A stretch of DNA of 64,000 nt from Paracoccus sp. IB05 (GTDB taxonomy: Bacteria > Pseudomonadota > Alphaproteobacteria > Rhodobacterales > Rhodobacteraceae). This document shows, one piece after another, positions 1 through 64,000 of this stretch (the stretch's first letter is position 1; every line of letters begins with the position of its first letter). The translations under genes were made by a program, and so were the position numbers. The notes below the pieces were generated by a model. It was not told the DNA's origin. It did no database searches and worked only from the letters and a program-made list of their open reading frames with translations. Location of the stretch: contig NZ_JAEFCF010000004.1 in NCBI RefSeq assembly GCF_016405985.1, forward strand, positions 124,001 to 188,000. Direction: 5' to 3'.

Positions 1-2
1 TG

Positions 3-530
3 CGCGATTTCGGCGCCACGGGGGCGCTGGATCATGTGATCTTCCGTTACTTCAACGTGGCCGGCGCCGATCCCGAGGGTGAACTTGGCGAACAGCATTT
101 CCCCGAGACGCATCTCATCCCGCTGATGCTGGATGCGGTGGCCGGCAAACGCCCGGCGCTGACCGTGTTCGGCACCGATTATGCCACGCGCGATGGCACT
201 TGTGTGCGCGATTACGTCCATGTCTCGGACCTGGTCGATGCCCATGTACTGGGCCTGCGCTGGCTGATTTCCGGTAAGGGCAGCCGATCCTTCAACCTCG
301 GCACCGGGGCTGGCTTTACCGTGCGCGAGGTGATTGACGCAAGCCGGGTGGTGACCAATCGCGAGGTGCCGGTGACCGAGGGCGCGCGTCGCGCCGGTGA
401 TGCGGTGGCGCTGGTATCGGGGTCTGAACGGGCAATCAGCGAGCTGGGCTGGAAGCCGGCACGCTCGACGCTCAGGCAGATGATCGGCGATGCCTGGGCC
501 TGGGCTGGCAAGACGCCTTATCAGCGTTGA
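3..530 (+). CDS. galE: UDP-glucose 4-epimerase, C-terminal part (5' end outside window)
   Basis: The reading frame is open from the first bases and ends at a TGA at 528-530, so the N-terminal Rossmann half with the NAD-binding motif lies upstream of the window. The visible part carries typical GalE C-terminal features: RYFNVAGADP, the substrate-binding segment with HLIPLML, the block VFGTDYATRDGTCVRDYVHV followed by SDL, and FNLGTGAGFTV. The enzyme interconverts UDP-glucose and UDP-galactose in the cytoplasm and supplies sugar nucleotides for surface polysaccharide. An internal GTG at 36 is not the true start. It converges with the regulator gene on the other strand. Confidence 0.93.
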   Translation, partial: RDFGATGALDHVIFRYFNVAGADPEGELGEQHFPETHLIPLMLDAVAGKRPALTVFGTDYATRDGTCVRDYVHVSDLVDAHVLGLRWLISGKGSRSFNLGTGAGFTVREVIDASRVVTNREVPVTEGARRAGDAVALVSGSERAISELGWKPARSTLRQMIGDAWAWAGKTPYQR

Positions 531-533
531 TGT

Positions 534-562
534 GGTGCGGGTACGGGGCTCCGGCCCCGCAC
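534..562. terminator. Possible hairpin after galE
   Basis: A GC-rich inverted repeat (GTGCGG...GCCCCGCAC) lies just after the galE stop and before the end of the convergent regulator gene. The left arm has a few extra bases, so the stem is bulged, and no clear T-run follows. It may end transcription for either gene, but the support is weak. Confidence 0.3.
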
Positions 563-632
563 CGAAACAATTTCCCGAAACTGATCAGGATATGACGCGG
601 TTTGCGGATCATTTTCCCGATCGTCTCGCGTG

Positions 633-1181
633 TCAGTAGCTTGGTGGCGTAATCGCGCTGATTATTCTTGCCAGCCCGTCATCCAGGTTTCTGAAGCGAT
701 GCGGCAGGTTGCTGTCGAAGTAATAGCCATCGCCCGGGGTCAGCACCCAGGCCTGCTGGCCGACCGTCAGCTCGATCCGTCCCTCCAGCACCAGGCCGGC
801 TTCCTGCGCATCATGCGAGAAGATATCGCCGGTATCGGCCAGCGGCTGATAGGTCTCCATCAACACCTGCATCTTGCGGGCAGGCTGGTTGAAGCCGATC
901 ACCCGGTAGGAAATTTCATCAGGATTTCCGATCTCTACGAAATCATCAGGGCGATAGACCGGGCTATATTCGTAGCTGCTTCTGAGCCCCGAGAAAAACT
1001 CGACCAAGGTGGTGCCAAGCGCATCCACCACAGCGCCCAGCGTGTCGACCGAGGGGCTCATCCGGTCGCGCTCGATCAGCGAGATGGTGGAATGCGAGAT
1101 GCCGGCCCGGGTCGCAAGCTCGCGTGAGCTCAGCTGGCGACGGCGGCGCAATTCGCGCAAATGGCGACCGATCTGCGGCAT
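633..1181 (-). CDS. XRE-family HTH regulator with C-terminal cupin domain (PuuR/SutR type)
   Basis: About 182 residues from the ATG at 1181 (MPQIGRHLRELRRR). A longer frame reaches 1226 but adds a non-conserved leader. An N-terminal helix-turn-helix (residues about 8-62, SSRELATRAGISHSTISLIE) is followed by a single cupin barrel (about 105-180, with the PGDGYYF and LPHRF strands). This architecture is common in ligand-sensing repressors of amine and amino-acid catabolism, such as PuuR. It is transcribed divergently from the HisD-like dehydrogenase at 1320, so it is the obvious candidate to control the adjacent catabolic and transport operon. The effector is unknown. Confidence 0.85.
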   Translation of the reverse strand: MPQIGRHLRELRRRRQLSSRELATRAGISHSTISLIERDRMSPSVDTLGAVVDALGTTLVEFFSGLRSSYEYSPVYRPDDFVEIGNPDEISYRVIGFNQPARKMQVLMETYQPLADTGDIFSHDAQEAGLVLEGRIELTVGQQAWVLTPGDGYYFDSNLPHRFRNLDDGLARIISAITPPSY

Positions 1182-1319
1182 ATGGGCGCTCCCGAGGACT
1201 GGTTTTGGTGAGTATATGAACCGCACTCTCTCCGGGCAATTGCCGGAATCACGGAAAGCCGGAAGAATTGCGCTTCCCTGACCGGCCCCAATCTCATTTC
1301 AAACGATGGACCAGACGCA

Positions 1320-2603
1320 ATGACCAGGCTTCCCGAGGCACTTGAAACCCGCATTTCCCGCGTGAAGGCGCCGGCCCGCGATGCGATCTCGGACAATTCG
1401 CCGGTTGAGGCGCTGGTGAAAGAGATCATCGCCAATGTCGCAGCGCATGGCGATGCTGCGGTGAGGGAATACTCGCTGAAATTCGACAAATCCGATCTGG
1501 AGGTGCTCGAAGTCAGCCTCGAGGCCCGCGAGGCCGCCGTTGCGCGGCTGGATCCGCAGACCCGCGCCGATACGCAATTTGCCATCGACAATGTGACGGC
1601 CTTTGCAAAGGCGCAGCTCGGCACCATCCTGCCGCTGGAGATCGAGACCCTGCCGGGTGTGCATCTCGGGCATCGCGTGATCCCGATTGACCGGGTGGGC
1701 TGCTATGTGCCGGGCGGGCGCTATCCGCTTTTGTCCGCGCCCGTCATGACCATCGTGCCGGCAAGGGTCGCGGGCGTGAAAGAGATCATCGCCTGCCTGC
1801 CGCCGAACGCCCATGAGGCGATGATCGCCGGCTGCCATATGTCCGGTGCGGATCGGATCTTCCGCGTTGGCGGTGCCCAGGCGATTGCGGCCATGGCCTG
1901 TGGCACGGCTTCGATCCCCAAGGCCGACAAGATCGTCGGGCCGGGCAATGCTTTCGTGAACGAGGCCAAGCGCCAGGTCTTTGGCCCGGTGGGGATCGAC
2001 CAGCTCGCCGGCCCGTCCGAGATCTACACGCTCGCCGATGAGACCGGCAATCCGCGCATGATCGCGACCGATCTGCTGGCCCAGGCCGAGCATGACATCC
2101 GCACCCGTGTCGGCCTGATCACCACCGATCGCGCTTTGGCCGATGCGGTTCTGGCCGAGGTCGAAAACCAGCTGAAAGACCTGCCCACCGCGCCGGTCGC
2201 GGCCGAGGCCTGGCGCGATTACGGCGAGATCATGGTCGTGCCGGATGAGGCGACGATGATCCAGGTCTCTGACCTGATCGCGGCAGAGCACCTTCAGGTC
2301 CATACACGCGACCCGAAAGCCTTCGCGCTCCGGCTGACCTCCTATGGCTCGCTCTTCATCGGCGAGAATGCCTCGGTGGTTTATTCCGACAAATGCATCG
2401 GCACCAATCACACGCTGCCGACGATGGCGGCAGGGCGCTATACCGGCGGGTTGTGGGTCGGCGCCTATGTCAAGATCTGCACCCATCAATGGCTGGAAGC
2501 GGAGGCGATCCGTCAGGTGGCAGAACCCGCGATCCGGCAAAGCGCCTCGGAGGGTCTCGAGGGGCATCGCCGCGCAGCGGCCTTCCGACTTGAACAGAAC
2601 TGA
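1320..2603 (+). CDS. Histidinol-dehydrogenase-family NAD-dependent dehydrogenase (HpsN/HisD-like, probably catabolic)
   Basis: 427 residues covering the whole HisD fold. Visible family motifs are GCYVPGGRYP, KIVGPGNAFVNEAKR, DQLAGPSEI, the zinc-ligand segment LLAQAEHD, the catalytic Glu-His pair in AAEHLQVHT, and EGLEGHRRAA near the C-terminus. HisD enzymes oxidise a primary alcohol to a carboxylate in two NAD-dependent steps. The segment YSDKCIGTNHTLPT resembles the sulfopropanediol dehydrogenase (HpsN) branch more than biosynthetic HisD. It lies beside an ABC importer and a regulator rather than other his genes, so a catabolic role on an imported hydroxyl compound is inferred. The substrate cannot be read from sequence. 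Confidence 0.85.
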   Translation: MTRLPEALETRISRVKAPARDAISDNSPVEALVKEIIANVAAHGDAAVREYSLKFDKSDLEVLEVSLEAREAAVARLDPQTRADTQFAIDNVTAFAKAQLGTILPLEIETLPGVHLGHRVIPIDRVGCYVPGGRYPLLSAPVMTIVPARVAGVKEIIACLPPNAHEAMIAGCHMSGADRIFRVGGAQAIAAMACGTASIPKADKIVGPGNAFVNEAKRQVFGPVGIDQLAGPSEIYTLADETGNPRMIATDLLAQAEHDIRTRVGLITTDRALADAVLAEVENQLKDLPTAPVAAEAWRDYGEIMVVPDEATMIQVSDLIAAEHLQVHTRDPKAFALRLTSYGSLFIGENASVVYSDKCIGTNHTLPTMAAGRYTGGLWVGAYVKICTHQWLEAEAIRQVAEPAIRQSASEGLEGHRRAAAFRLEQN

Positions 2604-2673
2604 GAATGCGCTCGGTTCGCGCTTGTCAGAGTGTGGATGGCGTGTCTAAAATTTCAACAACAGGGAGAAAAAC

Positions 2674-3735
2674 ATGAAAAACAACCATAAGATTACCAGT
2701 TTCGGCAAGGTTCTCGCAGTTGGGGCTGCTATGGCTCTGGCGGGTACTGCGGCCCAGGCGCGCGACCTGACGGTTGTGTCCTTCGGGGGCAATTTCCAGG
2801 ATGCGCAGCGCGAGCTGTTCTTCAAACCCTTCGCCGAGAAGACCGGCAAGCCCTTGCTGGACGAGGCCTGGGAGGGCGGCTACGGCGTGCTCCAGGCCAA
2901 GGTGAAGGCCGGGACGCCAAACTGGGATGTGGTCCAGGTCGAGGCGGAAGAGCTGGCGCTTGGCTGTGCTGATGGCATCTATGAAAAGCTCGACTGGGAG
3001 AAGCTGGGCGGCAAGGACAGCTATATCCCCGGCGGTGCGACGGATTGCGGCGCGGGCCATATCGTGTGGTCGGTGGCGATTGCCTATGATGGCAACAAGC
3101 TGACCGAAGCGCAGCCGGCAAGCTGGGCCGATTTCTGGGATGTGGAAAAGATCCCGGGCAAGCGCGCTTTGCGCAAATCGGCGAAATACGCGCTGGAAGC
3201 CGCGCTGATGGCCGATGGCGTTTCCGGCGCCGAGGTCTATGACGTGCTGGCGACGCCCGAAGGCGTGGATCGCGCCTTTGCCAAACTCGACGAGCTGCGC
3301 CCCAATCTGGTCTGGTGGGAGGCCGGCGCACAGCCGCTTTCCATGCTGCAAACCGGCGATGTGGTGATGGCTTCGGTCTATAACGGCCGCATCACCGGGC
3401 TGAACCGCACGGAAGGCACCAATCTGAAACTGGTGTGGAACGAGTCGATCTATGCCGTGGACAGCTGGGTGATCCTTGCCGGTGCCGAGAATAAGGATGC
3501 AGGCCAGGATTTCATCGCCTTTGCCAATGCGCCCGAGAACCTGTCGAAACTGCCCGAGCACATCGCCTATGGTCTGCCGGTCAAGGCCGCAGCCGAGCTG
3601 ATCCCGGCTGAATTCGCTGTCGATCTGCCGACCTGGCCGGAAAACCTTGCGGTTTCGGTCAATCTGGATGTCGATTACTGGGTCGACAACTCCGAAGAAC
3701 TGACCGAGCGTTTCAACGCCTGGGTCGCACAATAA
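2674..3735 (+). CDS. Periplasmic substrate-binding protein of a spermidine/putrescine-type ABC importer
   Basis: 353 residues. An AGGGAG ribosome site precedes the ATG. An N-terminal signal peptide (about residues 1-29, cleavage after TAAQA) is followed by a PotD-like periplasmic binding fold beginning LTVVSFGGNF. Solute-binding proteins of this family deliver polyamines, other amines or small amino compounds to a PotABC-type transporter. It is the first transporter gene after the HisD-like dehydrogenase and is separated from the ATPase gene by a strong hairpin, which often raises binding-protein mRNA over that of the membrane components. The ligand is not deducible. Confidence 0.88.
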   Translation: MKNNHKITSFGKVLAVGAAMALAGTAAQARDLTVVSFGGNFQDAQRELFFKPFAEKTGKPLLDEAWEGGYGVLQAKVKAGTPNWDVVQVEAEELALGCADGIYEKLDWEKLGGKDSYIPGGATDCGAGHIVWSVAIAYDGNKLTEAQPASWADFWDVEKIPGKRALRKSAKYALEAALMADGVSGAEVYDVLATPEGVDRAFAKLDELRPNLVWWEAGAQPLSMLQTGDVVMASVYNGRITGLNRTEGTNLKLVWNESIYAVDSWVILAGAENKDAGQDFIAFANAPENLSKLPEHIAYGLPVKAAAELIPAEFAVDLPTWPENLAVSVNLDVDYWVDNSEELTERFNAWVAQ

Positions 3736-3742
3736 GCGTCCG

Positions 3743-3772
3743 GGCCGGTCGGGGCGAAGGCCCCGGCCGGCC
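3743..3772 (+). terminator. Strong intra-operon hairpin after the binding-protein gene
   Basis: A 13-bp GC-rich stem (GGCCGGTCGGGGC paired with GCCCCGGCCGGCC, one G-T pair) with a GAAG loop starts 7 bases after the stop codon. Only a short, interrupted T-rich stretch follows. It is best read as an attenuator or 3'-end-stabilising hairpin rather than a full operon terminator. Confidence 0.6.
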
Positions 3773-3871
3773 GCTTGCTTTCGGAAGGTAAGACAGGACG
3801 GAAACGCATCCGGGGCACTGAAGATCGCAAAGACGCGGATGTCCCGGCTAGAACTGGTTACAGGGGGCACC

Positions 3872-4942
3872 GTGTCGGAAAATTTCATCAGATTTCAGAA
3901 GGTCACCAAGGATTACGGCACGGTTCGCGTGGTGGAGGATCTGGATCTCGACATCGCGCGGGGCGAATTTGTCAGTCTGCTCGGGCCTTCGGGGTCGGGC
4001 AAGACCACGCTTTTGATGATGCTTGCGGGGTTTGAAAGCGTCAGCGGGGGCGCGATTGTGCTGGACGGGCAGAAGATCAACGATCTGCCGACGCATAAGC
4101 GCGATATGGGCGTGGTGTTCCAGAACTATGCCCTGTTCCCGCATATGACGGTCGCGAAAAATGTCGCCTTCCCGCTGGAGATGCGCGGCACCGCAAAGGC
4201 GGAGGTCGCGTCCCGGGTGCAAAAGGCGCTGGATATGGTGCAGCTCGGGCATTTGTCTGACCGCCTGCCGGGCCAGCTTTCCGGCGGCCAGCAGCAGCGC
4301 GTTGCGCTGGCGCGGGCGCTGGTGTTCGAGCCGCGCGTGGTGCTGATGGACGAGCCGCTCGGTGCGCTCGACAAGCAGCTGCGCGAACAGATGCAGCTGG
4401 ATATCCGCGACCTGCATCACCGGCTGGGCCTGACCATCATCTTCGTCACCCATGACCAGGACGAGGCGCTGACCATGTCCGACCGGATCGCCGTCTTCAA
4501 CCACGGCCAGATCCAGCAATGCGCCAGCCCGCGCGAGGTCTATGACCATCCCTCCAACCGTTTCGTGGCCGAATTCATCGGCGAGACCAATCTTCTGGAA
4601 GGCACGGTCAGCGCGGTCTCGGGGGAAACGCTGAGCCTCACCCTGCCGGGCGGCACGGTGTTTCAGAGCCACGGGCTTGCAGGGTTCAGACCTGGCGACA
4701 AGGGCCTGTTGTCACTGCGCCCCGAGCGGATCGACATCTACGCCACCGCGCCAGAAGGGGTGAATTGCCTGACCGGTGAGGTCACAGATACCGTCTACCA
4801 GGGCGACCATCTGCGCATCGTGATCGAGACCGCCGCGGGCCGCATCATCGCGCGGATCAACCGCAAAGCCGCCGAATGGGCCAATGGCGCAAAGGTCACG
4901 CTGGGCTTTCGCGCCCAGGATGGCTGGGTGATCGCGCCATGA
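3872..4942 (+). CDS. ABC importer ATP-binding protein (PotA-like, with TOBE domain)
   Basis: About 356 residues from the GTG at 3872, which has a good AGGGGG ribosome site. An ATG at 3839 in the same frame would add 11 residues but has no clear site. Motifs: Walker [11 protein letters not shown]-loop [12 protein letters not shown], signature LSGGQQQR, Walker [13 protein letters not shown] and the H-loop [11 protein letters not shown]-terminal TOBE regulatory domain (about residues 270-350) is typical of PotA, MalK and UgpC. The stop overlaps the next gene's start (ATGA), so the transporter subunits are translationally coupled. It energises uptake through the two permeases that follow. Confidence 0.9.
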
Positions 4943-6120
4943 CAGCATCCTCCCGCTTTCGGTCTCCGGGCGTCAGGGCGCTGATCCTGATCGCGCCGCT
5001 TCTGGTCTTTCTGGGCCTTTTCTTCGTCTGGCCGCTGGTGACGGTGATCAGCCAGGCCGTATCTGACCCCGCAGTGTCGCGCGTGCTGCCGCAGACGGCG
5101 GCGGCGATCGATGACTGGGATGGCGAAGGCGTGCCCGCGCCTGAAATCCAGGCCGCCTTTCGCGCCGATATCGTTGCCAATACCGATGAACAGGCGATGG
5201 GCGATGTGACCCGCCGGCTCAACTCCTCGAAATCGGGGTTTCGCTCGCTGATGGGGAAGACGGTTTCCGCCGTGCGCGAGACCCCCGATATCGATCTTGC
5301 CGAGGTGGATAAACGCTGGGCCGACCCCGTGTTCTGGAAGGCGATCCAGGACAATGCCTCGCCCTATACCGATGCTTTCCTGCTGGCGTCCCTCGATATG
5401 GAGCGGGACAGCTCCGGTTCGGTCGCTGCGATGAAAGAGGGAACCTCGGCGAATTTCACCATCCTGATGCGGACGCTCTGGACCTCGGCGCTGGTGACCC
5501 TGTGTTGTCTTGTCATAGGCTTGCCCTATGCGATGATCGCGGCTTCGGTCTCGGGGTGGAAACGGGCGGTGCTGCTGGGCGCCGTGCTGCTGCCGCTCTG
5601 GACCTCGCTTCTGGTGCGGACCGCCGCCTGGATGATCATCCTGCAGGATAATGGCATCATCAACCAGTCGCTGATGGGGATCGGAGTGATTTCAGAGCCA
5701 CTGGTCCTGATCTACAACCGGTTCGGCGTGGTGCTGGCGATGACGCATGTGCTGCTGCCCTTCATGGTGCTGCCGATCTATTCGGTGCTGATCACCGTGC
5801 CGGGCAATCTGATGAGTGCTGCGGCCTCGCTCGGTGCGCATCCGGTTCGCGCCTTCCTGCGCGTCCTGCTGCCTTTGTCGCTCAGGGGCGTGATCTCGGG
5901 CGCGCTGCTCGTGTTCATGGCCTCGATTGGCTATTATATCACACCGGCATTGCTTGGTGGCGCGGCGGATCAGATGATCTCGTCGGTGATCGCCGATTAT
6001 TCAATCAAATCCGCGAACTGGAGCATGGCTGCCGCGATTGGTCTGATCCTGCTGGTGCTGACCCTTGCGCTTTATGCGGTCTATAACCGCCTGTCGCGCG
6101 ACCCGGTCCAGGCGAGGTGA
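4939..6120 (+). CDS. ABC importer inner-membrane permease (PotB-like) with a large periplasmic insertion
   Basis: About 393 residues from the ATG at 4939, which overlaps the ATPase stop. TM1 is around residues 13-35, and the remaining membrane segments begin near residue 175. The EAA loop lies in the SLGAHPVRAFLRVLLPLSL region and contacts the ATPase. Between TM1 and TM2 is a polar stretch of roughly 120 residues, longer than in typical PotB, which probably projects into the periplasm and may help dock the binding protein. It forms a heterodimeric channel with the next gene product. Confidence 0.88.
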   Translation: MTASSRFRSPGVRALILIAPLLVFLGLFFVWPLVTVISQAVSDPAVSRVLPQTAAAIDDWDGEGVPAPEIQAAFRADIVANTDEQAMGDVTRRLNSSKSGFRSLMGKTVSAVRETPDIDLAEVDKRWADPVFWKAIQDNASPYTDAFLLASLDMERDSSGSVAAMKEGTSANFTILMRTLWTSALVTLCCLVIGLPYAMIAASVSGWKRAVLLGAVLLPLWTSLLVRTAAWMIILQDNGIINQSLMGIGVISEPLVLIYNRFGVVLAMTHVLLPFMVLPIYSVLITVPGNLMSAAASLGAHPVRAFLRVLLPLSLRGVISGALLVFMASIGYYITPALLGGAADQMISSVIADYSIKSANWSMAAAIGLILLVLTLALYAVYNRLSRDPVQAR

Positions 6121-6124
6121 GGCG

Positions 6125-6892
6125 ATGAAATACGCAAAAGCCATCTATGCCAGCCTGATCGTGTTCTTCCTGATCGCCCCTTTGCTGGTGATCCTGCCGC
6201 TGGCCTTCACCTCCAGCGCCTTTCTGACCTATCCGATCCCCTCTTTCTCGACCCGCTGGTTCGAGGAGCTGGTGGTCAATTCAGTCTGGAGCCGGGCCAT
6301 CCTCAACAGCCTGATCATCGCCACCGCGACCACGGCGCTGGCGACGGTTCTGGGGACGCTGGCGGCCCTTGGGCTGCGGTCGCAGGATCTGGGGATGAAA
6401 TCGCAGATCCGCACGATGTTCCTGCTTCCGATGGTGGTGCCGGCGGTGGTGCTGGGCGTGGGGATGCAGTCTTTGTTCGTGCGGCTCGGGATCAATTCGT
6501 CCTATTGGTCGGTGATCATCGCACATACCGTTGTGGCGATGCCCTTCGTGGTGATCTCGGTTTCCGGGGCGCTTACGGGCATCGACCGGCGGGTGGAGCG
6601 CGCGGCGCTGAGCCTCGGCGCCCCGCCCTGGAAGGTGTTCTCGCTGGTGACGCTGCCGCTGGCGATGCCGGGGGTTTTGTCCGGGGCGGCTTTGGCCTTT
6701 GCCACCTCGCTCGATGAGGTGGTGCTGACCCTGTTCGTCGCCGGCCCGAACCAGCGGACGCTCGCGCGGCAGATGTTCTCGACCTTGCGCGAAAACATCA
6801 GCCCGGCGATTGCGGCGGCGGCCTTTATCATCATCGTCGGCACGGTGCTGATCGCGCTGGCGCTGATGCTGGCGCGCCGCAGGCGGGGGTAA
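6125..6892 (+). CDS. ABC importer inner-membrane permease (PotC-like)
   Basis: 255 residues from the ATG at 6125, four bases after the previous stop. A longer upstream frame has no ribosome site. About six transmembrane segments are visible, with the EAA motif in AALSLGAPPWKVFSLVTLPLAMPG. Length and layout match PotC. It is the last gene of the importer operon, followed by a terminator. The final codons include a 15-bp tandem duplication that also duplicates the stop codon. Confidence 0.88.
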   Translation: MKYAKAIYASLIVFFLIAPLLVILPLAFTSSAFLTYPIPSFSTRWFEELVVNSVWSRAILNSLIIATATTALATVLGTLAALGLRSQDLGMKSQIRTMFLLPMVVPAVVLGVGMQSLFVRLGINSSYWSVIIAHTVVAMPFVVISVSGALTGIDRRVERAALSLGAPPWKVFSLVTLPLAMPGVLSGAALAFATSLDEVVLTLFVAGPNQRTLARQMFSTLRENISPAIAAAAFIIIVGTVLIALALMLARRRRG

Positions 6893-6910
6893 TGCAGGCG
6901 GGGGTAATGA
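6881..6910. repeat. 15-bp tandem duplication across the permease stop codon
   Basis: Two copies of AGGCGGGGGTAATG plus one variable base sit side by side. The first contains the TAA that ends the permease gene, and the second lies in the untranslated region just before the terminator stem. It looks like a recent slippage duplication. Confidence 0.7.
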
Positions 6911-6912
6911 AA

Positions 6913-6942
6913 GCGCCCGCCGGAGGGACCGGCGGGCGTTTT
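6913..6942 (+). terminator. Rho-independent terminator between convergent operons
   Basis: A 10-bp stem (CGCCCGCCGG / CCGGCGGGCG) with a 5-base loop is followed by TTTT. It ends the importer operon and lies directly against the stop codon of the convergent phospho-lyase gene. It may work in both directions, but the T-run is better on the plus strand. Confidence 0.8.
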
Positions 6943-6943
6943 C

Positions 6944-8248
6944 TCAGCTGAGCACCGTGTCGAGCGCCTCCAGGAAACGTCCGACATGCTCTGGCCGGAA
7001 CGGCAGCGGCGGGCGGATCTTCAGCGCATCCCCCTTCGCGCCCGAGGCCGAGATCAGCACGCGCTGATCGCGCAGCCCATTGACCACGCGGGCGGCTTCC
7101 TCTGCCGATGGCTGGCCGTCCTTCAGAATATCGACCGCGAGGAACAGCCCCGCGCCGCGCCGGGACCCGAGCGTCTCATGACGCGCCGCCAGCTGATCAA
7201 GCCCGGCCAGAAACGCCGCGCCGGTGGTTTGCGCGTTCTGCATCAATCCTTCGTCTTCGATGACGGACAGCACTGCGCCTGCCACTGCCGCCGCCACGGC
7301 ATTGCCGCCGAATGTGTTGAAATAGCGCGCTTTCGCACCGAAATCGGCAATCACATCAGGGCGCATGGCCAGGGCCGCAACCGGATAGCCATTGCCCATC
7401 GGTTTCCCCATCGAGACCATATCCGGCACCACGCCATGGCGCTGAAAGCCCCACATCGTGGCCCCGGTGCGGCCAAAGCCCGGCTGCACCTCATCGGCAA
7501 GGAAAAGCCCGCCCTCGCCCCGGATCGCGTCTGCCGCAGAGGCCAGGAAGCCCTCCGGCCCGGTGATCAGCCCGTCCGAGGAAAAGATCGTGTCAACAAT
7601 CAGCATGGCCGGGCGGATGCCCGCTTCGCGCATCCTGGCGCAGGCCTCGCGGATCGCTGCCGCGAAGCCCTGTGCGACGCCCTGGGGATAGTTTGCTGCG
7701 ACTGGTGCGGGGATCGGGAAGACTTCGGGCCCGGGGGCCACAGCGGGGCCGATCGACATCGACATCTGCGCGGTGGCCAGCGTGACGCCGTGATAGGCGT
7801 TCGCGGTGACGATCACGCCCGAGCCCCCCGTCGCGGCGCGGGCGATGCGATAGGCGAGGTCATTCGCCTCGGATCCGGTACAGGTGAACATCACATGCGA
7901 CAGCTCTGGCGGGAAATACCCCAGCAGCCGCTCGGCATAGTCCAGAATGCCCTCATGCAGATAGCGGGTGTGGGAGGCCAGCGTCGCCGCCTGTTTCGCC
8001 ATGGCCTCGACCACCCGGGGGTGGCAATGGCCGACCGAGGCCACGTTGTTGTAGCAATCGAGCCAGGGGTTGCCGTCCGTATCGTACAGCCAGACGTCTT
8101 CGCCGCGCACGAGATGCACCGGCGTCTCGTAGAACAGCCGGTAGGCGGGGCCGAGTGCTGCCTCGCGGCGGGAAACCAGCGCTTCCTCAGCCGGGTTCAG
8201 CCTTGCGGTTGCGCGGTCGAAAGCATTGACCATGGTTCCTCTGCTCAT
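6944..8248 (-). CDS. PLP-dependent class III aminotransferase-fold enzyme, AGXT2L/phospho-lyase type
   Basis: About 434 residues from the ATG at 8248 (MSRGTM...), which has an AGGAG site. The fold is class III aminotransferase, but the motifs LDCYNNVASVGHCHPRVV, TRYLHEGILDYAERL and SMGKPMGNGYPVAA (PLP-binding lysine) closely match the AGXT2L1/AGXT2L2 branch. Those enzymes cleave phosphoethanolamine or 5-phosphohydroxylysine to an aldehyde, ammonia and phosphate. The Asp that holds the PLP ring nitrogen is in LFLADEVQPGFGRTG. The gene directly follows an APH-type kinase, matching the kinase plus lyase pairing known for hydroxylysine breakdown. An ordinary omega-aminotransferase is the alternative. 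Confidence 0.82.
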   Translation of the reverse strand: MSRGTMVNAFDRATARLNPAEEALVSRREAALGPAYRLFYETPVHLVRGEDVWLYDTDGNPWLDCYNNVASVGHCHPRVVEAMAKQAATLASHTRYLHEGILDYAERLLGYFPPELSHVMFTCTGSEANDLAYRIARAATGGSGVIVTANAYHGVTLATAQMSMSIGPAVAPGPEVFPIPAPVAANYPQGVAQGFAAAIREACARMREAGIRPAMLIVDTIFSSDGLITGPEGFLASAADAIRGEGGLFLADEVQPGFGRTGATMWGFQRHGVVPDMVSMGKPMGNGYPVAALAMRPDVIADFGAKARYFNTFGGNAVAAAVAGAVLSVIEDEGLMQNAQTTGAAFLAGLDQLAARHETLGSRRGAGLFLAVDILKDGQPSAEEAARVVNGLRDQRVLISASGAKGDALKIRPPLPFRPEHVGRFLEALDTVLS

Positions 8249-8249
8249 G

Positions 8250-9338
8250 TCAGGCTCCTGTTGCGGCGAGATGGAAGGCGCGTGTGGCGGCATCCGCTCC
8301 GATGGCGCGGAACGCGGCAAGGCCTGCACGGGCGGAGGGCGCGTTTCTGAGGATATAGGGCGCGTTTTCCGGGTACCGCGCAGCGCGCCAGGAGGTGATC
8401 GACAGCGTGGTGATCATCCGCGCAGTGATCATATCGAACAGGAGGTCAAGCTCGGGCGCAGTCAGCGGCAGCACTGATGTGTAGCCGGCGACGAATTCCG
8501 ACAGCCGCTCCAGCGGGCGGGCCGGGTCGATCTGATAGGCGGCGGCGACGCCGAGATCACAGATGCGCGGCGTGTAAACCATATCGCCGAAATCGATGAG
8601 GCCGGTGATCTGGTCGGGCTGCGCAGGGTCGACCAGCAGGTTATGCGGGTTGAGATCGGAATGGCAGACCTGCCAGGGCAAATCTGCGAGGCGCGGCGTG
8701 ATTCCGGTCGTGAACCGGGCGACAAAGGCGCCGGCCCCGGATCGCAGGGTCTCATCGGCGATGGAAGGCAACAGCGGCAAAAGGCGTGGTGTCTGGCGGA
8801 TATCCCATAAGAGCACATGATCCGCCGCCGGATGGCTGTAATCCCTCAGCGCCCGGGTCAGACGCGCCAGCATCTCGCCCGAGGCGCGCGCCTGGGCGTC
8901 ACTGCGGGGGCCGGAGGACATCGGCTCGCCCTCAAGCCAGGTGAACACCCGGAGCCGCCCCTCGGGCAGCGCCACCCAAAGCGCGCCATCCGCGGGGCGG
9001 ATCACCCGCGGCACCGGAAGAGACGGGTCGCGATCCGCCACATGGACCATCGCGCCGGTCTGGAATTCGGTCATCGCCGGGCTTTCCGCCGGATGGGTCA
9101 GCTTGACGAGGTATTTCGTGCCCGCAGCGGTGGTCAGGCAAAAATTCAGATCGCGCTCGCCGGCCAGCGGCTGCATCTTCCCGGCAAGCCCCCAGTGCTG
9201 CGCCAGCGCGCCCTCGATCACGCCCGCCGCGACCTCGGGTTTCGGCAGGGTCAGAAGTGCGCCAAGCGCCTCATCGGTCGCACTGTCGGCGGTGGGGGCG
9301 GCTGCGGAAGCGGGGGGAGTGTCAGCGGCATATGTCAT
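8250..9338 (-). CDS. APH-family phosphotransferase (hydroxylysine-kinase-like)
   Basis: About 362 residues from the ATG at 9338 (MTYAADTPP). A TTG at 9368 is possible but less likely. The aminoglycoside/choline-kinase fold is shown by the ATP-binding lysine in TKYLVKLTH, the catalytic loop CHSDLNPHNLLVD and the metal-binding IDFGDM. It is one base from the phospho-lyase gene, so the two are surely co-expressed. In animals the paired activities are hydroxylysine kinase and phosphohydroxylysine lyase. Here the acceptor is inferred to be the hydroxyl group of a small amino alcohol imported by the neighbouring transporter. Homoserine or ethanolamine kinases are alternatives. Confidence 0.82.
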   Translation of the reverse strand: MTYAADTPPASAAAPTADSATDEALGALLTLPKPEVAAGVIEGALAQHWGLAGKMQPLAGERDLNFCLTTAAGTKYLVKLTHPAESPAMTEFQTGAMVHVADRDPSLPVPRVIRPADGALWVALPEGRLRVFTWLEGEPMSSGPRSDAQARASGEMLARLTRALRDYSHPAADHVLLWDIRQTPRLLPLLPSIADETLRSGAGAFVARFTTGITPRLADLPWQVCHSDLNPHNLLVDPAQPDQITGLIDFGDMVYTPRICDLGVAAAYQIDPARPLERLSEFVAGYTSVLPLTAPELDLLFDMITARMITTLSITSWRAARYPENAPYILRNAPSARAGLAAFRAIGADAATRAFHLAATGA

Positions 9339-9441
9339 GGCCTGTTTATCGGGCGACTGCGGCCGCAAATCCAGAGCGCGCGCAATCTGTCCCTATCGGA
9401 TGGGCCAAACTGGACTGGCTGCGCAGAAATGAAGGGAGGGT

Positions 9442-9535
9442 GAGAGGCTGGACAACGACCCAAACGGATCTCGTTACGGCTGCTTCCTTCCGGACCTGAC
9501 CGGGTTGGCGAGGCGTTCACCCGCGCCAACCTCTC
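9442..9535 (-). ncRNA. ffs: Signal recognition particle RNA, small bacterial (4.5S) type
   Basis: On the minus strand the core GGTCAGGTCCGGAAGGAAGC is followed by AGCC, the universal SRP RNA domain IV loop that binds Ffh. The two ends pair (GAGAGGTTGG with CCAGCCTCTC), giving a single hairpin of about 94 nt as in other alphaproteobacteria. The RNA forms SRP with Ffh and targets membrane proteins to SecYEG. Mature ends are estimated from the pairing. Confidence 0.95.
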
Positions 9536-9577
9536 AAGGCCGATATATGCGCCCTGAAAGGCTGACGCAAGAGGGGG

Positions 9578-10213
9578 TCAGATGGCGAGACCGGCAAGGC
9601 GGGCGCCCGCCAGAAGGTCATCGGCGATGTGATGCGCCCAGCGGCCTGTCGGGCTGACGACGTCTTTCACCTGCACCACGGTGCAGCCGGCGCGATGGCC
9701 GGCCTCGGCGCCGGTCTCGCTGTCCTCAAACACCAGGCAGCGCGACGGGTCGAGATCCAGCATCTCTGCCGCCATCAGATAGGGCTGCGGATCGGGCTTC
9801 GGCCGCGTTACCTCGTCCAGCGTGATCACCCCGGCAAAGGCCGCATGGATGCCGGTCAGCTCGAGCTTGCGCAGCGCGCCCGGGCGCCCCGACGAGGTCA
9901 CCAGCACCGCCGGCACCGCGAGCCCGTCAAGCAGCCGGCGCGCGCCGGGTTTCAGATCGAGGCCCGCTTCGAGATCTTCGTAAAAGGCGCGGTGCAGATC
10001 GGTCTGCAGCTGTCTGGCGTCCAGCCCCGGCAGCGTCTCACGCAGATATTGGGTGACAGCGGGCTCATCCTTGCCGATCAGCTCATGAAGGAAATCGGGC
10101 TCGACCGGATGGCCATGATCGGCAAAAACCCGCAGGTTAGAGCGCAGCGCCAGCGCCTCGGTATCGACCAGAGTGCCGTCGAGATCGAAGAAAACCGCGT
10201 CAAACATATCCAT
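9578..10213 (-). CDS. HAD-superfamily phosphatase/phosphomutase (beta-phosphoglucomutase-like)
   Basis: 211 residues. HAD motif I is DLDGTLVD (residues about 10-17), motif II is VTSSG, motif III is the lysine in RPKPDPQPY and motif IV is VFEDSETGAEAG. The helical cap between residues about 20 and 80 is the C1 type seen in beta-PGM, phosphoglycolate phosphatase and small sugar-phosphate phosphatases. The substrate is not predictable. It stands alone between the SRP RNA and the CpdB-like gene. Confidence 0.85.
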   Translation of the reverse strand: MDMFDAVFFDLDGTLVDTEALALRSNLRVFADHGHPVEPDFLHELIGKDEPAVTQYLRETLPGLDARQLQTDLHRAFYEDLEAGLDLKPGARRLLDGLAVPAVLVTSSGRPGALRKLELTGIHAAFAGVITLDEVTRPKPDPQPYLMAAEMLDLDPSRCLVFEDSETGAEAGHRAGCTVVQVKDVVSPTGRWAHHIADDLLAGARLAGLAI

Positions 10214-10250
10214 CCTCAGTCTTGGAATCCGCTGGCCGGACCCTGCACCA

Positions 10251-12206
10251 TCACAGATGCAGGCGAAAGCGCGAAAAGCCCGATGGCATCAGCCCGACTG
10301 GCTCGGGACGCAGCACGGCGGCGGAGTCGAGCCTCTCGCCGGCGCCGGTTCCACTGTCAAAAAGCACCGTGGTGCCCGGCATCGGCATGAAGCGCCAGCC
10401 GGGGCGGTCGTCCAGGACGATCCGCTCCTTTTCGCGGATATAATCGGCGATGATCCCGGTGCAGTTGCGGCCCTCATCAAGGATCACCTCGCCGGCGGGG
10501 CGGCGGGGGTCGTCGGTTATGTAATTATTGACGACGAGGATCACCGGATCCTCTGGTCCAAGCCGCCGGCCATCGATCGTAAGGCCCCTGATGCGGCCCT
10601 TGCCGAAAGGGCGGGCGATCCCGGGCCGGGCGGGGGGCAGGCTCAGGTCGATCTGATAGGCGGCGCCGATGGCTGCAGCAAAGCTGAAGGCCGGAATCGC
10701 CGAATTGGTCAGGATCTGATCGGATTTGCCCGGTAAGATCTGGTTGAAGAGCGTGCAGGCAAGGTCAAGCCGCCTGGCCAGCTCGGCTCCGGTGGTCAGG
10801 AGCGCGGTCAGCGTATTGGGAAACGGATAAAGGCTGAACACATGGCGCAGCGAGACATTTCCCTGCGGAATGTCGACGTAGTTCATCGGCCCGCCGCGCC
10901 CGCCAGAGCGGAAGGACGAGACCAGCGCCACCATCGGCAGCTTGCCCCATGGCCCGCCGTCGAGGCGTGCGCGGGCATGCGCGCTTAGCGCAGCCCCGAT
11001 CAGCCGCATCGCCTGGCCGTCAGCGACATTGGCAAACCAGGATGAGACCGGCATCGCGACCGTCCCAAGGCGCTGCCGCATCCGGAAAAGCGCGGCGGAA
11101 TGATCCTGGGCCAGCGCAAGCCGCAAGGGGGCCGAAGCCTCGCGGATGGTGCGCGACGGCATCCCGGCAACCGTTTCCTGGCCGGCGATCAGGTGCGCCC
11201 GGCTGCGCGTCACCTCCCATCGGCGGTTCGGGATGCCGCTCACCGGGTTCAACCAGAGGTCGATCACCCCCAGATGCGAGCCTTCATGCCCCGGCTGCAC
11301 CACCGGCTTGCCGGAAATATGGCCGCTGATCCCGTTCACCCTTGGGTCGGTATAGCTGCGCAGGTCGGGAAAGGTCAGGTGGCTGTGGCCGGCAATCACC
11401 GCATCGAGCCCGGGGATCCCGGCAATCTCGACCGCCTGGTTTTCATCGGATGCCCCCGCGACCGGTTGCGCGATGCCGGTATGGGCAAGGCAGATCACGA
11501 TATCCGCCCCCTGCGCCCGCAATTCGGGCACCCAGGCGCGGGCGGTTTCCTCCATCTGCCGTATCGCGAGCCGGTCCCGGATCCAGCGCGCATTCCATTG
11601 CAGCGTCTCGGGCGGGGTCAGGGCGAAAACCCCGACAGTGACCGCGCGCCGCGTCCCGTCCGGAAGTGCGATCTCGCGGGTCAACAATGTTGCAGGCGTG
11701 GTGAAATGCCGGTCTGCGAGCGGCGTTGACGCCTTCTCCACCAGGACATTGGTGGAAATCACCGGAAAACCGGCGCCTTCAATGGCGCGGCTCAGCGTCT
11801 CGAGCCCGTAGTCGAATTCATGATTGCCAAGCGCCACAGCATCATAGGAGAGGGCGTTGAAAGCGGTGATCGCGGGATGCAGCCGCCTGCCGCGCCGCGT
11901 CGCACCGATCTCGGCCAGGGCGCCGCCTTGCAGAAAATCCCCGTTGTCGAGCAAAAGAGAGGCGGGCGCAGTACGGCGCGCTTCGGCGATCAGACAGGCG
12001 ATCTGGGCGAGGCCGGTGCCGGGAAGCTGGCGATTTGCAAAATAGTCATAGGACAGCAGCTGCGCGTGAAGGTCGCTGGTTGCGATGATCCTCAGCAGGC
12101 CGGACCCGTCTGGCGGCGTTTCGTGGGCAAAGACCGATCCTCCGGACCAGAGCCTGTCAGGTTCAGAAGACACGTTGCCATGCCTTCGAAAGGGGTGAGA
12201 GTGCAA
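10251..12206 (-). CDS. 2',3'-cyclic-nucleotide 2'-phosphodiesterase / 3'-nucleotidase (CpdB-like)
   Basis: 651 residues. The N-terminal calcineurin-like metallophosphatase domain shows TSDLHAQL (metal ligands), LLDNGDFLQG, ALGNHEFDYG and IAGHSHLTFP. The C-terminal 5'-nucleotidase domain includes VNNYITDD and a nucleotide-binding region. Such enzymes hydrolyse 2',3'-cyclic nucleotides and 3'-nucleotides for scavenging and are usually periplasmic. The visible N-terminus is polar with no evident signal peptide, whether translation starts at 12206 or at the GTG near 12173, so a cytoplasmic place is possible. The divergent neighbour is nudC, also a nucleotide hydrolase. Confidence 0.85.
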   Translation of the reverse strand: MHSHPFRRHGNVSSEPDRLWSGGSVFAHETPPDGSGLLRIIATSDLHAQLLSYDYFANRQLPGTGLAQIACLIAEARRTAPASLLLDNGDFLQGGALAEIGATRRGRRLHPAITAFNALSYDAVALGNHEFDYGLETLSRAIEGAGFPVISTNVLVEKASTPLADRHFTTPATLLTREIALPDGTRRAVTVGVFALTPPETLQWNARWIRDRLAIRQMEETARAWVPELRAQGADIVICLAHTGIAQPVAGASDENQAVEIAGIPGLDAVIAGHSHLTFPDLRSYTDPRVNGISGHISGKPVVQPGHEGSHLGVIDLWLNPVSGIPNRRWEVTRSRAHLIAGQETVAGMPSRTIREASAPLRLALAQDHSAALFRMRQRLGTVAMPVSSWFANVADGQAMRLIGAALSAHARARLDGGPWGKLPMVALVSSFRSGGRGGPMNYVDIPQGNVSLRHVFSLYPFPNTLTALLTTGAELARRLDLACTLFNQILPGKSDQILTNSAIPAFSFAAAIGAAYQIDLSLPPARPGIARPFGKGRIRGLTIDGRRLGPEDPVILVVNNYITDDPRRPAGEVILDEGRNCTGIIADYIREKERIVLDDRPGWRFMPMPGTTVLFDSGTGAGERLDSAAVLRPEPVGLMPSGFSRFRLHL

Positions 12207-12396
12207 CCATTGCGGTCATATCTGATGAAACACGGTTGACGTTCAAATGTACAACTGAAGGTTGTCACGCCGGTGGCACAGCCGCAAGCCCCCAAGGGAA
12301 ACTCTGCCCGAGGTGTGGCGAAGGGGCTTTTCGGCGCCTGTCCGGCATGTCATCACCGCCTGCAGATCCCTGAAGGCTAATGCGGTGGAGCAAGTG

Positions 12397-13341
12397 ATGC
12401 AACAGGCCAGTTCCGTGACTTTCGGCGGCACCGGGCGCGACCGGGGCCATGAGTTGCGCTCTGATCCCGAGGCGCTGGCGGTGCTTCTTGCGGGCGGTCT
12501 GGTCCTGCCGCTCTGGCGCGGGATGCCGCTGGCCGATGACAGCTCATTGGGGTTTCTGACGGCAGGTGATCCGTTGCTGACCGACGCGCCGCCGCCGGTT
12601 TTTCTGGGTCTCTGGCGGGAAAAGGGGGTCTTTGCCGCTGATCTTTCGTCCTGGAAGCCGGAAGAGGGTCTTCCGACCGAGACGATTTTCGATGCCGGGC
12701 GGCAGCCGCATCCGCTGGCACCGGCGGGGCGGCAATTCATCGAGCTGCGCCAGATCATGGCAGCGCTTGACCCCGATGAGGCCGAGATGGCGGCGACGGC
12801 CCGGGCGCTGCTGGAATGGCACCGCACACACGGGTTCTGCCCGTCCTGCGGGGCGAAATCCGAGACCGGCGGTGCTGGCTGGCATCGCAAATGCCCGTCC
12901 TGCAAGGCGATGCATTTCCCGCGCACCGATCCGGTGGTGATCATGCTGGTGACCCGGGGAAATGACCTGCTGCTCGGCCGCAGCCCGGGCTGGCCCGAGG
13001 GCATGTATTCGACGCTTGCAGGCTTTGTCGAGCCGGGCGAGACCGTCGAGGCTGCGGTGCGCCGCGAGGTTCAGGAAGAGACCGGCGTGATCTGCGGCGC
13101 GGTGCGCTACCTTGCCAGCCAGCCCTGGCCTTTCCCGGCCTCGCTGATGCTGGGCTGTCATGCGCAGGCGCTGAGCGATGAGATCATTCTCGATCCGGTC
13201 GAGCTGGATCACGCGCTCTGGATCAGCCGCGAAGACATGGTGCGGGTGGTCAATGGCACGCATGAGGCGGTGCGGCCGCCACGCCAGGGCTCTATCGCGC
13301 GCTATCTGATTGAAAGCTGGCTTGCCGACCGGCTGGATTAA
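12397..13341 (+). CDS. nudC: NADH/NAD-capped RNA pyrophosphatase
   Basis: About 314 residues from the ATG at 12397, which has a GGAG site. The open frame upstream to 12262 lacks one. A zinc ribbon (CPSCGAKS...CPSCKAMHFPR) precedes the Nudix box (GFVEPGETVEAAVRREVQEE followed by TGV). SQPWPFPASLM downstream is the diagnostic NudC motif that separates it from other Nudix enzymes. It splits NADH to NMNH and AMP and removes NAD caps from RNA in the cytoplasm. Length agrees with alphaproteobacterial NudC. Confidence 0.93.
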   Translation: MQQASSVTFGGTGRDRGHELRSDPEALAVLLAGGLVLPLWRGMPLADDSSLGFLTAGDPLLTDAPPPVFLGLWREKGVFAADLSSWKPEEGLPTETIFDAGRQPHPLAPAGRQFIELRQIMAALDPDEAEMAATARALLEWHRTHGFCPSCGAKSETGGAGWHRKCPSCKAMHFPRTDPVVIMLVTRGNDLLLGRSPGWPEGMYSTLAGFVEPGETVEAAVRREVQEETGVICGAVRYLASQPWPFPASLMLGCHAQALSDEIILDPVELDHALWISREDMVRVVNGTHEAVRPPRQGSIARYLIESWLADRLD

Positions 13342-13579
13342 GGGAATGGTTGCAAATCCGGCGCTGAAAGCCGGAATAAACCGCAGCAAAACAGTTAAAA
13401 TCCGTGGCGAAATATCTGAAGATACGCAGGATATATGTGAAATAACACTGCGCCCGGGTTTAAGGTAACGGTATCTCCGGTCAGGTTGCGCCGGTACAGT
13501 TTTCACCCGCCGTTTCGCCTCGCAGGTGGGGCGGTCTGTGGTCCGGCATATAACAACACTGACAGGCAGGTTCTGACAT

Positions 13580-14050
13580 ATGAAATTCAGCGCGAAACAG
13601 GATATTGAGGCACCACTGGACTTCGTCTGGCAGGAACTCACCGATTTCGAACATTTCGAGCGCATGGCCGTGCGGCGCGGCGCAGAGGTCGAACGGATCG
13701 ACCATCTGAAACGCCCGGAGGCCGGCATGGGCTGGCGACTGCGTTTTGCCTATAAAAGCAAGCCGCGCAAGGTGCTCTTGCGCCTTGCCGAGCTGAGCCC
13801 GCCCAATGCGCTTGACCTCGATCTCGACAGCCCTTCCGTGGCGGGCGGGGTGCGGCTGGAATTGCTGAGCCTTGCGCCGAAACGCACGCGGGTCTCGCTG
13901 GTTGCCGAGACCCGCCCGAAGACCATTGCGGCGCGGCTGCTGATCCAGTCGCTGCGCCTGGTCAAGGGGCGCACGCAGCGCAGGCTGGACGGGCAGATGG
14001 GCAAATTCGCGAAGATGATCGAAGAGCGCTGGCTGGAAAGCGCGGGCTGA
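13580..14050 (+). CDS. SRPBCC (START-like) family protein
   Basis: 156 residues beginning MKFSAKQDIEAPLDFVWQELTDF, the typical first strand and helix of the SRPBCC/Bet v1 fold (PF10604-like). A long C-terminal helix ends the protein. The fold binds hydrophobic ligands or acts in cofactor-related processes, but nothing here fixes a function. It is monocistronic and converges on fnrL. The 238 bases before it hold no gene. Confidence 0.75.
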   Translation: MKFSAKQDIEAPLDFVWQELTDFEHFERMAVRRGAEVERIDHLKRPEAGMGWRLRFAYKSKPRKVLLRLAELSPPNALDLDLDSPSVAGGVRLELLSLAPKRTRVSLVAETRPKTIAARLLIQSLRLVKGRTQRRLDGQMGKFAKMIEERWLESAG

Positions 14051-14127
14051 CCGGGGCCGCACGAGCCATCAGGGCCGGGTCTCAGGCCTCCCTGGTCTCA
14101 GGCAACAGGGTCAGGCGGCCGTCAGGG

Positions 14128-14904
14128 TCAGGCGGGCATCCCGCCATCGGAATCGTCGCCGGCCTCTTCCAGCAGGCGGCGGTAATCCGGGATCTCGATC
14201 AGCCGCTTGCCATGCAGCCGGATGACCCCGTCGCGTTTCAGCGCCGAGATCTGGCGGCTGACCGTTTCCAGCGTCAGGCCAAGGTAATCCGCCATCTCTT
14301 CGCGGGTCAGCGGCAGCTCGACCGAGGCCTTGCCCAGCGTCTCATGCACCTTCAGCGACGCATCGCGCCGCGCCACAATCGCCAGCAGCGAGGCGATCTT
14401 TTCACGCGCGGTCTTGCGGCCCAGCAGCAGCATCCATTCGCGCGCCGCATCCAGCTCGTCCAGTGTCATTTCCAGCAGGCGCTGCGCCACATGCGGGGTT
14501 TTCACCAGCATGTCCTCAAAGGGTTTGCGTCGAAAACAGCACATCACCAGATCGGTCGTCGCGGTGACGTCATAGGTCGCGGTCGCCCGCCCCGGACGCC
14601 CGACGAAATCCGAGGGCAGCAAAAGGCCCACCATCTGGCGCCGCCCGTCTTCCATCGTCTGGGTGAGGGTGGCGATGCCCGAAACCACCGAGGCCACGAA
14701 ATCCATCCGGTCCCCCGACCAGATCACCGTCTGTCCGGCCTGAAAGCTGCGGTAATATTTCAGCTGCTCCAGCGTATCCATCTCGTCGCTGTCACAACGG
14801 GCACAAACGGCACGGTGGCGGATCGGGCAACCGCCGCATTCCATGTGCAAAGCCTGTTTGTCGTGCAGCGTCAAATTCACGCCGGGTGCCTCATTCAAAA
14901 TCAT
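14128..14904 (-). CDS. fnrL: Anaerobic regulator FnrL (Crp/Fnr family, 4Fe-4S oxygen sensor)
   Basis: 258 residues. The N-terminal cluster ligands are C23, C26, C34 and C37 (GGCPIRHRAVCARC), with a further CC pair at 122-123, so several cysteines are available for the oxygen-labile 4Fe-4S cluster. A cyclic-nucleotide-like beta roll and dimer helix follow. The C-terminal HTH has the recognition helix ETVSRQIS, whose E/S/R residues read TTGAT half-sites. FnrL activates cbb3 oxidase and haem genes at low oxygen. A perfect FNR box overlaps the start codon, which suggests autoregulation and shared control with divergent hemN. Confidence 0.95.
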   Translation of the reverse strand: MILNEAPGVNLTLHDKQALHMECGGCPIRHRAVCARCDSDEMDTLEQLKYYRSFQAGQTVIWSGDRMDFVASVVSGIATLTQTMEDGRRQMVGLLLPSDFVGRPGRATATYDVTATTDLVMCCFRRKPFEDMLVKTPHVAQRLLEMTLDELDAAREWMLLLGRKTAREKIASLLAIVARRDASLKVHETLGKASVELPLTREEMADYLGLTLETVSRQISALKRDGVIRLHGKRLIEIPDYRRLLEEAGDDSDGGMPA

Positions 14905-14917
14905 TGATCTGCGTCAA
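14904..14917. promoter_or_regulatory. FNR box between fnrL and hemN
   Basis: TTGATCTGCGTCAA matches the FNR consensus TTGAT-N4-ATCAA with one substitution. It sits about 41 bp upstream of the hemN start, and its first base is also part of the fnrL ATG. Read on the minus strand it is identical to the box before ccoN. It is placed to regulate hemN and possibly to repress fnrL. Confidence 0.88.
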
Positions 14918-14951
14918 GGAAGCAGAGCCTGCGCCGCTTTAGGGTAGAGCC

Positions 14952-16307
14952 ATGACGCCAGATAAGCAACTTGAACGGCTGGGACTTTTTGACGCGAAGG
15001 TGCCCCGCTATACCTCATACCCGACCGCGCCGCAGTTTCGGGACGGGATCGGGGCGCCTGAGTTTGCCTCCTGGCTGGGGCAGATCCCGGCCGGTTCGGC
15101 CATATCGCTTTATCTTCACGTGCCTTTCTGCCGCAGGTTGTGCTGGTTTTGCGCCTGCCGCACCCAGGGCACGCAATCCGAAGACCCGGTGATCGCCTAT
15201 GCCCGGACACTGCGCGACGAGATCGCACTGCTGGCGCGACATCTGCCTGATAACGTTACCCTTTCAAGATTGCACTGGGGCGGTGGCACGCCGACCTTGT
15301 TGCCGCCGGACGAGATCCTGCGTCTGACGGAGGCGATTTTCTCGGTCGCTCCGATGGCACCGGGCGGCGAATTCTCGGTCGAGATCGATCCCAATGAGGC
15401 GGATGAGGCGCGCCTTGATGCGCTGGCGCAAGCGGGGATGACCCGGGCCTCGATCGGGGTGCAGGATTTCGATCCCGAGATCCAGAAAGCCATCGGTCGC
15501 GACCAGAGTTACGCGCTGACAAAGCGCATTTCCGACGGGCTGCGCGCCCGTGGCATCACCAGTCTGAACGCCGATATCCTTTACGGGCTGCCGCATCAGG
15601 ACCGCGCCCGCATCGCTGATTCGGTGCAAAAGCTGCTCTCACTGGGGCCGGACCGGGTGGCGCTCTACGGCTATGCCCATGTGCCCTGGATGAGCCGGCG
15701 CCAGCAGCTGATCCCTTCGGAAAGCCTGCCGACTCCGCAGGAACGCCTGGCTCTGTTCGACACCGCCCGGGCGCTGTTTGCCGCCGATGGCTATGACGAG
15801 ATCGGCATCGATCATTTCGCGCTGCCCTCGGATGGCCTGGCGAAGACCTGGAAAGAGGGGCGGCTGCGACGCAATTTCCAGGGCTTTACCGATGATCAGT
15901 CGGGCGTGCTGGTGGGGCTTGGCGCCTCGTCGATCTCGCGCTTTCCCCAGGGCTATGCGCAGAATGCCCCCGCCACGGCCGCCTATACGAAAGCGATCCG
16001 CGAGGGGCGGTTTTCGGTTGCCAAAGGCCATGCTTTCCAGGGCGAAGACCTGATGCGGGGCCGTATCATCGAGGCGCTGATGTGCGATTTTCGCGTCTCG
16101 GGCACGGAACTGACGCGTGATTTCGGCGCCAGCCCGGCCCGGCTTGCGGCGCTGTTTGACGCGGCCAGCGCACGGTTCGGCGATATGGTTCTGCGCGATG
16201 GCGCCGACCTGATCATCCCGCCCCGGGGCCGGCCGCTGACGCGGATGATCGCGCGGATGTTTGACGCCTATGACAGCGCGAAGGCGCAGCATTCGGCCGC
16301 GGTCTGA
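14952..16307 (+). CDS. hemN: Oxygen-independent coproporphyrinogen III dehydrogenase
   Basis: 451 residues. The radical-SAM cluster motif is HVPFCRRLCWFCAC (C60, C64, C67, with C69 after), followed by HWGGGTPTLL (SAM-binding GGGTP) and GYAHVPWM, all typical of true HemN rather than HemW. It converts coproporphyrinogen III to protoporphyrinogen IX without oxygen, a haem (and, in photosynthetic relatives, bacteriochlorophyll) step. The FNR box just upstream and divergent fnrL indicate low-oxygen induction. Confidence 0.95.
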   Translation: MTPDKQLERLGLFDAKVPRYTSYPTAPQFRDGIGAPEFASWLGQIPAGSAISLYLHVPFCRRLCWFCACRTQGTQSEDPVIAYARTLRDEIALLARHLPDNVTLSRLHWGGGTPTLLPPDEILRLTEAIFSVAPMAPGGEFSVEIDPNEADEARLDALAQAGMTRASIGVQDFDPEIQKAIGRDQSYALTKRISDGLRARGITSLNADILYGLPHQDRARIADSVQKLLSLGPDRVALYGYAHVPWMSRRQQLIPSESLPTPQERLALFDTARALFAADGYDEIGIDHFALPSDGLAKTWKEGRLRRNFQGFTDDQSGVLVGLGASSISRFPQGYAQNAPATAAYTKAIREGRFSVAKGHAFQGEDLMRGRIIEALMCDFRVSGTELTRDFGASPARLAALFDAASARFGDMVLRDGADLIIPPRGRPLTRMIARMFDAYDSAKAQHSAAV

Positions 16308-16310
16308 TCG

Positions 16311-17540
16311 TTACGCGCCCTGCACCAGGCTTTCGACCAGCGCGACCTGGGCCGGCAGGCAGACCCGCTTCAGATCATATTTCGCGATCACCTCCGCGCG
16401 GGCGCGGGCGCGGATCGGGTCAAACCGCCCGGGCTCGGCGAGGCATTCCGCAAGCTGGCGGGCCCAGGCCTTCTGGTCGAAGAAATCCACCAGAAGCCCG
16501 GTCTCGCCATGGCGGATCATCTCTTCGACCGGCGCGGTGCGCGAACCCACGACCAGGGCGCCTGCCGCCATTGCCTCGACCATCGACCAGGACAGAACGA
16601 AAGGATAGGTCAGATAGGCATGCGCGCGGCTGACCTGCATCAGCCGCAGATAATCGGCATAGGGCAGCTTGCCGGTGAAATGCACGCGGGACAGGTCAAG
16701 CCGGTCTTTCACTTCATCAAGGATGATATCCTTCCAGCCCTTGGCACCTTTCGGGGCGGCACCATAGCTCACCTCATCGCCGCCGACGATCACCACCTGG
16801 GCATTGGGGCGTTCGCGCATCAGGCGCGGCAGCATCCGCATGAAGATGTGATAGCCGCGATAGGGTTCGAGATTGCGGTTCACGAAGGTCAGCACCTCGT
16901 CTCCGGCCCGCAGCACCTGGCCCGATGGCGTGGTGAAATGCGCGCCCGGATCGGGGCGGAGGATGTCGGTATCGACGCCGTCAAAGATCACATCCACCAT
17001 CGGACGCAGTGTGGCGGGCAGCGTCGAGGCCTGCCATTCGGTCGGCGCGAGCCCGCGATCCGCATGGATCAGCGCCTGACCGAGATGCGCGGCGCGGCCC
17101 TGGGCGATCATCACCTGGTCAAAGCCGCCGGGCGAAAATTCGGGGTCAAAGCCCACATCCTGACCGGCGCCGCGATAGTAGAATTCGGAATAGACCAGCA
17201 GTTTCGCGTTGGGCCAGATCTCTTTCAGAAACAGCGTCTCGCCCCAGCCGGAATGGCCGATGATCAGATCGGGCGAGAACCCCTCGCGGTCGCGGATGGT
17301 CATGGCGGCGCGGGCCGCAACCACGCCCCGGTCGGAATGGGTGGTGTAATTGCGCCCCAGACGCGTGGCGCGGGGATCGACCGGGTCGGGCGTGAACTTG
17401 TAGCGCCAGGTTTTAACCGGCGAGGGCCGGTCATTTCCCTGATCGGTCAGCGCGCGGCAGTCATGTCCGCGCCGCACCAGTTCCGGTGCCAGATGCGGGA
17501 ACTGGCCGGGGAAATTCTGGTGGACAAAGAGGATCTTCAC
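16311..17540 (-). CDS. Glycosyltransferase family 4 protein
   Basis: 409 residues starting MKILFVHQNFPGQF. It has two Rossmann halves of the GT-B fold; the C-terminal half contains VTFVNRNLEPYRGYH, VVIVGGDEVSYG and a sugar-nucleotide site around residues 320-350 (SWSMVEAMAAGALVVGSRTAPVEEMI). It probably transfers a sugar to a surface glycan. Its start overlaps the stop of yejF by four bases, so it appears to be the last gene of the yej operon, an uncommon partnership of unknown meaning. Confidence 0.85.
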   Translation of the reverse strand: MKILFVHQNFPGQFPHLAPELVRRGHDCRALTDQGNDRPSPVKTWRYKFTPDPVDPRATRLGRNYTTHSDRGVVAARAAMTIRDREGFSPDLIIGHSGWGETLFLKEIWPNAKLLVYSEFYYRGAGQDVGFDPEFSPGGFDQVMIAQGRAAHLGQALIHADRGLAPTEWQASTLPATLRPMVDVIFDGVDTDILRPDPGAHFTTPSGQVLRAGDEVLTFVNRNLEPYRGYHIFMRMLPRLMRERPNAQVVIVGGDEVSYGAAPKGAKGWKDIILDEVKDRLDLSRVHFTGKLPYADYLRLMQVSRAHAYLTYPFVLSWSMVEAMAAGALVVGSRTAPVEEMIRHGETGLLVDFFDQKAWARQLAECLAEPGRFDPIRARARAEVIAKYDLKRVCLPAQVALVESLVQGA

Positions 17541-19186
17541 GCATCCTCCCCGAGGGAGCCTGTTGCAGCGCCTTCGGGAGCCTCTTCTGCGCTGACCGGG
17601 CGCAGATCACCAAAGGCGGCTTCCATCAGCGCGCGGGTGTAATCGCTGGCGGGGCGGCGGAAAACCTGTTCGGTCGTGCCGGATTCGACCACATCCCCCG
17701 CCCGCATCACCATGACCTTATGCGACATGGCGCGGATCACCCGCAGGTCATGGCTGATGAAGATATAGGCCAGCCCCCATTTCCGTTGCAGCCCGCGCAA
17801 TAGTTCGACGATCTGCACTTGCACCGTCATGTCGAGCGCCGAGGTCGGCTCGTCCAGCACCACAAGTTTGGGGCGCAGGATCATGGCGCGGGCAATGGCG
17901 ATGCGCTGCCGCTGCCCGCCGGAAAACTCATGCGGGTAGCGGGTCATCATCTCGGGGTCGAGCCCGACCTCTCGCATGATGTCCGTCACCATATCGCGCG
18001 GGTCGCGGCCCGGTTCGACGCCATGCACGCCGAGGCCTTCGGCGATGATCTGTTCCGCCGTCATCCGGGGCGAGAGGCTGCCGAACGGGTCCTGGAACAC
18101 GATCTGCATGTCGCGACGCAGATCGCGCAGCGCCTGGCCGCGCAGCCGCGAGATATCCTTGCCCATGAAAAAAACCGGCCCCTCCGAGCCGATCAGCCGC
18201 ATCAGGGCCAGCGCGAGCGTGGTTTTGCCAGAGCCGCTTTCGCCGACAATGCCCAAAGTTTCCCCGGCACGGACCGCGACATTGGCATCGTTCACGGCTT
18301 TCACATGCCCGACGGTGCGCTGGAGGAAGCCCTTGGTGATCGGGAACCAGACTTTCAGATGTTCCGAGCGCACCACTTCCGGGGCGTCAGGTGCCACCGG
18401 CTCGGGGTGGCCTGCGGCCTCGGCAGCAAGCAGTTTCTGCGTATAGGGGTGCTGCGGGTTGCCAAAGACCTCGGCCGCCGGCCCCTGTTCCACGATCACC
18501 CCGTTTTGCATCACGCAGACCCGGTCGGCGATGCGGCGCACGATGTTCAGGTCATGTGTGATGAACAAAAGGCTGAGGCCTTCCGAGGCTTTCAGTTCCG
18601 CCAGCAATTCAAGGATCTGCTTCTGGATCGTCACATCCAGCGCGGTGGTCGGCTCATCCGCGACCAGCAGCTCTGGCCCATTGGCCAGCGCCATGGCGAT
18701 CATGACGCGCTGGCGCTGCCCGCCCGAAAGTTGATGTGGCCAGGCGTTCAGCCGGCTTTCCGGGTCGCGGATGCCGACCCTGGTCAAAAGCTCAATCACC
18801 CGCGCCCGCGCTTTGGCCCCGCGCAGCCCCTGGTGCAGCTCCAGGCTTTCGGTGATCTGCCGCTCGATCGAATGGAGCGGGTTCAATGAGGTCATCGGCT
18901 CCTGAAAGATGAAGCTGATATCATCGCCCCGCAACTGGCGCAGCTCGGCCTCGGTCAGTTTCGCGATGTCGCGCCCCTGCCAGGAGATGGTGCCCGAGAC
19001 CGTGGCATTATCGGCCAGAAGCCGCACGGTCGACAGCGCGGTCACCGATTTCCCGGAACCGCTTTCGCCGACCAGGGCCACTGTCTCGCCCTTGCCCACA
19101 GAGAAAGACACGCCCTTCACCGCCTCGATCTGGCGACCGTCCTGGGAAAAGCTGACGCGCAGGTCTTTTACGTCAAGCAGGCTCAT
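17537..19186 (-). CDS. yejF: Peptide-type ABC importer, double ATP-binding protein
   Basis: 549 residues formed by two fused ATPase domains. Each has Walker A (GESGSGKS and GESGSGKTT), a signature (LSGGQRQR, FSGGQRQR) and Walker B (ADEPTTALD, LDEPTSALD). Each also carries the C-terminal oligopeptide-transporter extension. The fusion is the YejF form found with YejABE, which imports peptides and microcin-C-like compounds. It overlaps yejE by four bases. Confidence 0.92.
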   Translation of the reverse strand: MSLLDVKDLRVSFSQDGRQIEAVKGVSFSVGKGETVALVGESGSGKSVTALSTVRLLADNATVSGTISWQGRDIAKLTEAELRQLRGDDISFIFQEPMTSLNPLHSIERQITESLELHQGLRGAKARARVIELLTRVGIRDPESRLNAWPHQLSGGQRQRVMIAMALANGPELLVADEPTTALDVTIQKQILELLAELKASEGLSLLFITHDLNIVRRIADRVCVMQNGVIVEQGPAAEVFGNPQHPYTQKLLAAEAAGHPEPVAPDAPEVVRSEHLKVWFPITKGFLQRTVGHVKAVNDANVAVRAGETLGIVGESGSGKTTLALALMRLIGSEGPVFFMGKDISRLRGQALRDLRRDMQIVFQDPFGSLSPRMTAEQIIAEGLGVHGVEPGRDPRDMVTDIMREVGLDPEMMTRYPHEFSGGQRQRIAIARAMILRPKLVVLDEPTSALDMTVQVQIVELLRGLQRKWGLAYIFISHDLRVIRAMSHKVMVMRAGDVVESGTTEQVFRRPASDYTRALMEAAFGDLRPVSAEEAPEGAATGSLGEDA

Positions 19187-20292
19187 CGGAAGGTCTTTCT
19201 CGGGTCGAATGCATCGCGGATGCCTTCAAAGATGAAGATCAGCAGCGTCAGCATGATGGCGAAGGTGAAGAAGGCGACAAAGGCCAGATGCGGCGATTGC
19301 AGATTGGCCTGGGCCTGGCGCGAAAGCTGGCCAAGGGATGGCGCCGACAAGGGCAGGCCAAAGCCCAGGTAGTCGAGCATCGCCAGCGTGCCGATGGTGC
19401 CGGTGACCATGAAGGGCAGCATGGTCAGCGTGGCGACCATCGCATTGGGCAGCATATGGCGGAACATGATCTGGAGATCGGGCACCCCAAGGGCGCGGGC
19501 CGCCCGCACATATTCGAAATTCCGCGCGCGCAGGAATTCCGCGCGCACCACACCGACCAGCCCCGTCCAGCCAAACAGCACCAGAAGGAACACCATCAGC
19601 CAGAAGCTTTTCGCCCAGATCGCGGTCAGGATGATGATGACATAGATCGAGGGGATCGAGCCCCAGAGCTCGATCACGCGCTGGAAAATGAGGTCGGTCT
19701 TGCCGCCGAAATAGCCCTGGACCGCCCCCGCTGCGACACCGAAAAGCCCGTTCAGCACCGTGACGATCAGCGCGAAGGTGACGGAAAGGCGGAAGCCATA
19801 GATCACGCGGGCCAGCACGTCACGGCTGGCCTCATCGGTGCCCAGCCAGTTCTGCGCCGAGGGGCCGGCGGGGGCGCGCCCGCCGGTATCGACGATGGTG
19901 CTGTATTGATAGGGGAGCGGTGCCCAGAGGATCCAGCCCTTCCGGACCGGCTCGCCCATGACGGTGCCCTTCTCGTTCAGCTCGGCCATCACGGCCTCGG
20001 TGTCATTCTCACATTCCGCGCTGCCGCCGGTCATGATCAGGCATTGCACCTCGGGCTGGCGATAAGTGGCCTCGGTGCGCAGGACACCGCCAAAGCGGGT
20101 CTCGGGGTAGAATTTGAGGAAGGGCGTGTGCCAGCCGCCCTGATAGCGCACCAGCAGAGGCCGGTCATTGGCGATCAGCTCTGCCCCGAGCGTCAGCACA
20201 TAAAGCACGCCGAAAATGATCAGCGACCAGAAGGCGCGCCGGTTGGCTTTGAAATTGCGCCAGCGGCGCTGGTTCAGCGGCGAAAGTGCCAT
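19183..20292 (-). CDS. yejE: Peptide-type ABC importer permease
   Basis: 369 residues with an N-terminal TM after RNFKANRRAFWSLIIFG, a periplasmic domain of about 120 residues containing two cysteines (YRQPEVQCLIMTGGSAEC), then five TM segments. The permease loop carries ARALGVPDLQIMFRHMLPNAM (EAA motif). N-terminal domain and order match YejE/OppC-type permeases. It pairs with YejB to form the channel. Confidence 0.9.
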   Translation of the reverse strand: MALSPLNQRRWRNFKANRRAFWSLIIFGVLYVLTLGAELIANDRPLLVRYQGGWHTPFLKFYPETRFGGVLRTEATYRQPEVQCLIMTGGSAECENDTEAVMAELNEKGTVMGEPVRKGWILWAPLPYQYSTIVDTGGRAPAGPSAQNWLGTDEASRDVLARVIYGFRLSVTFALIVTVLNGLFGVAAGAVQGYFGGKTDLIFQRVIELWGSIPSIYVIIILTAIWAKSFWLMVFLLVLFGWTGLVGVVRAEFLRARNFEYVRAARALGVPDLQIMFRHMLPNAMVATLTMLPFMVTGTIGTLAMLDYLGFGLPLSAPSLGQLSRQAQANLQSPHLAFVAFFTFAIMLTLLIFIFEGIRDAFDPRKTFR

Positions 20293-21443
20293 CAGCCCGC
20301 CCTCTTCGAGAAATCAATACGGGGATCGACGAGCACATACATCAGATCCGAGATAATCCCCACGACCAGCCCGATCAGGCCAAAGGCAAACAGCGTGCCG
20401 AACATCACCGCAAAATCGCGTTCAATCGTGGCACGGTATAAAAGCAGCCCCAGACCGTCCAGCGTGAAGATCATCTCGATGATCAGCGATGAGCCGAAGA
20501 AAACCCCGAGGAACAGTGCCGGAAAGCCCGCAATCACGATCAGCATCGCATTGCGGAAGACATGGCCGTAAAGCACGCGACGTTCTGACAGGCCCTTGGC
20601 GCGGGCGGTCATGACATATTGCTTGCGGATCTCGTCAAGGAAACTGTTCTTGGTCAGAAGCGTCAGCGTCGCAAAGCTTGCGATCAGCTGCGCCGTCACC
20701 GGCAAAGTGATATGCCAGAGATAGTCGCCGACTTTGCCGATCCAGGACAGGCTGTCCCAGTTGTCCGATGTCAGCCCCCGCAGCGGGAACCATTGCCAGT
20801 AGGTGCCCCCGGCAAACAACACCATCAAGAGGATCGCAAACAGGAAGCCGGGGATCGCATAGGCGGCGATGATGATGCCCGAAGACCAGGTGTCGAACGA
20901 GGATCCGTCCTTCACCGCCTTGCGGATGCCCAGTGGGATCGAGATCAGATAGGCGATCAGCGTCGACCACAGGCCCAGCGTGATCGAGACCGGCATTTTC
21001 TCGATGATCAGATCGACGACCGAGATCTTGCGGAAAAAGCTCTCGCCAAAGTCAAAGCGGGCATAGTTCCACATCATGATGCCAAAGCGCTCCCAGAATG
21101 GGATCATTTCTTTGTGGCAGGCCTCGTTGCGGATGTCGCGTCTGCCGGTGAAACCATCGTCACAGATGATGCGGGCAAAGCCGAACTGCTCCTCAAGCTG
21201 TGCCCGGTATTCGGGTGACAGGCCTTGCGCGCCGGTATAGCCCGACTGGCCCGCATCGCCGGTTCCGGCATCGCCGCCCGCCCCGGCGATCCCTGCAATG
21301 GAATCGCCTGACCCTTGCAGCCGTGCCTCGATCTGATCCAGCGGGCCGCCCGGCACCACATTGGTGAGGGCGAAATTGATCAGCATGATGCCGAACAGGG
21401 TCGGGATCACCAGCAACAGCCGTCTGAGAATATAGGAGCCCAA
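20292..21443 (-). CDS. yejB: Peptide-type ABC importer permease
   Basis: 383 residues. TM1 is [20 protein letters not shown], then a periplasmic stretch with a glycine-rich insert (about residues 45-72, [15 protein letters not shown]), then the core permease with EAA segment [20 protein letters not shown]. OppB/YejB type. Its stop shares one base with the yejE start. The Gly/Asp-rich insert is an oddity of unknown effect. Confidence 0.9.
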
Positions 21444-21500
21444 GGTCGTCCCGCCTGTTCGTTCAAAATTCGGTCGTGAGAGGATCGGTCAGAAGAGAGA

Positions 21501-23549
21501 TCACTGTCGCAGCGCGCCACTGGCCTTCAGAGCAGCGGCTTTTTCCGCATTGACCCACCACCAGCTCAGCTCGCCCGTGGCATAGGGCGGCAGCACGGCG
21601 GGGTGTTCATACATGTCGTAATACGCGACCCAGACCTCGGGCTTGTGCCACATGGGCACGCGGAACCTGTCGGCGCGCAGCACCCGGTCAAGGGCATGAA
21701 CCGCTGTGGTGACCTCGTCGCGCGACTGTGCCGCGACGATGACATTGATCAGCCGGTCCACCGCCGGATCTTTCAGCCCGGCAAGGTTTCTGACCGAGAC
21801 ATCCGCCTCGGCCGATCCGATCCATTGTCGCAGGCCGGAATCGGGGAAGTAGTCAAAGACAAAGAAGGTGCTGGTGAAGTCGAAATCATAATCCGGGTTG
21901 CGGGTCCGCACCTCATATTGCGCGGAATCGATCTGGTTCACACCGGCATCGATGCCGACCGCGCGCAGGTTTTCGACAAAGGGCGCCAGGATCTTTTCAA
22001 AGGTCGGGTTGTCGTCGAGGATCTCAAGCCGCAGCGCCACGCCTTTCGCATTGCGGCGGATGCCTTTGTCATCCACCAGCCATCCCGCCTCATCGAGCAG
22101 TTTCGACGCCTTGAGGAGGGATTTCCGGTCCAGCAGCTTGCCGGCATCCGAGACGGGCTGCGAATAGGGCGCATCGGTCAGAATCCCGGGCGGCAGCAAC
22201 CCTTCCCCGACCAGGGGTTGCAACAGCGCGACCTCATCCGGCGCAGGCGGGCCTTCGGCCTGCAACCAGGAATTTTCCCAGAAGGAATTGATCCGCTGGT
22301 ATTTGCCGAAGAACAACGTGTCGTTGCTCCATTCGAAGTTGAACAGGATCGCGATCGCCTCGCGCAGCCGTGGATCCTGCCAGATGCCGCGGCGCAGGTT
22401 GAAGACCCAGGACTGGCCGTTGGAAACCCCGTCACGGGGCAGCTCTTCCTTGCGGACGCTGCCATTCAGCACGGCGGGGAAATCGTAGTTCAGCGACCAT
22501 TGCCGCGCGACGTTTTCCTGGCGGAACGTATAGGCGCCGCCTTTGAACCCTTCGAAACCGGCATTGGCCTCGGCGAAATATTCATAGCGGATCAGGTCGT
22601 AATTGTTCATGCCTATGCCGAAAGGCAGATCCTGCGCCCAGTAATCGGGATTGCGCCGATAGCTGATCGTGGTCGGGCTTTTCGCTGGCAGAACAGGCAC
22701 ATAGGCGCCGGTGCCAAGGAAGGGCTGCATCGAGCCCTGTTCGAGATCCATGTCCCGCGCTTCGTAATCGGCCTTTGAGAGGACCGGCAGTCCGCCAACC
22801 ATCGCGGGCAGGTGCCGGCTGGGCACACCGGGCTGGAAGGTGAACTTCACCCGCAGCGGGTCAAGCACCTCTGCCGAAGCCACCTGGGCCTCAAGCTGCG
22901 GGCGAAACTCGGCAAGGCCCTTGGTCAGAAAGACGTTGTAGGAAAACACCACATCTTCGGCGGTGAGGGCCGAGCCATCCGAGAACCGCACATCATCGCG
23001 CAGGTTGAAGATCACCCAGGAGCGGTCTTCGGGGAATTCCATCGTGGTGCACATGAAGCAATAGGATGAGCCGATCTCGTCGGCGGTGCCGGTCAGGATC
23101 CCTTCCAGCATCATCGTGGCGCCCTGGGCCGCGCGGCCCTGGACCGAGAAGGGGTTCATCGAATCATAGCCGTCCTGAATGGCCTGCATGCTGAATTCGC
23201 CGCCCTTCGGCGCATCGGGGTTCACATAGGGCAGGTAGGCCATATCCGCCGGATGCAGCAGCGTGTCGGAATTGAAGGTGGCAATCCCATGCGAGATGAT
23301 CACGCCGGTTTCGGCCTCAGCCGGAAGCTCCGCTGCATCGGCGGGCGCGGCTGTCGGCGTGACTTCGGCCGGTGCGGCCTCCTGGGCGCGCAGGGCCCCG
23401 GCGGTTATCAGGGCCGCAGCCAGCGTGAGGGTTCCGGTCAGCAGGACGGCATGCATCCGGGACTGGGGGGCGGGATCCCGGACCATGATCGCGGGTTTGC
23501 CCGCCAGCATCCGGCCTTTGTCGCCCCTGCGATCCGCCCTTGCCGCCAT
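21501..23549 (-). CDS. yejA: Extracellular peptide-binding protein of the Yej importer
   Basis: Up to 682 residues, SBP_bac_5 family. A signal peptide is visible at MHAVLLTGTLTLAAALITAGALRAQ, about 30 residues into the frame. The ATG at 23549 has a GGGGGA site, but ATGs at about 23510 and 23486 are also possible. The mature protein has the family block MNPFSVQGRAAQGATMM and the ligand-fold segments seen in YejA. It is the first gene of yejABEF and supplies peptides to the YejBE channel. Confidence 0.9.
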   Translation of the reverse strand: MAARADRRGDKGRMLAGKPAIMVRDPAPQSRMHAVLLTGTLTLAAALITAGALRAQEAAPAEVTPTAAPADAAELPAEAETGVIISHGIATFNSDTLLHPADMAYLPYVNPDAPKGGEFSMQAIQDGYDSMNPFSVQGRAAQGATMMLEGILTGTADEIGSSYCFMCTTMEFPEDRSWVIFNLRDDVRFSDGSALTAEDVVFSYNVFLTKGLAEFRPQLEAQVASAEVLDPLRVKFTFQPGVPSRHLPAMVGGLPVLSKADYEARDMDLEQGSMQPFLGTGAYVPVLPAKSPTTISYRRNPDYWAQDLPFGIGMNNYDLIRYEYFAEANAGFEGFKGGAYTFRQENVARQWSLNYDFPAVLNGSVRKEELPRDGVSNGQSWVFNLRRGIWQDPRLREAIAILFNFEWSNDTLFFGKYQRINSFWENSWLQAEGPPAPDEVALLQPLVGEGLLPPGILTDAPYSQPVSDAGKLLDRKSLLKASKLLDEAGWLVDDKGIRRNAKGVALRLEILDDNPTFEKILAPFVENLRAVGIDAGVNQIDSAQYEVRTRNPDYDFDFTSTFFVFDYFPDSGLRQWIGSAEADVSVRNLAGLKDPAVDRLINVIVAAQSRDEVTTAVHALDRVLRADRFRVPMWHKPEVWVAYYDMYEHPAVLPPYATGELSWWWVNAEKAAALKASGALRQ

Positions 23550-23645
23550 TCCATCCCCCGGTTTCTGCCCGCTCCGGATCGTGATGCTAAAGCCATGCCG
23601 CGCGGGGGGAAAGGCGCGAATGCGTTACTCTGGTGATGCAAGTAT

Positions 23646-23676
23646 GAAAAAGGCCGCACCAAAGGGTGCGGCCATT
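23646..23676 (-). terminator. Terminator of the cytochrome c552 gene
   Basis: A 9-bp stem (GGCCGCACC/GGTGCGGCC) with an AAAG loop is followed, on the minus strand, by a run of T (the AAAAA at 23647-23651 on the plus strand). It lies 40 bases beyond the cytochrome stop codon. Confidence 0.8.
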
Positions 23677-23715
23677 GTTTTCAGCGGTATTTTTCCCGGC
23701 TGGCGGGGAAATCCG

Positions 23716-24246
23716 TTACTTTTGCTGTTCCAGGAAGGCGATCAGGTTGATGCGCTCATCCTGTTTCGGCAGGCCTGCGAAGGACATCTTGGTATTGGCG
23801 GCAAAGGATTTCGGCGCGCGCAGGAAATGGTCCAGCTCTTCCGGATCCCATTTCGTGCCATCGGTGCCGTGATCCGCCATCGAGGAGGAATAGGCAAAGC
23901 CTGCAGCGCTGGCAATCTGGCGGCCAACCACACCGTTCAGATGCGGGCCGGTGCCGTCGGTGCCATCAAGCTTGTGGCAGGCCTTGCATTTGTTGAAGAC
24001 CTTTTCGCCCTTGGCCGGATCTGCCGTCGCCATCAGCGCGGCGATATCGACCACTTCGGCCGGTTCCTCGCCGCCGGCGGCTGCGCCGGTGTCAATCGTA
24101 TAGGCCTGAGCGACCTCTTCGCCATGACCGCCGCCATGCGGCGCGGTGCTGTAAAGTGCAGACGCAGCCCAGCCCCCCAGCAGCAGCACGAGAAGTGCGC
24201 CACAGACAGCTCCGGTCGCCTTGGTCATCGTCATTGTGTCGAACAT
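23716..24246 (-). CDS. cycM: Membrane-anchored c-type cytochrome (c552 / cytochrome cy type)
   Basis: 176 residues. An uncleaved N-terminal anchor (about residues 11-32, [21 protein letters not shown]) is followed by a flexible acidic linker (33-70) and one class I cytochrome c domain. The haem is attached at CKACH and the likely Met ligand is in TKMSFAGLP. Anchor, linker and haem domain match Paracoccus c552 and Rhodobacter cytochrome cy, which carry electrons from the bc1 complex to terminal oxidases. It sits 2.1 kb from the cbb3 operon, a likely acceptor. Confidence 0.92.
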
Positions 24247-24370
24247 GTCGAACGCATCCCTTGGTCGTCTTGCCCGGTATTAGCCGCTTCCCTGCATGGC
24301 TTGCAAGGTGTAGGAGCGCGACCAATCGCCTCTCATGTGCGAAACCCGCGATTTTTCAGGAGTTCATGCC

Positions 24371-25225
24371 ATGTCCGCATCGGTCGCCGACACCAGATCC
24401 GGCCTGATTTCCTTCCAGGGCGAGCCTGGCGCCTATTCGCACCAGGCCTGCGCCCAGGCGCGGCCCGGGATGGAGGTGCTGCCCTGCGGCACTTTCGAGG
24501 AGGTGGTCGAATCTGTCCGCGACGGCCGGGCGGATCTGGGGATGCTTGCGGTCGAGAACTCGACCTATGGCCGGGTGGCGGATGTGCACAGCCTGTTGCC
24601 GAATTCGGGCCTGCATATCATCGACGAGACTTTCGTGCGGGTGCATGTGAACCTTCTGGGGGTCAAAGGCGCGCGCGTGGCGGATGTGCGTGAGGCGCAT
24701 GGCCATGTGGTGATCCTGCCGCAATGCGCGGGCTTCCTGAGAGAGCACAATATCCGCGGCGTGATCAGTTCGGACAATGCCAAGGCCGCGCGTGAGGCGG
24801 CGGAGGCGAATGACCCGTCCCATGCGGCGCTGGCGAGCGAGCTGGCGGCCGAAATCTACGGGCTCGACGTGCTGGCCCGCCATATCGAGGATCACGCGAA
24901 CAACACCACCCGCTTTCTGGTGATGAGCCGCGACCCCGATCACCGGCGCCGGGCCGAAAAAATGGTCACCACCTTCACCTTCCAGGTCAGGAACATTCCG
25001 GCGGCGCTTTACAAGGCGCTTGGCGGCTTCGCGACCAATGGCGTCAACATGACCAAGCTGGAAAGCTATATGGTCGGCGGCCATTTCACCGCCACCGCCT
25101 TTTACGCCGATGTCGAGGGCCATCCCGAAGATCCGGCGCTGGCGCGGGCACTGGAGGAACTGAGCTATTTCACCACCGAGCTGAATATCCTCGGTGTCTA
25201 TCCGGCCTCTGGCGAGCGGCGCTGA
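24371..25225 (+). CDS. pheA: Prephenate dehydratase
   Basis: About 284 residues from the ATG at 24371, which has an AGGAG site. The in-frame start at 24335 is inferior. The dehydratase domain opens with ISFQGEPGAYSHQA and holds the catalytic motif NNTTRFLV. The C-terminal ACT domain (from about residue 200, ALYKALGGFATNGVNMTKLE) provides phenylalanine feedback. It converts prephenate to phenylpyruvate. No chorismate mutase domain is present, so it is the monofunctional form. Confidence 0.95.
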   Translation: MSASVADTRSGLISFQGEPGAYSHQACAQARPGMEVLPCGTFEEVVESVRDGRADLGMLAVENSTYGRVADVHSLLPNSGLHIIDETFVRVHVNLLGVKGARVADVREAHGHVVILPQCAGFLREHNIRGVISSDNAKAAREAAEANDPSHAALASELAAEIYGLDVLARHIEDHANNTTRFLVMSRDPDHRRRAEKMVTTFTFQVRNIPAALYKALGGFATNGVNMTKLESYMVGGHFTATAFYADVEGHPEDPALARALEELSYFTTELNILGVYPASGERR

Positions 25226-25249
25226 GCCGCCCGCCACGGCTCCGGGCGC

Positions 25250-26095
25250 TTAATGTGCCATGAAAACAGGGACTTCGGCGCTTTCCAGCATATTGCGGGT
25301 GGCGCCGCCGAGAATCGCCTCGCGGAACCGGGAATGACCGTAGGCCCCCATCACCAGCAGATCGGCGCCAATATCCTGGCATTGCCGCGCCAGCACATCC
25401 GAGACGCGCGGCAGCGTGCGGGCCAGCACGGAAACCTCGGCCCTGACCCCGTGACGCACCAGCATCTGGCACAGATTGCCACCGGGATCTGATCGTTCGG
25501 GCCCGTTCGCCGATGGGTCGACCACGGTGATCACCACCTGTTCGGCGCGCTTGAGCAAAGGCATCGCGCGGCGCGCGGCCACCATTGCCTCGCGGCTTTG
25601 ATTCCAGGCCAGGACGACCCGTTTCGGCAAAGCCGCGGGCAGACCGGATGCGGGCAGCACCAGCACCGGCGCCGCGCCGTCGAACAGGGCGGATTCAAGC
25701 ACCGCCTCGCCTTCGGCGCCCTGGTCATCGCCATAGGGTTGCGGCAACACCACCAGATCGCTGTAGCGCGCGCGGGCGCCGACCAGCTCTCCCAGAGCGC
25801 CCAGCTGGCAGACCGCCGAATCAAGCGACCAGCGCAGGTCCTGGCCCTGGGCTTCAAGCGCCGCGCGCAGGTATTTCTCGTGCTGCGCCGCCTCTTCGGC
25901 GGCGCGTTCCATCGCCACCTGCATGATCACCGCACCGGTGCCGATATAGGCATAACCCAGCTGCGAGCGGTCCACCCCGAGCGCGAGCGTTTCAAGATGC
26001 GCATCCATCGCGAGCGCGAGCTTCGTCCCCGCATCGACGGCGGTGCGCGTGCCAGTCTCTGAACTGGCGATGGTGAGAAGCGATTTATAGGCCAT
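25250..26095 (-). CDS. Universal stress protein, tandem Usp domains
   Basis: About 281 residues from the ATG at 26095 (MAYKSLLTIASS), with a GGGAG site. The start at 26128 is less likely. The first Usp-like half is divergent; the second ends with DLLVMGAYGHSRFREAILGGATRNML, which contains the ATP-binding G-x2-G-x9-G-[ST]-like motif. A Usp gene divergent from ccoN is common in this group. An FNR box 73 bp upstream suggests induction at low oxygen. Confidence 0.88.
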   Translation of the reverse strand: MAYKSLLTIASSETGTRTAVDAGTKLALAMDAHLETLALGVDRSQLGYAYIGTGAVIMQVAMERAAEEAAQHEKYLRAALEAQGQDLRWSLDSAVCQLGALGELVGARARYSDLVVLPQPYGDDQGAEGEAVLESALFDGAAPVLVLPASGLPAALPKRVVLAWNQSREAMVAARRAMPLLKRAEQVVITVVDPSANGPERSDPGGNLCQMLVRHGVRAEVSVLARTLPRVSDVLARQCQDIGADLLVMGAYGHSRFREAILGGATRNMLESAEVPVFMAH

Positions 26096-26167
26096 GACCC
26101 GTCTCCCGCAGGGTTGTCGGAGGTTCATTCACAACCATAACGCTAGAGGCCCGGCCCGGGTTCCGCT

Positions 26168-26181
26168 TTGATGGAGGTCAA
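26168..26181. promoter_or_regulatory. FNR box near the usp gene
   Basis: TTGATGGAGGTCAA, one mismatch from the palindromic consensus, lies in the divergent usp-ccoN intergenic region, centred about 80 bp upstream of the usp start. It is best placed to serve usp, though it may add to ccoN control. Confidence 0.8.
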
Positions 26182-26256
26182 ATTCCCGTGCGTGTCCGAT
26201 GCCGTGTCCGATGCTGTGTTTCAGGCCGTGGCAAGATGCCACAGCGCCTGGACGTG

Positions 26257-26270
26257 TTGACGCAGATCAA
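26257..26270. promoter_or_regulatory. FNR box upstream of ccoN
   Basis: TTGACGCAGATCAA is centred about 112 bp upstream of the ccoN start. The same sequence, in reverse orientation, is the fnrL-hemN box. It should make ccoNOQP FnrL-dependent. Confidence 0.88.
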
Positions 26271-26375
26271 GGCGCGCGCCCCACGTCTATAGCACAAGGC
26301 AGACAGTCCGGAGGTCTGTCAGGGGGGATCCAACCCCCCCTCAGACGCCGTGGATATAAGACGAGGGAACGCCTT

Positions 26376-27980
26376 ATGTGGGATTACGTCAAACTGATCG
26401 CGCTTGGCCTGATCGCGGTTCTCGCCGCGATCGCGGCCAATTTCGCGCGCGATCTGGCTTATCAGGTCAATGCGATCACGGTCATGCTGGCCGCCGCCAT
26501 CACCTTTGTGGTGCTGCTGCGCGGCGTTGGTGAACCGAAGATCGTCAACAAAAACGAATATCTGGACGGCGTCGTCCGCGCCGGCGTGATTGCCACCGCC
26601 TTCTGGGGCGTTGTCGGCTTTCTGGTCGGCGTCGTCATCGCGAGCCAGCTGGCCTGGCCCTGGCTGAATTTTGAATTCCTCCAGGGGATCGGCAATTTCG
26701 GGCGTCTGCGCCCGCTCCATACCAGCGCCGTGATCTTTGCCTTTGGGGGCAATGCGCTGATCTGTACCGCGTTCTACGTGGTGCAGCGCACCTGCGCCAC
26801 GCGGCTCTGGGGCGGCAATCTGGCCTGGTTCGTGTTCTGGGGCTGGAACCTCATGATCATCCTGGCGGCGAGCTCCTATGTGCTGGGCGGCAGCCAGGCC
26901 AAGGAATATGCCGAACCCGCCTGGCATATCGACATCTGGATCACCATCGTCTGGGTCGCCTTCCTCGCGGTCTATGCCGGCACGGTGATGCAGCGCAAAG
27001 AGCCGCATATCTATGTGGCGAACTGGTTCTACCTCGGCTTCATCATCACCATCGCCATGCTGCATATCGTCAATAACATGGCGATCCCGGTCTCGATCTT
27101 CGGGTCGACCTCGGTGCAGGTCACCGGCGGCGTGCAGGATGCGATGATCCAGTGGTGGTATGGCCATAACGCGGTGGGCTTCTTCCTGACCGCAGGCTTC
27201 CTTGGGATGATGTATTATTTCGTGCCGAAACAGGCCGAACGCCCGGTCTACAGCTACAAACTGTCGATCATCCACTTCTGGGCACTGATCTTCCTCTATA
27301 TCTGGGCCGGTCCCCACCACCTGCATTATTCCGCGCTGCCGGAATGGGCCTCGACCCTCGGCATGGTGTTCTCGATCATCCTGTGGATGCCGTCCTGGGG
27401 GGGCATGATCAACGGTCTGATGACGCTTTCAGGCGCCTGGGACAAGCTGCGCACCGACCCCGTTCTGCGGATGATGGTTGTGGCACTTGGCTTTTACGGT
27501 ATGGCCACCTTCGAGGGCCCGATGATGTCGATCAAATCGGTGAACTCGCTGTCGCATTACACCGACTGGACCATTGGTCACGTTCATTCCGGCGCGCTTG
27601 GCTGGAACGGGCTGATCACCTTCGGCGCGCTTTACTATCTGACGCCGAGGCTCTGGAACCGCGAGCGGCTTTACAGCCTGGCGCTGGTGTCCTGGCATTT
27701 CTGGCTGGCGACGATCGGGATCGTTCTCTACGCCTCGGCGCTTTGGGTGTCTGGCATCATGGAAGGCCTGATGTGGCGCGAAGTCGACGCCAATGGCTTC
27801 CTCGTCAACGCTTTTGCCGACACCGTGGGCGCCAAATATCCGATGAACGTGGTGCGCACATTGGGGGGGCTTCTTTACATGGGGGGCGCGCTCATCATGT
27901 GCTGGAACCTCTGGATGACCGTCCGTGGTCAGGAAGCGAAAGCACCTGTCAATGCCAACAACGCCATTCCGGCGGCGTGA
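26376..27980 (+). CDS. ccoN: cbb3-type cytochrome c oxidase subunit I
   Basis: 534 residues from the ATG at 26376 ([11 protein letters not shown]) with a GAGGGA site. The open frame back to 26199 crosses the FNR box and promoter and is not coding. About 12 TM segments. Haem and copper ligands are visible in [26 protein letters not shown] and [13 protein letters not shown]. It is the catalytic subunit with haem b, haem b3 and CuB, and reduces oxygen with high affinity in the inner membrane. Confidence 0.97.
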
Positions 27981-27991
27981 GCGAGGGTTAA

Positions 27992-28735
27992 ATGTCCATA
28001 CTCGACAAACATAAAAAGATCGAAACCCACGCGACGCTGTTGATGGTGCTGGCCTTTATCGTGGTCGCGATCGGCGGTCTCGTGCAGATCGTGCCGCTTT
28101 TCTATCTCGAGAACACCATCGAGAAGGTGGAAGGGGTTCGCCCCTATACCCCGCTCGAACTCGCGGGTGCGCAGGTCTACAAGAACGAGGGCTGCTATAA
28201 CTGCCACACCCAGATGATCCGCCCGATGCGGGACGAGGTGACGCGCTATGGCCATTACAGCCTTGCCGTCGAATCGATGTATGACAAGCCGCATCAATGG
28301 GGATCGAAACGCACCGGGCCGGATCTGGCCCGGGTGGGCGGGCGCTATTCGGATGAATGGCATGTGGATCACTTTACCGATGCCAAACAGGTGGTGCCGG
28401 AAAGCCTGATGCCGCCCTATGGTTTCCTGAAGAATAAGGTGATCGATGGCAGATATATCGCCGATTCCCTGAAGGCGAGCCGCATCGTCGGCATCCCCTA
28501 TACCAATGAGATGATCGAAAACGCGCAGGCCGATTTCCTGGCCCAGGCCAATCCGGATGCCGACAGTTCCGGCCTGGAGGCACGTTACGGCGAGGCCGCT
28601 TTCGGCCGTGCGGTCAATGTCCGGAACTTTGACGGCTCGCCGAAGATCACCGAGATGGATGCGCTGATCGCCTATATGCAGGTTCTGGGGACGATGGTCG
28701 ATTTCTCGACCTTCACCCCGGATCCGACACGCTGA
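27992..28735 (+). CDS. ccoO: cbb3-type cytochrome c oxidase subunit II (mono-haem)
   Basis: 247 residues with one N-terminal TM anchor (about 12-35), one haem c site (CYNCH in [15 protein letters not shown]) and a periplasmic domain ending in an [12 protein letters not shown] helix. Length is typical. It passes electrons from CcoP to CcoN and is the second gene of the operon. Confidence 0.96.
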
Positions 28736-28747
28736 GGAGGGTAAAGG

Positions 28748-28969
28748 ATGGAACTCTATTCATTCCTGCGCGCCACCGCCGACAGCTGGGGCCTTCTGCT
28801 TATGTTCCTGATGTTTGTCGGCATCGCCTTCTGGGCCTTCCGCCCGGGCAGCCGGAAGACCCATGACGAGATTGCCAGCTCGATTTTCCGCAATGAGGAC
28901 CGCCCCCGGATTGAAAATTCCGCGGCGGGCCCCGCGGAGCCCCGCAACAGCCAGCAGACGGAGGCGTGA
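28748..28969 (+). CDS. ccoQ: cbb3 oxidase small subunit
   Basis: 73 residues with one TM segment (about 13-32, SWGLLLMFLMFVGIAFWAF) and the family motif FRPGSRKTHDEIA. CcoQ stabilises the complex and is not catalytic. It sits between ccoO and ccoP, preceded by a GGAGG site, and ends three bases before ccoP. Confidence 0.93.
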   Translation: MELYSFLRATADSWGLLLMFLMFVGIAFWAFRPGSRKTHDEIASSIFRNEDRPRIENSAAGPAEPRNSQQTEA

Positions 28970-28972
28970 TTC

Positions 28973-29851
28973 ATGTGCGCCAAAAAGATTACCAAAGCCG
29001 AACGTGACGTTCCGACCACCGGCCATGACTGGGACGGCATCCAGGAGCTGGACAACCCGATGCCGCGCTGGTGGGTCTGGGTGTTCTACGCCTGTATCGT
29101 CTGGGGCATCGGTTATACCATCGCCTATCCGGCCTGGCCTTTGCTGACCCGTGCGACGCAGGGTGTGATCGGCAATAACGAACGCGCCAATGTCGCGGCA
29201 GAGATCGCTGACTGGAATGCGAGGAATGCCGGCAACCGTGAAAAGCTGGTGGCGACCGATCTGAATGCGATCGGCGATGATCCTCAGCTTGCGGCTTTTG
29301 CTGAAAACGCAGGGGCTGCCGTGTTTCGCACCAATTGCGTCCAGTGTCATGGCGCGGGGGCAGGGGGCGTGCAGAGCCTCGGCTATCCGAACCTTCTGGA
29401 TGATGACTGGCTCTGGGGCGGCTCGATGGAGGCGATCCATCAGACCGTCAGCCACGGGATCCGCAATACGACCGATCCGGATGCGCGCTACAGCCAGATG
29501 CCCGCTTTCGGAAAGGATCAGCTGCTGGAGAAACCGCAGATCGCCGAAGTGGTGGAATATGTGCTGCAGCTCTCGGGCCAGGAGCATGACGCCGCGCTGG
29601 CCTCTGCGGGGGCGACCGTCTTTGCCGATAACTGTTCCTCCTGCCATGCCGAGACCGGCAAGGGCGACCGCGAACAGGGCGCCCCTGATCTGACCGATGC
29701 GGTCTGGCTCTATGGCGGCTCGCGCGAGGCGATCACTTATAGCGTCAACAATGCGCGGTTCGGGGTGATGCCCGACTGGGCGGGGCGGCTGTCCGAGGCC
29801 GATATCCGCGCGGTCAGCTGGTATGTTCACAGTCTTGGCGGTGGCGAGTGA
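28973..29851 (+). CDS. ccoP: cbb3-type cytochrome c oxidase subunit III (di-haem)
   Basis: 292 residues. A TM anchor lies at about residues 33-55 ([20 protein letters not shown] before it). Two cytochrome c domains follow, with haem sites CVQCH and CSSCH. It receives electrons from the bc1 complex or cytochrome c552. It is the last gene of ccoNOQP and is followed by a terminator. Confidence 0.96.
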
Positions 29852-29859
29852 TACATGAG

Positions 29860-29882
29860 ACGGGCCCTTCGGGGCCCGTTTT
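29860..29882 (+). terminator. Terminator of ccoNOQP
   Basis: An 8-bp stem ACGGGCCC/GGGCCCGT with a TTCG loop ends in TTTT, nine bases after the ccoP stop. It isolates the oxidase operon from the GTPase region downstream. Confidence 0.85.
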
Positions 29883-30991
29883 CATATCCGGGATGGGAGA
29901 GACTGCCCGGCCCCCGGTGCGCCATTTCTTTCCCGGGACTGCGGCTGGTCTCTTCGCCATCGAGGACGAGCGCGCCACCCGGGCATGCCCGGAAAAGCGA
30001 GGTGTTTCACCCTGCGAACCTCAAAGGTGGCGTGCAGGACGGAGACTTCAGGCAATGTGACGCCGGTCATTTGCGGGCCGCTTTTTCCTGGAGGGCTCAG
30101 GGATCGAAGCCGAGCGGCGCATCGCTGCGACGGGGCATGAGAGAGCCTGTGAGGCATTGCAACAGGGTCGTGAGGCCCTCGGGCGCGAAATAGGTGACGC
30201 AGATGACGCCAGGCCCCGGCGGTGAACCAGGGCGAGATGTGAGACGCTGCCCGCGCCCGCTGCGGCTGCGGACAGGGCGGTGAGAGGGAAGATAACCCGT
30301 TTGCAGGTCCCGACCGGGCGACCTCGGCCATGTTCGCGATGTGGCGGGCCAGGGTCTTCACCAATCCCGCCGGCTGAGAGCGCAGGGGCGCTGTTTTCTG
30401 ATTCTCCGACAGGGGCGGGCGAGTGTTTGCGGCCCTTGCAACCTGAGGGGGCCGGGCCGGTGAATAGTGGCGGCGCCGTGGCGGCAGTGACCGGGGCGAG
30501 GAGGGAGGCGTATTCAATTAACTAACTAATATTTCAAATAAAAATATTAATTTCTCACCTGATCCTCCGGGCGCGCCGTCCTGAAAGCACCGCGAACCTG
30601 CCTGATTTGAGCCCAAAACAATGGACATGCTCTGACCATGTTCAGTCACGAGTCAGGGCGGGCAAATGTCAGGCCAGGTTTTGCAGTTTGAGGAAGAGGG
30701 CAGCCAACGGATTGTTGTGGCGGTCAGAGCACGGCGTTTGGGGCAGACGGATCTCTTCGCGCGCCTGTCCAGCCGGCAGCCGGCAGAGTTCAGATCGCGG
30801 CGGGCGGGGAGTGGCGCCGGCAACAGTGTCGGGATCTGTCGGGATCCCGGACAGGACATGGCATGCGAAACCACCTCCGAAGCGCATGCCCAAGCCCTGT
30901 AGCGCCCGGCAGGACCAGCGCTGGCATGCAGGGGCTGGTCCGGCTTTGATTTCTGTAAGCGGCCTGTCCGCACCAAATTTGAGAGGCCTTC
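29883..30991. other. 1.1-kb stretch with no convincing gene
   Basis: Open frames exist on both strands (for example 29882-30517 minus and 30607-31005 plus), but they are Arg/Pro/Ser-rich, lack ribosome sites and show no recognisable motif. They look like chance frames in GC-rich DNA. The region lies between the ccoNOQP terminator and the first GTPase gene and contains an AT-rich island. It may be decayed genes or the regulatory region of the GTPase cluster. Confidence 0.6.
30527..30549. repeat. AT-rich inverted repeat upstream of the GTPase cluster
   Basis: TAATATTT and AAATATTA form a perfect 8-bp inverted repeat around a 7-base AT spacer, inside a roughly 45-base AT-rich island (about 30511-30556). 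The surrounding DNA is strongly GC-rich. The island could be a protein-binding site, promoter element or insertion scar. Its position 450 bp before the first GTPase gene is suggestive only. Confidence 0.55.
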
Positions 30992-33025
30992 ATGACGAAG
31001 GGTAACATCAGGCTGAAGCACCGCGAGGGGTTCGGAGAACTCAACCGCTATTGGTCGCGCCTGGCGGATCTTGAGAAGGCGGTCGAGGATTTCTACGATT
31101 ACTCGCTGGCCTTTGTCGAAGAGCCGATTGACCGGGTGCTGGATAAAATCCGGTCTTTTGAGCCTTCGGTCTCGGTGATTGGCCAGATCAAGGCCGGGAA
31201 AAGCACGCTGGTCAATGCGCTGGTGGGCGAGACCGATCTCTTGCCATCAGATGTGAACCCCTGGACTTCGGTGATCACCGCGCTGCATCTGAACAGCCGG
31301 CACCGGCCGATGAATACCCGCGCGCTGTTTCGCTTTTTCGACCAGCATGAATGGGACCGGCTGGTCGCAACCGGGGGCCGGCTTGGCGAGATGGCCACCC
31401 GCGCCGGATTCGAGCAGGAAGCCGATGAGGTGCGCGCGCAGGTCACGCAGATGCGCCAGAGCACCGAGGCGCGGCTGGGGGCGGATTTCGCCAGTATCAT
31501 CGGGTCGAACCATTCTTTCCCGGACCTCGATAAGGAAACGATCAACCGCTACATCTGCTACGGTGACCCGTCCGAACTGAAGGACGCATCGGGCGACGGG
31601 GTCTATGCCGATATCACCAAGACCGCCGATCTTTATATTGACGCCGAAGGGCTGCCGTCGGGCCTGTGTATCCGCGACACGCCCGGCGTGAACGACACAT
31701 TCATGATGCGCGAGCAGATCACGCTCAACGCGATCCAGGACAGCCGGGTCTGCGTCGTTGTGCTGTCGGCGCATCAGGCGCTTTCCACCATGGATGTGGC
31801 GATTCTGCGCATCATCTGTGCCGTCGAGGCGCGCGAAGTGGTGATCTTCGTCAACCGGATCGACGAGCTGGCTGATCCGAAGGCCGAAGAGGAAAAGATC
31901 CGCGCTTCGATCCGCCGCACATTGGCGCGGCTGGGGCTGGATCAGGATATCTCGATCCTGTTCGGCTCGGGCTATTGGGCGAATTTCGCGATCTCGGGCG
32001 AGGGCGCGCTGATGCCGCGCAGCCTTGCCTCGCTGCAACAGCTGAATCCCGATCTGGATATCACCGACCATGAGGCGCTGCGCGAGGCGGCGTTCGAGGC
32101 TTCGGGCGTGCCCGCCTTGCACCGGCTGATTGCCGAACGTGTGATTGATGGCCCGGGGGCGGCTTTCCTGAAAGACATCGAAGCCGAGATCAAACTCATC
32201 ATCGAGATGAGCGAAGCGGTGGATTCGGCGGCGCGGCTGCGCGATGCCGGGATGGCGGTGCTGACCATCAGCCAGGAAGAGCTGATGCTGAAGGTGGCAG
32301 ATGCGCTGCAAAAGGTGATGACCACCTTTGACGCGGCAGCCGTCGATCTGCGCATCGCGTTGCACGAACGCCTGACCCGCGCCCGCGAAACCTTTGTCGA
32401 TTCCGCGGTCGAGGCGCTGCAATCGCATATCCAGGCCTTTGGCGAGACCGGCTCCTGGGATCACGACCCGACGGGCCTGCGGATGATGATGCGCACGGCC
32501 TATCTTTCTTCCTGTGCCAGGCTGCGCCGCGAGGGCGAGATCAGCTTTGAATCGGTGCTCGATGCGGTGCAGGACGTGCTGCAAAACGAGCTGGGCGTCT
32601 ATCGCAATGCCGCCAGCATCGATTTTCCGGAACAGCAGCAACATAGCGCGCCGACCGTGCTGGCCCGCACGCTGTCGCTCGACCTTCAGGGGACGTGGTG
32701 GCATCGGATCTGGGATACCGGTGCGACCGGCAGGCTGGCCGGGCGCTTCCTGCGCTTTGGCCAGGCGAAGAAGGTCGAAAAGAAATACCGTGCGCTGATT
32801 ATCGAAGAGACCCAGCCGCTGATCGACAATCTGCTGACGGATTTCTTTGATCCGGCGGTCGCGGCCACGCGCGAGATCGTCACCGGATTTGCGCTGGATC
32901 AGAGCCGGTTCTGCGAGGCGCTGCTGGAGCGGCTGCATGAAAAGGGGCCGGACGAGAACAAGGCCGGGCAGTCGGATGAGACCAGTCTCGCCCGTCTGGC
33001 CGAGATGCGGAGGTTGTCGGCGTGA
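30992..33025 (+). CDS. Dynamin-like GTPase A (large)
   Basis: 677 residues with a GAGAGG site before the ATG. GTPase motifs: P-loop GQIKAGKST (64-72), G2 in LLPSDVNPWTSV, G3 DTPG (229-232), G4 NRID (288-291). A long helical C-terminal half (about 400-677) would form the stalk. Near residues 565-580 a tryptophan-rich motif (DLQGTWWHRIW) precedes basic helices, a plausible membrane-contacting paddle. There is no TM segment. Bacterial dynamin-like proteins bend or fuse membranes; this one's role is unknown. Its stop overlaps the next gene's GTG, so A and B are coupled. Its C-terminal half resembles that of GTPase D. Confidence 0.88.
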   Translation: MTKGNIRLKHREGFGELNRYWSRLADLEKAVEDFYDYSLAFVEEPIDRVLDKIRSFEPSVSVIGQIKAGKSTLVNALVGETDLLPSDVNPWTSVITALHLNSRHRPMNTRALFRFFDQHEWDRLVATGGRLGEMATRAGFEQEADEVRAQVTQMRQSTEARLGADFASIIGSNHSFPDLDKETINRYICYGDPSELKDASGDGVYADITKTADLYIDAEGLPSGLCIRDTPGVNDTFMMREQITLNAIQDSRVCVVVLSAHQALSTMDVAILRIICAVEAREVVIFVNRIDELADPKAEEEKIRASIRRTLARLGLDQDISILFGSGYWANFAISGEGALMPRSLASLQQLNPDLDITDHEALREAAFEASGVPALHRLIAERVIDGPGAAFLKDIEAEIKLIIEMSEAVDSAARLRDAGMAVLTISQEELMLKVADALQKVMTTFDAAAVDLRIALHERLTRARETFVDSAVEALQSHIQAFGETGSWDHDPTGLRMMMRTAYLSSCARLRREGEISFESVLDAVQDVLQNELGVYRNAASIDFPEQQQHSAPTVLARTLSLDLQGTWWHRIWDTGATGRLAGRFLRFGQAKKVEKKYRALIIEETQPLIDNLLTDFFDPAVAATREIVTGFALDQSRFCEALLERLHEKGPDENKAGQSDETSLARLAEMRRLSA

Positions 33026-34233
33026 GGAGCTTCTGGAACCGCAGGAAACCGGCCGATCCGGTGGCTGAACGCCCTGGTGCTCCGGTGCAGCGCAAGCCGC
33101 GCATCCTGATCGCGGGCGAATTCAGCGCCGGCAAGACCCAGCTGATCAACGGGCTGGTCGGCGGGCTGATCGGCGGCCCGGTGCTGCCGTCGAATGTCAC
33201 CGCGACCGCGCTGCCGCCGGTCTGGCTGGTGCGCGGCGAACCGGCGCTGATCCGTGTCGGCTTTTCGGGGCGGGGCGAGCCGCTGGCCGATCTGAACACT
33301 GTCGATCTGGAAAAGACCCAATATTGCGTGATGGCGCATCCGGCACCGGTCCTGACCGGGATGGATATTATCGACACGCCCGGCAATTCCGATCCGAATA
33401 TGGCGGCCGAGACCTGGCAGCGCATGCTGGAATTTGCCGATGCCGTGGTCTGGTGTACCAATGCAACCCAGGCCTGGCGGCAAAGCGAAAAGGCGGTCTG
33501 GCAGGCGATGCCGGCGCGGCTGCGGCAGAATGCGACCATGGTGGTGACCCATGCCGATCTGCTGGGCAGCCCGGCCATGGCTGACCGCGTGTTGCAGCGC
33601 GTCCAGCGCGAGGCCGGCGCGTTTTTCGAGAGCTTCCTCATGGCGTCGCTCTTGCAGCGCGAAGATCTTGACCGCATCGCGGCCCGTCTGCGTATCGTCA
33701 GCGGCAGTGTGCGGCAGGATGGAGCGCCCAATACGCTGATCGGCCAGTTCGCGGCCTCGGTGCCGGTGCGCGTCACGACGCCCGAGCCGGCGGCCGCATC
33801 CGTTGCGACCGGGGCTGCGGACCCGCAGCCCGCTCCTGCCCTGAAAGCGCAGAATGAAGCCGGGGAGACCCCCGATCTTTCCGCATCACCGCGCGGTGCG
33901 GTCGGGGCCAATGTCCTGCAGCTCGTGCGGAACCGTCGCCCGGAGGAGACCCCGCCCGAAACCGCGCCCGAAACCCCGCCTCCGGCACGCGCGGCTCTGG
34001 TCCGCGCCGCGCTGGCCGGAGCAGAGAGCGGGCATGCGCGCAGCCTCTGGAACGAAATGAGCCAGAGCGTTGACCACAGCGATCCGGAATCGCTGCTCGC
34101 CGCTGTGGATCATTTTATCGCCCGGCTGGATGCGCAGCCCGCCCAGGCCGGCGCTGTGAATAGTAACTCTGTGAATAGTGGCTCTGCCAGTGGTGCCGGA
34201 CGTGCCGGTTTCTCTGCGGATTTTTGTGAGTGA
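33022..34233 (+). CDS. Small dynamin-family GTPase B
   Basis: 403 residues starting at a GTG inside the stop region of GTPase A (GTGA overlap). The compact GTPase domain shows P-loop GEFSAGKT (32-39), LPSNVTAT as G2, DTPG (118-121) and THAD (176-179) in the G4 position instead of NKxD. After about residue 245 comes a Pro/Glu/Ala-rich disordered linker, then a short helical C-terminal segment (about 335-385). It lacks the long stalk of its neighbours, so it probably acts with a large partner. A decayed copy lies after GTPase D. Confidence 0.83.
   Translation: MRSFWNRRKPADPVAERPGAPVQRKPRILIAGEFSAGKTQLINGLVGGLIGGPVLPSNVTATALPPVWLVRGEPALIRVGFSGRGEPLADLNTVDLEKTQYCVMAHPAPVLTGMDIIDTPGNSDPNMAAETWQRMLEFADAVVWCTNATQAWRQSEKAVWQAMPARLRQNATMVVTHADLLGSPAMADRVLQRVQREAGAFFESFLMASLLQREDLDRIAARLRIVSGSVRQDGAPNTLIGQFAASVPVRVTTPEPAAASVATGAADPQPAPALKAQNEAGETPDLSASPRGAVGANVLQLVRNRRPEETPPETAPETPPPARAALVRAALAGAESGHARSLWNEMSQSVDHSDPESLLAAVDHFIARLDAQPAQAGAVNSNSVNSGSASGAGRAGFSADFCE
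34156..34185 (+). repeat. 15-bp tandem repeat in the tail of GTPase B
   Basis: Two adjacent 15-bp units that differ at two positions encode VNSNS-VNSGS near the C-terminus of GTPase B. They look like in-frame slippage in a disordered tail. Confidence 0.65.
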
Positions 34234-34242
34234 GGAGCTGAC

Positions 34243-36366
34243 ATGCAAATTGCACCTAACCAGCGCCAGGAACTGAATTTTCTTCGGGATTCCCTTGACG
34301 GGATCGACAAGGTCATCAGCCGTGACATGCGTCCGGGCTTTCGCGCGCTGCGCGAGCGGCTGGACAACTGGGCCGCAAAAGTCGCGGTGATCGGTCAGGT
34401 CAAGGCGGGCAAGTCGACCTTTCTGAACGCTTTCCTTTACAGCCATGATTTCCTGCCCTCGGATGTGAACCCCTGGACTTCGGTCGTCACCAATATAAGG
34501 GTGAACCTGCCCGGCGACCCGGTGATGGGGGCCAAATTCGAATTCTTCGGCAATGCTGACTGGAACGAGATCGTCAATGGCGACAGCCGCATCCGCAAGC
34601 TGACCGAACAGTTGCTGCCGGGCTTTGACACCCAGCTTTTGCGCGAACAAAGCGACCAGATGCGCCGGCGCGCCGAGGAACGGCTTGGCAAGCGCTATGC
34701 CGATCTCCTGGGGACGGCACATGATTACGATTATATCTCCTCGGATCTGTTGCGGAGCTATGTCTGCGCCGGGGCCGAGGATGAGACCGATCCGACGGCG
34801 GCAGGGCGTTATGCGATGCTGACCAAAGTCGCGAATGTCTATATGCGGCTGCCGGAATTCCAGGTGCCGACCATCATCACCGATACGCCCGGCGTGAATG
34901 ACCCCTTCCTTGTGCGCGATGAATTCACCTGTCGCAGCCTCGACAAGTCGGATGTTTTTGTCATCGTCCTGTCGGCGCATCAGCCGCTGACCGATGTCGA
35001 TATCGCGCTGATCCGGATCCTCGCGAAACAGGATAACAAGGATGTCCTGGTCTTCGTGAACCGGATCGACGAGCTGGACGATTACGACACGGATGTGCCG
35101 CGCGTGATCGAAGATGTCTCGCGGCGTCTGTGCGGAGCGATCCCGGATATTGATTTCACCATCGTGGCCGGTTCGGCCTGGATGGCGGATCTGACGCTCC
35201 AGGACGGGGAAGAGGCCGAGGCCGATCGCGCCGCCCTCGATGACACCCGCCTCGCGCGCTATATTCATTCGCGCTACGGCTATCTGCCCGATGACCGCTG
35301 CGAGCGGCTGATGCTCGCCTCTGGCATGCGCGATGTGAAAGTGGCGCTGTCGCAGCTGATCGATTCAGGCGTTGGCCGGTCGCAAATGGCGCAGATCAAG
35401 GCCGATATCCGGGCCGAGCTGAATGGCGCGCTGTTTGTGGCGCGGCGCGAACGCGCGTCGCTGCAAACCCAGGCCGGCAGCGTCAACAGTGAGGTCGCCA
35501 CGATGGCGATCGAGGATCTTCAGCTGGAGATCGACGCCATCCGCAAGGTGCAGACCGAGCTGGAAGGCCATGTCGAGAATGCCGAAGTGCAGATCGAGAA
35601 GGTCCTGACCAGGTCCTGGTCCAGGCTGGAAACCCGGCTGATTGGTATGATCGAGAGCTTTATCGAAGATCAGAAGCCGGAATTCGAGGCACGGATCATG
35701 GCCGGAAAGCTGCGTGGCGAGACGGCGCGGGCGATGGAAATCGACCTCTCGCCTTTGCAAAAGGTCATGGAGCGCGAGCTTACATCGGCCTGGAGGAACT
35801 CGCGCGCGGGCACCGATGTGGTGCTCTCGAACGGGTTGTCATCGTGCCAGCAAACCATCAAAGACCGCTTCCAGGAACGGGCCGAGGGGATCGACCTTTC
35901 CGATCTGCCCTATGATGAATTTGTCTCGACGCTGACGCTGGCGAAACGGTCGCTCAGGGTGAATTTCATCTCGAATCGCAGCTGGGCTTTCTGGCGTCGG
36001 CCCGGGATCAATGTCGAAAAGAGCCTTGCCGCGCTGCGGATGATCGCGGCAGAAGAGCTGCGCCCGCCGATGGAAAAACTTCTGGCCGCCTTCAATGAGG
36101 CCCAGGTGGAACGCGCGGATGCCGGCATCGACCGGCTCCGCGTGATGCTCCGGATGTTCGAGCTCTCGCTGAATGAGCGGGTGCACCGGCTGAAAAAAGA
36201 CATGGTGGAATTCGAAATGGTCGTGAATGACCCCGATTTCCGCCGCCGCATCGTCCACCGGCTGCAAAGCCAGATGGAGGTGCTGGAGCGCCGGCTGATC
36301 AACCTTTCAGCCGTGGAAAGCGCGCTGGCGCAGGCGGATGTGACGCGGGCCGCCGCTGCGGCCTGA
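34243..36366 (+). CDS. Dynamin-like GTPase C (large)
   Basis: 707 residues, 10 bases after GTPase B, with a GAGGAG site. Motifs: P-loop GQVKAGKST (51-59), G2 LPSDVNPWTSV (identical to that of A), G3 DTPG (214-217), G4 NRID (273-276). Residues about 385-707 are almost entirely helical with heptad-like Leu patterns. A Trp motif (NRSWAFWRRPG, near residue 580) again precedes a long helix. The protein is probably cytosolic and membrane-associated, forming heteromers with its neighbours. The C-terminal region differs from A and D, so it is a separate lineage within the cluster. Confidence 0.87.
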   Translation: MQIAPNQRQELNFLRDSLDGIDKVISRDMRPGFRALRERLDNWAAKVAVIGQVKAGKSTFLNAFLYSHDFLPSDVNPWTSVVTNIRVNLPGDPVMGAKFEFFGNADWNEIVNGDSRIRKLTEQLLPGFDTQLLREQSDQMRRRAEERLGKRYADLLGTAHDYDYISSDLLRSYVCAGAEDETDPTAAGRYAMLTKVANVYMRLPEFQVPTIITDTPGVNDPFLVRDEFTCRSLDKSDVFVIVLSAHQPLTDVDIALIRILAKQDNKDVLVFVNRIDELDDYDTDVPRVIEDVSRRLCGAIPDIDFTIVAGSAWMADLTLQDGEEAEADRAALDDTRLARYIHSRYGYLPDDRCERLMLASGMRDVKVALSQLIDSGVGRSQMAQIKADIRAELNGALFVARRERASLQTQAGSVNSEVATMAIEDLQLEIDAIRKVQTELEGHVENAEVQIEKVLTRSWSRLETRLIGMIESFIEDQKPEFEARIMAGKLRGETARAMEIDLSPLQKVMERELTSAWRNSRAGTDVVLSNGLSSCQQTIKDRFQERAEGIDLSDLPYDEFVSTLTLAKRSLRVNFISNRSWAFWRRPGINVEKSLAALRMIAAEELRPPMEKLLAAFNEAQVERADAGIDRLRVMLRMFELSLNERVHRLKKDMVEFEMVVNDPDFRRRIVHRLQSQMEVLERRLINLSAVESALAQADVTRAAAAA

Positions 36367-36803
36367 CAGACGGGCAGCCCCTGACCGGGGGACGGACGGC
36401 CTGGTACACCAGGCTGGTTGGCCGGGGAGCCGGATATGGCGGGAACGGGTTTTCAGACCGCCGGTTCCCGCCATTCTCCGTTGTGAGTCCCGCCGTTTTT
36501 CAGGGCTTGTAAGACGGCTGAAAGGTGACTCCGGAACATAGAAAATCCACCAGAGATCCATAAATTCTTCACAAAGCCGGGACAATTTCATCTTATACGA
36601 GGAGGAGGTCATCTGGCCGGCTTCTCCGGATGTGTGATGGTTCTCGTGTCGGAGCGGTTTTTGCTCTTTCTGGTTCTTTGTCCTCAGCCGGCGGCCCGCC
36701 TGTTTCCTGATCCCCGGGGAATTTCAGGCAGATTGTGCCCCCTTCGGGACGCAGCTGTCCTTGCGATGCTGCGATCTGTGCTTTCGCACAGGGGAAGGGG
36801 AAC
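36367..36803 (+). other. 437-base gap between GTPases C and D
   Basis: No gene is evident. The first third carries the inverted repeat at 36436-36474. The middle (about 36535-36610) is richer in A and T and could hold a promoter for GTPase D, though I cannot place -35 and -10 boxes with confidence. The frame open from 36735 into GTPase D lacks a ribosome site before 36804. Confidence 0.5.
36436..36474. repeat. 11-bp inverted repeat after GTPase C
   Basis: ATGGCGGGAAC pairs with GTTCCCGCCAT across a 17-base loop. No T-run follows. It may stop or stabilise the A-B-C transcript, or be a protein site. Confidence 0.55.
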
Positions 36804-38852
36804 ATGAAAGACATTCAATCCGCCGCAAATGGTGCCATCGCCGGATCAGCGCTTTCCGGATCGGCCTCTGTCGAAACAACGTCCTCCGGACCGGACCGCC
36901 CGCCGAACCTCGACCTGCTGAGCCAGGGTGCCGAGGTGATCAGGCCCTTCTTCCAGACGCTTGAGACCTTGCGGGACACCGTCCTTGCCAGGGCGCGCGA
37001 GAGCGACAGCGCAATGAGCCGCAAACTCGTGGCGCTTGCAGGGAAAACCGACAGTTTCGAGGCCTCGGTCACGCTGGTGGGGCCACTCAAGGCCGGCAAG
37101 ACCGCGCTGGTCAATGTGCTCAGCGGTCAGCCCGGCCTGATGCCGGAGGATGGGGCCGCCCTGACCCCGGTTGTCACTGAGCTGCATGTCAATGCGCGGC
37201 AGGCCAGCCGCCGGACCCGTGCCCTGTTCCGGTTCTTTGACCCCGGCGACCGGGACAGGATGATGCGCGACACCGCGCGCCGCCATCTTTCGGCGGATGT
37301 CGAGCCGCTGTCGGGCAAAAGCCACAAATTCAGCTATGTCGATCGCGAACTGATCGGGCGCTATGTCTGCGCCGCTGACCCTGACAATCAGCAGCTGAAC
37401 CCGCAAAGCCAGCAGGGCAAGTTTGCGGATATCACCAGATCGGCAGAGATCTGGCTGGATGTGCCGCAGCTTTCCGGCAGCTATCTGTTCCGCGATACGC
37501 CCGGGGTGAATGACAGGTTCCTCCTGCGCGAACAGGTCACCCTCCAGGCGCTGCGCGGGTCAAAGATCTGTGTCATGGTTCTCTCGGCGCATGAGGCGCT
37601 GAACGCCACCGATCTTGCGCTGATCCGGCTGATTACAAACTCGGAATCGCGTCAGGTTGTGCTGTTCGTCAACCGTATCGACGAGCTCGATACGCCCTCT
37701 GAGCAGGTGGCCGGAATCTATGAGAGCATCCACAAAACGCTGCGCCCCTATGGTCGTCTGCGGGATGTGAAGGTGGTATTCGGCTCGGCCCGCTGGGCGG
37801 CGATGGCGCTGCGGGGCGAGCGCCCGGATCGTGACGAAGACGGCAAGACCGCACTGTCCGACTGGGCCCGCAATTGCGATGTCGGGACCGATCCGCGCAA
37901 CATGGCGCATCTGTGGAAGCTGTCGGGCATTCCCGAACTGATGCGCAGCATCAATGAGCGTATCGTTGAGGGTTCGGGCGCCCGCCATCTGGCGGCGATG
38001 CGCGGCAGGCTTGCCAATATCGCCGCCGCCAGGGCCGCCCGCAAGGCATTGGTCAGCGGCCGCGATACCGCGGGGCGGCTGACAGCTGTCGATCCGGAAC
38101 AGCTGCGCGGCGATCTCGACGCCGTAGTCAGTCGTGCGCGGGAAAAACTGGAAGAGACGCTTTCCCGGCTGGAGGGAGAGCTGGCACCGGCGCTGACCCA
38201 GGTGCAGCAGGATTATGTGCTCCGCGCCACCGACGCTCTGACCGATCATCTGTGCAAAGCCGGCACGAAGGACAGCTGGACCTTCAATTCCTCGGGGCTG
38301 CGGCTGGTGCTGCGCACGACCTGTGACCGGTTTTCGGCCCGGGCCCGCGCGCAGGTGGAAACGGTGTTCTATGGCGTGGCAAGTGATCTGAGCGCGCTCT
38401 GTTCCGGCGCATTGGGGCTTGCGGTCGACGGGTTCCGGATCGAGCCGCCGCAGGTTCCCAAAGCGCCGCCGCCGGTTGTGATGGGCAAAACCATCACCAT
38501 CGACCTCCGCCGCAGCTGGTGGAAGCGCTGGTGGCTGCGTCGCAGGAACCCCGCCACGCTTGCCGCCGCGTATCGCAGCCTGATCGAGGCCGGGATCTGC
38601 TCGGCGACTGATGATCTGAAACAGAGCCAGGTCATTGATGTATCCCGAGAAATCAGGCGCATTTTCGATGACTTCCTCGCTGAGCAGACCGCGACCGTGC
38701 TTGATCTCGCCAACCGACATCCCGAAGGCGGCGATTTCGGGTCGCTGCCTGCCAATGTGTCTGCCGCGATCCGACCGGAGAAGGCGCCTGGCGGTGATCC
38801 CGAAGCAGTCCCCGATCCCGGTGAGCTGCGCAAAGCCGTGGGGGGCTATTGA
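36804..38852 (+). CDS. Dynamin-like GTPase D (large)
   Basis: 682 residues from the ATG at 36804, which has an AAGGGG site. Residues 1-40 are Ser/Ala/Gly-rich and disordered. Motifs: P-loop GPLKAGKTA (93-101), diverged G2 (MPEDGAALTPVV), G3 DTPG in FRDTPGVND, G4 NRID. The helical C-terminal half shares with GTPase A the blocks SGLRLVLRT (SSGLR vs PTGLR) and the motif DLRRSWWKRWWLRRR (DLQGTWWHRIW in A), a basic Trp-rich putative paddle. A and D are therefore paralogues. It is followed by remnants of a small B-type GTPase, mirroring the A-B order. Confidence 0.87.
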   Translation: MKDIQSAANGAIAGSALSGSASVETTSSGPDRPPNLDLLSQGAEVIRPFFQTLETLRDTVLARARESDSAMSRKLVALAGKTDSFEASVTLVGPLKAGKTALVNVLSGQPGLMPEDGAALTPVVTELHVNARQASRRTRALFRFFDPGDRDRMMRDTARRHLSADVEPLSGKSHKFSYVDRELIGRYVCAADPDNQQLNPQSQQGKFADITRSAEIWLDVPQLSGSYLFRDTPGVNDRFLLREQVTLQALRGSKICVMVLSAHEALNATDLALIRLITNSESRQVVLFVNRIDELDTPSEQVAGIYESIHKTLRPYGRLRDVKVVFGSARWAAMALRGERPDRDEDGKTALSDWARNCDVGTDPRNMAHLWKLSGIPELMRSINERIVEGSGARHLAAMRGRLANIAAARAARKALVSGRDTAGRLTAVDPEQLRGDLDAVVSRAREKLEETLSRLEGELAPALTQVQQDYVLRATDALTDHLCKAGTKDSWTFNSSGLRLVLRTTCDRFSARARAQVETVFYGVASDLSALCSGALGLAVDGFRIEPPQVPKAPPPVVMGKTITIDLRRSWWKRWWLRRRNPATLAAAYRSLIEAGICSATDDLKQSQVIDVSREIRRIFDDFLAEQTATVLDLANRHPEGGDFGSLPANVSAAIRPEKAPGGDPEAVPDPGELRKAVGGY

Positions 38853-38970
38853 CGGGCGGTCGGGATGGCCCTGAGCGCCTCGTCTCCGGGGGGCGCAGCA
38901 TCCGCCTGGTCTGGCGGATTGCGGTTCTGTTCCGCCGCAAAGCAAGGCTTGTATCCGGCTTTTTTGTGCA

Positions 38971-39227
38971 GCCGACATTCTGCAACATCGCGACCTGATT
39001 GACAGGCCGGGCGTCACGGACCCGAATATTCCGCTGAAAGGCCGGATCCCCAACATCGGCCACGCCACTGCGCTGATCTGGGGGCAACAGGCTGTCCAGG
39101 CCTTGCGTGAAAGCGTGCGCGGCTGCATCAGACCCCGCGCGTGCTGATCCCCTGCAAGGACAAGATCACCTCGGACCAGGACTGCCGCAAGATCGAACCC
39201 CGACCGGAGCGCGAGACCGGAGCGCAT
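38971..39227 (+). pseudogene. Decayed small GTPase (paralogue of GTPase B)
   Basis: Translation of 38971-39120 gives ADILQHRDLIDRPGVTDPN and onward. It aligns without gaps to GTPase B residues 108-157, with 18 of 50 identical by my manual count, including the G3 region (D.IDxPG..DPN) and ALIW..QAVQALRES against AVVWCTNATQAWRQS. The match resumes in another frame at 39138-39227 (ending RPERETGA against RVQREAGA in B, residues 172-201), after a frameshift and a loss of about eight codons. The P-loop part is missing and an in-frame stop follows the first segment. It lies directly after GTPase D, where a B partner would be expected. Confidence 0.75.
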
Positions 39228-39356
39228 CCTGACCGTTGCGGTCTGCCTCGGATGGTGACGCCGCCACTGTTCGCGGCTAGAATGGCGCGATCCGCGATGG
39301 TCGCCGCGCTGATCGCGGCGCAGACCACCCCAGCAGCGTTCAGTCAGGGAAATGCG

Positions 39357-39998
39357 ATGAAGGATGCAACCCGGGTCGGCGCCAGATGCCCGTTCGGCTT
39401 TGGTGGAGAGGCAGGCGCGCCTTTCACGGCAAGCCCGCAGCTCGCCACGCCTGTCCCGGAAATCTCTGCGGAATCTGAGGAGTATCGTCATGTCGCGGGT
39501 GCACAGGACCTGGCGTGCGACACATTGCCGGGGTTTCTGTCCGCGCCGGTTCCCGAAGGTGAAAATGGTCTCGCAACTGGCCGCTGTCTTTGTGGCCAGG
39601 TCAGTTTCCGGTCGGGCCAGCCGGTCTCGATGGTCTTTGCCAGCCATGACGCGGTGTCGCGCAAACGTGCGGGCGGCGTCGCGCTGACGATCATGCTGCG
39701 CGCGGGAAGCACGGAATTCGCGGGATGGGACAATCTGGCGCATTACCAGGTCTCGGCGCGTGAGGTCTCGTATTTTTGCCGGACCTGCGGCACGCCGGTT
39801 CTGACGCGCCACCTCGCGCCCGATGCGATGGCGGGGATGATCTCGCTTTCGGCGGGGCTGCTGGACCGGACCGAAGGGCTGCGGCTTGCGGCCGAGATCA
39901 GCCATGACGAAAAGCCGGAATTCTACGCCTTTACCGGTGAGCGCCGGGTGATCACCACGGGTGAACTTGAGGCGATTTTCGCCGGTCGCGGGCGCTGA
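39357..39998 (+). CDS. GFA/CENP-V-fold protein with missing zinc ligands
   Basis: About 213 residues from the ATG at 39357, which has an AGGGA site. The frame open from 39141 overlaps the decayed GTPase. Residues 72-205 resemble the glutathione-dependent formaldehyde-activating (GFA) fold. The structural-zinc pairs are present (C77/C79 in GRCLCGQVSF, C141/C144 in FCRTCGTPV). The second CxCxxC site is replaced by ASHDAV (about 95-100), so GFA-type catalysis is doubtful. The N-terminal 70 residues are an unusual extension with RCPFGFGGEAG. It sits between the GTPase cluster and ccoG; its role is unknown. Confidence 0.65.
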   Translation: MKDATRVGARCPFGFGGEAGAPFTASPQLATPVPEISAESEEYRHVAGAQDLACDTLPGFLSAPVPEGENGLATGRCLCGQVSFRSGQPVSMVFASHDAVSRKRAGGVALTIMLRAGSTEFAGWDNLAHYQVSAREVSYFCRTCGTPVLTRHLAPDAMAGMISLSAGLLDRTEGLRLAAEISHDEKPEFYAFTGERRVITTGELEAIFAGRGR

Positions 39999-40063
39999 GG
40001 GCCGGCTTGCGCGCGGTCCTGCGCGCGGCCTGACTAGGGCCTGACTGGGGCCCGCATGCGGGA

Positions 40064-40077
40064 TTGATCCAGGTCAA
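40064..40077. promoter_or_regulatory. Upstream FNR box before ccoG
   Basis: TTGATCCAGGTCAA is a near-consensus FNR site about 300 bp before the ccoG start. It is too far upstream for standard activation of ccoG and may serve an upstream start site or be a relic of an earlier promoter arrangement. Confidence 0.72.
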
Positions 40078-40298
40078 GGCCCGGGTGAGGCGCTTTTGGC
40101 ATTAAGAAACCGCCCCGCCTTTTCGAACCCCATCGGAGACGGCGGGGGGCGGCCCTGGCCCAACCCTTCCTGTTCGCGCGTTCCGGGGTTTGGTCAGGGT
40201 CGGGATCCGGGCCGCGCCCGCTGACCTTGCGGTCACGGCTGCGGCATTTGCGCACTGCGGCACCGCGCAGGATCAAACTTGAATCGCCCATGGACTAT

Positions 40299-40312
40299 TT
40301 GACGCATGTCAA
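40299..40312. promoter_or_regulatory. Promoter-proximal FNR box for ccoGHIS
   Basis: TTGACGCATGTCAA is a perfect dyad of TTGAC/GTCAA, centred 66 bp upstream of the GTG start. With activation centred near -41.5 this leaves a short leader. It shows that ccoGHIS has its own FnrL promoter. Confidence 0.85.
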
Positions 40313-40371
40313 AGCCGGCCCGCTGCCGGTCTGCGATATCAAACTGCAACAGCCGATTCCGGAGCGAGTCC

Positions 40372-41808
40372 GTGTCCATACCAGAAGCCAGCCCGCCGAG
40401 CCTTTACGCGGCGCGTGAGCCGATCTTTCCCCGCCGCGTCAAAGGCCATTTTCGCACGGCGAAATGGTGGATCATGGCGATCACGCTGGGCATTTACTAC
40501 ATCACGCCCTGGATCCGCTGGGATCGCGGGCCGAACCTGCCCGACCAGGCGGTGCTGGTGGACCTGGCCAATCGCCGCTTTTTCTTTTTCATGATCGAAA
40601 TCTGGCCGCATGAATTCTATTTCGTCGCGGGTCTTTTGATCATGGCAGGGCTGGGGCTGTTTTTGTTCACCTCGGCCGCCGGGCGGGTCTGGTGTGGCTA
40701 TGCCTGTCCGCAAACCGTCTGGACCGACCTTTTCATCCTGGTCGAACGCTGGATCGAGGGGGACCGCAATGCCCGCATCCGCCTGCACCGGAGCAAATGG
40801 ACGGCAGAGAAGATCCGCAAAAGCGCGGTGAAATGGTCCGCATGGTTCCTGATCGGGCTTGCTACCGGCGGTGCCTGGATTTTTTACTTCACCGATGCGC
40901 CGACTTTGCTGCGTGACCTGGTGACGCTCAGCGCCAGCCCCGTTGCCTGGATCACCATGCTGACGCTGACCATGACCACCTTCGTCTTCGGTGGGTTCAT
41001 GCGCGAACAGGTCTGCATCTATATGTGCCCCTGGCCCCGTATCCAGGCCGCGATGATGGACGAAGAGACGATCACCATCGCCTATCGCGACTGGCGCGGC
41101 GAGCCGCGCGGCAAGCCAGACACCGACATGGGCGACTGCATCGACTGCATGGCCTGCGTCAATGTCTGCCCGATGGGGATCGACATCCGTGACGGCCAGC
41201 AACTGGCCTGCATCACCTGCGGGCTTTGCATCGACGCCTGCAATGACATGATGGACAAGATCGGCAAGCCGCGCGGGCTGATCGACTATCTCGCGCTGAC
41301 CGACGAGGCCCGTGAGCGCAGGGGCGAGCCTGCTGTTCCGGCCTGGAAACATGTTCTGCGCCCGCGCACGATCCTTTACACCCTGCTCTGGGCCGGGGTC
41401 GGGGCGGCGCTGGTGGCGGCTTTGTTCCTGCGCAGCCCGATTGATGTCAACGTCACGCCGGTGCGCAATCCGACCTTTGTGACGCTCTCGGACGGCACGA
41501 TCCGCAACACCTACGAGATCCGTCTGCGCAATATGGAAGGCGAGGCCCGCTGGTTCTCCTTTTCTGTCGAAGACCCGGCGCTGGCTTTGTCGGTCGAAGG
41601 CGGCACTGAGGGCCGGATCGAGGTTCCGGCCAATGAGACCGCGCATGTGCGGCTTTACGTAACAGCGGCACCCGGGACGGCGGCAGCCGCGGCGCAGCGC
41701 AGCGATATCCGGCTCTGGATCGAGGGCGAGGCGGTGCCCGGCGTCAAAGATACCACTGACCTTGTGTCGAAAGACACGATCTTCAACGGCAAAGGCGACC
41801 AACCATGA
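40372..41808 (+). CDS. ccoG: cbb3 oxidase biogenesis protein, membrane ferredoxin-like copper reductase
   Basis: 478 residues from the GTG at 40372 (preceded by GGAG). The ATG at 40306 lies inside the FNR box and is rejected. About five TM segments. Two 4Fe-4S ferredoxin motifs are present (CIDCMACVNVCP and CITCGLCIDAC), with membrane-loop cysteines CGYACPQTVW and CIYMCPWPR. A periplasmic Ig-like domain (about residues 375-478) ends the protein. CcoG/RdxB/FixG is thought to reduce Cu(II) for delivery to CcoN. It overlaps ccoH by ATGA. Confidence 0.95.
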   Translation: MSIPEASPPSLYAAREPIFPRRVKGHFRTAKWWIMAITLGIYYITPWIRWDRGPNLPDQAVLVDLANRRFFFFMIEIWPHEFYFVAGLLIMAGLGLFLFTSAAGRVWCGYACPQTVWTDLFILVERWIEGDRNARIRLHRSKWTAEKIRKSAVKWSAWFLIGLATGGAWIFYFTDAPTLLRDLVTLSASPVAWITMLTLTMTTFVFGGFMREQVCIYMCPWPRIQAAMMDEETITIAYRDWRGEPRGKPDTDMGDCIDCMACVNVCPMGIDIRDGQQLACITCGLCIDACNDMMDKIGKPRGLIDYLALTDEARERRGEPAVPAWKHVLRPRTILYTLLWAGVGAALVAALFLRSPIDVNVTPVRNPTFVTLSDGTIRNTYEIRLRNMEGEARWFSFSVEDPALALSVEGGTEGRIEVPANETAHVRLYVTAAPGTAAAAAQRSDIRLWIEGEAVPGVKDTTDLVSKDTIFNGKGDQP

Positions 41809-42356
41809 GCAGCTTCCAGCTTCCGGGCTTTCTGCCGATGTTCCTTCTGTTCGTCCCGCTGGTTCTGGTGGTGATCGGCTTTGGCCTCTGGTTCCGGCGC
41901 GGCAGGCTGACCGGGGGGAAAGTGCTGTTCGCGGTGCTGTCCTTCTTCGGGATCGTCACGGCGGTGAATGTCTTCATGGCGTTCAAGGCGGTGTCGACCT
42001 TTCCGGGGCTCGAAGTGCAGAGCTCTTACGTTGCGGGCCGGGGGTTTGACGGGCGTCGCGAGGCGCAGGAAGCGCTTGGCTGGGGGATCGAGCAGGTTTA
42101 CGAGCCCGGCCGGATGTCGCTGAGGATCACCGATGCCGGCGGCCAGCCGGTCGAGGCGCGCGCGCTTGAGGCGCTGATCGGCCGCGTGACCATCGCGAGG
42201 GATGACCAGAGCCCCGATTTCCGCTGGACCGGGAGCGGATATGAGGCGGCGGTCGAACTTGGTTCGGGCGAATGGATGATGAAGGTGCAGGCCATCGCGC
42301 AGGATGGCACGCCTTTCGAACGCCGGCTGGATTTCACCGTGGCACCAAAGGGCTGA
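41805..42356 (+). CDS. ccoH: cbb3 oxidase assembly protein
   Basis: 183 residues of the FixH family. Two N-terminal hydrophobic segments (about 10-28 and 40-62) are followed by a periplasmic domain beginning with the conserved SSYVAGRGFDGRREAQEAL region. CcoH stays with the assembled oxidase and is needed for its stability. It is coupled to ccoG by a four-base overlap and lies 10 bases before ccoI. Confidence 0.92.
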   Translation: MSSFQLPGFLPMFLLFVPLVLVVIGFGLWFRRGRLTGGKVLFAVLSFFGIVTAVNVFMAFKAVSTFPGLEVQSSYVAGRGFDGRREAQEALGWGIEQVYEPGRMSLRITDAGGQPVEARALEALIGRVTIARDDQSPDFRWTGSGYEAAVELGSGEWMMKVQAIAQDGTPFERRLDFTVAPKG

Positions 42357-42366
42357 GGTCAAAATC

Positions 42367-44577
42367 ATGAGCATGACGGCCAGCGATCTGAACCGGATGT
42401 CTGAGAGCCCCGGCGGCATTTCGGCCTGCCCGGCCTGTGTCGTGGCCCCCGCCGCCGCCGATCTGGCGCGGGTGGTGAAGGATGCGCGGATCGTGCTGTC
42501 CCTGCCCGCAGCGCATTGTGCGGACTGTATCTCGACGGTGGAAAAGGCGCTGCAGGCGGTGCCGGGGGTGCGCTCGGCACGGCTCAATCTGACCTTGAGG
42601 CGGGTCTCGGTCGATGCCGGGCCAGAGATCACGCCCACCGATCTGGTTCAGGTGCTGGATCGCGCCGGCTATGAGGCGCATGAGCTGGATCCGGGGCTTT
42701 TGTCACTGACCGAGACCGATCGCCAGGGCCGCGAGCTTCTGATGCGGATGGGTGTCGCCTTCTTTTCCATGATGAATGTCATGCTTTTGTCGGTGGCGGT
42801 CTGGTCCGGCGCCGATGGGGCGACGCGCGATATGTTCCACTGGATTTCCGGTGCCATCGCGCTGCCGACGGTGGTGTTTTCCGCGCAGCCGTTTTTCAGG
42901 GGCGCCTGGCGGTCGGTGAAGGCGGGGCGGCTGGGGATGGATTTCCCGATCAGCCTTGCAATTGTGCTGGCCTGTTTCATCTCGGTTTTCGAGACCATCA
43001 ATTCCGGGCCTCATGCCTATTTCGATGCCGCCGTGATGCTGACCTTCTTTCTGTTGATCGGGCGCTATCTCGACCACCGCACCAGGGCGATTGCGCGGTC
43101 TGCGGCGCAGGAACTGGCCGCGCTGGAAGTGCCGCGCGCCATCGTGCTTGCGGCGGGCGCCGAACTGGTCAAACCGATCAGCGAGGTTGCGGTTGGTGAT
43201 CTGGTCCTCGTGCGACCCGGCGGGCGGATGCCGGTTGATGGCGTGGTGACAGAGGGCGCCTCCGAGATCGACCGCAGCCTTCTGACCGGTGAGACACTGC
43301 CGGTCGCGGCCCATCCCGGCACCATGGTCTCGGCGGGAGAGGTCAATCTGACCGGCCCGCTGACTTTGCGCGTCACGGCAGCGGGCAAGGACAGCTCGCT
43401 GCATCAGATGGCTGATCTGGTCGCGGTGGCCGAGGCCGCAAAGACCCGCTACACCTCGCTGGCCGAACGCGCCGCGCATGCCTATTCCTCGATCGTGCAT
43501 GTGCTGGCGGCGGTCGCCTTCACCGGCTGGCTGATCTGGACCGGCGGCGATTTCCGCTTGTCGGTCAATATCATGGCGGCGGTGCTGATCATCACCTGCC
43601 CCTGTGCGCTTGGCCTCGCGGTGCCGGCGGTGCTGACCTCGGCGAGCGGAAAGCTCTTCCGCAAGGGGATGCTGATCAAGGACGGCACCGCGCTGGAGCG
43701 GATGTCGCAGGTCGATACGGTGGTGTTTGACAAGACCGGCACGCTGACCATGGGCCAGCCGCTGGTGACGAACCTGGACGATCACCCGCTGTCTGCGCGC
43801 GAGGTGGCGCTGGCGCTGGCCGGGGCCTCATCGCACCCGCTGGCCATGGCGCTTGCCGAGGCGGCACGTGCCGCAGGCGTGCGCCCCGCGCGGGTTGAGG
43901 AGATCTGCGAGATACCCGGCTATGGCATCGAAGGCCGCTGGAAAGGGATGCGCGTCCGCCTTGGCCGCGCCGCATGGTGCGGCACTGACGCGGGCAATGA
44001 AACCGCAACCTGGCTTTCCACCGGCGAGGGCGCGCCGCGCGCCTTTACCTTCACCGACCGGCTGCGCCCTGGTGCCGCCGATCTGATGGCGGCACTTAAG
44101 GCGGGCGGTCAGCGGGTGATCCTTCTGTCGGGAGATAACGCGGCGGCGGTGTCTTCGCTGGCGGCAGAGCTTGGCATCGACGACTGGTCGGCGGGTGTCT
44201 TGCCGTCTGAGAAAGCCACGCGGATCCGGGATCTGCGGGCCGGGGGCGCCCGGGTCCTGATGGTCGGCGACGGGCTGAATGACACGGCAGCACTGGCCGA
44301 GGCCTGTGTTTCGATCTCGCCCGCCTCGGCGCTGGATGCAGCGCGGGTGGCTTCGGATATCGTGCTTCTGGGGCAGAATATCGCACCCATCGCCGATGCG
44401 ATCCGCATTTCGCGTCAGGCCTCGAAGCGGATCGTCGGGAATTTCAGGATTTCCGCCGGGTATAATATCGTGGCGGTGCCGCTGGCGCTTTTCGGCCTAG
44501 CGACCCCCCTTGCGGCGGCGCTTGCAATGTCGCTGTCATCGATTACGGTCTCGCTCAACGCCCTGCGTCTGAAATAG
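42367..44577 (+). CDS. ccoI: Copper-transporting P1B-type ATPase for cbb3 assembly
   Basis: 736 residues from the ATG at 42367; a second ATG lies two codons on. The N-terminal HMA domain binds Cu through AAHCADC. Core motifs: TGE in LLTGETLP, the TM copper site CPC (ITCPCALGLA), phosphorylation site DKTGT, HP motif SSHPLA and GDGLNDT. An extra CPAC motif precedes the HMA domain. CcoI/FixI belongs to the slow-export CopA2 type that feeds copper to CcoN. Confidence 0.95.
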   Translation: MSMTASDLNRMSESPGGISACPACVVAPAAADLARVVKDARIVLSLPAAHCADCISTVEKALQAVPGVRSARLNLTLRRVSVDAGPEITPTDLVQVLDRAGYEAHELDPGLLSLTETDRQGRELLMRMGVAFFSMMNVMLLSVAVWSGADGATRDMFHWISGAIALPTVVFSAQPFFRGAWRSVKAGRLGMDFPISLAIVLACFISVFETINSGPHAYFDAAVMLTFFLLIGRYLDHRTRAIARSAAQELAALEVPRAIVLAAGAELVKPISEVAVGDLVLVRPGGRMPVDGVVTEGASEIDRSLLTGETLPVAAHPGTMVSAGEVNLTGPLTLRVTAAGKDSSLHQMADLVAVAEAAKTRYTSLAERAAHAYSSIVHVLAAVAFTGWLIWTGGDFRLSVNIMAAVLIITCPCALGLAVPAVLTSASGKLFRKGMLIKDGTALERMSQVDTVVFDKTGTLTMGQPLVTNLDDHPLSAREVALALAGASSHPLAMALAEAARAAGVRPARVEEICEIPGYGIEGRWKGMRVRLGRAAWCGTDAGNETATWLSTGEGAPRAFTFTDRLRPGAADLMAALKAGGQRVILLSGDNAAAVSSLAAELGIDDWSAGVLPSEKATRIRDLRAGGARVLMVGDGLNDTAALAEACVSISPASALDAARVASDIVLLGQNIAPIADAIRISRQASKRIVGNFRISAGYNIVAVPLALFGLATPLAAALAMSLSSITVSLNALRLK

Positions 44578-44586
44578 GGAGCGCTT

Positions 44587-44748
44587 ATGGAAATCCTTGG
44601 CATCCTGATCCCGGTCTCGCTGTTCATGGGGGGCATTGGCCTTCTGGCCTTCATCTGGGCCATGCGGTCGCGGCAGTTTGACGACCCCGAAGGCGATGCC
44701 AGCCGGATCCTGACGAAAGACTGGGACGACAAGCCGCGCCCGGATTGA
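44587..44748 (+). CDS. ccoS: cbb3 oxidase maturation protein, small
   Basis: 53 residues (MEILGILIPVSLFMG...) with one TM segment (about 4-26), the conserved WAMRSRQFDDPEGDA motif and a short acidic tail. CcoS is required for cofactor insertion into CcoN. It begins nine bases after ccoI and completes ccoGHIS. Confidence 0.92.
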   Translation: MEILGILIPVSLFMGGIGLLAFIWAMRSRQFDDPEGDASRILTKDWDDKPRPD

Positions 44749-44820
44749 GCGGGATTTCCTGACTTCGCGGCCGTCTCGCACAGGCGCATGATGGCGCTGT
44801 GAGACATAGCGGAGGTCCGG

Positions 44821-45267
44821 ATGCGACAGATCCTGTTTGCAATGGCTGCGGCACTGGCGCCGGGGGCGGCTCTGGCCTGCCAGATCACCCATGTGCCGAC
44901 GCCGGAAAGCGCGGCTGCGGCGGATTACGTGGTGGCGGGACGGGTGATCGACTATCTTCCCGAGGCCTGGGACAGCTTTGCGCGTGCGCCCCGCTATGCG
45001 CTTTTGCGGATGGAGGTGAGCGAGGTCTGGAAGGGCGAGGTCGGCGATGTTTTCGAGCTGGTGTTGACGGATGACACCATGCCGTTGCCCCGTAACTGGG
45101 ATTGGCCGCAAGAGATCATCATTGTTGCCATGGACCCGAAAAATCCAGGCAAAGCCCCGCGCGACAGCCTGCCCCAGGCCGGGTTTTCCATCTGCGCCAT
45201 GCCGCTGGCGGTGCTGACGGACGAAAGCCGCGCCGCGTTCCGGGACTATTTTTCTGCGGCGGAGTGA
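44821..45267 (+). CDS. Secreted protein of unknown function, possibly netrin/TIMP-like fold
   Basis: 148 residues with a signal peptide (1-19, cleavage before CQITHVP). The cysteine right after the cleavage site and the pattern ADYVVAGRVIDYL...LRMEVSEVWKGEVGDVFELV recall the small beta-barrel NTR-like domains of bacterial proteins that begin with Cys. A second cysteine is near the C-terminus (FSICAMP), so a disulphide is likely. It follows ccoS by 72 bases and ends at a strong terminator. Confidence 0.6.
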   Translation: MRQILFAMAAALAPGAALACQITHVPTPESAAAADYVVAGRVIDYLPEAWDSFARAPRYALLRMEVSEVWKGEVGDVFELVLTDDTMPLPRNWDWPQEIIIVAMDPKNPGKAPRDSLPQAGFSICAMPLAVLTDESRAAFRDYFSAAE

Positions 45268-45286
45268 CGGGGCAGGCGGAACGACA

Positions 45287-45318
45287 AAGGCTCCGGGATC
45301 AGATCCCGGAGCCTTTTT
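45287..45318. terminator. Strong terminator after the secreted-protein gene
   Basis: A 13-bp stem (AGGCTCCGGGATC / GATCCCGGAGCCT) with a single-base loop is followed by TTTTT on the plus strand. On the minus strand AAA also gives a short T-run, so it may serve the convergent carboxypeptidase gene too. Confidence 0.85.
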
Positions 45319-45362
45319 GCATTGAGCCAAAGCTGTATGTCAAAGCAGTCGGTCGGAGGGGC

Positions 45363-47438
45363 TCAGGCCGGCCCCATCGTCTCGCAGGCGGTGCCGCGCG
45401 CGCGCAGCCGGCGGCAGGCAAGGTCAGCCTGGTCTTCGGTGAGACCGAGGAAGGAGGCGCGGTATTTGCCGCCCTTTTGCGTGACCTTGCGCAGCCCCTG
45501 GTCGAGCGTGGCACTTTCGGTCAGCCCGGTGCGCAGGAGCGCGCGTTCGGCCTCGTAATGCGAGTTATAGGCGCCGACCGCGACCCCAAAACCGCGCCCG
45601 CCCGAGGTCGATTTTGACACGACGACCAGCTCTTCCGCCGGCGCCTGAGGCGCGGGTTCTGCTGCCGCCATGCGGACAGGCTCAAAGATCGGTGCGCGGC
45701 GGGTCGGGGCCTCGGGATCGGTGACCATGGTTTGCGCATTCGCCGCCACGGTTTCCACGGCTGTCAGCGCGCCCTCAGATCCCGACGGGGCAGGGAGTTC
45801 GGACATCACTTCGGGCGCGACATCGCTGGCCCCGGCAAGCTGGATCGCTTCGGCCTCCGGCCTGGTGGCCGGTTCTGCGGCAGGGGCGACAAGCTCATAG
45901 ACCGGAGCGGGTTCAGGGGCGACTTCAGCCAGCAGCGTTTCAGGGGCAGTCTCAGGCGCCGCTGCTGCCCGCGTCACATATTCGGGGCGGGGCATCGGCC
46001 GCAGCCCGGCCAGCGCCATATCCTGCGAGGCGGGGGCAACGGCCTCGGGCGCCGGGGTTTCTGCCGGGGCACCACCAGCGGCCAGTGCCGCAGCCTGGGC
46101 CTCAAGGCTGCCCGGAACGCTCTCGGGTGCGACCGCAGCCATTGCCACGGCCGGTGCCTCTTCGGCAACCGGTGCCGCAGCGGCTGCGGCGGCCAGCGCG
46201 GCCTCGACCGCTTGCGGGTCAACCGTTTCGATCGCGGCGCCGGATGCGGACCCTGACGCGGCTGCAAGTTCGACCGCCTGTGCCTCAAGCGTGCCGGGCG
46301 GCGGCGGAACGGCGGTGGCTTCGGCCAAAGCCGATTCGACGCCTTCGGCAATGGCCGCCGAAAGCGCATCCGGCACCACGACCGGCGCCGCCTCGGCGAT
46401 CAGGGCCTCGGGGACGCCTCCCCGGGCGGGGCGGGCTTTCGGACGCGGCGAGCTGGTCATCGCGCCGGACACGCGCAGCGTCTTGGCGGCGCCGCCGGGC
46501 ACATTCGGCGTGTCGATGGCCGCAGGGCTGTTATCGGCAAGCAGGTCGGCGGCGACGGCATCGCCGCCCTGGATACCCGCCGCAGCCGGCCGCTTTTCAC
46601 GCACGCCATTCTTCGCGAGGTTAAAGCCTTTGTTCATCAGATCGACCATCTTTGCGTTGCGCTGTGCGGTCGACGTGCCGCCAAAGACAGTGGCAATGAT
46701 GCGCTTGTCGCCACGCTTGGCCGATGCGGTCAGGTTGAACCCGGCGGGCACGGTATAGCCGGTCTTGATGCCATCAGCGCCTTCATAGCCATCGAGGAAC
46801 CGGCTGTTGGTGTTCACCACTTTGGCGATGCCGGCATCGGCGGTGCGGCGTGAGAAGATGTTGTAGAATTGCGGGAAGTCGTAAAACAGGTGCCGCCCGA
46901 GCAGGTTCATATCGCGCGCGGTCGAAAGATGACCGGTCGCGGTCAGGCCATTGGCGTTTTTAAAGGTGGTGTTCTTCATCCCGAGCGCGCGGGCGGTGCG
47001 GGTCATGCGGCTCGCGAAAGCCGCCTCATTGCCGCCGATATGATCGCCAAGCGCCGAAGCCGCATCATTGGCGGATTTGATCGCGGCGGCGCGGATCAGA
47101 TAGCGCACCTTGATCTGCTGCCCGGCCTTGAGCCCCAGCCGCGACGGCGGCTGCGCGGCGGCATGTTTCGTCACAGTGACCACGGTATCAAGCGACAGGC
47201 GCCCGGCCTGGATCTCCTGGAAGGTGATGTAAAGCGTCATCATCTTGGTCAGCGAGGCGGGGTGCAGCCGCGTATCCGCATTTTGCGACCAGAGTTCCTC
47301 GCCGGTGCGCGCATCCATGATGATCGCAGCAAAGGGCGCAGCATGGGCCGGAGCCGGCGCCAGCGCAGGGAAAATCAGCGCAAAAAGCGCGATGAATAGC
47401 GTTATGCTGCGGATAAACCGCCCGATAAGCGATGCCAC
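45363..47438 (-). CDS. D-alanyl-D-alanine carboxypeptidase (PBP5/6 family) with long linker and SPOR domain
   Basis: 691 residues. The signal peptide (about 1-33) is followed by a serine peptidase S11 domain with active-site motifs S62-LT-K65, S122-A-N124 and K225-T-G. From about residue 290 to 600 there is an Ala/Glu/Pro/Val-rich low-complexity linker. The last 80 residues form a SPOR-like domain (VAVGAYNSHYEAERALLRTG) that would bind denuded septal glycan. The enzyme trims pentapeptide stems of peptidoglycan in the periplasm, and the SPOR domain suggests action at the division site. The linker is unusually long. Confidence 0.88.
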   Translation of the reverse strand: MASLIGRFIRSITLFIALFALIFPALAPAPAHAAPFAAIIMDARTGEELWSQNADTRLHPASLTKMMTLYITFQEIQAGRLSLDTVVTVTKHAAAQPPSRLGLKAGQQIKVRYLIRAAAIKSANDAASALGDHIGGNEAAFASRMTRTARALGMKNTTFKNANGLTATGHLSTARDMNLLGRHLFYDFPQFYNIFSRRTADAGIAKVVNTNSRFLDGYEGADGIKTGYTVPAGFNLTASAKRGDKRIIATVFGGTSTAQRNAKMVDLMNKGFNLAKNGVREKRPAAAGIQGGDAVAADLLADNSPAAIDTPNVPGGAAKTLRVSGAMTSSPRPKARPARGGVPEALIAEAAPVVVPDALSAAIAEGVESALAEATAVPPPPGTLEAQAVELAAASGSASGAAIETVDPQAVEAALAAAAAAAPVAEEAPAVAMAAVAPESVPGSLEAQAAALAAGGAPAETPAPEAVAPASQDMALAGLRPMPRPEYVTRAAAAPETAPETLLAEVAPEPAPVYELVAPAAEPATRPEAEAIQLAGASDVAPEVMSELPAPSGSEGALTAVETVAANAQTMVTDPEAPTRRAPIFEPVRMAAAEPAPQAPAEELVVVSKSTSGGRGFGVAVGAYNSHYEAERALLRTGLTESATLDQGLRKVTQKGGKYRASFLGLTEDQADLACRRLRARGTACETMGPA

Positions 47439-47622
47439 GTCGCCGATCCTTTGCCTGTTTCGGACCCCGGTTTTTATGGGATCTCACTTCTGCCTGACGG
47501 ACAGGCTAGCACAGGTCTCCCTGGTGGAAAACCCGGAAATTTCAAGGGGTTTTCGCGGAAATTTCACCTGATGCAGCTATGTTTCACCCCGCCATATCCA
47601 GGGTGAATCGCCGCAAATATCG

Positions 47623-48330
47623 CTATTTCCTGGGGGCCTGGCAGAGGTCTTGCAGCAATCCGGGCAGGAAAGACAGGTCCGCAAGGTGACGGTAGCGGGG
47701 GTTTTGCACCGGCTCATCGGCGGATTCCAGCTCCCAGGCGGGTCCGTTGGGCACATGCACGCCCCAGGCACCTGCCTCCAGCGGCGCCACCACATCCGAG
47801 CGCATCGAATTGCCGGTCATCAGCGCGCGCGCTGCCCCCTCGCCATGGCGGGCAAAAATCTTCCGGTACACCTCGGGCGTCTTTTCCGACACGATCTCGA
47901 CCGCATCGAAACGATCACCAAGCCCGGACTGTGCCAGTTTGCGCTCCTGATGCAAAAGATCGCCCTTGGTGATCAGGATCAGCCGATAATCCCCCGCCAG
48001 CGCCTCGACCGTCTCGCGGGCATGGGGGATCAGTTCGACCGGATGATCCAGCATCGCGCGCCCGGCGCCCAGCAGTTCCGCGATCACCGAAGCCGGCACG
48101 CGTCCCTCGGTCACCTCGATCGCGGTTTCGATCATCGACAGGGTAAAGCCCTTCACCCCATAGCCATAGGCGCCGATATTGCGCTTTTCCGCAGCGAGCA
48201 GTCGCTCCTGCAGCTGATTTGGGTCGCTGTAATTGCGCAGGAGATCGGTGAAATGCTCCTGGGTGAGGCGGAAAAACGCCTCATTCTGCCACAGCGTATC
48301 ATCCGCATCAAAGCCGATGGAGGTGATCAT
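47623..48330 (-). CDS. HAD-superfamily hydrolase
   Basis: 235 residues. Motif I is GFDADDTLW (Asp nucleophile plus general acid), motif II is LITKGD, motif III the lysine in EKTPEVYRKIF and motif IV MRSDVVAPLEAG (metal-binding Asp). The helical cap is C1 type. It resembles YjjG-like pyrimidine nucleotidases but cannot be assigned. It is divergent from clpS. Confidence 0.8.
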   Translation of the reverse strand: MITSIGFDADDTLWQNEAFFRLTQEHFTDLLRNYSDPNQLQERLLAAEKRNIGAYGYGVKGFTLSMIETAIEVTEGRVPASVIAELLGAGRAMLDHPVELIPHARETVEALAGDYRLILITKGDLLHQERKLAQSGLGDRFDAVEIVSEKTPEVYRKIFARHGEGAARALMTGNSMRSDVVAPLEAGAWGVHVPNGPAWELESADEPVQNPRYRHLADLSFLPGLLQDLCQAPRK

Positions 48331-48447
48331 CTGGCGGTTCCCCGGTGTTGTTGTGACACGGGCGTTGATGCATCAATGCGATCTTAACACTCTCGTGGCT
48401 CTTTTCGTGGTGAGAAAAGCGATTATATTCCTGTCAGATTCAAGACA

Positions 48448-48849
48448 ATGCGAATCCTTTCAGCAGCCGGAGAACCCGATTTGGCCTATAACCCGTTTAC
48501 CCTGTCTGACCGCGAAAATGGTCCGGGCGCCGGTGGGTCGGGTGGCGCACCGGGCGAGGAGACGTCGCTTCTCGCCAAGCCCAAGCCGAAGACACAGCGC
48601 CCGCCGCTTTATAAGGTCTTGCTGCTGAACGATGACTACACACCGATGGAGTTTGTGGTCCATATTCTGGAACGCTTCTTCGGGATGAACCACGCCCAGG
48701 CCTTCGATATCATGCTGATGGTTCATAAAAAGGGTCTCGCCGTAGTCGGGGTCTTTTCGTTCGAAGTGGCCGAGACCAAGGTCGCCCAGGTGATGGATTT
48801 CGCCCGCCGTCACCAGCATCCGCTTCAATGCACGATGGAAAAAGAGTAA
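48448..48849 (+). CDS. clpS: ATP-dependent Clp protease adaptor
   Basis: 133 residues from the ATG at 48448; a TTG at 48481, preceded by GGAG, is another possible start. The N-terminal 45 residues are flexible. The ClpS core shows [31 protein letters not shown] and [19 protein letters not shown], with the N-degron pocket residues (Asn-Asp near LLNDD, His of VHKKG). It delivers proteins with bulky N-terminal residues to ClpAP. Confidence 0.93.
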
Positions 48850-48885
48850 GGCGGGCGAAACTGGCCCTCGCGTTACAGGCGGAAC

Positions 48886-49872
48886 ATGCGTGCATCCCGG
48901 ATAGAGCTGGCCCTGGAACAGGGCCTTTTTGTGCTTCCTTCAGAAGGTAAGATTGCCGTTTATCGCCCGCAGGAGGGCGATGACCTCTCAGATCTTCCCA
49001 AAGATCGTACCGTCGTGCTGACGGGCTTTCGCCCTGACCGCGACCATTTTGCGGCGCGCGGATATGCGGTCGAAGGCGAGGGGCCCTGGGCGGCGGCGCT
49101 TGTCTGCGTGCCGCGTTCGCGCGAATATGCACGCGCGCTTCTGGCCGAGGCGGCAGCAGCGGTCAGCCCGGGCGGGCCGGTGCTGGTTGACGGGCAAAAG
49201 ACCGATGGTATCGAGACCGCGCTGAAGGATCTGAAGCCGCTCATCGCGCTGTCAGGCCCGATTTCCAAGGCGCATGGCCGCATAGCAGCCTTCCCCGCCG
49301 GGCCGGAACTGGCTGCATGGGCCGCCCGCCCGCGTGAGATCGGGGGCGGTTTCATCACCCGGCCGGGGGTGTTTTCCGCCGATGGGCCGGATCCGGGATC
49401 GGTGCTGCTGGCAGAGTCGCTGCCCGAAAAGATCGGCCCGAAAGTGGTCGATCTGGGCGCGGGCTGGGGCTATCTTTCGCAAGCGATCCTTGCACGCAAC
49501 AGCGTCAAACGGCTTGATCTGGTCGAGGCCGAAGCGGTCTCGCTGGACTGCGCGCGCGAGAATATCCAGGACGCCCGCGCCCGGTTCCACTGGGGAGATG
49601 CGCTGAACTTCCGCCCCGAAAGCCTTGTCGAGACCGTGGTGATGAACCCGCCCTTCCATATCGGCCGCAGCTCTGACCCGAGGCTGGGCCTGGCCTTCAT
49701 CCAGGCGGCGCGGAAGATGCTGGCGCCGGATGGGGCGCTCTGGATGGTCGCGAACCGCCATCTGCCCTATGATGAGGCGCTGACCACCCATTTCCTGGAA
49801 TATGAGACAATCGCGCAGACCAATGCCTTCCGCGTGACCCGCGCCATCAAGCCGCGCCGCCCGACCCGATAA
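48886..49872 (+). CDS. rsmC: rRNA (guanine-N2) methyltransferase, RsmC-like
   Basis: 328 residues made of a degenerate N-terminal methyltransferase-like domain and a C-terminal catalytic domain. The SAM site is VVDLGAGWGYLS (about residue 186) and the catalytic motif IV is VVMNPPFHIG (NPPF, typical for amino-group methylation of rRNA guanines). Architecture and length match RsmC, which modifies G1207 of 16S rRNA. RlmG is a possible alternative. AGGCGGA precedes the ATG. Confidence 0.75.
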   Translation: MRASRIELALEQGLFVLPSEGKIAVYRPQEGDDLSDLPKDRTVVLTGFRPDRDHFAARGYAVEGEGPWAAALVCVPRSREYARALLAEAAAAVSPGGPVLVDGQKTDGIETALKDLKPLIALSGPISKAHGRIAAFPAGPELAAWAARPREIGGGFITRPGVFSADGPDPGSVLLAESLPEKIGPKVVDLGAGWGYLSQAILARNSVKRLDLVEAEAVSLDCARENIQDARARFHWGDALNFRPESLVETVVMNPPFHIGRSSDPRLGLAFIQAARKMLAPDGALWMVANRHLPYDEALTTHFLEYETIAQTNAFRVTRAIKPRRPTR

Positions 49873-49898
49873 GCGCTGCCAGAACCCCGAGATCCAGC

Positions 49899-50711
49899 AT
49901 GTCATTCTCTCTTTCCGGCAAGACCGCCATCGTCACCGGCGCCGCCAGCGGCCTCGGTCTCGCCATCGCACGCCATCTGATCCACAAGGGCGTGCGGGTC
50001 ATGTTGGCCGATGCGGATGAGGCGCGGCTGATGGCCGAGATGGGCGAGGCGGCCCAGGACGAAAGCTCGGTGCGGCTTTTCCCCGGCGATCTGACGAAAA
50101 AGCTGACGCTGGTGAACCTGGTCTCGGCCACAATAGAGGCCTTTGAGCGGATCGATATCCTGATCAATGCCGCGCGCCGCTGCCAGATCTCTGAGGTGCT
50201 GAACCCTGATGCCGATCATGTCGAGACGCTCTGGCAGCAGAATGTGGTCGCGACGCTGCGGCTCAGCCAGCTTGTGGCGAAACGGATGATCCAGGCCGCC
50301 ACCGGCACCGAACCGGATGAATATGGCGCTGTCGGCTCGATCATCAATTTCTCGTCGGTGGCGGCGGTCCGGGTACAGCCCGAATTGCTGGGCTATTCCA
50401 TGGCCTCGGCGGCGGTAGAGCAGATGACGCGGACGCTTGCCGTGGCGCTGGCGCCGAAAGGGATCCGGGTCAATGCGGTCTCGATCGGCTCGGTGATGAG
50501 CGCAAGCCTGCAACTGGCGCTGAAAGAGGCGCCCGCGCTGCGGGAACGGATCGAAAGCGGCACGCCCCTTGGCCGGATCGCGGCGCCTGACGAGCTGGTC
50601 GAGACGATCCAGTATCTCGCCTCGGATGCGTCGCGCTTTGTGACCGGCCAGGTGCTGGTGGTGGATGGCGGGCGCGGGCTGCTGGATGCCGTCGCCGCGC
50701 CTGCGTTCTGA
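49899..50711 (+). CDS. SDR-family protein lacking the catalytic lysine
   Basis: 270 residues with the NAD(P)-binding motif TGAASGLG (13-20) and the usual C-terminal VDGGRGLL. The substrate-site serine (about 153) and tyrosine (Y166) are present, but the YxxxK lysine is serine (YSMAS, 166-170). The NNAG motif is replaced by INAARR (89-94). Ordinary dehydrogenase chemistry is therefore uncertain; it may be a binding or regulatory SDR, or use altered chemistry. It follows rsmC by 26 bases. Confidence 0.82.
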   Translation: MSFSLSGKTAIVTGAASGLGLAIARHLIHKGVRVMLADADEARLMAEMGEAAQDESSVRLFPGDLTKKLTLVNLVSATIEAFERIDILINAARRCQISEVLNPDADHVETLWQQNVVATLRLSQLVAKRMIQAATGTEPDEYGAVGSIINFSSVAAVRVQPELLGYSMASAAVEQMTRTLAVALAPKGIRVNAVSIGSVMSASLQLALKEAPALRERIESGTPLGRIAAPDELVETIQYLASDASRFVTGQVLVVDGGRGLLDAVAAPAF

Positions 50712-50736
50712 CGCCCGTGTGACAGGGCGCCGGGTC

Positions 50737-51393
50737 TCAGCCCTGTTCGGCCACGAGCCAGGGCAGTTCCGAGAAATCCGAAAACCGCGCGGTCTGCGGC
50801 ATCTCTTCGGCCGGCGATTTGCGGTAGCCTTCGGTGTAGAGGAGGAAGGGCAGCCCGGCGGCGAGCGCGGTATCGGCATCGACTTCGCTGTCGCCGACAT
50901 AGAGCGCGGTCCCGCCGCCCAGTTCGGTGATGCACAGATGCAGGGGCGCGGGGTCCGGCTTCAGCGCGACGCGGCCCCCGCCGACGATGGCCGCGAAATA
51001 GCCGGTCAGCCCCATCTGATCGAGGACGATCCGTGCTGCCGTCTCGGGCTTGTTGGTGCAGATGCCAAGCGGGTGGCCCGCGGCCTGCAAGGCGTCAAGC
51101 GCCGCGATCACACCGGGGTAGATCCGGGTGCGCGCGGTGGGATCGGCCTCATATGCGGCCTCCATCGCGGCAACCAGCCGGGGATGTTGCGCCATGTCAA
51201 CGCCCCGGGTCTCCATCGCGCGCCGCACCAGATTGGCGACGCCTTTGCCGATGAAAGAGGTGACCGTGGGAAGGTCAAAAGGCGCCTGGCCTTCGGCTTG
51301 GAACACCTGGTTCAGCGCGGCCTGGAGATCGGGGACGGAATCGATCAGCGTGCCGTCGAGGTCGAAGATGACCGGGGTTGCAGTGGTGGTCAT
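50737..51393 (-). CDS. gph: Phosphoglycolate phosphatase
   Basis: 218 residues. HAD motifs [29 protein letters not shown] and [16 protein letters not shown], with a C1 helical cap, match Gph. It dephosphorylates 2-phosphoglycolate made by DNA repair and, in RuBisCO-containing relatives, by photorespiration. It overlaps rpe by four bases, a pairing common in proteobacteria. Confidence 0.9.
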
Positions 51394-52082
51394 TGGCGGG
51401 CCGCCTCGGCCACGGCGCGCAAAGCGCGGATATTTTCGCCATAAGGCGCGGGGTTTTTCACCGACCCGCCGGAGAAGACGGCAGATCCCGCCACCAGCAC
51501 ATCGGCGCCGGCTGCAACGACCAGCGGCGCGGTCTCGGTGGTGACGCCGCCATCGATCTCGATATGGATCGGGCGGTCGCCGATCAGGGCGCGCAGGCGG
51601 CGGATCTTGTCGATCTGCGACAGGATCAGCTTTTGCCCGCCAAAGCCCGGATTGACCGTCATCACATTGATCAGGTCGATCTGGTCGAGCAGATATTCCA
51701 CCGATTCAATGCCGGTCGCGGGGTTGAGGCAGATCCCCGCCTTGACGCCGTATCCCCGGATCGCCTGAAGCGAGCGATGCATATGCGGGCCCGCTTCGAG
51801 ATGGACCGAGATGAAATCGGCGCCGGCTTTGGCGAAGGATTCGAGATAGGCATCGACCGGCGCGATCATCAGATGGACATCCATCACGCCTTTGATATGC
51901 GGCCGGATCGCGGCGCAGGTCGCCGGGCCGAAGGTGATATTCGGAACGAAATGCCCGTCCATCACATCGACATGCACCCAATCGGCACCCTGGGCCTCGA
52001 TCGCTTCGCATTCGGCGCCGAAATTGGCGAAATCGGCTGAGAGGATCGAAGGGGCGATCTTGATCGCGCGCGAGAAGCTCAT
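51390..52082 (-). CDS. rpe: Ribulose-phosphate 3-epimerase
   Basis: 230 residues of TIM-barrel sequence with the signatures [55 protein letters not shown] and [20 protein letters not shown]. It interconverts ribulose-5-phosphate and xylulose-5-phosphate in the pentose phosphate pathway and Calvin cycle. It is the first gene of the rpe-gph pair. Confidence 0.96.
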
Positions 52083-52174
52083 ATGCGGGGCCTTTCCGAC
52101 TGGGATGCGCCTGAAATAGCCGTGATCGGGTCCTGGTGCCAGAGCGGATTGTGGCCAGTGTCAGCCGCGCGGGG

Positions 52175-52747
52175 TCAGCCGCGCCGAAGCCAGACATAAA
52201 AGGCGCCGGTGCCGCCATGTTTCAGATGCGCCTCGGTCACTTCCTGCACCACCGCCGACAAAGGCGGCAGGCGCAGCCAGTGCGGCACCTGATGGCGCAG
52301 CGCGCCGATGGGGCGCGGCACCGGCTCGTAGACCTGTTTGCCCTTGCCGGTGATCACCAGCACCAGCCGCTTGCCCGAAGCCTGCGCACCCATCAGAAAG
52401 GCGATCAGTTCGGGATGCGCCACGGCAAGCGTCATACCGTGCAGGTCGATCCGCGCCTCGGGCGCGATCTTGCCGCGTATCATCTTTTTGTGCAGCCCGG
52501 CATCCATCCGCAATGGCGGCGGCGCGGCGGGCTTTTGCACGGGGGTCGCCTTTTCGCCAAGCCGAAACCGCGGCAGTGCCGGTTTTGGCGGCGGGGGAGG
52601 CGGCAGGGTCTCTTTCGGGAAGATGGCCTCTTGCGCCACATCCTCGGGGATCGCTCCGTTCGGCACATCATGCATCGGGCGCAGGGTCCGCGCCACAGCC
52701 TGCCAGAGGTCACGTTCCTCGGGGCGGAGCACCCTTCGTCGCGCCAA
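52175..52747 (-). CDS. Smr-domain protein (MutS2 C-terminal-like)
   Basis: 190 residues. A basic, proline-rich N-terminal half is followed by the Smr domain (about 95-190) with DLHGMTL and LVLVITGKGKQ, the loop implicated in nuclease or nucleic-acid binding. Stand-alone Smr proteins of this type (YdaL/SmrA-like) act on RNA or DNA. It begins three bases after mltA ends, in the usual Rhodobacterales order. Confidence 0.87.
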   Translation of the reverse strand: MARRRVLRPEERDLWQAVARTLRPMHDVPNGAIPEDVAQEAIFPKETLPPPPPPKPALPRFRLGEKATPVQKPAAPPPLRMDAGLHKKMIRGKIAPEARIDLHGMTLAVAHPELIAFLMGAQASGKRLVLVITGKGKQVYEPVPRPIGALRHQVPHWLRLPPLSAVVQEVTEAHLKHGGTGAFYVWLRRG

Positions 52748-52750
52748 GGC

Positions 52751-53785
52751 TCAGTTCCCCCCGGTCAGCGCCCAGGCGCGGTCGATGGGCAAAAGCTGCA
52801 CCATCCGCCCGCCGTCGCGCACGATCCCGGCGGCATCGCCTGCGCGGTCGCCATAGCCGTAGAAAATATCCGCCCGCTGCGCGCCTTTGATCGCGCCGCC
52901 GGTATCCTGCGCCACCATCAGCCGGCTGAGGGTCGCCTGGCCCTCTTTCTCGATCCATACGGGCGCGCCCAGTGGCACGAAAGCCGGGTCGACGGCCAGC
53001 GAGCGCATTGGCGTGATCGACTTGCCCATTGCGCCGATCGGGCCCTTTTCGGGGGGCAGATTGCTGATCTTGCGGAAGAAAATATAAGAGGGGTTGTGGT
53101 TCAGCAATTCGGCTCCGATGGCCGGATTGCGGCGCACGAAGGCCTGGATGGTCTGGGCGGAGACCTGATGCGCCGCGAACATGCCGCGCCGCACCATCTC
53201 TTGCCCGACCGAGCGATAGGCATGGCCGTTGCGGCCCGCATAGCCCAGCCGGATCGTTGAGCCATCGGTCATCTTCACCCGGCCCGAGCCCTGAATATGC
53301 AGAAAGAACACCTCAACCGGATCGTCGATCCAGGCGATCTCCAGACCGCGCCCGCGCAGAGCCCCGGCTTCGATCTCGGAGCGGCTGTAATAGACCATAC
53401 CGTCCTGCAGATCCGGCGGGCGGCGGTAGAGCGGCCAGGCATAGGTCGGCGTGCGGACCGGCGAGCCATTCAGCTCGGGCTCGTAATAGCCGGTGAACAG
53501 CGCGGGCGGTTTGCCGATGATCACCGGGCGGAACAGGAGTTCAAAAAACGCCCGCGCCGAGGCATCGTCTTTCGGCACGTCGCCGGCCAGCTTGCAGACC
53601 GGGCGCCAGTAAGGGGCATCAAGCTGGTTGCAAGTGACAAGAAACGCCTCGAGCGCCTCAAGCTGTCCGCCCTCGCGCCAGCCCGAGAGGGATTCGAACT
53701 CCACCATCTCGGCGCGCGCCTCATCTGCGCCCGTCACCGCAGCCAGTCCGACCAGTAATGCGATGACCAGAGGACGCAACAGCAT
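52751..53785 (-). CDS. mltA: Membrane-bound lytic murein transglycosylase A
   Basis: 344 residues with a signal peptide (1-25; no lipobox cysteine is visible). The MltA domain contains FTGYYEPELNGS, FLHIQGSGRVKMTDGS and YAGRNGHAYRSVGQ. The C-terminal 3D domain has DTGGAIKGAQRADIFYGYG, with the catalytic Asp and metal-binding residues. It cleaves peptidoglycan glycan strands to 1,6-anhydro ends in the periplasm. It follows the Tim44-like gene. Confidence 0.93.
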   Translation of the reverse strand: MLLRPLVIALLVGLAAVTGADEARAEMVEFESLSGWREGGQLEALEAFLVTCNQLDAPYWRPVCKLAGDVPKDDASARAFFELLFRPVIIGKPPALFTGYYEPELNGSPVRTPTYAWPLYRRPPDLQDGMVYYSRSEIEAGALRGRGLEIAWIDDPVEVFFLHIQGSGRVKMTDGSTIRLGYAGRNGHAYRSVGQEMVRRGMFAAHQVSAQTIQAFVRRNPAIGAELLNHNPSYIFFRKISNLPPEKGPIGAMGKSITPMRSLAVDPAFVPLGAPVWIEKEGQATLSRLMVAQDTGGAIKGAQRADIFYGYGDRAGDAAGIVRDGGRMVQLLPIDRAWALTGGN

Positions 53786-53794
53786 GGCATCAGA

Positions 53795-54454
53795 TCAGTC
53801 GCCGGTGGCGACCAGCTGCCAGTTCGGATCATCCGACCCCATTTTGCGGGCAAAGACCCAGACATCGCGCTGCCGTTTCACGGTTTTGGCGTCGCCTTCG
53901 ATGACGGTGCCGTCCTTGTCGCGCACCACCGAAGTCAGTTCGCCGACAAAGCGCACGGTCAGTTCGGCAAAGCCGGAAACCTGGTCAAAGGTCGCCTCTT
54001 GCAGCGCCATTTCCTTCAGCCCGACGAAATTCGCCTCGACCGTCAGGCCGCGCGCCTCGCGAGCCTGGATCACTTCGGTAAAGCTGGCCTCGACCTCGTC
54101 CCCGAGGAAATCGCGGATCGGGTCGAGATCGCCGCGCTCAAAGGCCATCAGGATCATCTCATAGGCCTGACGCGCGCCCGAAAGGAACGGCGTCAGCGCG
54201 AAGGAGGGCTCGGCTTTCTTCATGCCCGCGAGGGCCTTTGCCGCATCCGAACCCTCAGCCACGTGATCGGTGATGTCACGGTCAGGCCCGCCCTCGATCA
54301 CCTCGAATTCACGTTTCACCGGGGCCTGCGCGTCCTCGAGCGGGAGCGGTGGCTTTTCGAAACCATCACGGGTGCCCAGCACCGAACGGAGCTTGAGAAC
54401 CAGGAAAATAGCGACCCCGGCAAGGACCAGGAGCTGGATAAGCATGGAATTCAT
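53795..54454 (-). CDS. Tim44-like domain protein, membrane anchored
   Basis: 219 residues. An N-terminal TM segment (about 4-23, IQLLVLAGVAIFLVLKL) is followed by a linker and a Tim44-like domain (about 75-215, with EMILMAFERGDLDPIRDFL and DVWVFARKMGSDDPNWQLV). Alphaproteobacterial Tim44 homologues (TimA) sit at the inner membrane and may act in protein export or scaffolding. It is first in an apparent timA-mltA-smr operon. Confidence 0.87.
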   Translation of the reverse strand: MNSMLIQLLVLAGVAIFLVLKLRSVLGTRDGFEKPPLPLEDAQAPVKREFEVIEGGPDRDITDHVAEGSDAAKALAGMKKAEPSFALTPFLSGARQAYEMILMAFERGDLDPIRDFLGDEVEASFTEVIQAREARGLTVEANFVGLKEMALQEATFDQVSGFAELTVRFVGELTSVVRDKDGTVIEGDAKTVKRQRDVWVFARKMGSDDPNWQLVATGD

Positions 54455-54607
54455 CGGTCATCCCGCCAAAAAACACTGGCGCCGCCCTGTCGCGATGGCC
54501 GGAAGATGCGGCAAAGGCTTGGGGAGGCGTGATTGATCTCCTATGTAGGTTTTAGCAGGCCGCAAGTAAACCTTGCGACAATGATGTCTTTCGACAGGGA
54601 CCCCAAA

Positions 54608-55144
54608 ATGCCGCGTTTTTTGCTGATTCTGGCCTGGCCATTGATTGAAATCGGTTTGTTTGTGGTTGTCGGGGGCTGGATTGGCCTCTGGGCGACCCTT
54701 GTCTGGGTGGTCGGGACGGCGGTTGTCGGCATTGTGATCCTGCGGATGGTGGCGCAGCGCGGCGCCGGGCTTTTGCGCAGTGGCCTCAACGGTGGCCTGA
54801 ACCGGGGGCTGAGCGGGGCGGCGATGGCGGGTGATGCGCCGGTCACCGGGCTGATGTGGGGGCTTGCAGCTGTATTGCTGATCCTGCCGGGGTTTCTGAC
54901 CGATGCGCTTGGGGTGTTGCTTTTGCTGCCGCCGGTGCAGGCCCTGGTGAAAGGCGCCGTGCTGGCCCGGGTCAATATCATGGGGGCCGGCGCGTTTTCG
55001 CAGCGTCAGGCGGGCGCCGGCAGGGGGCAGGCCGGCATGCCGCAAGGCGATGTGACGGTCGATGGCGAATGGGTCGAGGTGCCGCCCGAACATCCCGCGG
55101 CACCTGGTCGCAACCGCCCGTCGCGCTGGACCGAAATCGAATAG
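54608..55144 (+). CDS. fxsA: FxsA family membrane protein
   Basis: About 178 residues from the ATG at 54608 (MPRFLLILAWPLIEIGLFVVVGG), preceded by AGGGA; the upstream frame is not conserved. Three TM segments and the conserved helical middle IGIVILRMVAQRGAGLL, MWGLAAVLLILPGFLTDALG. FxsA is an inner-membrane protein that modulates phage F exclusion in E. coli; its general role is unclear. It is divergent from the Tim44-like gene and upstream of secB. Confidence 0.88.
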   Translation: MPRFLLILAWPLIEIGLFVVVGGWIGLWATLVWVVGTAVVGIVILRMVAQRGAGLLRSGLNGGLNRGLSGAAMAGDAPVTGLMWGLAAVLLILPGFLTDALGVLLLLPPVQALVKGAVLARVNIMGAGAFSQRQAGAGRGQAGMPQGDVTVDGEWVEVPPEHPAAPGRNRPSRWTEIE

Positions 55145-55320
55145 CTGCTCAGGGAGCGGAACCTGGTCATGGAACCGGAGCCACCCCAGGGGCTGACCCC
55201 GGAGCTTTCCATTGAGCGCCGCCCCCCGCTCTGTTAGGGGAGGGCGGTAGCTTTGACTGGCGCGGCGCGCCCCCGGGCGGGCAAACTGCCTCTGCCCGCG
55301 CAAATTCCAGGAGGATTTCG

Positions 55321-55824
55321 ATGGCCGAAGAAACAGGTGCAAACGGGGCTCAGGCTCCGCAGGTCCGGATGCAGGTTCTGGCGCAATATATCCGCGACAT
55401 GAGCTTTGAAAACGTCGTGGTGCAAAAGGGCCTTGCCGGCGTCGAAGTGCAGCCCGATGTGCAGGTGGCGGTCAGCCTTGATGCGCGCAAACGCAGTGTC
55501 GAGCACCAGTATGACGTGATCACCAAATTCAAGGTCACCTCGAAGAACAAAACCAATGACGAGACGCTGTTCCTGCTCGAACTGGAATATGGCGGCACCT
55601 TCCTGATCGACGGCGTGCCGGAGGACCAGCTGCATCCGTTCCTGCTGATCGAATGCCCGCGCCTTCTGTTCCCCTTTGTGCGCCGTATTATTTCGGATGT
55701 GACCCGCGACGGCGGCTTCCCGCCGCTGAATATCGACAATGTCGATTTTCTGGCCCTTTACCGTCAGGAAATCGCGCGCCGCCAGGCCGCCCAGACCGAA
55801 GCCGCGCCGCTGGTCACCAACTGA
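55321..55824 (+). CDS. secB: Protein-export chaperone SecB
   Basis: 167 residues with the family hallmark regions QVRMQVLAQYIRDMSFENV, EVQPDVQVAVSLDARK, LELEYGGTFLIDGVPEDQL and FPFVRRIISDVTRDGGFPPL. It forms a homotetramer that holds preproteins unfolded and hands them to SecA. It has an AGGAGG site and its own terminator. Confidence 0.96.
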   Translation: MAEETGANGAQAPQVRMQVLAQYIRDMSFENVVVQKGLAGVEVQPDVQVAVSLDARKRSVEHQYDVITKFKVTSKNKTNDETLFLLELEYGGTFLIDGVPEDQLHPFLLIECPRLLFPFVRRIISDVTRDGGFPPLNIDNVDFLALYRQEIARRQAAQTEAAPLVTN

Positions 55825-55852
55825 TCCGCGCGGAAGAACCGCAGAATATGAC

Positions 55853-55882
55853 AAAGGCGGCAGAGTGATCTGCCGCCTTTTT
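55853..55882 (+). terminator. Terminator of secB
   Basis: A 12-bp stem AAAGGCGGCAGA/TCTGCCGCCTTT with a GTGA loop runs into five T residues, 28 bases after the secB stop. Confidence 0.87.
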
Positions 55883-55927
55883 GCTGTCTTGCTGGCTGTG
55901 ATCAGAACGGTCGATCAGACCCGGGGA

Positions 55928-56395
55928 TCAGACCCGGTGATAGGGGCCGCCCGCAAGGATCGTCGCCGCGCGGTACAGCTGTTCAGCGAGCATCACCCGG
56001 ACCAGCATATGGGGCCAGACCATCGCGCCAAAGCTGATGGAGTGATCGGCCCTGGTCCTGAGGTCAGGGTGAATGCCATCGGCACCGCCGATCACAAAAG
56101 CCAGATCCTGCCGCCCGGCATCGCGCCATTTCGCCAGCAGACCCGCGAATTCCGGCGATGACAGCTGCCGCCCGCGCTCATCCAGGGTGCAGATCAGCGC
56201 GCCCGCAGGAATTGCGCGCGTCAGAAGCACGGCCTCGGCCTCCATGCCGCCGCCCTTCTTGTCCTCGACCTCAATCTCGGCGGCGGGGCCAAGCGCCAGC
56301 GCGCGGCCCTGCTTGCCGAAACGGTCAAGGTAATCGTCGATCAGATCGCGCTCGGGCGAGGCACGCAGCCGCCCGACCACACAAAGATGAACCCG
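55928..56395 (-). CDS. rlmH: 23S rRNA (pseudouridine1915-N3)-methyltransferase
   Basis: About 155 residues from the GTG at 56395 (VRVHLCVVGRL). The longer frame to 56491 overlaps rsfS and is rejected. SPOUT knot features: CTLDERGRQLSSPEFA, FVIGGADGIHPDLRTRA and HMLVRVMLAEQLYRAATILAGGPYHR. It methylates pseudouridine 1915 in ribosome helix 69. The rsfS-rlmH order is conserved in bacteria. Confidence 0.94.
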   Translation of the reverse strand, partial: RVHLCVVGRLRASPERDLIDDYLDRFGKQGRALALGPAAEIEVEDKKGGGMEAEAVLLTRAIPAGALICTLDERGRQLSSPEFAGLLAKWRDAGRQDLAFVIGGADGIHPDLRTRADHSISFGAMVWPHMLVRVMLAEQLYRAATILAGGPYHRV

Positions 56396-56402
56396 CACCG
56401 GA

Positions 56403-56885
56403 TTACAGCGTGCGGGCGGCCCCGACCTGTCCGGCGGGCAGCCACATCTTTTCCAGCTGGTAGAATTCACGCACTTCCGGGCGGAAGACATGGACGATCA
56501 CATCGCCCGAATCGATCAGCACCCAGTCGCCGGTTTCTTTGCCTTCCATGCGGGAGACGATCCCGAAGGCCTGTTTCAGCCGTTCCGACAATTTCTCGGC
56601 AATTGCCGCCACCTGGCGCGACGAACGCCCCGAGCAGATCACCATGTAATCGGCGACATCCGAGCGACCGCGCAGATCGATCAGCACGACATCCTCGGCC
56701 TTGTCATCCTCGACCGAGGACATGACGGCATCGCGAACGGCGTCCGAGCTGAATTCCGTCTGGGCAGGGCGTCCGGCGCGCGGGGCAACCGGCAGGCCGG
56801 TTGCAGGGTCAGTATGGGACAGGGAAGTGTCCTCCAAAGCAGCGCGCAAGCCCCGCGCCGGGCATTCTGATCCGCAGCCTATCAC
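56403..56885 (-). CDS. rsfS: Ribosome silencing factor
   Basis: Up to 160 residues. The core (from about residue 50) has DAVMSSVEDDKAEDVVLIDLR, DYMVICSGRSSRQVAAIAEKL and GDWVLIDSGDVIVHVF, then REFYQLEKMW, all typical of RsfS/YbeB. It binds uL14 and blocks subunit joining in starvation. The start is uncertain: a GTG opens the frame at 56885, and a TGGAGG sequence precedes a CTG near 56822 by about eight bases, so a non-canonical start is possible. Confidence 0.9.
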   Translation of the reverse strand: MIGCGSECPARGLRAALEDTSLSHTDPATGLPVAPRAGRPAQTEFSSDAVRDAVMSSVEDDKAEDVVLIDLRGRSDVADYMVICSGRSSRQVAAIAEKLSERLKQAFGIVSRMEGKETGDWVLIDSGDVIVHVFRPEVREFYQLEKMWLPAGQVGAARTL

Positions 56886-57006
56886 CCAAGGCAGGAAATC
56901 TCAACGCCAGGGCGAACGGTTACCGGAATATCGCCCGGATTCGGACAAAAATCTGCCGGACACCCCCGGCACGCTCCGGCCAGCAGCGTTGAAAATGGAG
57001 GGCAGC

Positions 57007-57381
57007 ATGGCTTCGCTGGAACATACCGAAAGACTGTCACGCGCGCTGGCCGCCGGTGAGAGCGTCGGAATCACCCAAAAGCAGATGTTTCCGCCTTTGT
57101 TCAGGGTGCTGGCAAAACTCGGCCTGCCGGTCCGGCCCTTGCACTTCCTTCCGGCCTGGATCGCGCTGATTGTGTTTGCCGCCCTGGGGGGCGTGCTTTT
57201 CGCCGGTTTTTGGTGGGTCCTGGACCTGCTCGGGGCGCAGTTGCCACGCAAATTTGTCGCGATCCACACTTTCGGCGCGCTGAATATGGCCATGATTGGT
57301 GCCCTGTTCGGGGGTGTGATAACGGTTTTCATCCGCTTCCAGTCGCTCAGCCGCGGTCTGCCGCACTGGCGCGAACTCTGA
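57007..57381 (+). CDS. Small membrane protein, DUF6404-like
   Basis: 124 residues from the ATG at 57007, just after GGAGG. An ATG at 56995 is in frame; the frame further up runs opposite rsfS. Two TM segments (about 48-70 and 87-108) follow a cytosolic N-terminus containing SVGITQKQMFPPLFRVLAKLG. The TM hairpin and C-terminal FIRFQSLSRGLPHWREL are seen in conserved short Rhodobacterales proteins. No function is known. Confidence 0.68.
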   Translation: MASLEHTERLSRALAAGESVGITQKQMFPPLFRVLAKLGLPVRPLHFLPAWIALIVFAALGGVLFAGFWWVLDLLGAQLPRKFVAIHTFGALNMAMIGALFGGVITVFIRFQSLSRGLPHWREL

Positions 57382-57665
57382 TCACCGCCCTGGGCCTTCG
57401 GCCTCTGAAATGTCCGTATACCCGTTATCCGGGGCGTTTTGCAGCGATCCTTGATCATGCGCAGATTTGGGCGTAAATACACTGCCATGAATGGGTTCAT
57501 CTATTTCAACATCACCGATCATGCGCGTCTTCCGGCGCGGTTTTTCGGCGCGACCCGCAACATTCTCGCACGTCTTTGACGCGGCGGGCGGGTTTTTCCT
57601 GCCCAGATGCCGCCGGACCCCGAGACCCAGACAATCTGACAAGCTATCCCACAAAGGTGAGAGCC

Positions 57666-59099
57666 ATGACCGCCCCTAAATCGGCTGTTCTGAGAACCCT
57701 CTACGACAAGATCTGGGACGACCACGTCGTCCATACTTCTGAAGACGGCACCTGTCTTCTGTATATCGACCGCCATCTGGTGCATGAAGTCACCAGCCCC
57801 CAGGCGTTCGAAGGGCTGCGGATGACCGGCCGCAAAGTGCGCGCGCCGGAGAAAACCATCGCAGTGCCCGACCATAACGTGCCCACGACCGAGGGCCGCG
57901 AGACCCATATCGACAATGAGGAATCACGCATCCAGGTCGATGCGCTGGACAAGAACGCGCGTGAATTCGGCGTGGTTTACTATCCGGTGACCGATATTCG
58001 CCAGGGCATCGTGCATATCGTCGGCCCGGAACAGGGCTGGACGCTGCCGGGCATGACCGTGGTCTGCGGCGACAGCCATACCGCGACCCATGGCGCTTTC
58101 GGCTCGCTCGCGCATGGGATCGGCACCTCCGAGGTCGAACATGTTCTGGCGACCCAGACGCTGATCCAGAAGAAATCGAAAAATATGAAGGTCGAGATCA
58201 CCGGCAAACTGCTGCCCGGTGTGACCGCGAAGGACATCACCCTTGCCGTGATCGGCAAGACCGGCACCGCCGGTGGTACCGGCTATGTCATTGAATATTG
58301 CGGTGAAGCGATCCGCGAGCTTTCGATGGAAGGCCGCATGACCGTCTGCAATATGGCCATCGAAGGCGGCGCCCGCGCTGGCCTGATCGCGCCGGATGAG
58401 AAGACATTCGCCTATTGCATGGGCCGCCCCCATGCGCCGAAAGGCGCGAAATGGGAGGCTGCGGTCTCGTACTGGAAAACGCTCTTCACCGATGAGGGGG
58501 CGCATTTCGACAAGATCATCACGATCAAAGGCGAAGATATCGCGCCGGTCGTCACCTGGGGCACCTCGCCCGAAGACGTGCTGCCGATCACCGCGACCGT
58601 GCCTTTCGCCGCCGATTTCCAGGGCGGCAAGGTCGAGGCCGCACAGCGCTCCATCGACTATATGGGCCTGACCCCGGGCATGAAACTGACCGATGTAAAG
58701 GTCGATGCAGTGTTCATCGGGTCCTGCACCAATGGACGGATCGAAGACCTTCGCGCAGCCGCCGGGATCCTCAAAGGCCGCAAACTGGCGCCGGGCGTCC
58801 GGGGCATGGTCGTGCCGGGGTCGGGCCTCGTGCGGCTCCAGGCCGAAGAAGAGGGTCTGGCGCAGATCTTCACCGATGCCGGCTTCGAATGGCGTCTGGC
58901 CGGGTGCTCGATGTGCCTGGGCATGAACCCCGACCAGCTGGCCCCGGGCGAGCGCTGCGCCGCCACCTCGAACCGCAATTTCGAGGGCCGGATGGGGCGT
59001 GGCGGCCGCACGCATCTGATGTCGCCGGTGATGGCGGCCGCAGCGGCAATTACCGGCCACCTGACCGATATCCGTGATATCATGGCGGAAACCGCCTGA
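57666..59099 (+). CDS. leuC: 3-isopropylmalate dehydratase, large subunit
   Basis: 477 residues from the ATG at 57666, with an AGGTGAG site. Aconitase-fold motifs: [19 protein letters not shown], the 4Fe-4S ligands in [13 protein letters not shown] and [13 protein letters not shown], and [15 protein letters not shown]. With LeuD it isomerises 2- to 3-isopropylmalate in leucine synthesis. It is separated from leuD by one membrane-protein gene. The 284 bases upstream hold a possible 30-codon frame at 57487-57579 that I do not accept. Confidence 0.97.
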
Positions 59100-59125
59100 T
59101 TTCACATAGTCAAAGGACAGTCGTC

Positions 59126-59647
59126 ATGAAGGGTTCCACAACCAGCATTCTTGCAGGTGTGCTCGCCGTAATCGCCGGGCTTATCGCGCTGATCTTTCCG
59201 CTTCCCGCCTCATTGGCGGTGGCGGTGTTTGTTGGCCTCGCCTTTCTGATTTCGGGTGCGCTTGGGCTCTTTGCCGCCTTTTCGGACAAAGAGCTGCCAT
59301 CGCGCGGCTGGCTGATGCTGCTGGCGCTGATGCAGCTGGTGCTGGGCGTCTGGCTGCTGGCCAACCCGCTGGCGGGCCTGATTTCGCTGACGATCATGGC
59401 AGGAGCGCTGTTCTTCGCGACCGGCGTGTTGCGGCTGGTCTGGGCCTTCCGTCTTGGTTCATCCGCAGGTCAGGGCTTCTGGGTCCTGATCCTGACGGGG
59501 CTGCTTTCGGTCGGGCTTGGGCTCTATGTCCTTTTCTTCCTTCCCGCAGCCAGCGCGATCCTGCTTGGAACGCTTCTGGCCATCGAACTCCTCTCTGTCG
59601 GCGCCGCCCTGATCGCGATGGGCATTGCGCTGCGAAAACTCCAATAG
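59126..59647 (+). CDS. HdeD-like (DUF308) membrane protein
   Basis: 173 residues with six TM segments and the repeated DUF308 pattern (GVLAVIAGLIALIFP, LMQLVLGVWLLANP, LLSVGLGLYVLFFLP). HdeD in E. coli is linked to acid resistance. It lies between leuC and leuD with 26- and 9-base gaps, so it is co-transcribed with them although no link to leucine synthesis is known. Confidence 0.87.
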   Translation: MKGSTTSILAGVLAVIAGLIALIFPLPASLAVAVFVGLAFLISGALGLFAAFSDKELPSRGWLMLLALMQLVLGVWLLANPLAGLISLTIMAGALFFATGVLRLVWAFRLGSSAGQGFWVLILTGLLSVGLGLYVLFFLPAASAILLGTLLAIELLSVGAALIAMGIALRKLQ

Positions 59648-59656
59648 GTAGCCCCA

Positions 59657-60262
59657 ATGGATAAATTCACCACCATCACCGGGATTGCGGCGCCGATGCC
59701 GCTGGTCAATATCGACACCGATATGATCATCCCGAAGCAATTCCTGAAGACGATCAAGCGGTCGGGCCTCGGCGTGAACCTGTTTGACGAAATGCGCTAC
59801 ACGCTCGACGGCAAGGAAATTCCGGATTTCGTGCTGAACCAGCCAGCATATCGTGAAAGCCAGATCATCGTCGCGGGCGATAATTTCGGCTGCGGCTCCT
59901 CGCGCGAGCACGCGCCCTGGGCATTGCTGGATTTCGGGATCCGCTCTGTGATCTCGACCTCTTTTGCGGATATTTTCTACAATAACTGCTTCAAGAACGG
60001 CATCCTGCCGATCATCCTGCCGCAAGACGCGGTCGGCTATCTGATGGATGACGCGAAAAAGGGCGCCAATGCCCGCATCACCGTGGACCTTGAGAACCAG
60101 ACGGTTTCGGCCTCGGATGGCAAGAGCTTTGCCTTCGAGGTGGATGCCTTCAAAAAGCACTGCCTCCTGAACGGGCTCGATGATATCGGCCTGACGATGG
60201 AGAAAGTCTCGGCGATCGACACATTCGAGAAGCAAAACGCGGCCGCCCGCCCCTGGGCCTGA
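59657..60262 (+). CDS. leuD: 3-isopropylmalate dehydratase, small subunit
   Basis: 201 residues of the aconitase swivel domain: [55 protein letters not shown]. It completes the LeuCD heterodimer. A terminator follows about 80 bases downstream. Confidence 0.97.
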
Positions 60263-60279
60263 CGCCAGGCCCGTTACGT

Positions 60280-60314
60280 CTGGCCCACTAAGTCTGGCCC
60301 CACTAAGTCTGGCC
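60280..60314. repeat. Short tandem repeat downstream of leuD
   Basis: The unit CTGGCCCACTAAGT occurs twice (second copy with one extra C), followed by a partial CTGGCC. It is untranslated, lies before the leuD terminator and looks like slippage. Confidence 0.6.
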
Positions 60315-60341
60315 GGGGCAATCCCGACATGGCTGATTTCA

Positions 60342-60372
60342 GCGCGGCATCCCCCGGGGTGCCGCGTTTTTT
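60342..60372 (+). terminator. Terminator of the leuC-leuD operon
   Basis: A GC-rich stem (CGCGGCATCCCC / GGGGTGCCGCG, one bulged base) is followed by TTTTTT. The remaining bases up to about 60567 show no gene. Confidence 0.82.
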
Positions 60373-60567
60373 GTCGATCTGTTGAATTCTCGTGATTTTT
60401 TCTCCGGAATTCACCGGGGGTTTTCGCTTTTGCTCCATTCTTGCAACATCTTCGCCCTGTTTCGGCCACAGGGCCAGGGTCTCATGGGCAAGGTAGTTGC
60501 TTCACGCGGCGAAAGTAGGCAAAAGTTGGGCAAAATTGAGGCGATCCGCCATAATGTCGGCGGGATC

Positions 60568-61464
60568 ATGGGAAACAGGAGGCGGCATCGTATCGCTTCC
60601 GTCCATGTTGAGGAAGTGAAGGCAGTGGTCTCACGGATGACCGGCGCCCTTGTGCGCGCATTTCTGGTGATGATTCTCATCGCCACGCCCTCGGTGATCC
60701 TGCCGGGGACGGGGCCTGATACGCAGCAGATGGTGGCGCTGATCGCTTTGTTCGGCGGCGCCCTGACCTTTGCCGAATATAATGCCGTCTATCCGAGCCT
60801 CGTCGAATTCCGCGACGCGCCGCCTTTCAATCGCATCCGTTTCCTCGCGCTGTTTCTCACCGTTTTCATTCTGTCGGTGATCGAGGCGGCCAATATCGCT
60901 CCTACTTCCTTTACCCGCCTGTTCGAGGCGCTTGGCCTGTTGATCGGGCATTCGCTCGACTTTCCCTATTCGCCCGTCCGGCTTGCCTCGATGATGATGT
61001 CGGAAAACGCGAGCCCGGCCGATATTTCGGCTGTCCGCAGCGCCGCCGGAACGGCCTATATCATCTCGCTGATTTCGCTGGCTTTCTTCGTTGTGATCTT
61101 CAAGCTGAAAGGCTGGCCGTCGCGCTACAAGGATTTCAATGTCTGGGTGAACCTGCCGACATTCGAGCCGACCGCCGGCGGTGATGTGGTGGACCGGCTT
61201 GAGCGGGACGCGCGTCTTAACCTTTCCTTAGGCTTTCTGCTGCCATTCCTGATCCCGGCGGTGGTGACTCTGGTCTCGGGCGGGTTTGATCCGGTAACCC
61301 TCACCTCGCCGCAGACCCTGATCTGGACGATGGCGGCATGGGCATTCCTTCCGGCTTCTCTTCTGATGCGCGGCGTCGCCATGGGGCGGATCGCGGCCAT
61401 GATCCGGCAGCGCCGGGTCGCCAATATGCCGCCCACACATCCGGGCATTGTTGCCGCCATCTGA
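60568..61464 (+). CDS. Integral membrane protein of unknown function
   Basis: About 298 residues from the ATG at 60568 (MGNRRRHRIASVHVEEVKAVV); the frame extends to 60382 but that part is not protein-like. Roughly six TM segments in three pairs (about residues 30-70, 85-105, 165-185, 230-290). Cytosolic loops are basic. No domain is recognised. Its last codons overlap the frame of the next gene, so the two may be co-expressed. Confidence 0.65.
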   Translation: MGNRRRHRIASVHVEEVKAVVSRMTGALVRAFLVMILIATPSVILPGTGPDTQQMVALIALFGGALTFAEYNAVYPSLVEFRDAPPFNRIRFLALFLTVFILSVIEAANIAPTSFTRLFEALGLLIGHSLDFPYSPVRLASMMMSENASPADISAVRSAAGTAYIISLISLAFFVVIFKLKGWPSRYKDFNVWVNLPTFEPTAGGDVVDRLERDARLNLSLGFLLPFLIPAVVTLVSGGFDPVTLTSPQTLIWTMAAWAFLPASLLMRGVAMGRIAAMIRQRRVANMPPTHPGIVAAI

Positions 61465-62516
61465 TCGCCTGGCTTTGCCTGATCCTGTTGCCCGTCACTG
61501 CCGCGCTGGCCGAGACGGGGGTGAAACTTGCGGTGTGGAATATCGAACTGGAGCGCCGGGGCCCCGGCCTTTTGCTGCGCGACATCGTCAGCGGCAAAGA
61601 CGCACAGGTCGAGGCGGCGCTGCGGGTGCTGGCAGATCTTGATGCCGATGTGATCCTGCTCGCAGGGTTCGATTATGACCACGGGCTGCTGGCGGCGCGG
61701 CATTTTGCCGACCGGCTTGCCCTGATCGGACCGGATTATCCGCATCTCTTCGCGCTGCGGCCCAACCGTGGTATCGCGACGGGTCTCGATCTGGATCTTG
61801 ACGCGCGGCGCGGCGGGCCGGGCGATGCCCAGGGCTGGGGCTATTTCGCCGGGCAGTCCGGCATGGTGATCCTGTCGAAACTCCCGACTGACAGCGAGGC
61901 TGCGCGCGATTTCAGCACCTTTCTCTGGGCCGATCTTCCCGGCGCGCTTTGGCCGCAATCGCTGCCTTCTGAGGCGCGCGAGGTGCTTCGGCTCTCGACC
62001 ACCGGCCATTGGGAGGTGCCGCTGATCCTTCCCGATGGCAGGCGGCTGCGGCTGTTGACCTGGCATGGCTCGGCCCCGGTTTTCGGCGCTGCGGGCGAGG
62101 TGAATGCGCGGCGAAATCATGATGAGACCGCCTTCTGGACCGCGCTGATCGAGGGGCGGCTGCCATGGGCACCGCCGGTGCCCCCCTTTGTGGTGATGGG
62201 GATCAGCAATCTCGATCCGGTTGACGGGGATGGAAGACATGACGCGATCCGCAGCCTGATTGCGCATTCCGCGCTGCAGGACCCGGCGCCGCGTGCGGCT
62301 TTTGCACCGGCAGATCCGGGTCAGCTTGGCGATCCGGCGCTGGACACGGCCGTGTTTGCGGCAACCGGGGGCCTGCGCACGGCGGTGATCCTGCCCGATG
62401 CCGCGTCTGAGGTGGCTGAGGCGGGGATCCTGCGCCCGGCACCGGAGGATCCGCTTTCGGAAGCCGCCAGCGCCGCGTCGCGCAGCTTTCCGCTCTGGAT
62501 CAGGCTGGCGCCATGA
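61338..62516 (+). CDS. Endonuclease/exonuclease/phosphatase-fold protein, secreted, active site altered
   Basis: Clear coding begins with a signal peptide near 61461 (LIAWLCLILLPVTAALA), then VKLAVWNIELERR typical of the EEP fold. The frame is open from an ATG at 61338, but that part overlaps the upstream gene in another frame and is not protein-like. No ATG, GTG or TTG lies near the signal peptide, so a CTG at 61461, overlapping the previous stop, may be the real start. The LQE glutamate motif is replaced by LLAGFDYD and no SDH motif is visible, so hydrolytic activity is uncertain. Confidence 0.65.
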   Translation: MGIPSGFSSDARRRHGADRGHDPAAPGRQYAAHTSGHCCRHLIAWLCLILLPVTAALAETGVKLAVWNIELERRGPGLLLRDIVSGKDAQVEAALRVLADLDADVILLAGFDYDHGLLAARHFADRLALIGPDYPHLFALRPNRGIATGLDLDLDARRGGPGDAQGWGYFAGQSGMVILSKLPTDSEAARDFSTFLWADLPGALWPQSLPSEAREVLRLSTTGHWEVPLILPDGRRLRLLTWHGSAPVFGAAGEVNARRNHDETAFWTALIEGRLPWAPPVPPFVVMGISNLDPVDGDGRHDAIRSLIAHSALQDPAPRAAFAPADPGQLGDPALDTAVFAATGGLRTAVILPDAASEVAEAGILRPAPEDPLSEAASAASRSFPLWIRLAP

Positions 62517-62525
62517 GCGCGGGGC

Positions 62526-63395
62526 TCAGCCCATCCGTCCCATCTGGCGCCGGATGCGGCGCGCCTGATCCAGCTCGGCATTGATCGCACCACCCGCAAG
62601 GATGGCCCAGACCGAGAGGTAGAGCCACATCATCAGGATCACGGCAGCCCCGATAGAGCCATAGATCCTGTTGTAACTGTTGAAATTCTCGAGATAGAGC
62701 GAGAAGCCCATCGAGACCCCCGCCCAGGCCAGGGTCGCGAAAATGACCCCGCCCGAGAACCAGCGCGAACGCTCGTTCCGGGGCACATTGGGGCCGTAGC
62801 GATAGAGGATCGAGAGGCAGATCAGCACCAGCAACAGCATCGCCGCCCAGGGCAGCAGGCGGGTCAGCCGTGGGGCAAAGTCATCCAGCGGCATCCAGGA
62901 CAGGAGGATCGGCACCACCACCACCGTGGCCAGCGTTCCGATCAGCGCGCCGATCAGCGCAAGCGTCAGAACAAAATCCCGCGCCATGCCGCCCAGCCAG
63001 GAGCGCGGCACCGCGCGATGCACCACATCAAGCCCCTGGACCAGCGCCGAAACCCCGTTGCGCGACGAATAAAGCGCGACCAGCAGCGACAGCACCGTGG
63101 CCCAGCCCAGCGTCGTGCGCGGCGCATTGACCAGCCCCATGACCTGATCATGGATCAACAGGCTGGCATCGGGGGGCAAAAACCGCTCGGCCACCTGGAG
63201 ATAGCCCGCGATCACCACCGGATCGGCCATCAACCCCCAGATCGCCACCACGGCGGCGAGGCCGGGAAAGACCGCGAACATGGCGTAAAAGGCCACTCCG
63301 GCGGCGACAAGGCCGAAATGGCCATCGGTCATCCGCTCGACCACCGCCGTGATAAAGCGCCAGATCCGGCGCAGCGCCTTCATTGCCGGATCCAT
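62526..63395 (-). CDS. YihY/BrkB family inner-membrane protein
   Basis: 289 residues with six or more TM segments. Family features: HFGLVAAGVAFYAMFAVFPGLAA, the SRNGVSALVQGLDVVH region, and PRNERSRWFSGGVIFATLAW, which precedes ENFNSYNRIYGSIGAAVILM. Formerly annotated as ribonuclease BN, the family is now considered a transporter or membrane protein of unknown role. It overlaps the upstream DUF4105 gene by 16 bases on the same strand. Confidence 0.9.
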   Translation of the reverse strand: MDPAMKALRRIWRFITAVVERMTDGHFGLVAAGVAFYAMFAVFPGLAAVVAIWGLMADPVVIAGYLQVAERFLPPDASLLIHDQVMGLVNAPRTTLGWATVLSLLVALYSSRNGVSALVQGLDVVHRAVPRSWLGGMARDFVLTLALIGALIGTLATVVVVPILLSWMPLDDFAPRLTRLLPWAAMLLLVLICLSILYRYGPNVPRNERSRWFSGGVIFATLAWAGVSMGFSLYLENFNSYNRIYGSIGAAVILMMWLYLSVWAILAGGAINAELDQARRIRRQMGRMG

Positions 63396-64000
63396 GTCGA
63401 GAAATCTTCGCCCGGCGGCATGTCGCGCGCGCGCGGCGAGATCAGGGCGCGGGCGCGCTTTTCGTCCAGCGTGCCGGGCCCGGCAAGGGCGCCGAGGCGG
63501 TCAAGATATTCCGGCAGCAGGCCCGGCATCACGAGGCTGCGGTCCAGCGGCAGATCGGAAGACAGCACCCGCGCCAGCTTCCACACCACCGAGGCACAAT
63601 TCGCGGTCACGGTATTATACCAGGCGGGCCGTTCGTTCAGATCATTGCCCAGCCTGAGAAAGCCAAGGAAGACTGCGATTTGCTGATCCTGGGTCAGATC
63701 CAGCGGGTAGAGATGCACTTCTTCAGCGCGCGGAACCGCACGCCATTGCACGATATCCGCCTCATCAGCGGCGATCAGCGACAGCTCGAACTGACGGAAA
63801 AATCCGCCCAGGGCCGAGAAACTCTCGCCTTTCTCGCGGCGGATCTCGACCGAGAAGGTCAGGGGGGCACCGTCCTGGAACCGGAAGCTGACCAGCAGAT
63901 GTGCGATTTTCGGATTGCCCCAGGAGGAGGTGATCATATCGACCCCGTCGAGCTTCGCCAGGTCGACGGTGCGGCTGGTCCAGCCCTCAACGGCCTCATC
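63380..64000 (-). CDS. DUF4105-domain envelope protein (5' end outside window)
   Basis: The frame stays open through base 64000, so the N-terminus lies beyond the window; the ATG at 63937 is internal. The visible 206 residues include VEGWTSRTVDLAKLDGVDMI, WGNPKIAHLLVSFRF, ISVEIRREKGESFSALGG-like text and YNTVTANCASVVWKL, whose Asn-Cys is the hallmark of DUF4105 (NlpC-like thiol fold, often with TM N-terminus). The role is probably in the periplasm, unknown in detail. Confidence 0.85.
   Translation of the reverse strand, partial: DEAVEGWTSRTVDLAKLDGVDMITSSWGNPKIAHLLVSFRFQDGAPLTFSVEIRREKGESFSALGGFFRQFELSLIAADEADIVQWRAVPRAEEVHLYPLDLTQDQQIAVFLGFLRLGNDLNERPAWYNTVTANCASVVWKLARVLSSDLPLDRSLVMPGLLPEYLDRLGALAGPGTLDEKRARALISPRARDMPPGEDFSTWIRQ

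Follow-up and report, generated by a model that had tools for sequence, protein, structure and literature searches.

Bacterial dynamins have been described mostly as single proteins or pairs, with several dynamins encoded in one operon in the Eleos system, and to our knowledge the switch that activates them is largely unknown. Among the closest known systems is the heterotypic pair DLP1/DLP2 of Campylobacter jejuni, whose operon is described with an HcpA-like beta-lactamase in the excerpted text of PMC6104087, which also presents DynA as two dynamins fused in one chain. Excerpts of PMC8844932 ascribe a membrane-protection and phage role to DynA of Bacillus subtilis, and those of PMC7016017 deal with EHD-type dynamins. 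Among the matches listed in the open PMC literature, apparently none concerns a bacterial dynamin with a Roadblock protein or with kinase/FHA/PP2C genes.

Here, we analysed a window of 64,000 nucleotides from Paracoccus sp. IB05, whose genome is close to Pseudogemmobacter and which carries a dynamin gene cluster within its cbb3 oxidase locus. Unlike in the C. jejuni pair, the presumed partners in the cluster type described here are a long and a compact GTPase, of which there are two or more such pairs, and related loci also encode a Roadblock-type protein and, in many cases, a kinase, an FHA protein and a PP2C. Gene product A is predicted to share with Nostoc BDLP1 and the mitofusins the GTPase domain and a long helical trunk with a tip, but the structural alignments reach only about 12-16% identity and the systems here are multi-gene clusters with regulators. 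Several dynamins occur together as in LeoA/LeoBC (Eleos), to which there are weak profile matches, whereas B matches neither model and the regulators of the relatives differ. Like MglA/MglB and other Roadblock/LC7 GTPase systems (Rag/Ragulator, conservons), the type II loci encode a predicted Roadblock protein beside GTPases; here, the GTPases are dynamins rather than Ras-like small GTPases.

Organization of the cluster and identity of its proteins

The four consecutive same-strand genes A to D (Table 1) lie between ccoNOQP and ccoG, as the sequence-only reading had reported, and the motifs described there can be read from the sequence: A, C and D each carry P-loop KAGKS/T, DTPG and NRID, and B carries GEFSAGKT, DTPG and THAD. 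The start of B overlaps the stop of A, an arrangement matched in P. bohemicus, and the gene order around B is the same in P. bohemicus and P. hezensis. C shares 96% identity with its P. bohemicus counterpart. The most probable start of D is ATG 36804 rather than GTG 36735. A pseudogene of a further compact dynamin (B2) and a GFA-domain gene extend the cluster beyond four genes. The GFA gene has an equivalent place in P. bohemicus and P. hezensis and also ends the cluster in four related loci (L040, L059, L061 and L077), and is a recurrent last gene of this cluster type; its start was judged from relatives, and a longer ORF from 39141 begins inside the B2 remnant. The terminator attributed earlier to ccoNOQP was not established, with 11 terminator-like patterns in 29700-40500 against 8.1 ± 3.0 in shuffles.

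Table 1 Features of the dynamin cluster and its flanks (positions within the window)
Feature	Coordinates	Strand	Evidence or remark
ccoNOQP	26376-29851		upstream of dynamin cluster
ccoP, left flank of insertion	28973..29851	+	orthologues with ccoN, ccoO in loci L072, L160
A, large dynamin-like GTPase, 677 aa	30992..33025	+	GTPase domain, long helical trunk, Trp-rich tip (predicted)
B, compact dynamin-like GTPase, 403 aa, low-complexity tail	33022..34233	+	Dynamin_N 28 bits
C, second large dynamin-like GTPase, 707 aa	34243..36366	+	Dynamin_N 57.4 bits
Ed tail remnant, possible (weak)	36537..36587	+	tblastn 17-residue match with stop
D, third large dynamin-like GTPase, 682 aa, apparently degenerating	36804..38852	+	Dynamin_N 29.9 bits
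B2 pseudogene, compact dynamin GTPase remnant	38890..39284	+	tblastn pieces, two frames
GFA-domain protein (Pfam 'glutathione-dependent formaldehyde-activating')	39357..39998 (approx.)	+	PF04828, E 6.7e-10
ccoG, right flank of insertion	40372..41808	+	92% in P. bohemicus, 87% in P. hezensis

All four proteins exceed the Pfam Dynamin_N gathering score of 27 (57 bits for A; Table 1 for the others), so the matches are not due to chance. The predicted structure of A best matches CjDLP1, mitofusin (Mfn1) and BDLP, with IniA also matched. It resembles four viral structures (E ≤ 0.001), three of which are annotated by name as giant-virus dynamin proteins. A helical neck or trunk and a membrane tip beside the GTPase domain are predicted for A, the one protein of the cluster that was folded, and B is compact; A and B, two unlike adjacent dynamin genes on the same strand, are arranged as in a heterotypic pair of the CjDLP type. 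A Trp-rich tip pattern is present in 96 of 133 large proteins, which C does not fit, and a C-terminal motif guessed by eye for the compact proteins was dropped because only 4 of 108 B proteins fit it. With the NCBIfam DynA equivalog model, A and C score 19.1 and 16.4 bits, below its cut-off of 1600. A, C and D weakly match both the LeoA and the LeoBC model of PADLOC (E 2.6e-10 to 3.9e-7), a library that gives no cut-off. The profile searches and the predicted structure of A bear out the dynamin assignment, no known non-dynamin GTPase family emerged, and it is supported that A, B, C and D are dynamin-like and form an accessory multi-dynamin cluster.

Gene content of related loci and the predicted Roadblock proteins

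Gene content was tallied by tblastn labels in the best 80 of 499 confirmed relatives, a set biased toward kin of A. A small R gene is found in 71 of these loci, its best label being the type I form R1 in 53 and the type II form R2 in 10; kinase, FHA and PP2C genes accompany 52, the FHA calls lying below curated cut-offs, and the order A-B-C-E occurs in 13. Some relatives (L040, L059 and also P. hezensis) carry a DSP phosphatase as an alternative phospho gene. Type II is held by Thioclava pacifica (L090) and type I, on a plasmid, by Leisingera aquaemixtae. Compact GTPases with a C-terminal Roadblock domain occur in L066-L068, which we take to recall the Rag GTPases. The genome studied here has a second locus (G000:C27) that carries a compact GTPase gene beside a Roadblock-type gene and a C paralogue 57% identical to C. 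The phospho-control genes (kinase, FHA, PP2C) were found neither in the window cluster nor near either cluster of this genome, in which PP2C_2 was not found. The c6 gene gave one sub-threshold match to BchJ, which was set aside.

R2, which belongs to type II relatives and not to the window, has a predicted Roadblock/MglB fold in the one protein folded, with the Roadblock topology of helix, two strands, helix, three strands and helix. Pfam Robl_LC7 (PF03259) had no match in R2 of L039, in R3 of L059 or genome-wide in the Paracoccus genome, so the Roadblock-type assignment at C27 rests on similarity to R2. Profile comparison linked R1 to R3 at 98% and R3 to R2 at 65% or 68% (9% in one run), and the direct link of R1 to R2 was 0.3 to 2.4%, barely higher than the controls at 0.1 to 0.8%. 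Pfam and PDB profiles gave no Roadblock for R1 or R3, and PDB profile searches with the R alignments gave nothing convincing. By profile similarity, type I R1 would be tied to the Roadblock fold only indirectly, through R3. Inspection by eye also suggested a Roadblock domain at the C-terminal end of type II E, but with profile links of 9% to 28% against controls under 1% it is not claimed.

Distribution, probable transfer and a possible role in conflict

Strong matches are patchy, occurring in 28 of 120 genomes of the same family, and at E ≤ 1e-60, with at most three candidates scored per genome, A is matched in no more than 2 of the 385 genomes from the class (both counts include the genome studied), which indicates that this is not a general bacterial machine. 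Matches occur in 19 plasmid records, 18 from Rhodobacterales and a weak one from Photobacterium. The gene trees of A and C conflict with that of ccoG, and in an AU test A rejects the grouping that ccoG supports. Judged from these phylogenies, the cluster was likely transferred horizontally. Predicted tRNAs occur in 4 of 44 loci, including a tRNA-Arg about 0.65 kb past c6 in L108 and L119 and a probably spurious call inside the kinase gene of L095, and tRNA-anchored islands were rejected as a general pattern.

Patchiness, transfer and plasmid carriage also speak for an anti-phage (conflict) module, in which the dynamins would respond to membranes damaged by phage by sealing the cell or delaying its lysis, as reported for DynA, or act as LeoA/LeoBC; the phage resistance reported for a bacterial dynamin in the excerpted PMC8844932 sets a precedent. 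Besides the weak LeoA/LeoBC matches, A weakly matches mad8, and the L049 kinase resembles mad6 and, about as well, PD-T4-6 kinases. B evolves fast, with a dN/dS of 0.441 against P. bohemicus (computed from 33085). The DSP phosphatases of L040 and L059 match Tc-R-P (E 2e-21 and 9e-20), a Pfam family that takes its name from polymorphic toxin systems, and the ATPases of these loci weakly match an AbiEii-type AAA family, which together favour this explanation somewhat. However, the scanned cluster proteins showed no recognisable toxin or nuclease domain, and C had no match in 50,697 phage records. The sampled flanks, 104 proteins of 28 loci (from 173 of 34 loci chosen; a few may be unlabelled c6 genes), contain no clear defence island: four PADLOC families appear at E ≤ 1e-10 (mad3 8, mad8 4, AriA 2, CSD_V 1; counts not traced to proteins and with no background set), and the 25 Pfam families listed are mostly metabolic, transport and two-component. 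Thus, of the accessory membrane-remodelling or defence module first proposed, the accessory multi-dynamin part stands and the defence part is unproven; we consider an anti-phage role possible, albeit rather unlikely.

Erosion of the window copy

Compared with its relatives, the copy in the window represents the degraded remains of a larger system, as judged from its sequence. The B2 remnant, recognised by tblastn with the P. bohemicus and P. hezensis B2 proteins (E 1e-23 and 5e-26), lacks the P-loop half, has DTPG changed to DRPG and changes frame near 39120. In D, switch I is altered from DVNPWTSV to DGAALTPV and 29 residues are missing, both regions being intact in all four orthologues compared (L071, L072, L077 and L081). 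Four genes of P. hezensis are absent here, namely the DSP, Roadblock-type and ATPase genes and Ed, a compact GTPase gene between C and D, of which a weak 17-residue trace may persist (E = 0.006 in a four-stretch tblastn database). These losses would also fit a decaying remnant with no present function in this genome, but A and C are full-length ORFs with intact GTPase motifs, and their dN/dS values against P. bohemicus are 0.12 and 0.063, so that complete loss of function appears improbable.

Position at the cco locus

In this genome and in the two Pseudogemmobacter genomes, P. bohemicus and P. hezensis, the cluster separates ccoP from ccoG. Of the 104 other genomes of the family holding both of these cco genes, 93 have them no more than 3 kb from each other, and they directly adjoin in Cereibacter ovatus (L153). 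In the neighbourhood survey, the cco position was confined to the three Pseudogemmobacter-group genomes and the other clusters examined lie away from cco genes, which are present in only 1 of 80 related loci (flanks of about 10 kb), P. bohemicus being a second with a longer flank; the arrangement is thus not universal in the order. Although the position is kept in three genomes, this distribution, the short ccoP-ccoG distance elsewhere and the AU test make it very improbable that the cluster assists in assembling cbb3 oxidase or in forming intracytoplasmic (respiratory or photosynthetic) membranes, an alternative raised earlier.

Proposed working of the cluster

The four dynamin genes would therefore stand inside an oxidase locus because a transferable membrane-remodelling cluster landed there. 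In our preferred interpretation, held with somewhat better than even confidence, a horizontally acquired cluster was inserted between ccoP and ccoG in the ancestor of the Pseudogemmobacter group and is now eroding here, its core being a regulated dynamin machine of unlike subunits that would tether or repair membranes. That core would comprise the two long membrane-type dynamins A and C made with compact partner GTPases, B serving A and the partner of C being supplied, if at all, by G000:C27. By analogy with the CjDLP pair, A with B and C with E may form hetero-oligomers; the Trp-rich tip of the A trunk would contact the membrane, and GTP-driven dimerisation might tether or seal inner-membrane sheets under envelope stress. 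The Roadblock protein would serve these GTPases as GAP or assembly scaffold, and phosphorylation would gate assembly where kinase and phosphatase are present; as no phospho-control genes turned up close to either cluster of this genome, A, B and C would do without such control here.

More tentatively, we suggest that Rhodobacterales carry transferable Roadblock-gated dynamin machines, in which a Roadblock/LC7 protein, either separate or as a domain of a compact dynamin GTPase, could act as GAP or assembly scaffold for the long dynamins, and a Ser/Thr kinase, an FHA reader and a PP2C (or DSP) phosphatase could switch assembly on and off.

In summary, the operons that join dynamins to a Roadblock-type protein, kinase, FHA protein and phosphatase name candidate regulators of bacterial dynamins and bring the question of their activation within reach of experiments in marine species that can be cultured, for example Thioclava pacifica or Leisingera aquaemixtae, and the Pseudogemmobacter series shows the gene-by-gene loss of such a system. 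If the Roadblock-gated model is true, a regulator fold known with Ras-like GTPases would be joined to dynamins, giving a bacterial dynamin-based counterpart of Rag/Ragulator-like control.

Dynamin cluster at the cco locus

The four same-strand ORFs A, B, C and D that the sequence-only reading had taken for dynamin-like GTPases are present, and their identity is borne out by scores above the curated Dynamin_N value for each protein, with readable GTPase motifs in A, B and C. The four-dynamin observation is real and its cco setting is explained. The source organism is, judged by sequence, a close relative of Pseudogemmobacter, with A sharing 91% identity with P. bohemicus and 80% with P. hezensis. 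Three more partial Dynamin_N matches above cut-off, possibly other GTPases, lie on contigs C31, C75 and C108 of the same genome.

Features of the window cluster and related loci
Feature	Location	Description
A	window 30992-33025 (+)	large GTPase
B	window 33022-34233 (+)	compact GTPase
C	window 34243-36366 (+)	large GTPase
D	window 36804-38852 (+)	large GTPase
B2 fragment	window 38890-39284	further compact dynamin GTPase; P-loop half gone, DRPG replaces DTPG, reading frame shifts
GFA-domain ORF (GFA)	window, start 39141	start within B2 fragment
Insert between ccoP and A, P. bohemicus	L160:6600-20000 (G120:C2)	~13.5 kb, minus-strand ORFs
2Fe-2S, FAD/NAD reductase and globin protein	L059:12727-14307; L061:17447; L077:19950; L081:20492	mostly beside GFA
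c6, example	L095:13291-14109	last gene of type I operon, ~265 aa
Predicted tRNA-Arg (tct)	L108:14756-14832; L119:9404-9480	~0.65 kb past c6, two similar type I loci

The arrangement is not universal in the family, ccoP and ccoG being typically neighbours elsewhere. Among the 104 other same-family genomes having both genes, these share one contig in 100 and lie within 3 kb in 93 (median 445 bp), 3-5 kb apart in three and beyond 10 kb in four; the gap in the window is 10.5 kb. In one genome of the family (G055) they are 17 kb apart with no dynamin match. Strong matches were counted in 28 of 120 same-family genomes for B (E <= 1e-16) and in 28 of 120 for C or other large members (E <= 1e-55), own included in both counts, with one and four more weak, respectively. 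When match tables were compared, no other carrier had cluster matches that share a contig with ccoG and lie within 10 kb of it, the nearest being ~28 kb away (G015); many matches and ccoG were on different contigs of draft genomes, and G054 had no ccoG match. At E <= 1e-60, the A profile matched 2 of 385 genomes of the class, own included, both from the same family.

Erosion and probable transfer of the cluster

In the ccoG tree (nine proteins), Pseudogemmobacter groups with Cereibacter and Thioclava (support 98/96), whereas it joins Mesobacterium in the A (100/100) and C (99/100) trees, the Cereibacter sequence sitting on a long branch in the A tree. AU tests cover A and ccoG, with groups chosen after the trees were seen. 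For ccoG they rejected a grouping with Mesobacterium (p 3.8e-4); for A (eight rows) they rejected groupings with Cereibacter/Thioclava (p 3.4e-5) and with Thioclava (p 7.5e-5). The conflict of the A and C trees with that of ccoG is read as transfer of the cluster.

The window order is ccoNOQP-A-B-C-D-B2 remnant-GFA-ccoG. That of P. hezensis is ccoNOQP-A-B-C-Ed-D-B2-DSP-R3-ATPase-GFA-GGDEF-ccoG, where Ed is a compact GTPase gene, DSP a phosphatase gene, R3 a Roadblock-type gene and the ATPase ABC-type (DSP, R3 and GGDEF partly assigned by eye from ORFs). P. bohemicus has ccoNOQP-insert-A-B-C-D-B2-other ORFs-GFA-ccoG; the insert ORFs resemble by eye urea ABC-transport proteins, allophanate hydrolase and urea carboxylase, and look like genes for urea uptake and breakdown. 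Judged from this insert, the locus may be prone to repeated insertion at this point.

The window cluster is a degraded copy. Besides the B2 fragment, D lacks 29 residues and retains G1, G3 and G4, with the switch I sequence DGAALTPV versus DVNPWTSV in 4/4 orthologues. Ed, DSP, R (the Roadblock-type group) and the ATPase were not found in the window, where a 17-residue scrap is a possible tail of Ed (weak, E 0.006); since some of them are present in three related loci (L077, L081, L040), loss explains their absence more simply. Comparison with P. bohemicus gave dN/dS values of 0.118 (A), 0.441 (B), 0.063 (C) and 0.250 (D), so A and C remain under constraint. Simple decay does not account for the higher dS of D (0.70, versus 0.42 for A, B and C), a hint that D recombined or was replaced in one of the two lineages.

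Related loci and their candidate regulators

Relatives were tallied in the best 80 of 499 confirmed loci, with genes labelled by tblastn. Type I loci (52/80) combine kinase, FHA, PP2C and dynamins, typically as kinase-FHA-PP2C-compact-large-compact-R-c6; 13 carry A-B-C-E, ten of them with R2 (type II); five, from Neomegalonema, are ordered compact-A-B-R-c6-C-E; four are of the window's type, and the remaining six are incomplete or of other kinds. R-group genes occur in 71 of the 80 (R1 53, Neomegalonema form 5, R2 10, R3 3), the Roadblock fold of R2 being predicted and the link of R1 to it indirect. In L049, kinase and PP2C exceed Pfam cut-offs; the FHA matches of L049 and L095 fall below them. 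The annotated gene order in a Leisingera plasmid record is kinase-FHA-PP2C-dynamin-dynamin. A Ruegeria replicon has four dynamins and a kinase and a Rhodobacter replicon four consecutive dynamins, so runs of four also occur outside the window.

The c6 genes end type I operons in L094-L150; c6 of L049 matched no Pfam family, and that of L095 gave one sub-threshold NCBIfam match, to BchJ (E 0.066). Several related clusters also encode a 2Fe-2S, reductase and globin protein (domains named by a scan of the L059 protein), which was not found in the window.

The own genome has a second cluster (G000:C27), made up of an R2 gene encoding 118 aa, a C paralogue named C' (57% identity with C) and a gene for a compact GTPase. 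Its P. bohemicus orthologue (86%) lies among the same neighbours, while that of P. hezensis (63%) is more distant. Neither it nor the window cluster carries kinase, FHA or PP2C labels, and PP2C_2 was not found in the own genome.

Possible function

PMC6104087 describes CjDLP1/2 as a heterotypic membrane-tethering pair and most bacterial dynamins as paired in operons. By analogy with CjDLP1/2, we infer that the long and compact GTPases would assemble into hetero-oligomers and so tether or seal the inner membrane; the Roadblock protein would be a putative GAP or scaffold for the dynamin GTPases, and phosphorylation a possible switch in type I loci. The cluster may instead serve in defence: its transfer, patchy distribution and kinase and DSP resemblances fit such a role, but the sampled flanks of related loci do not. 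Compared with known bacterial dynamin systems, what is new is the candidate regulators encoded by the relatives of the window cluster.
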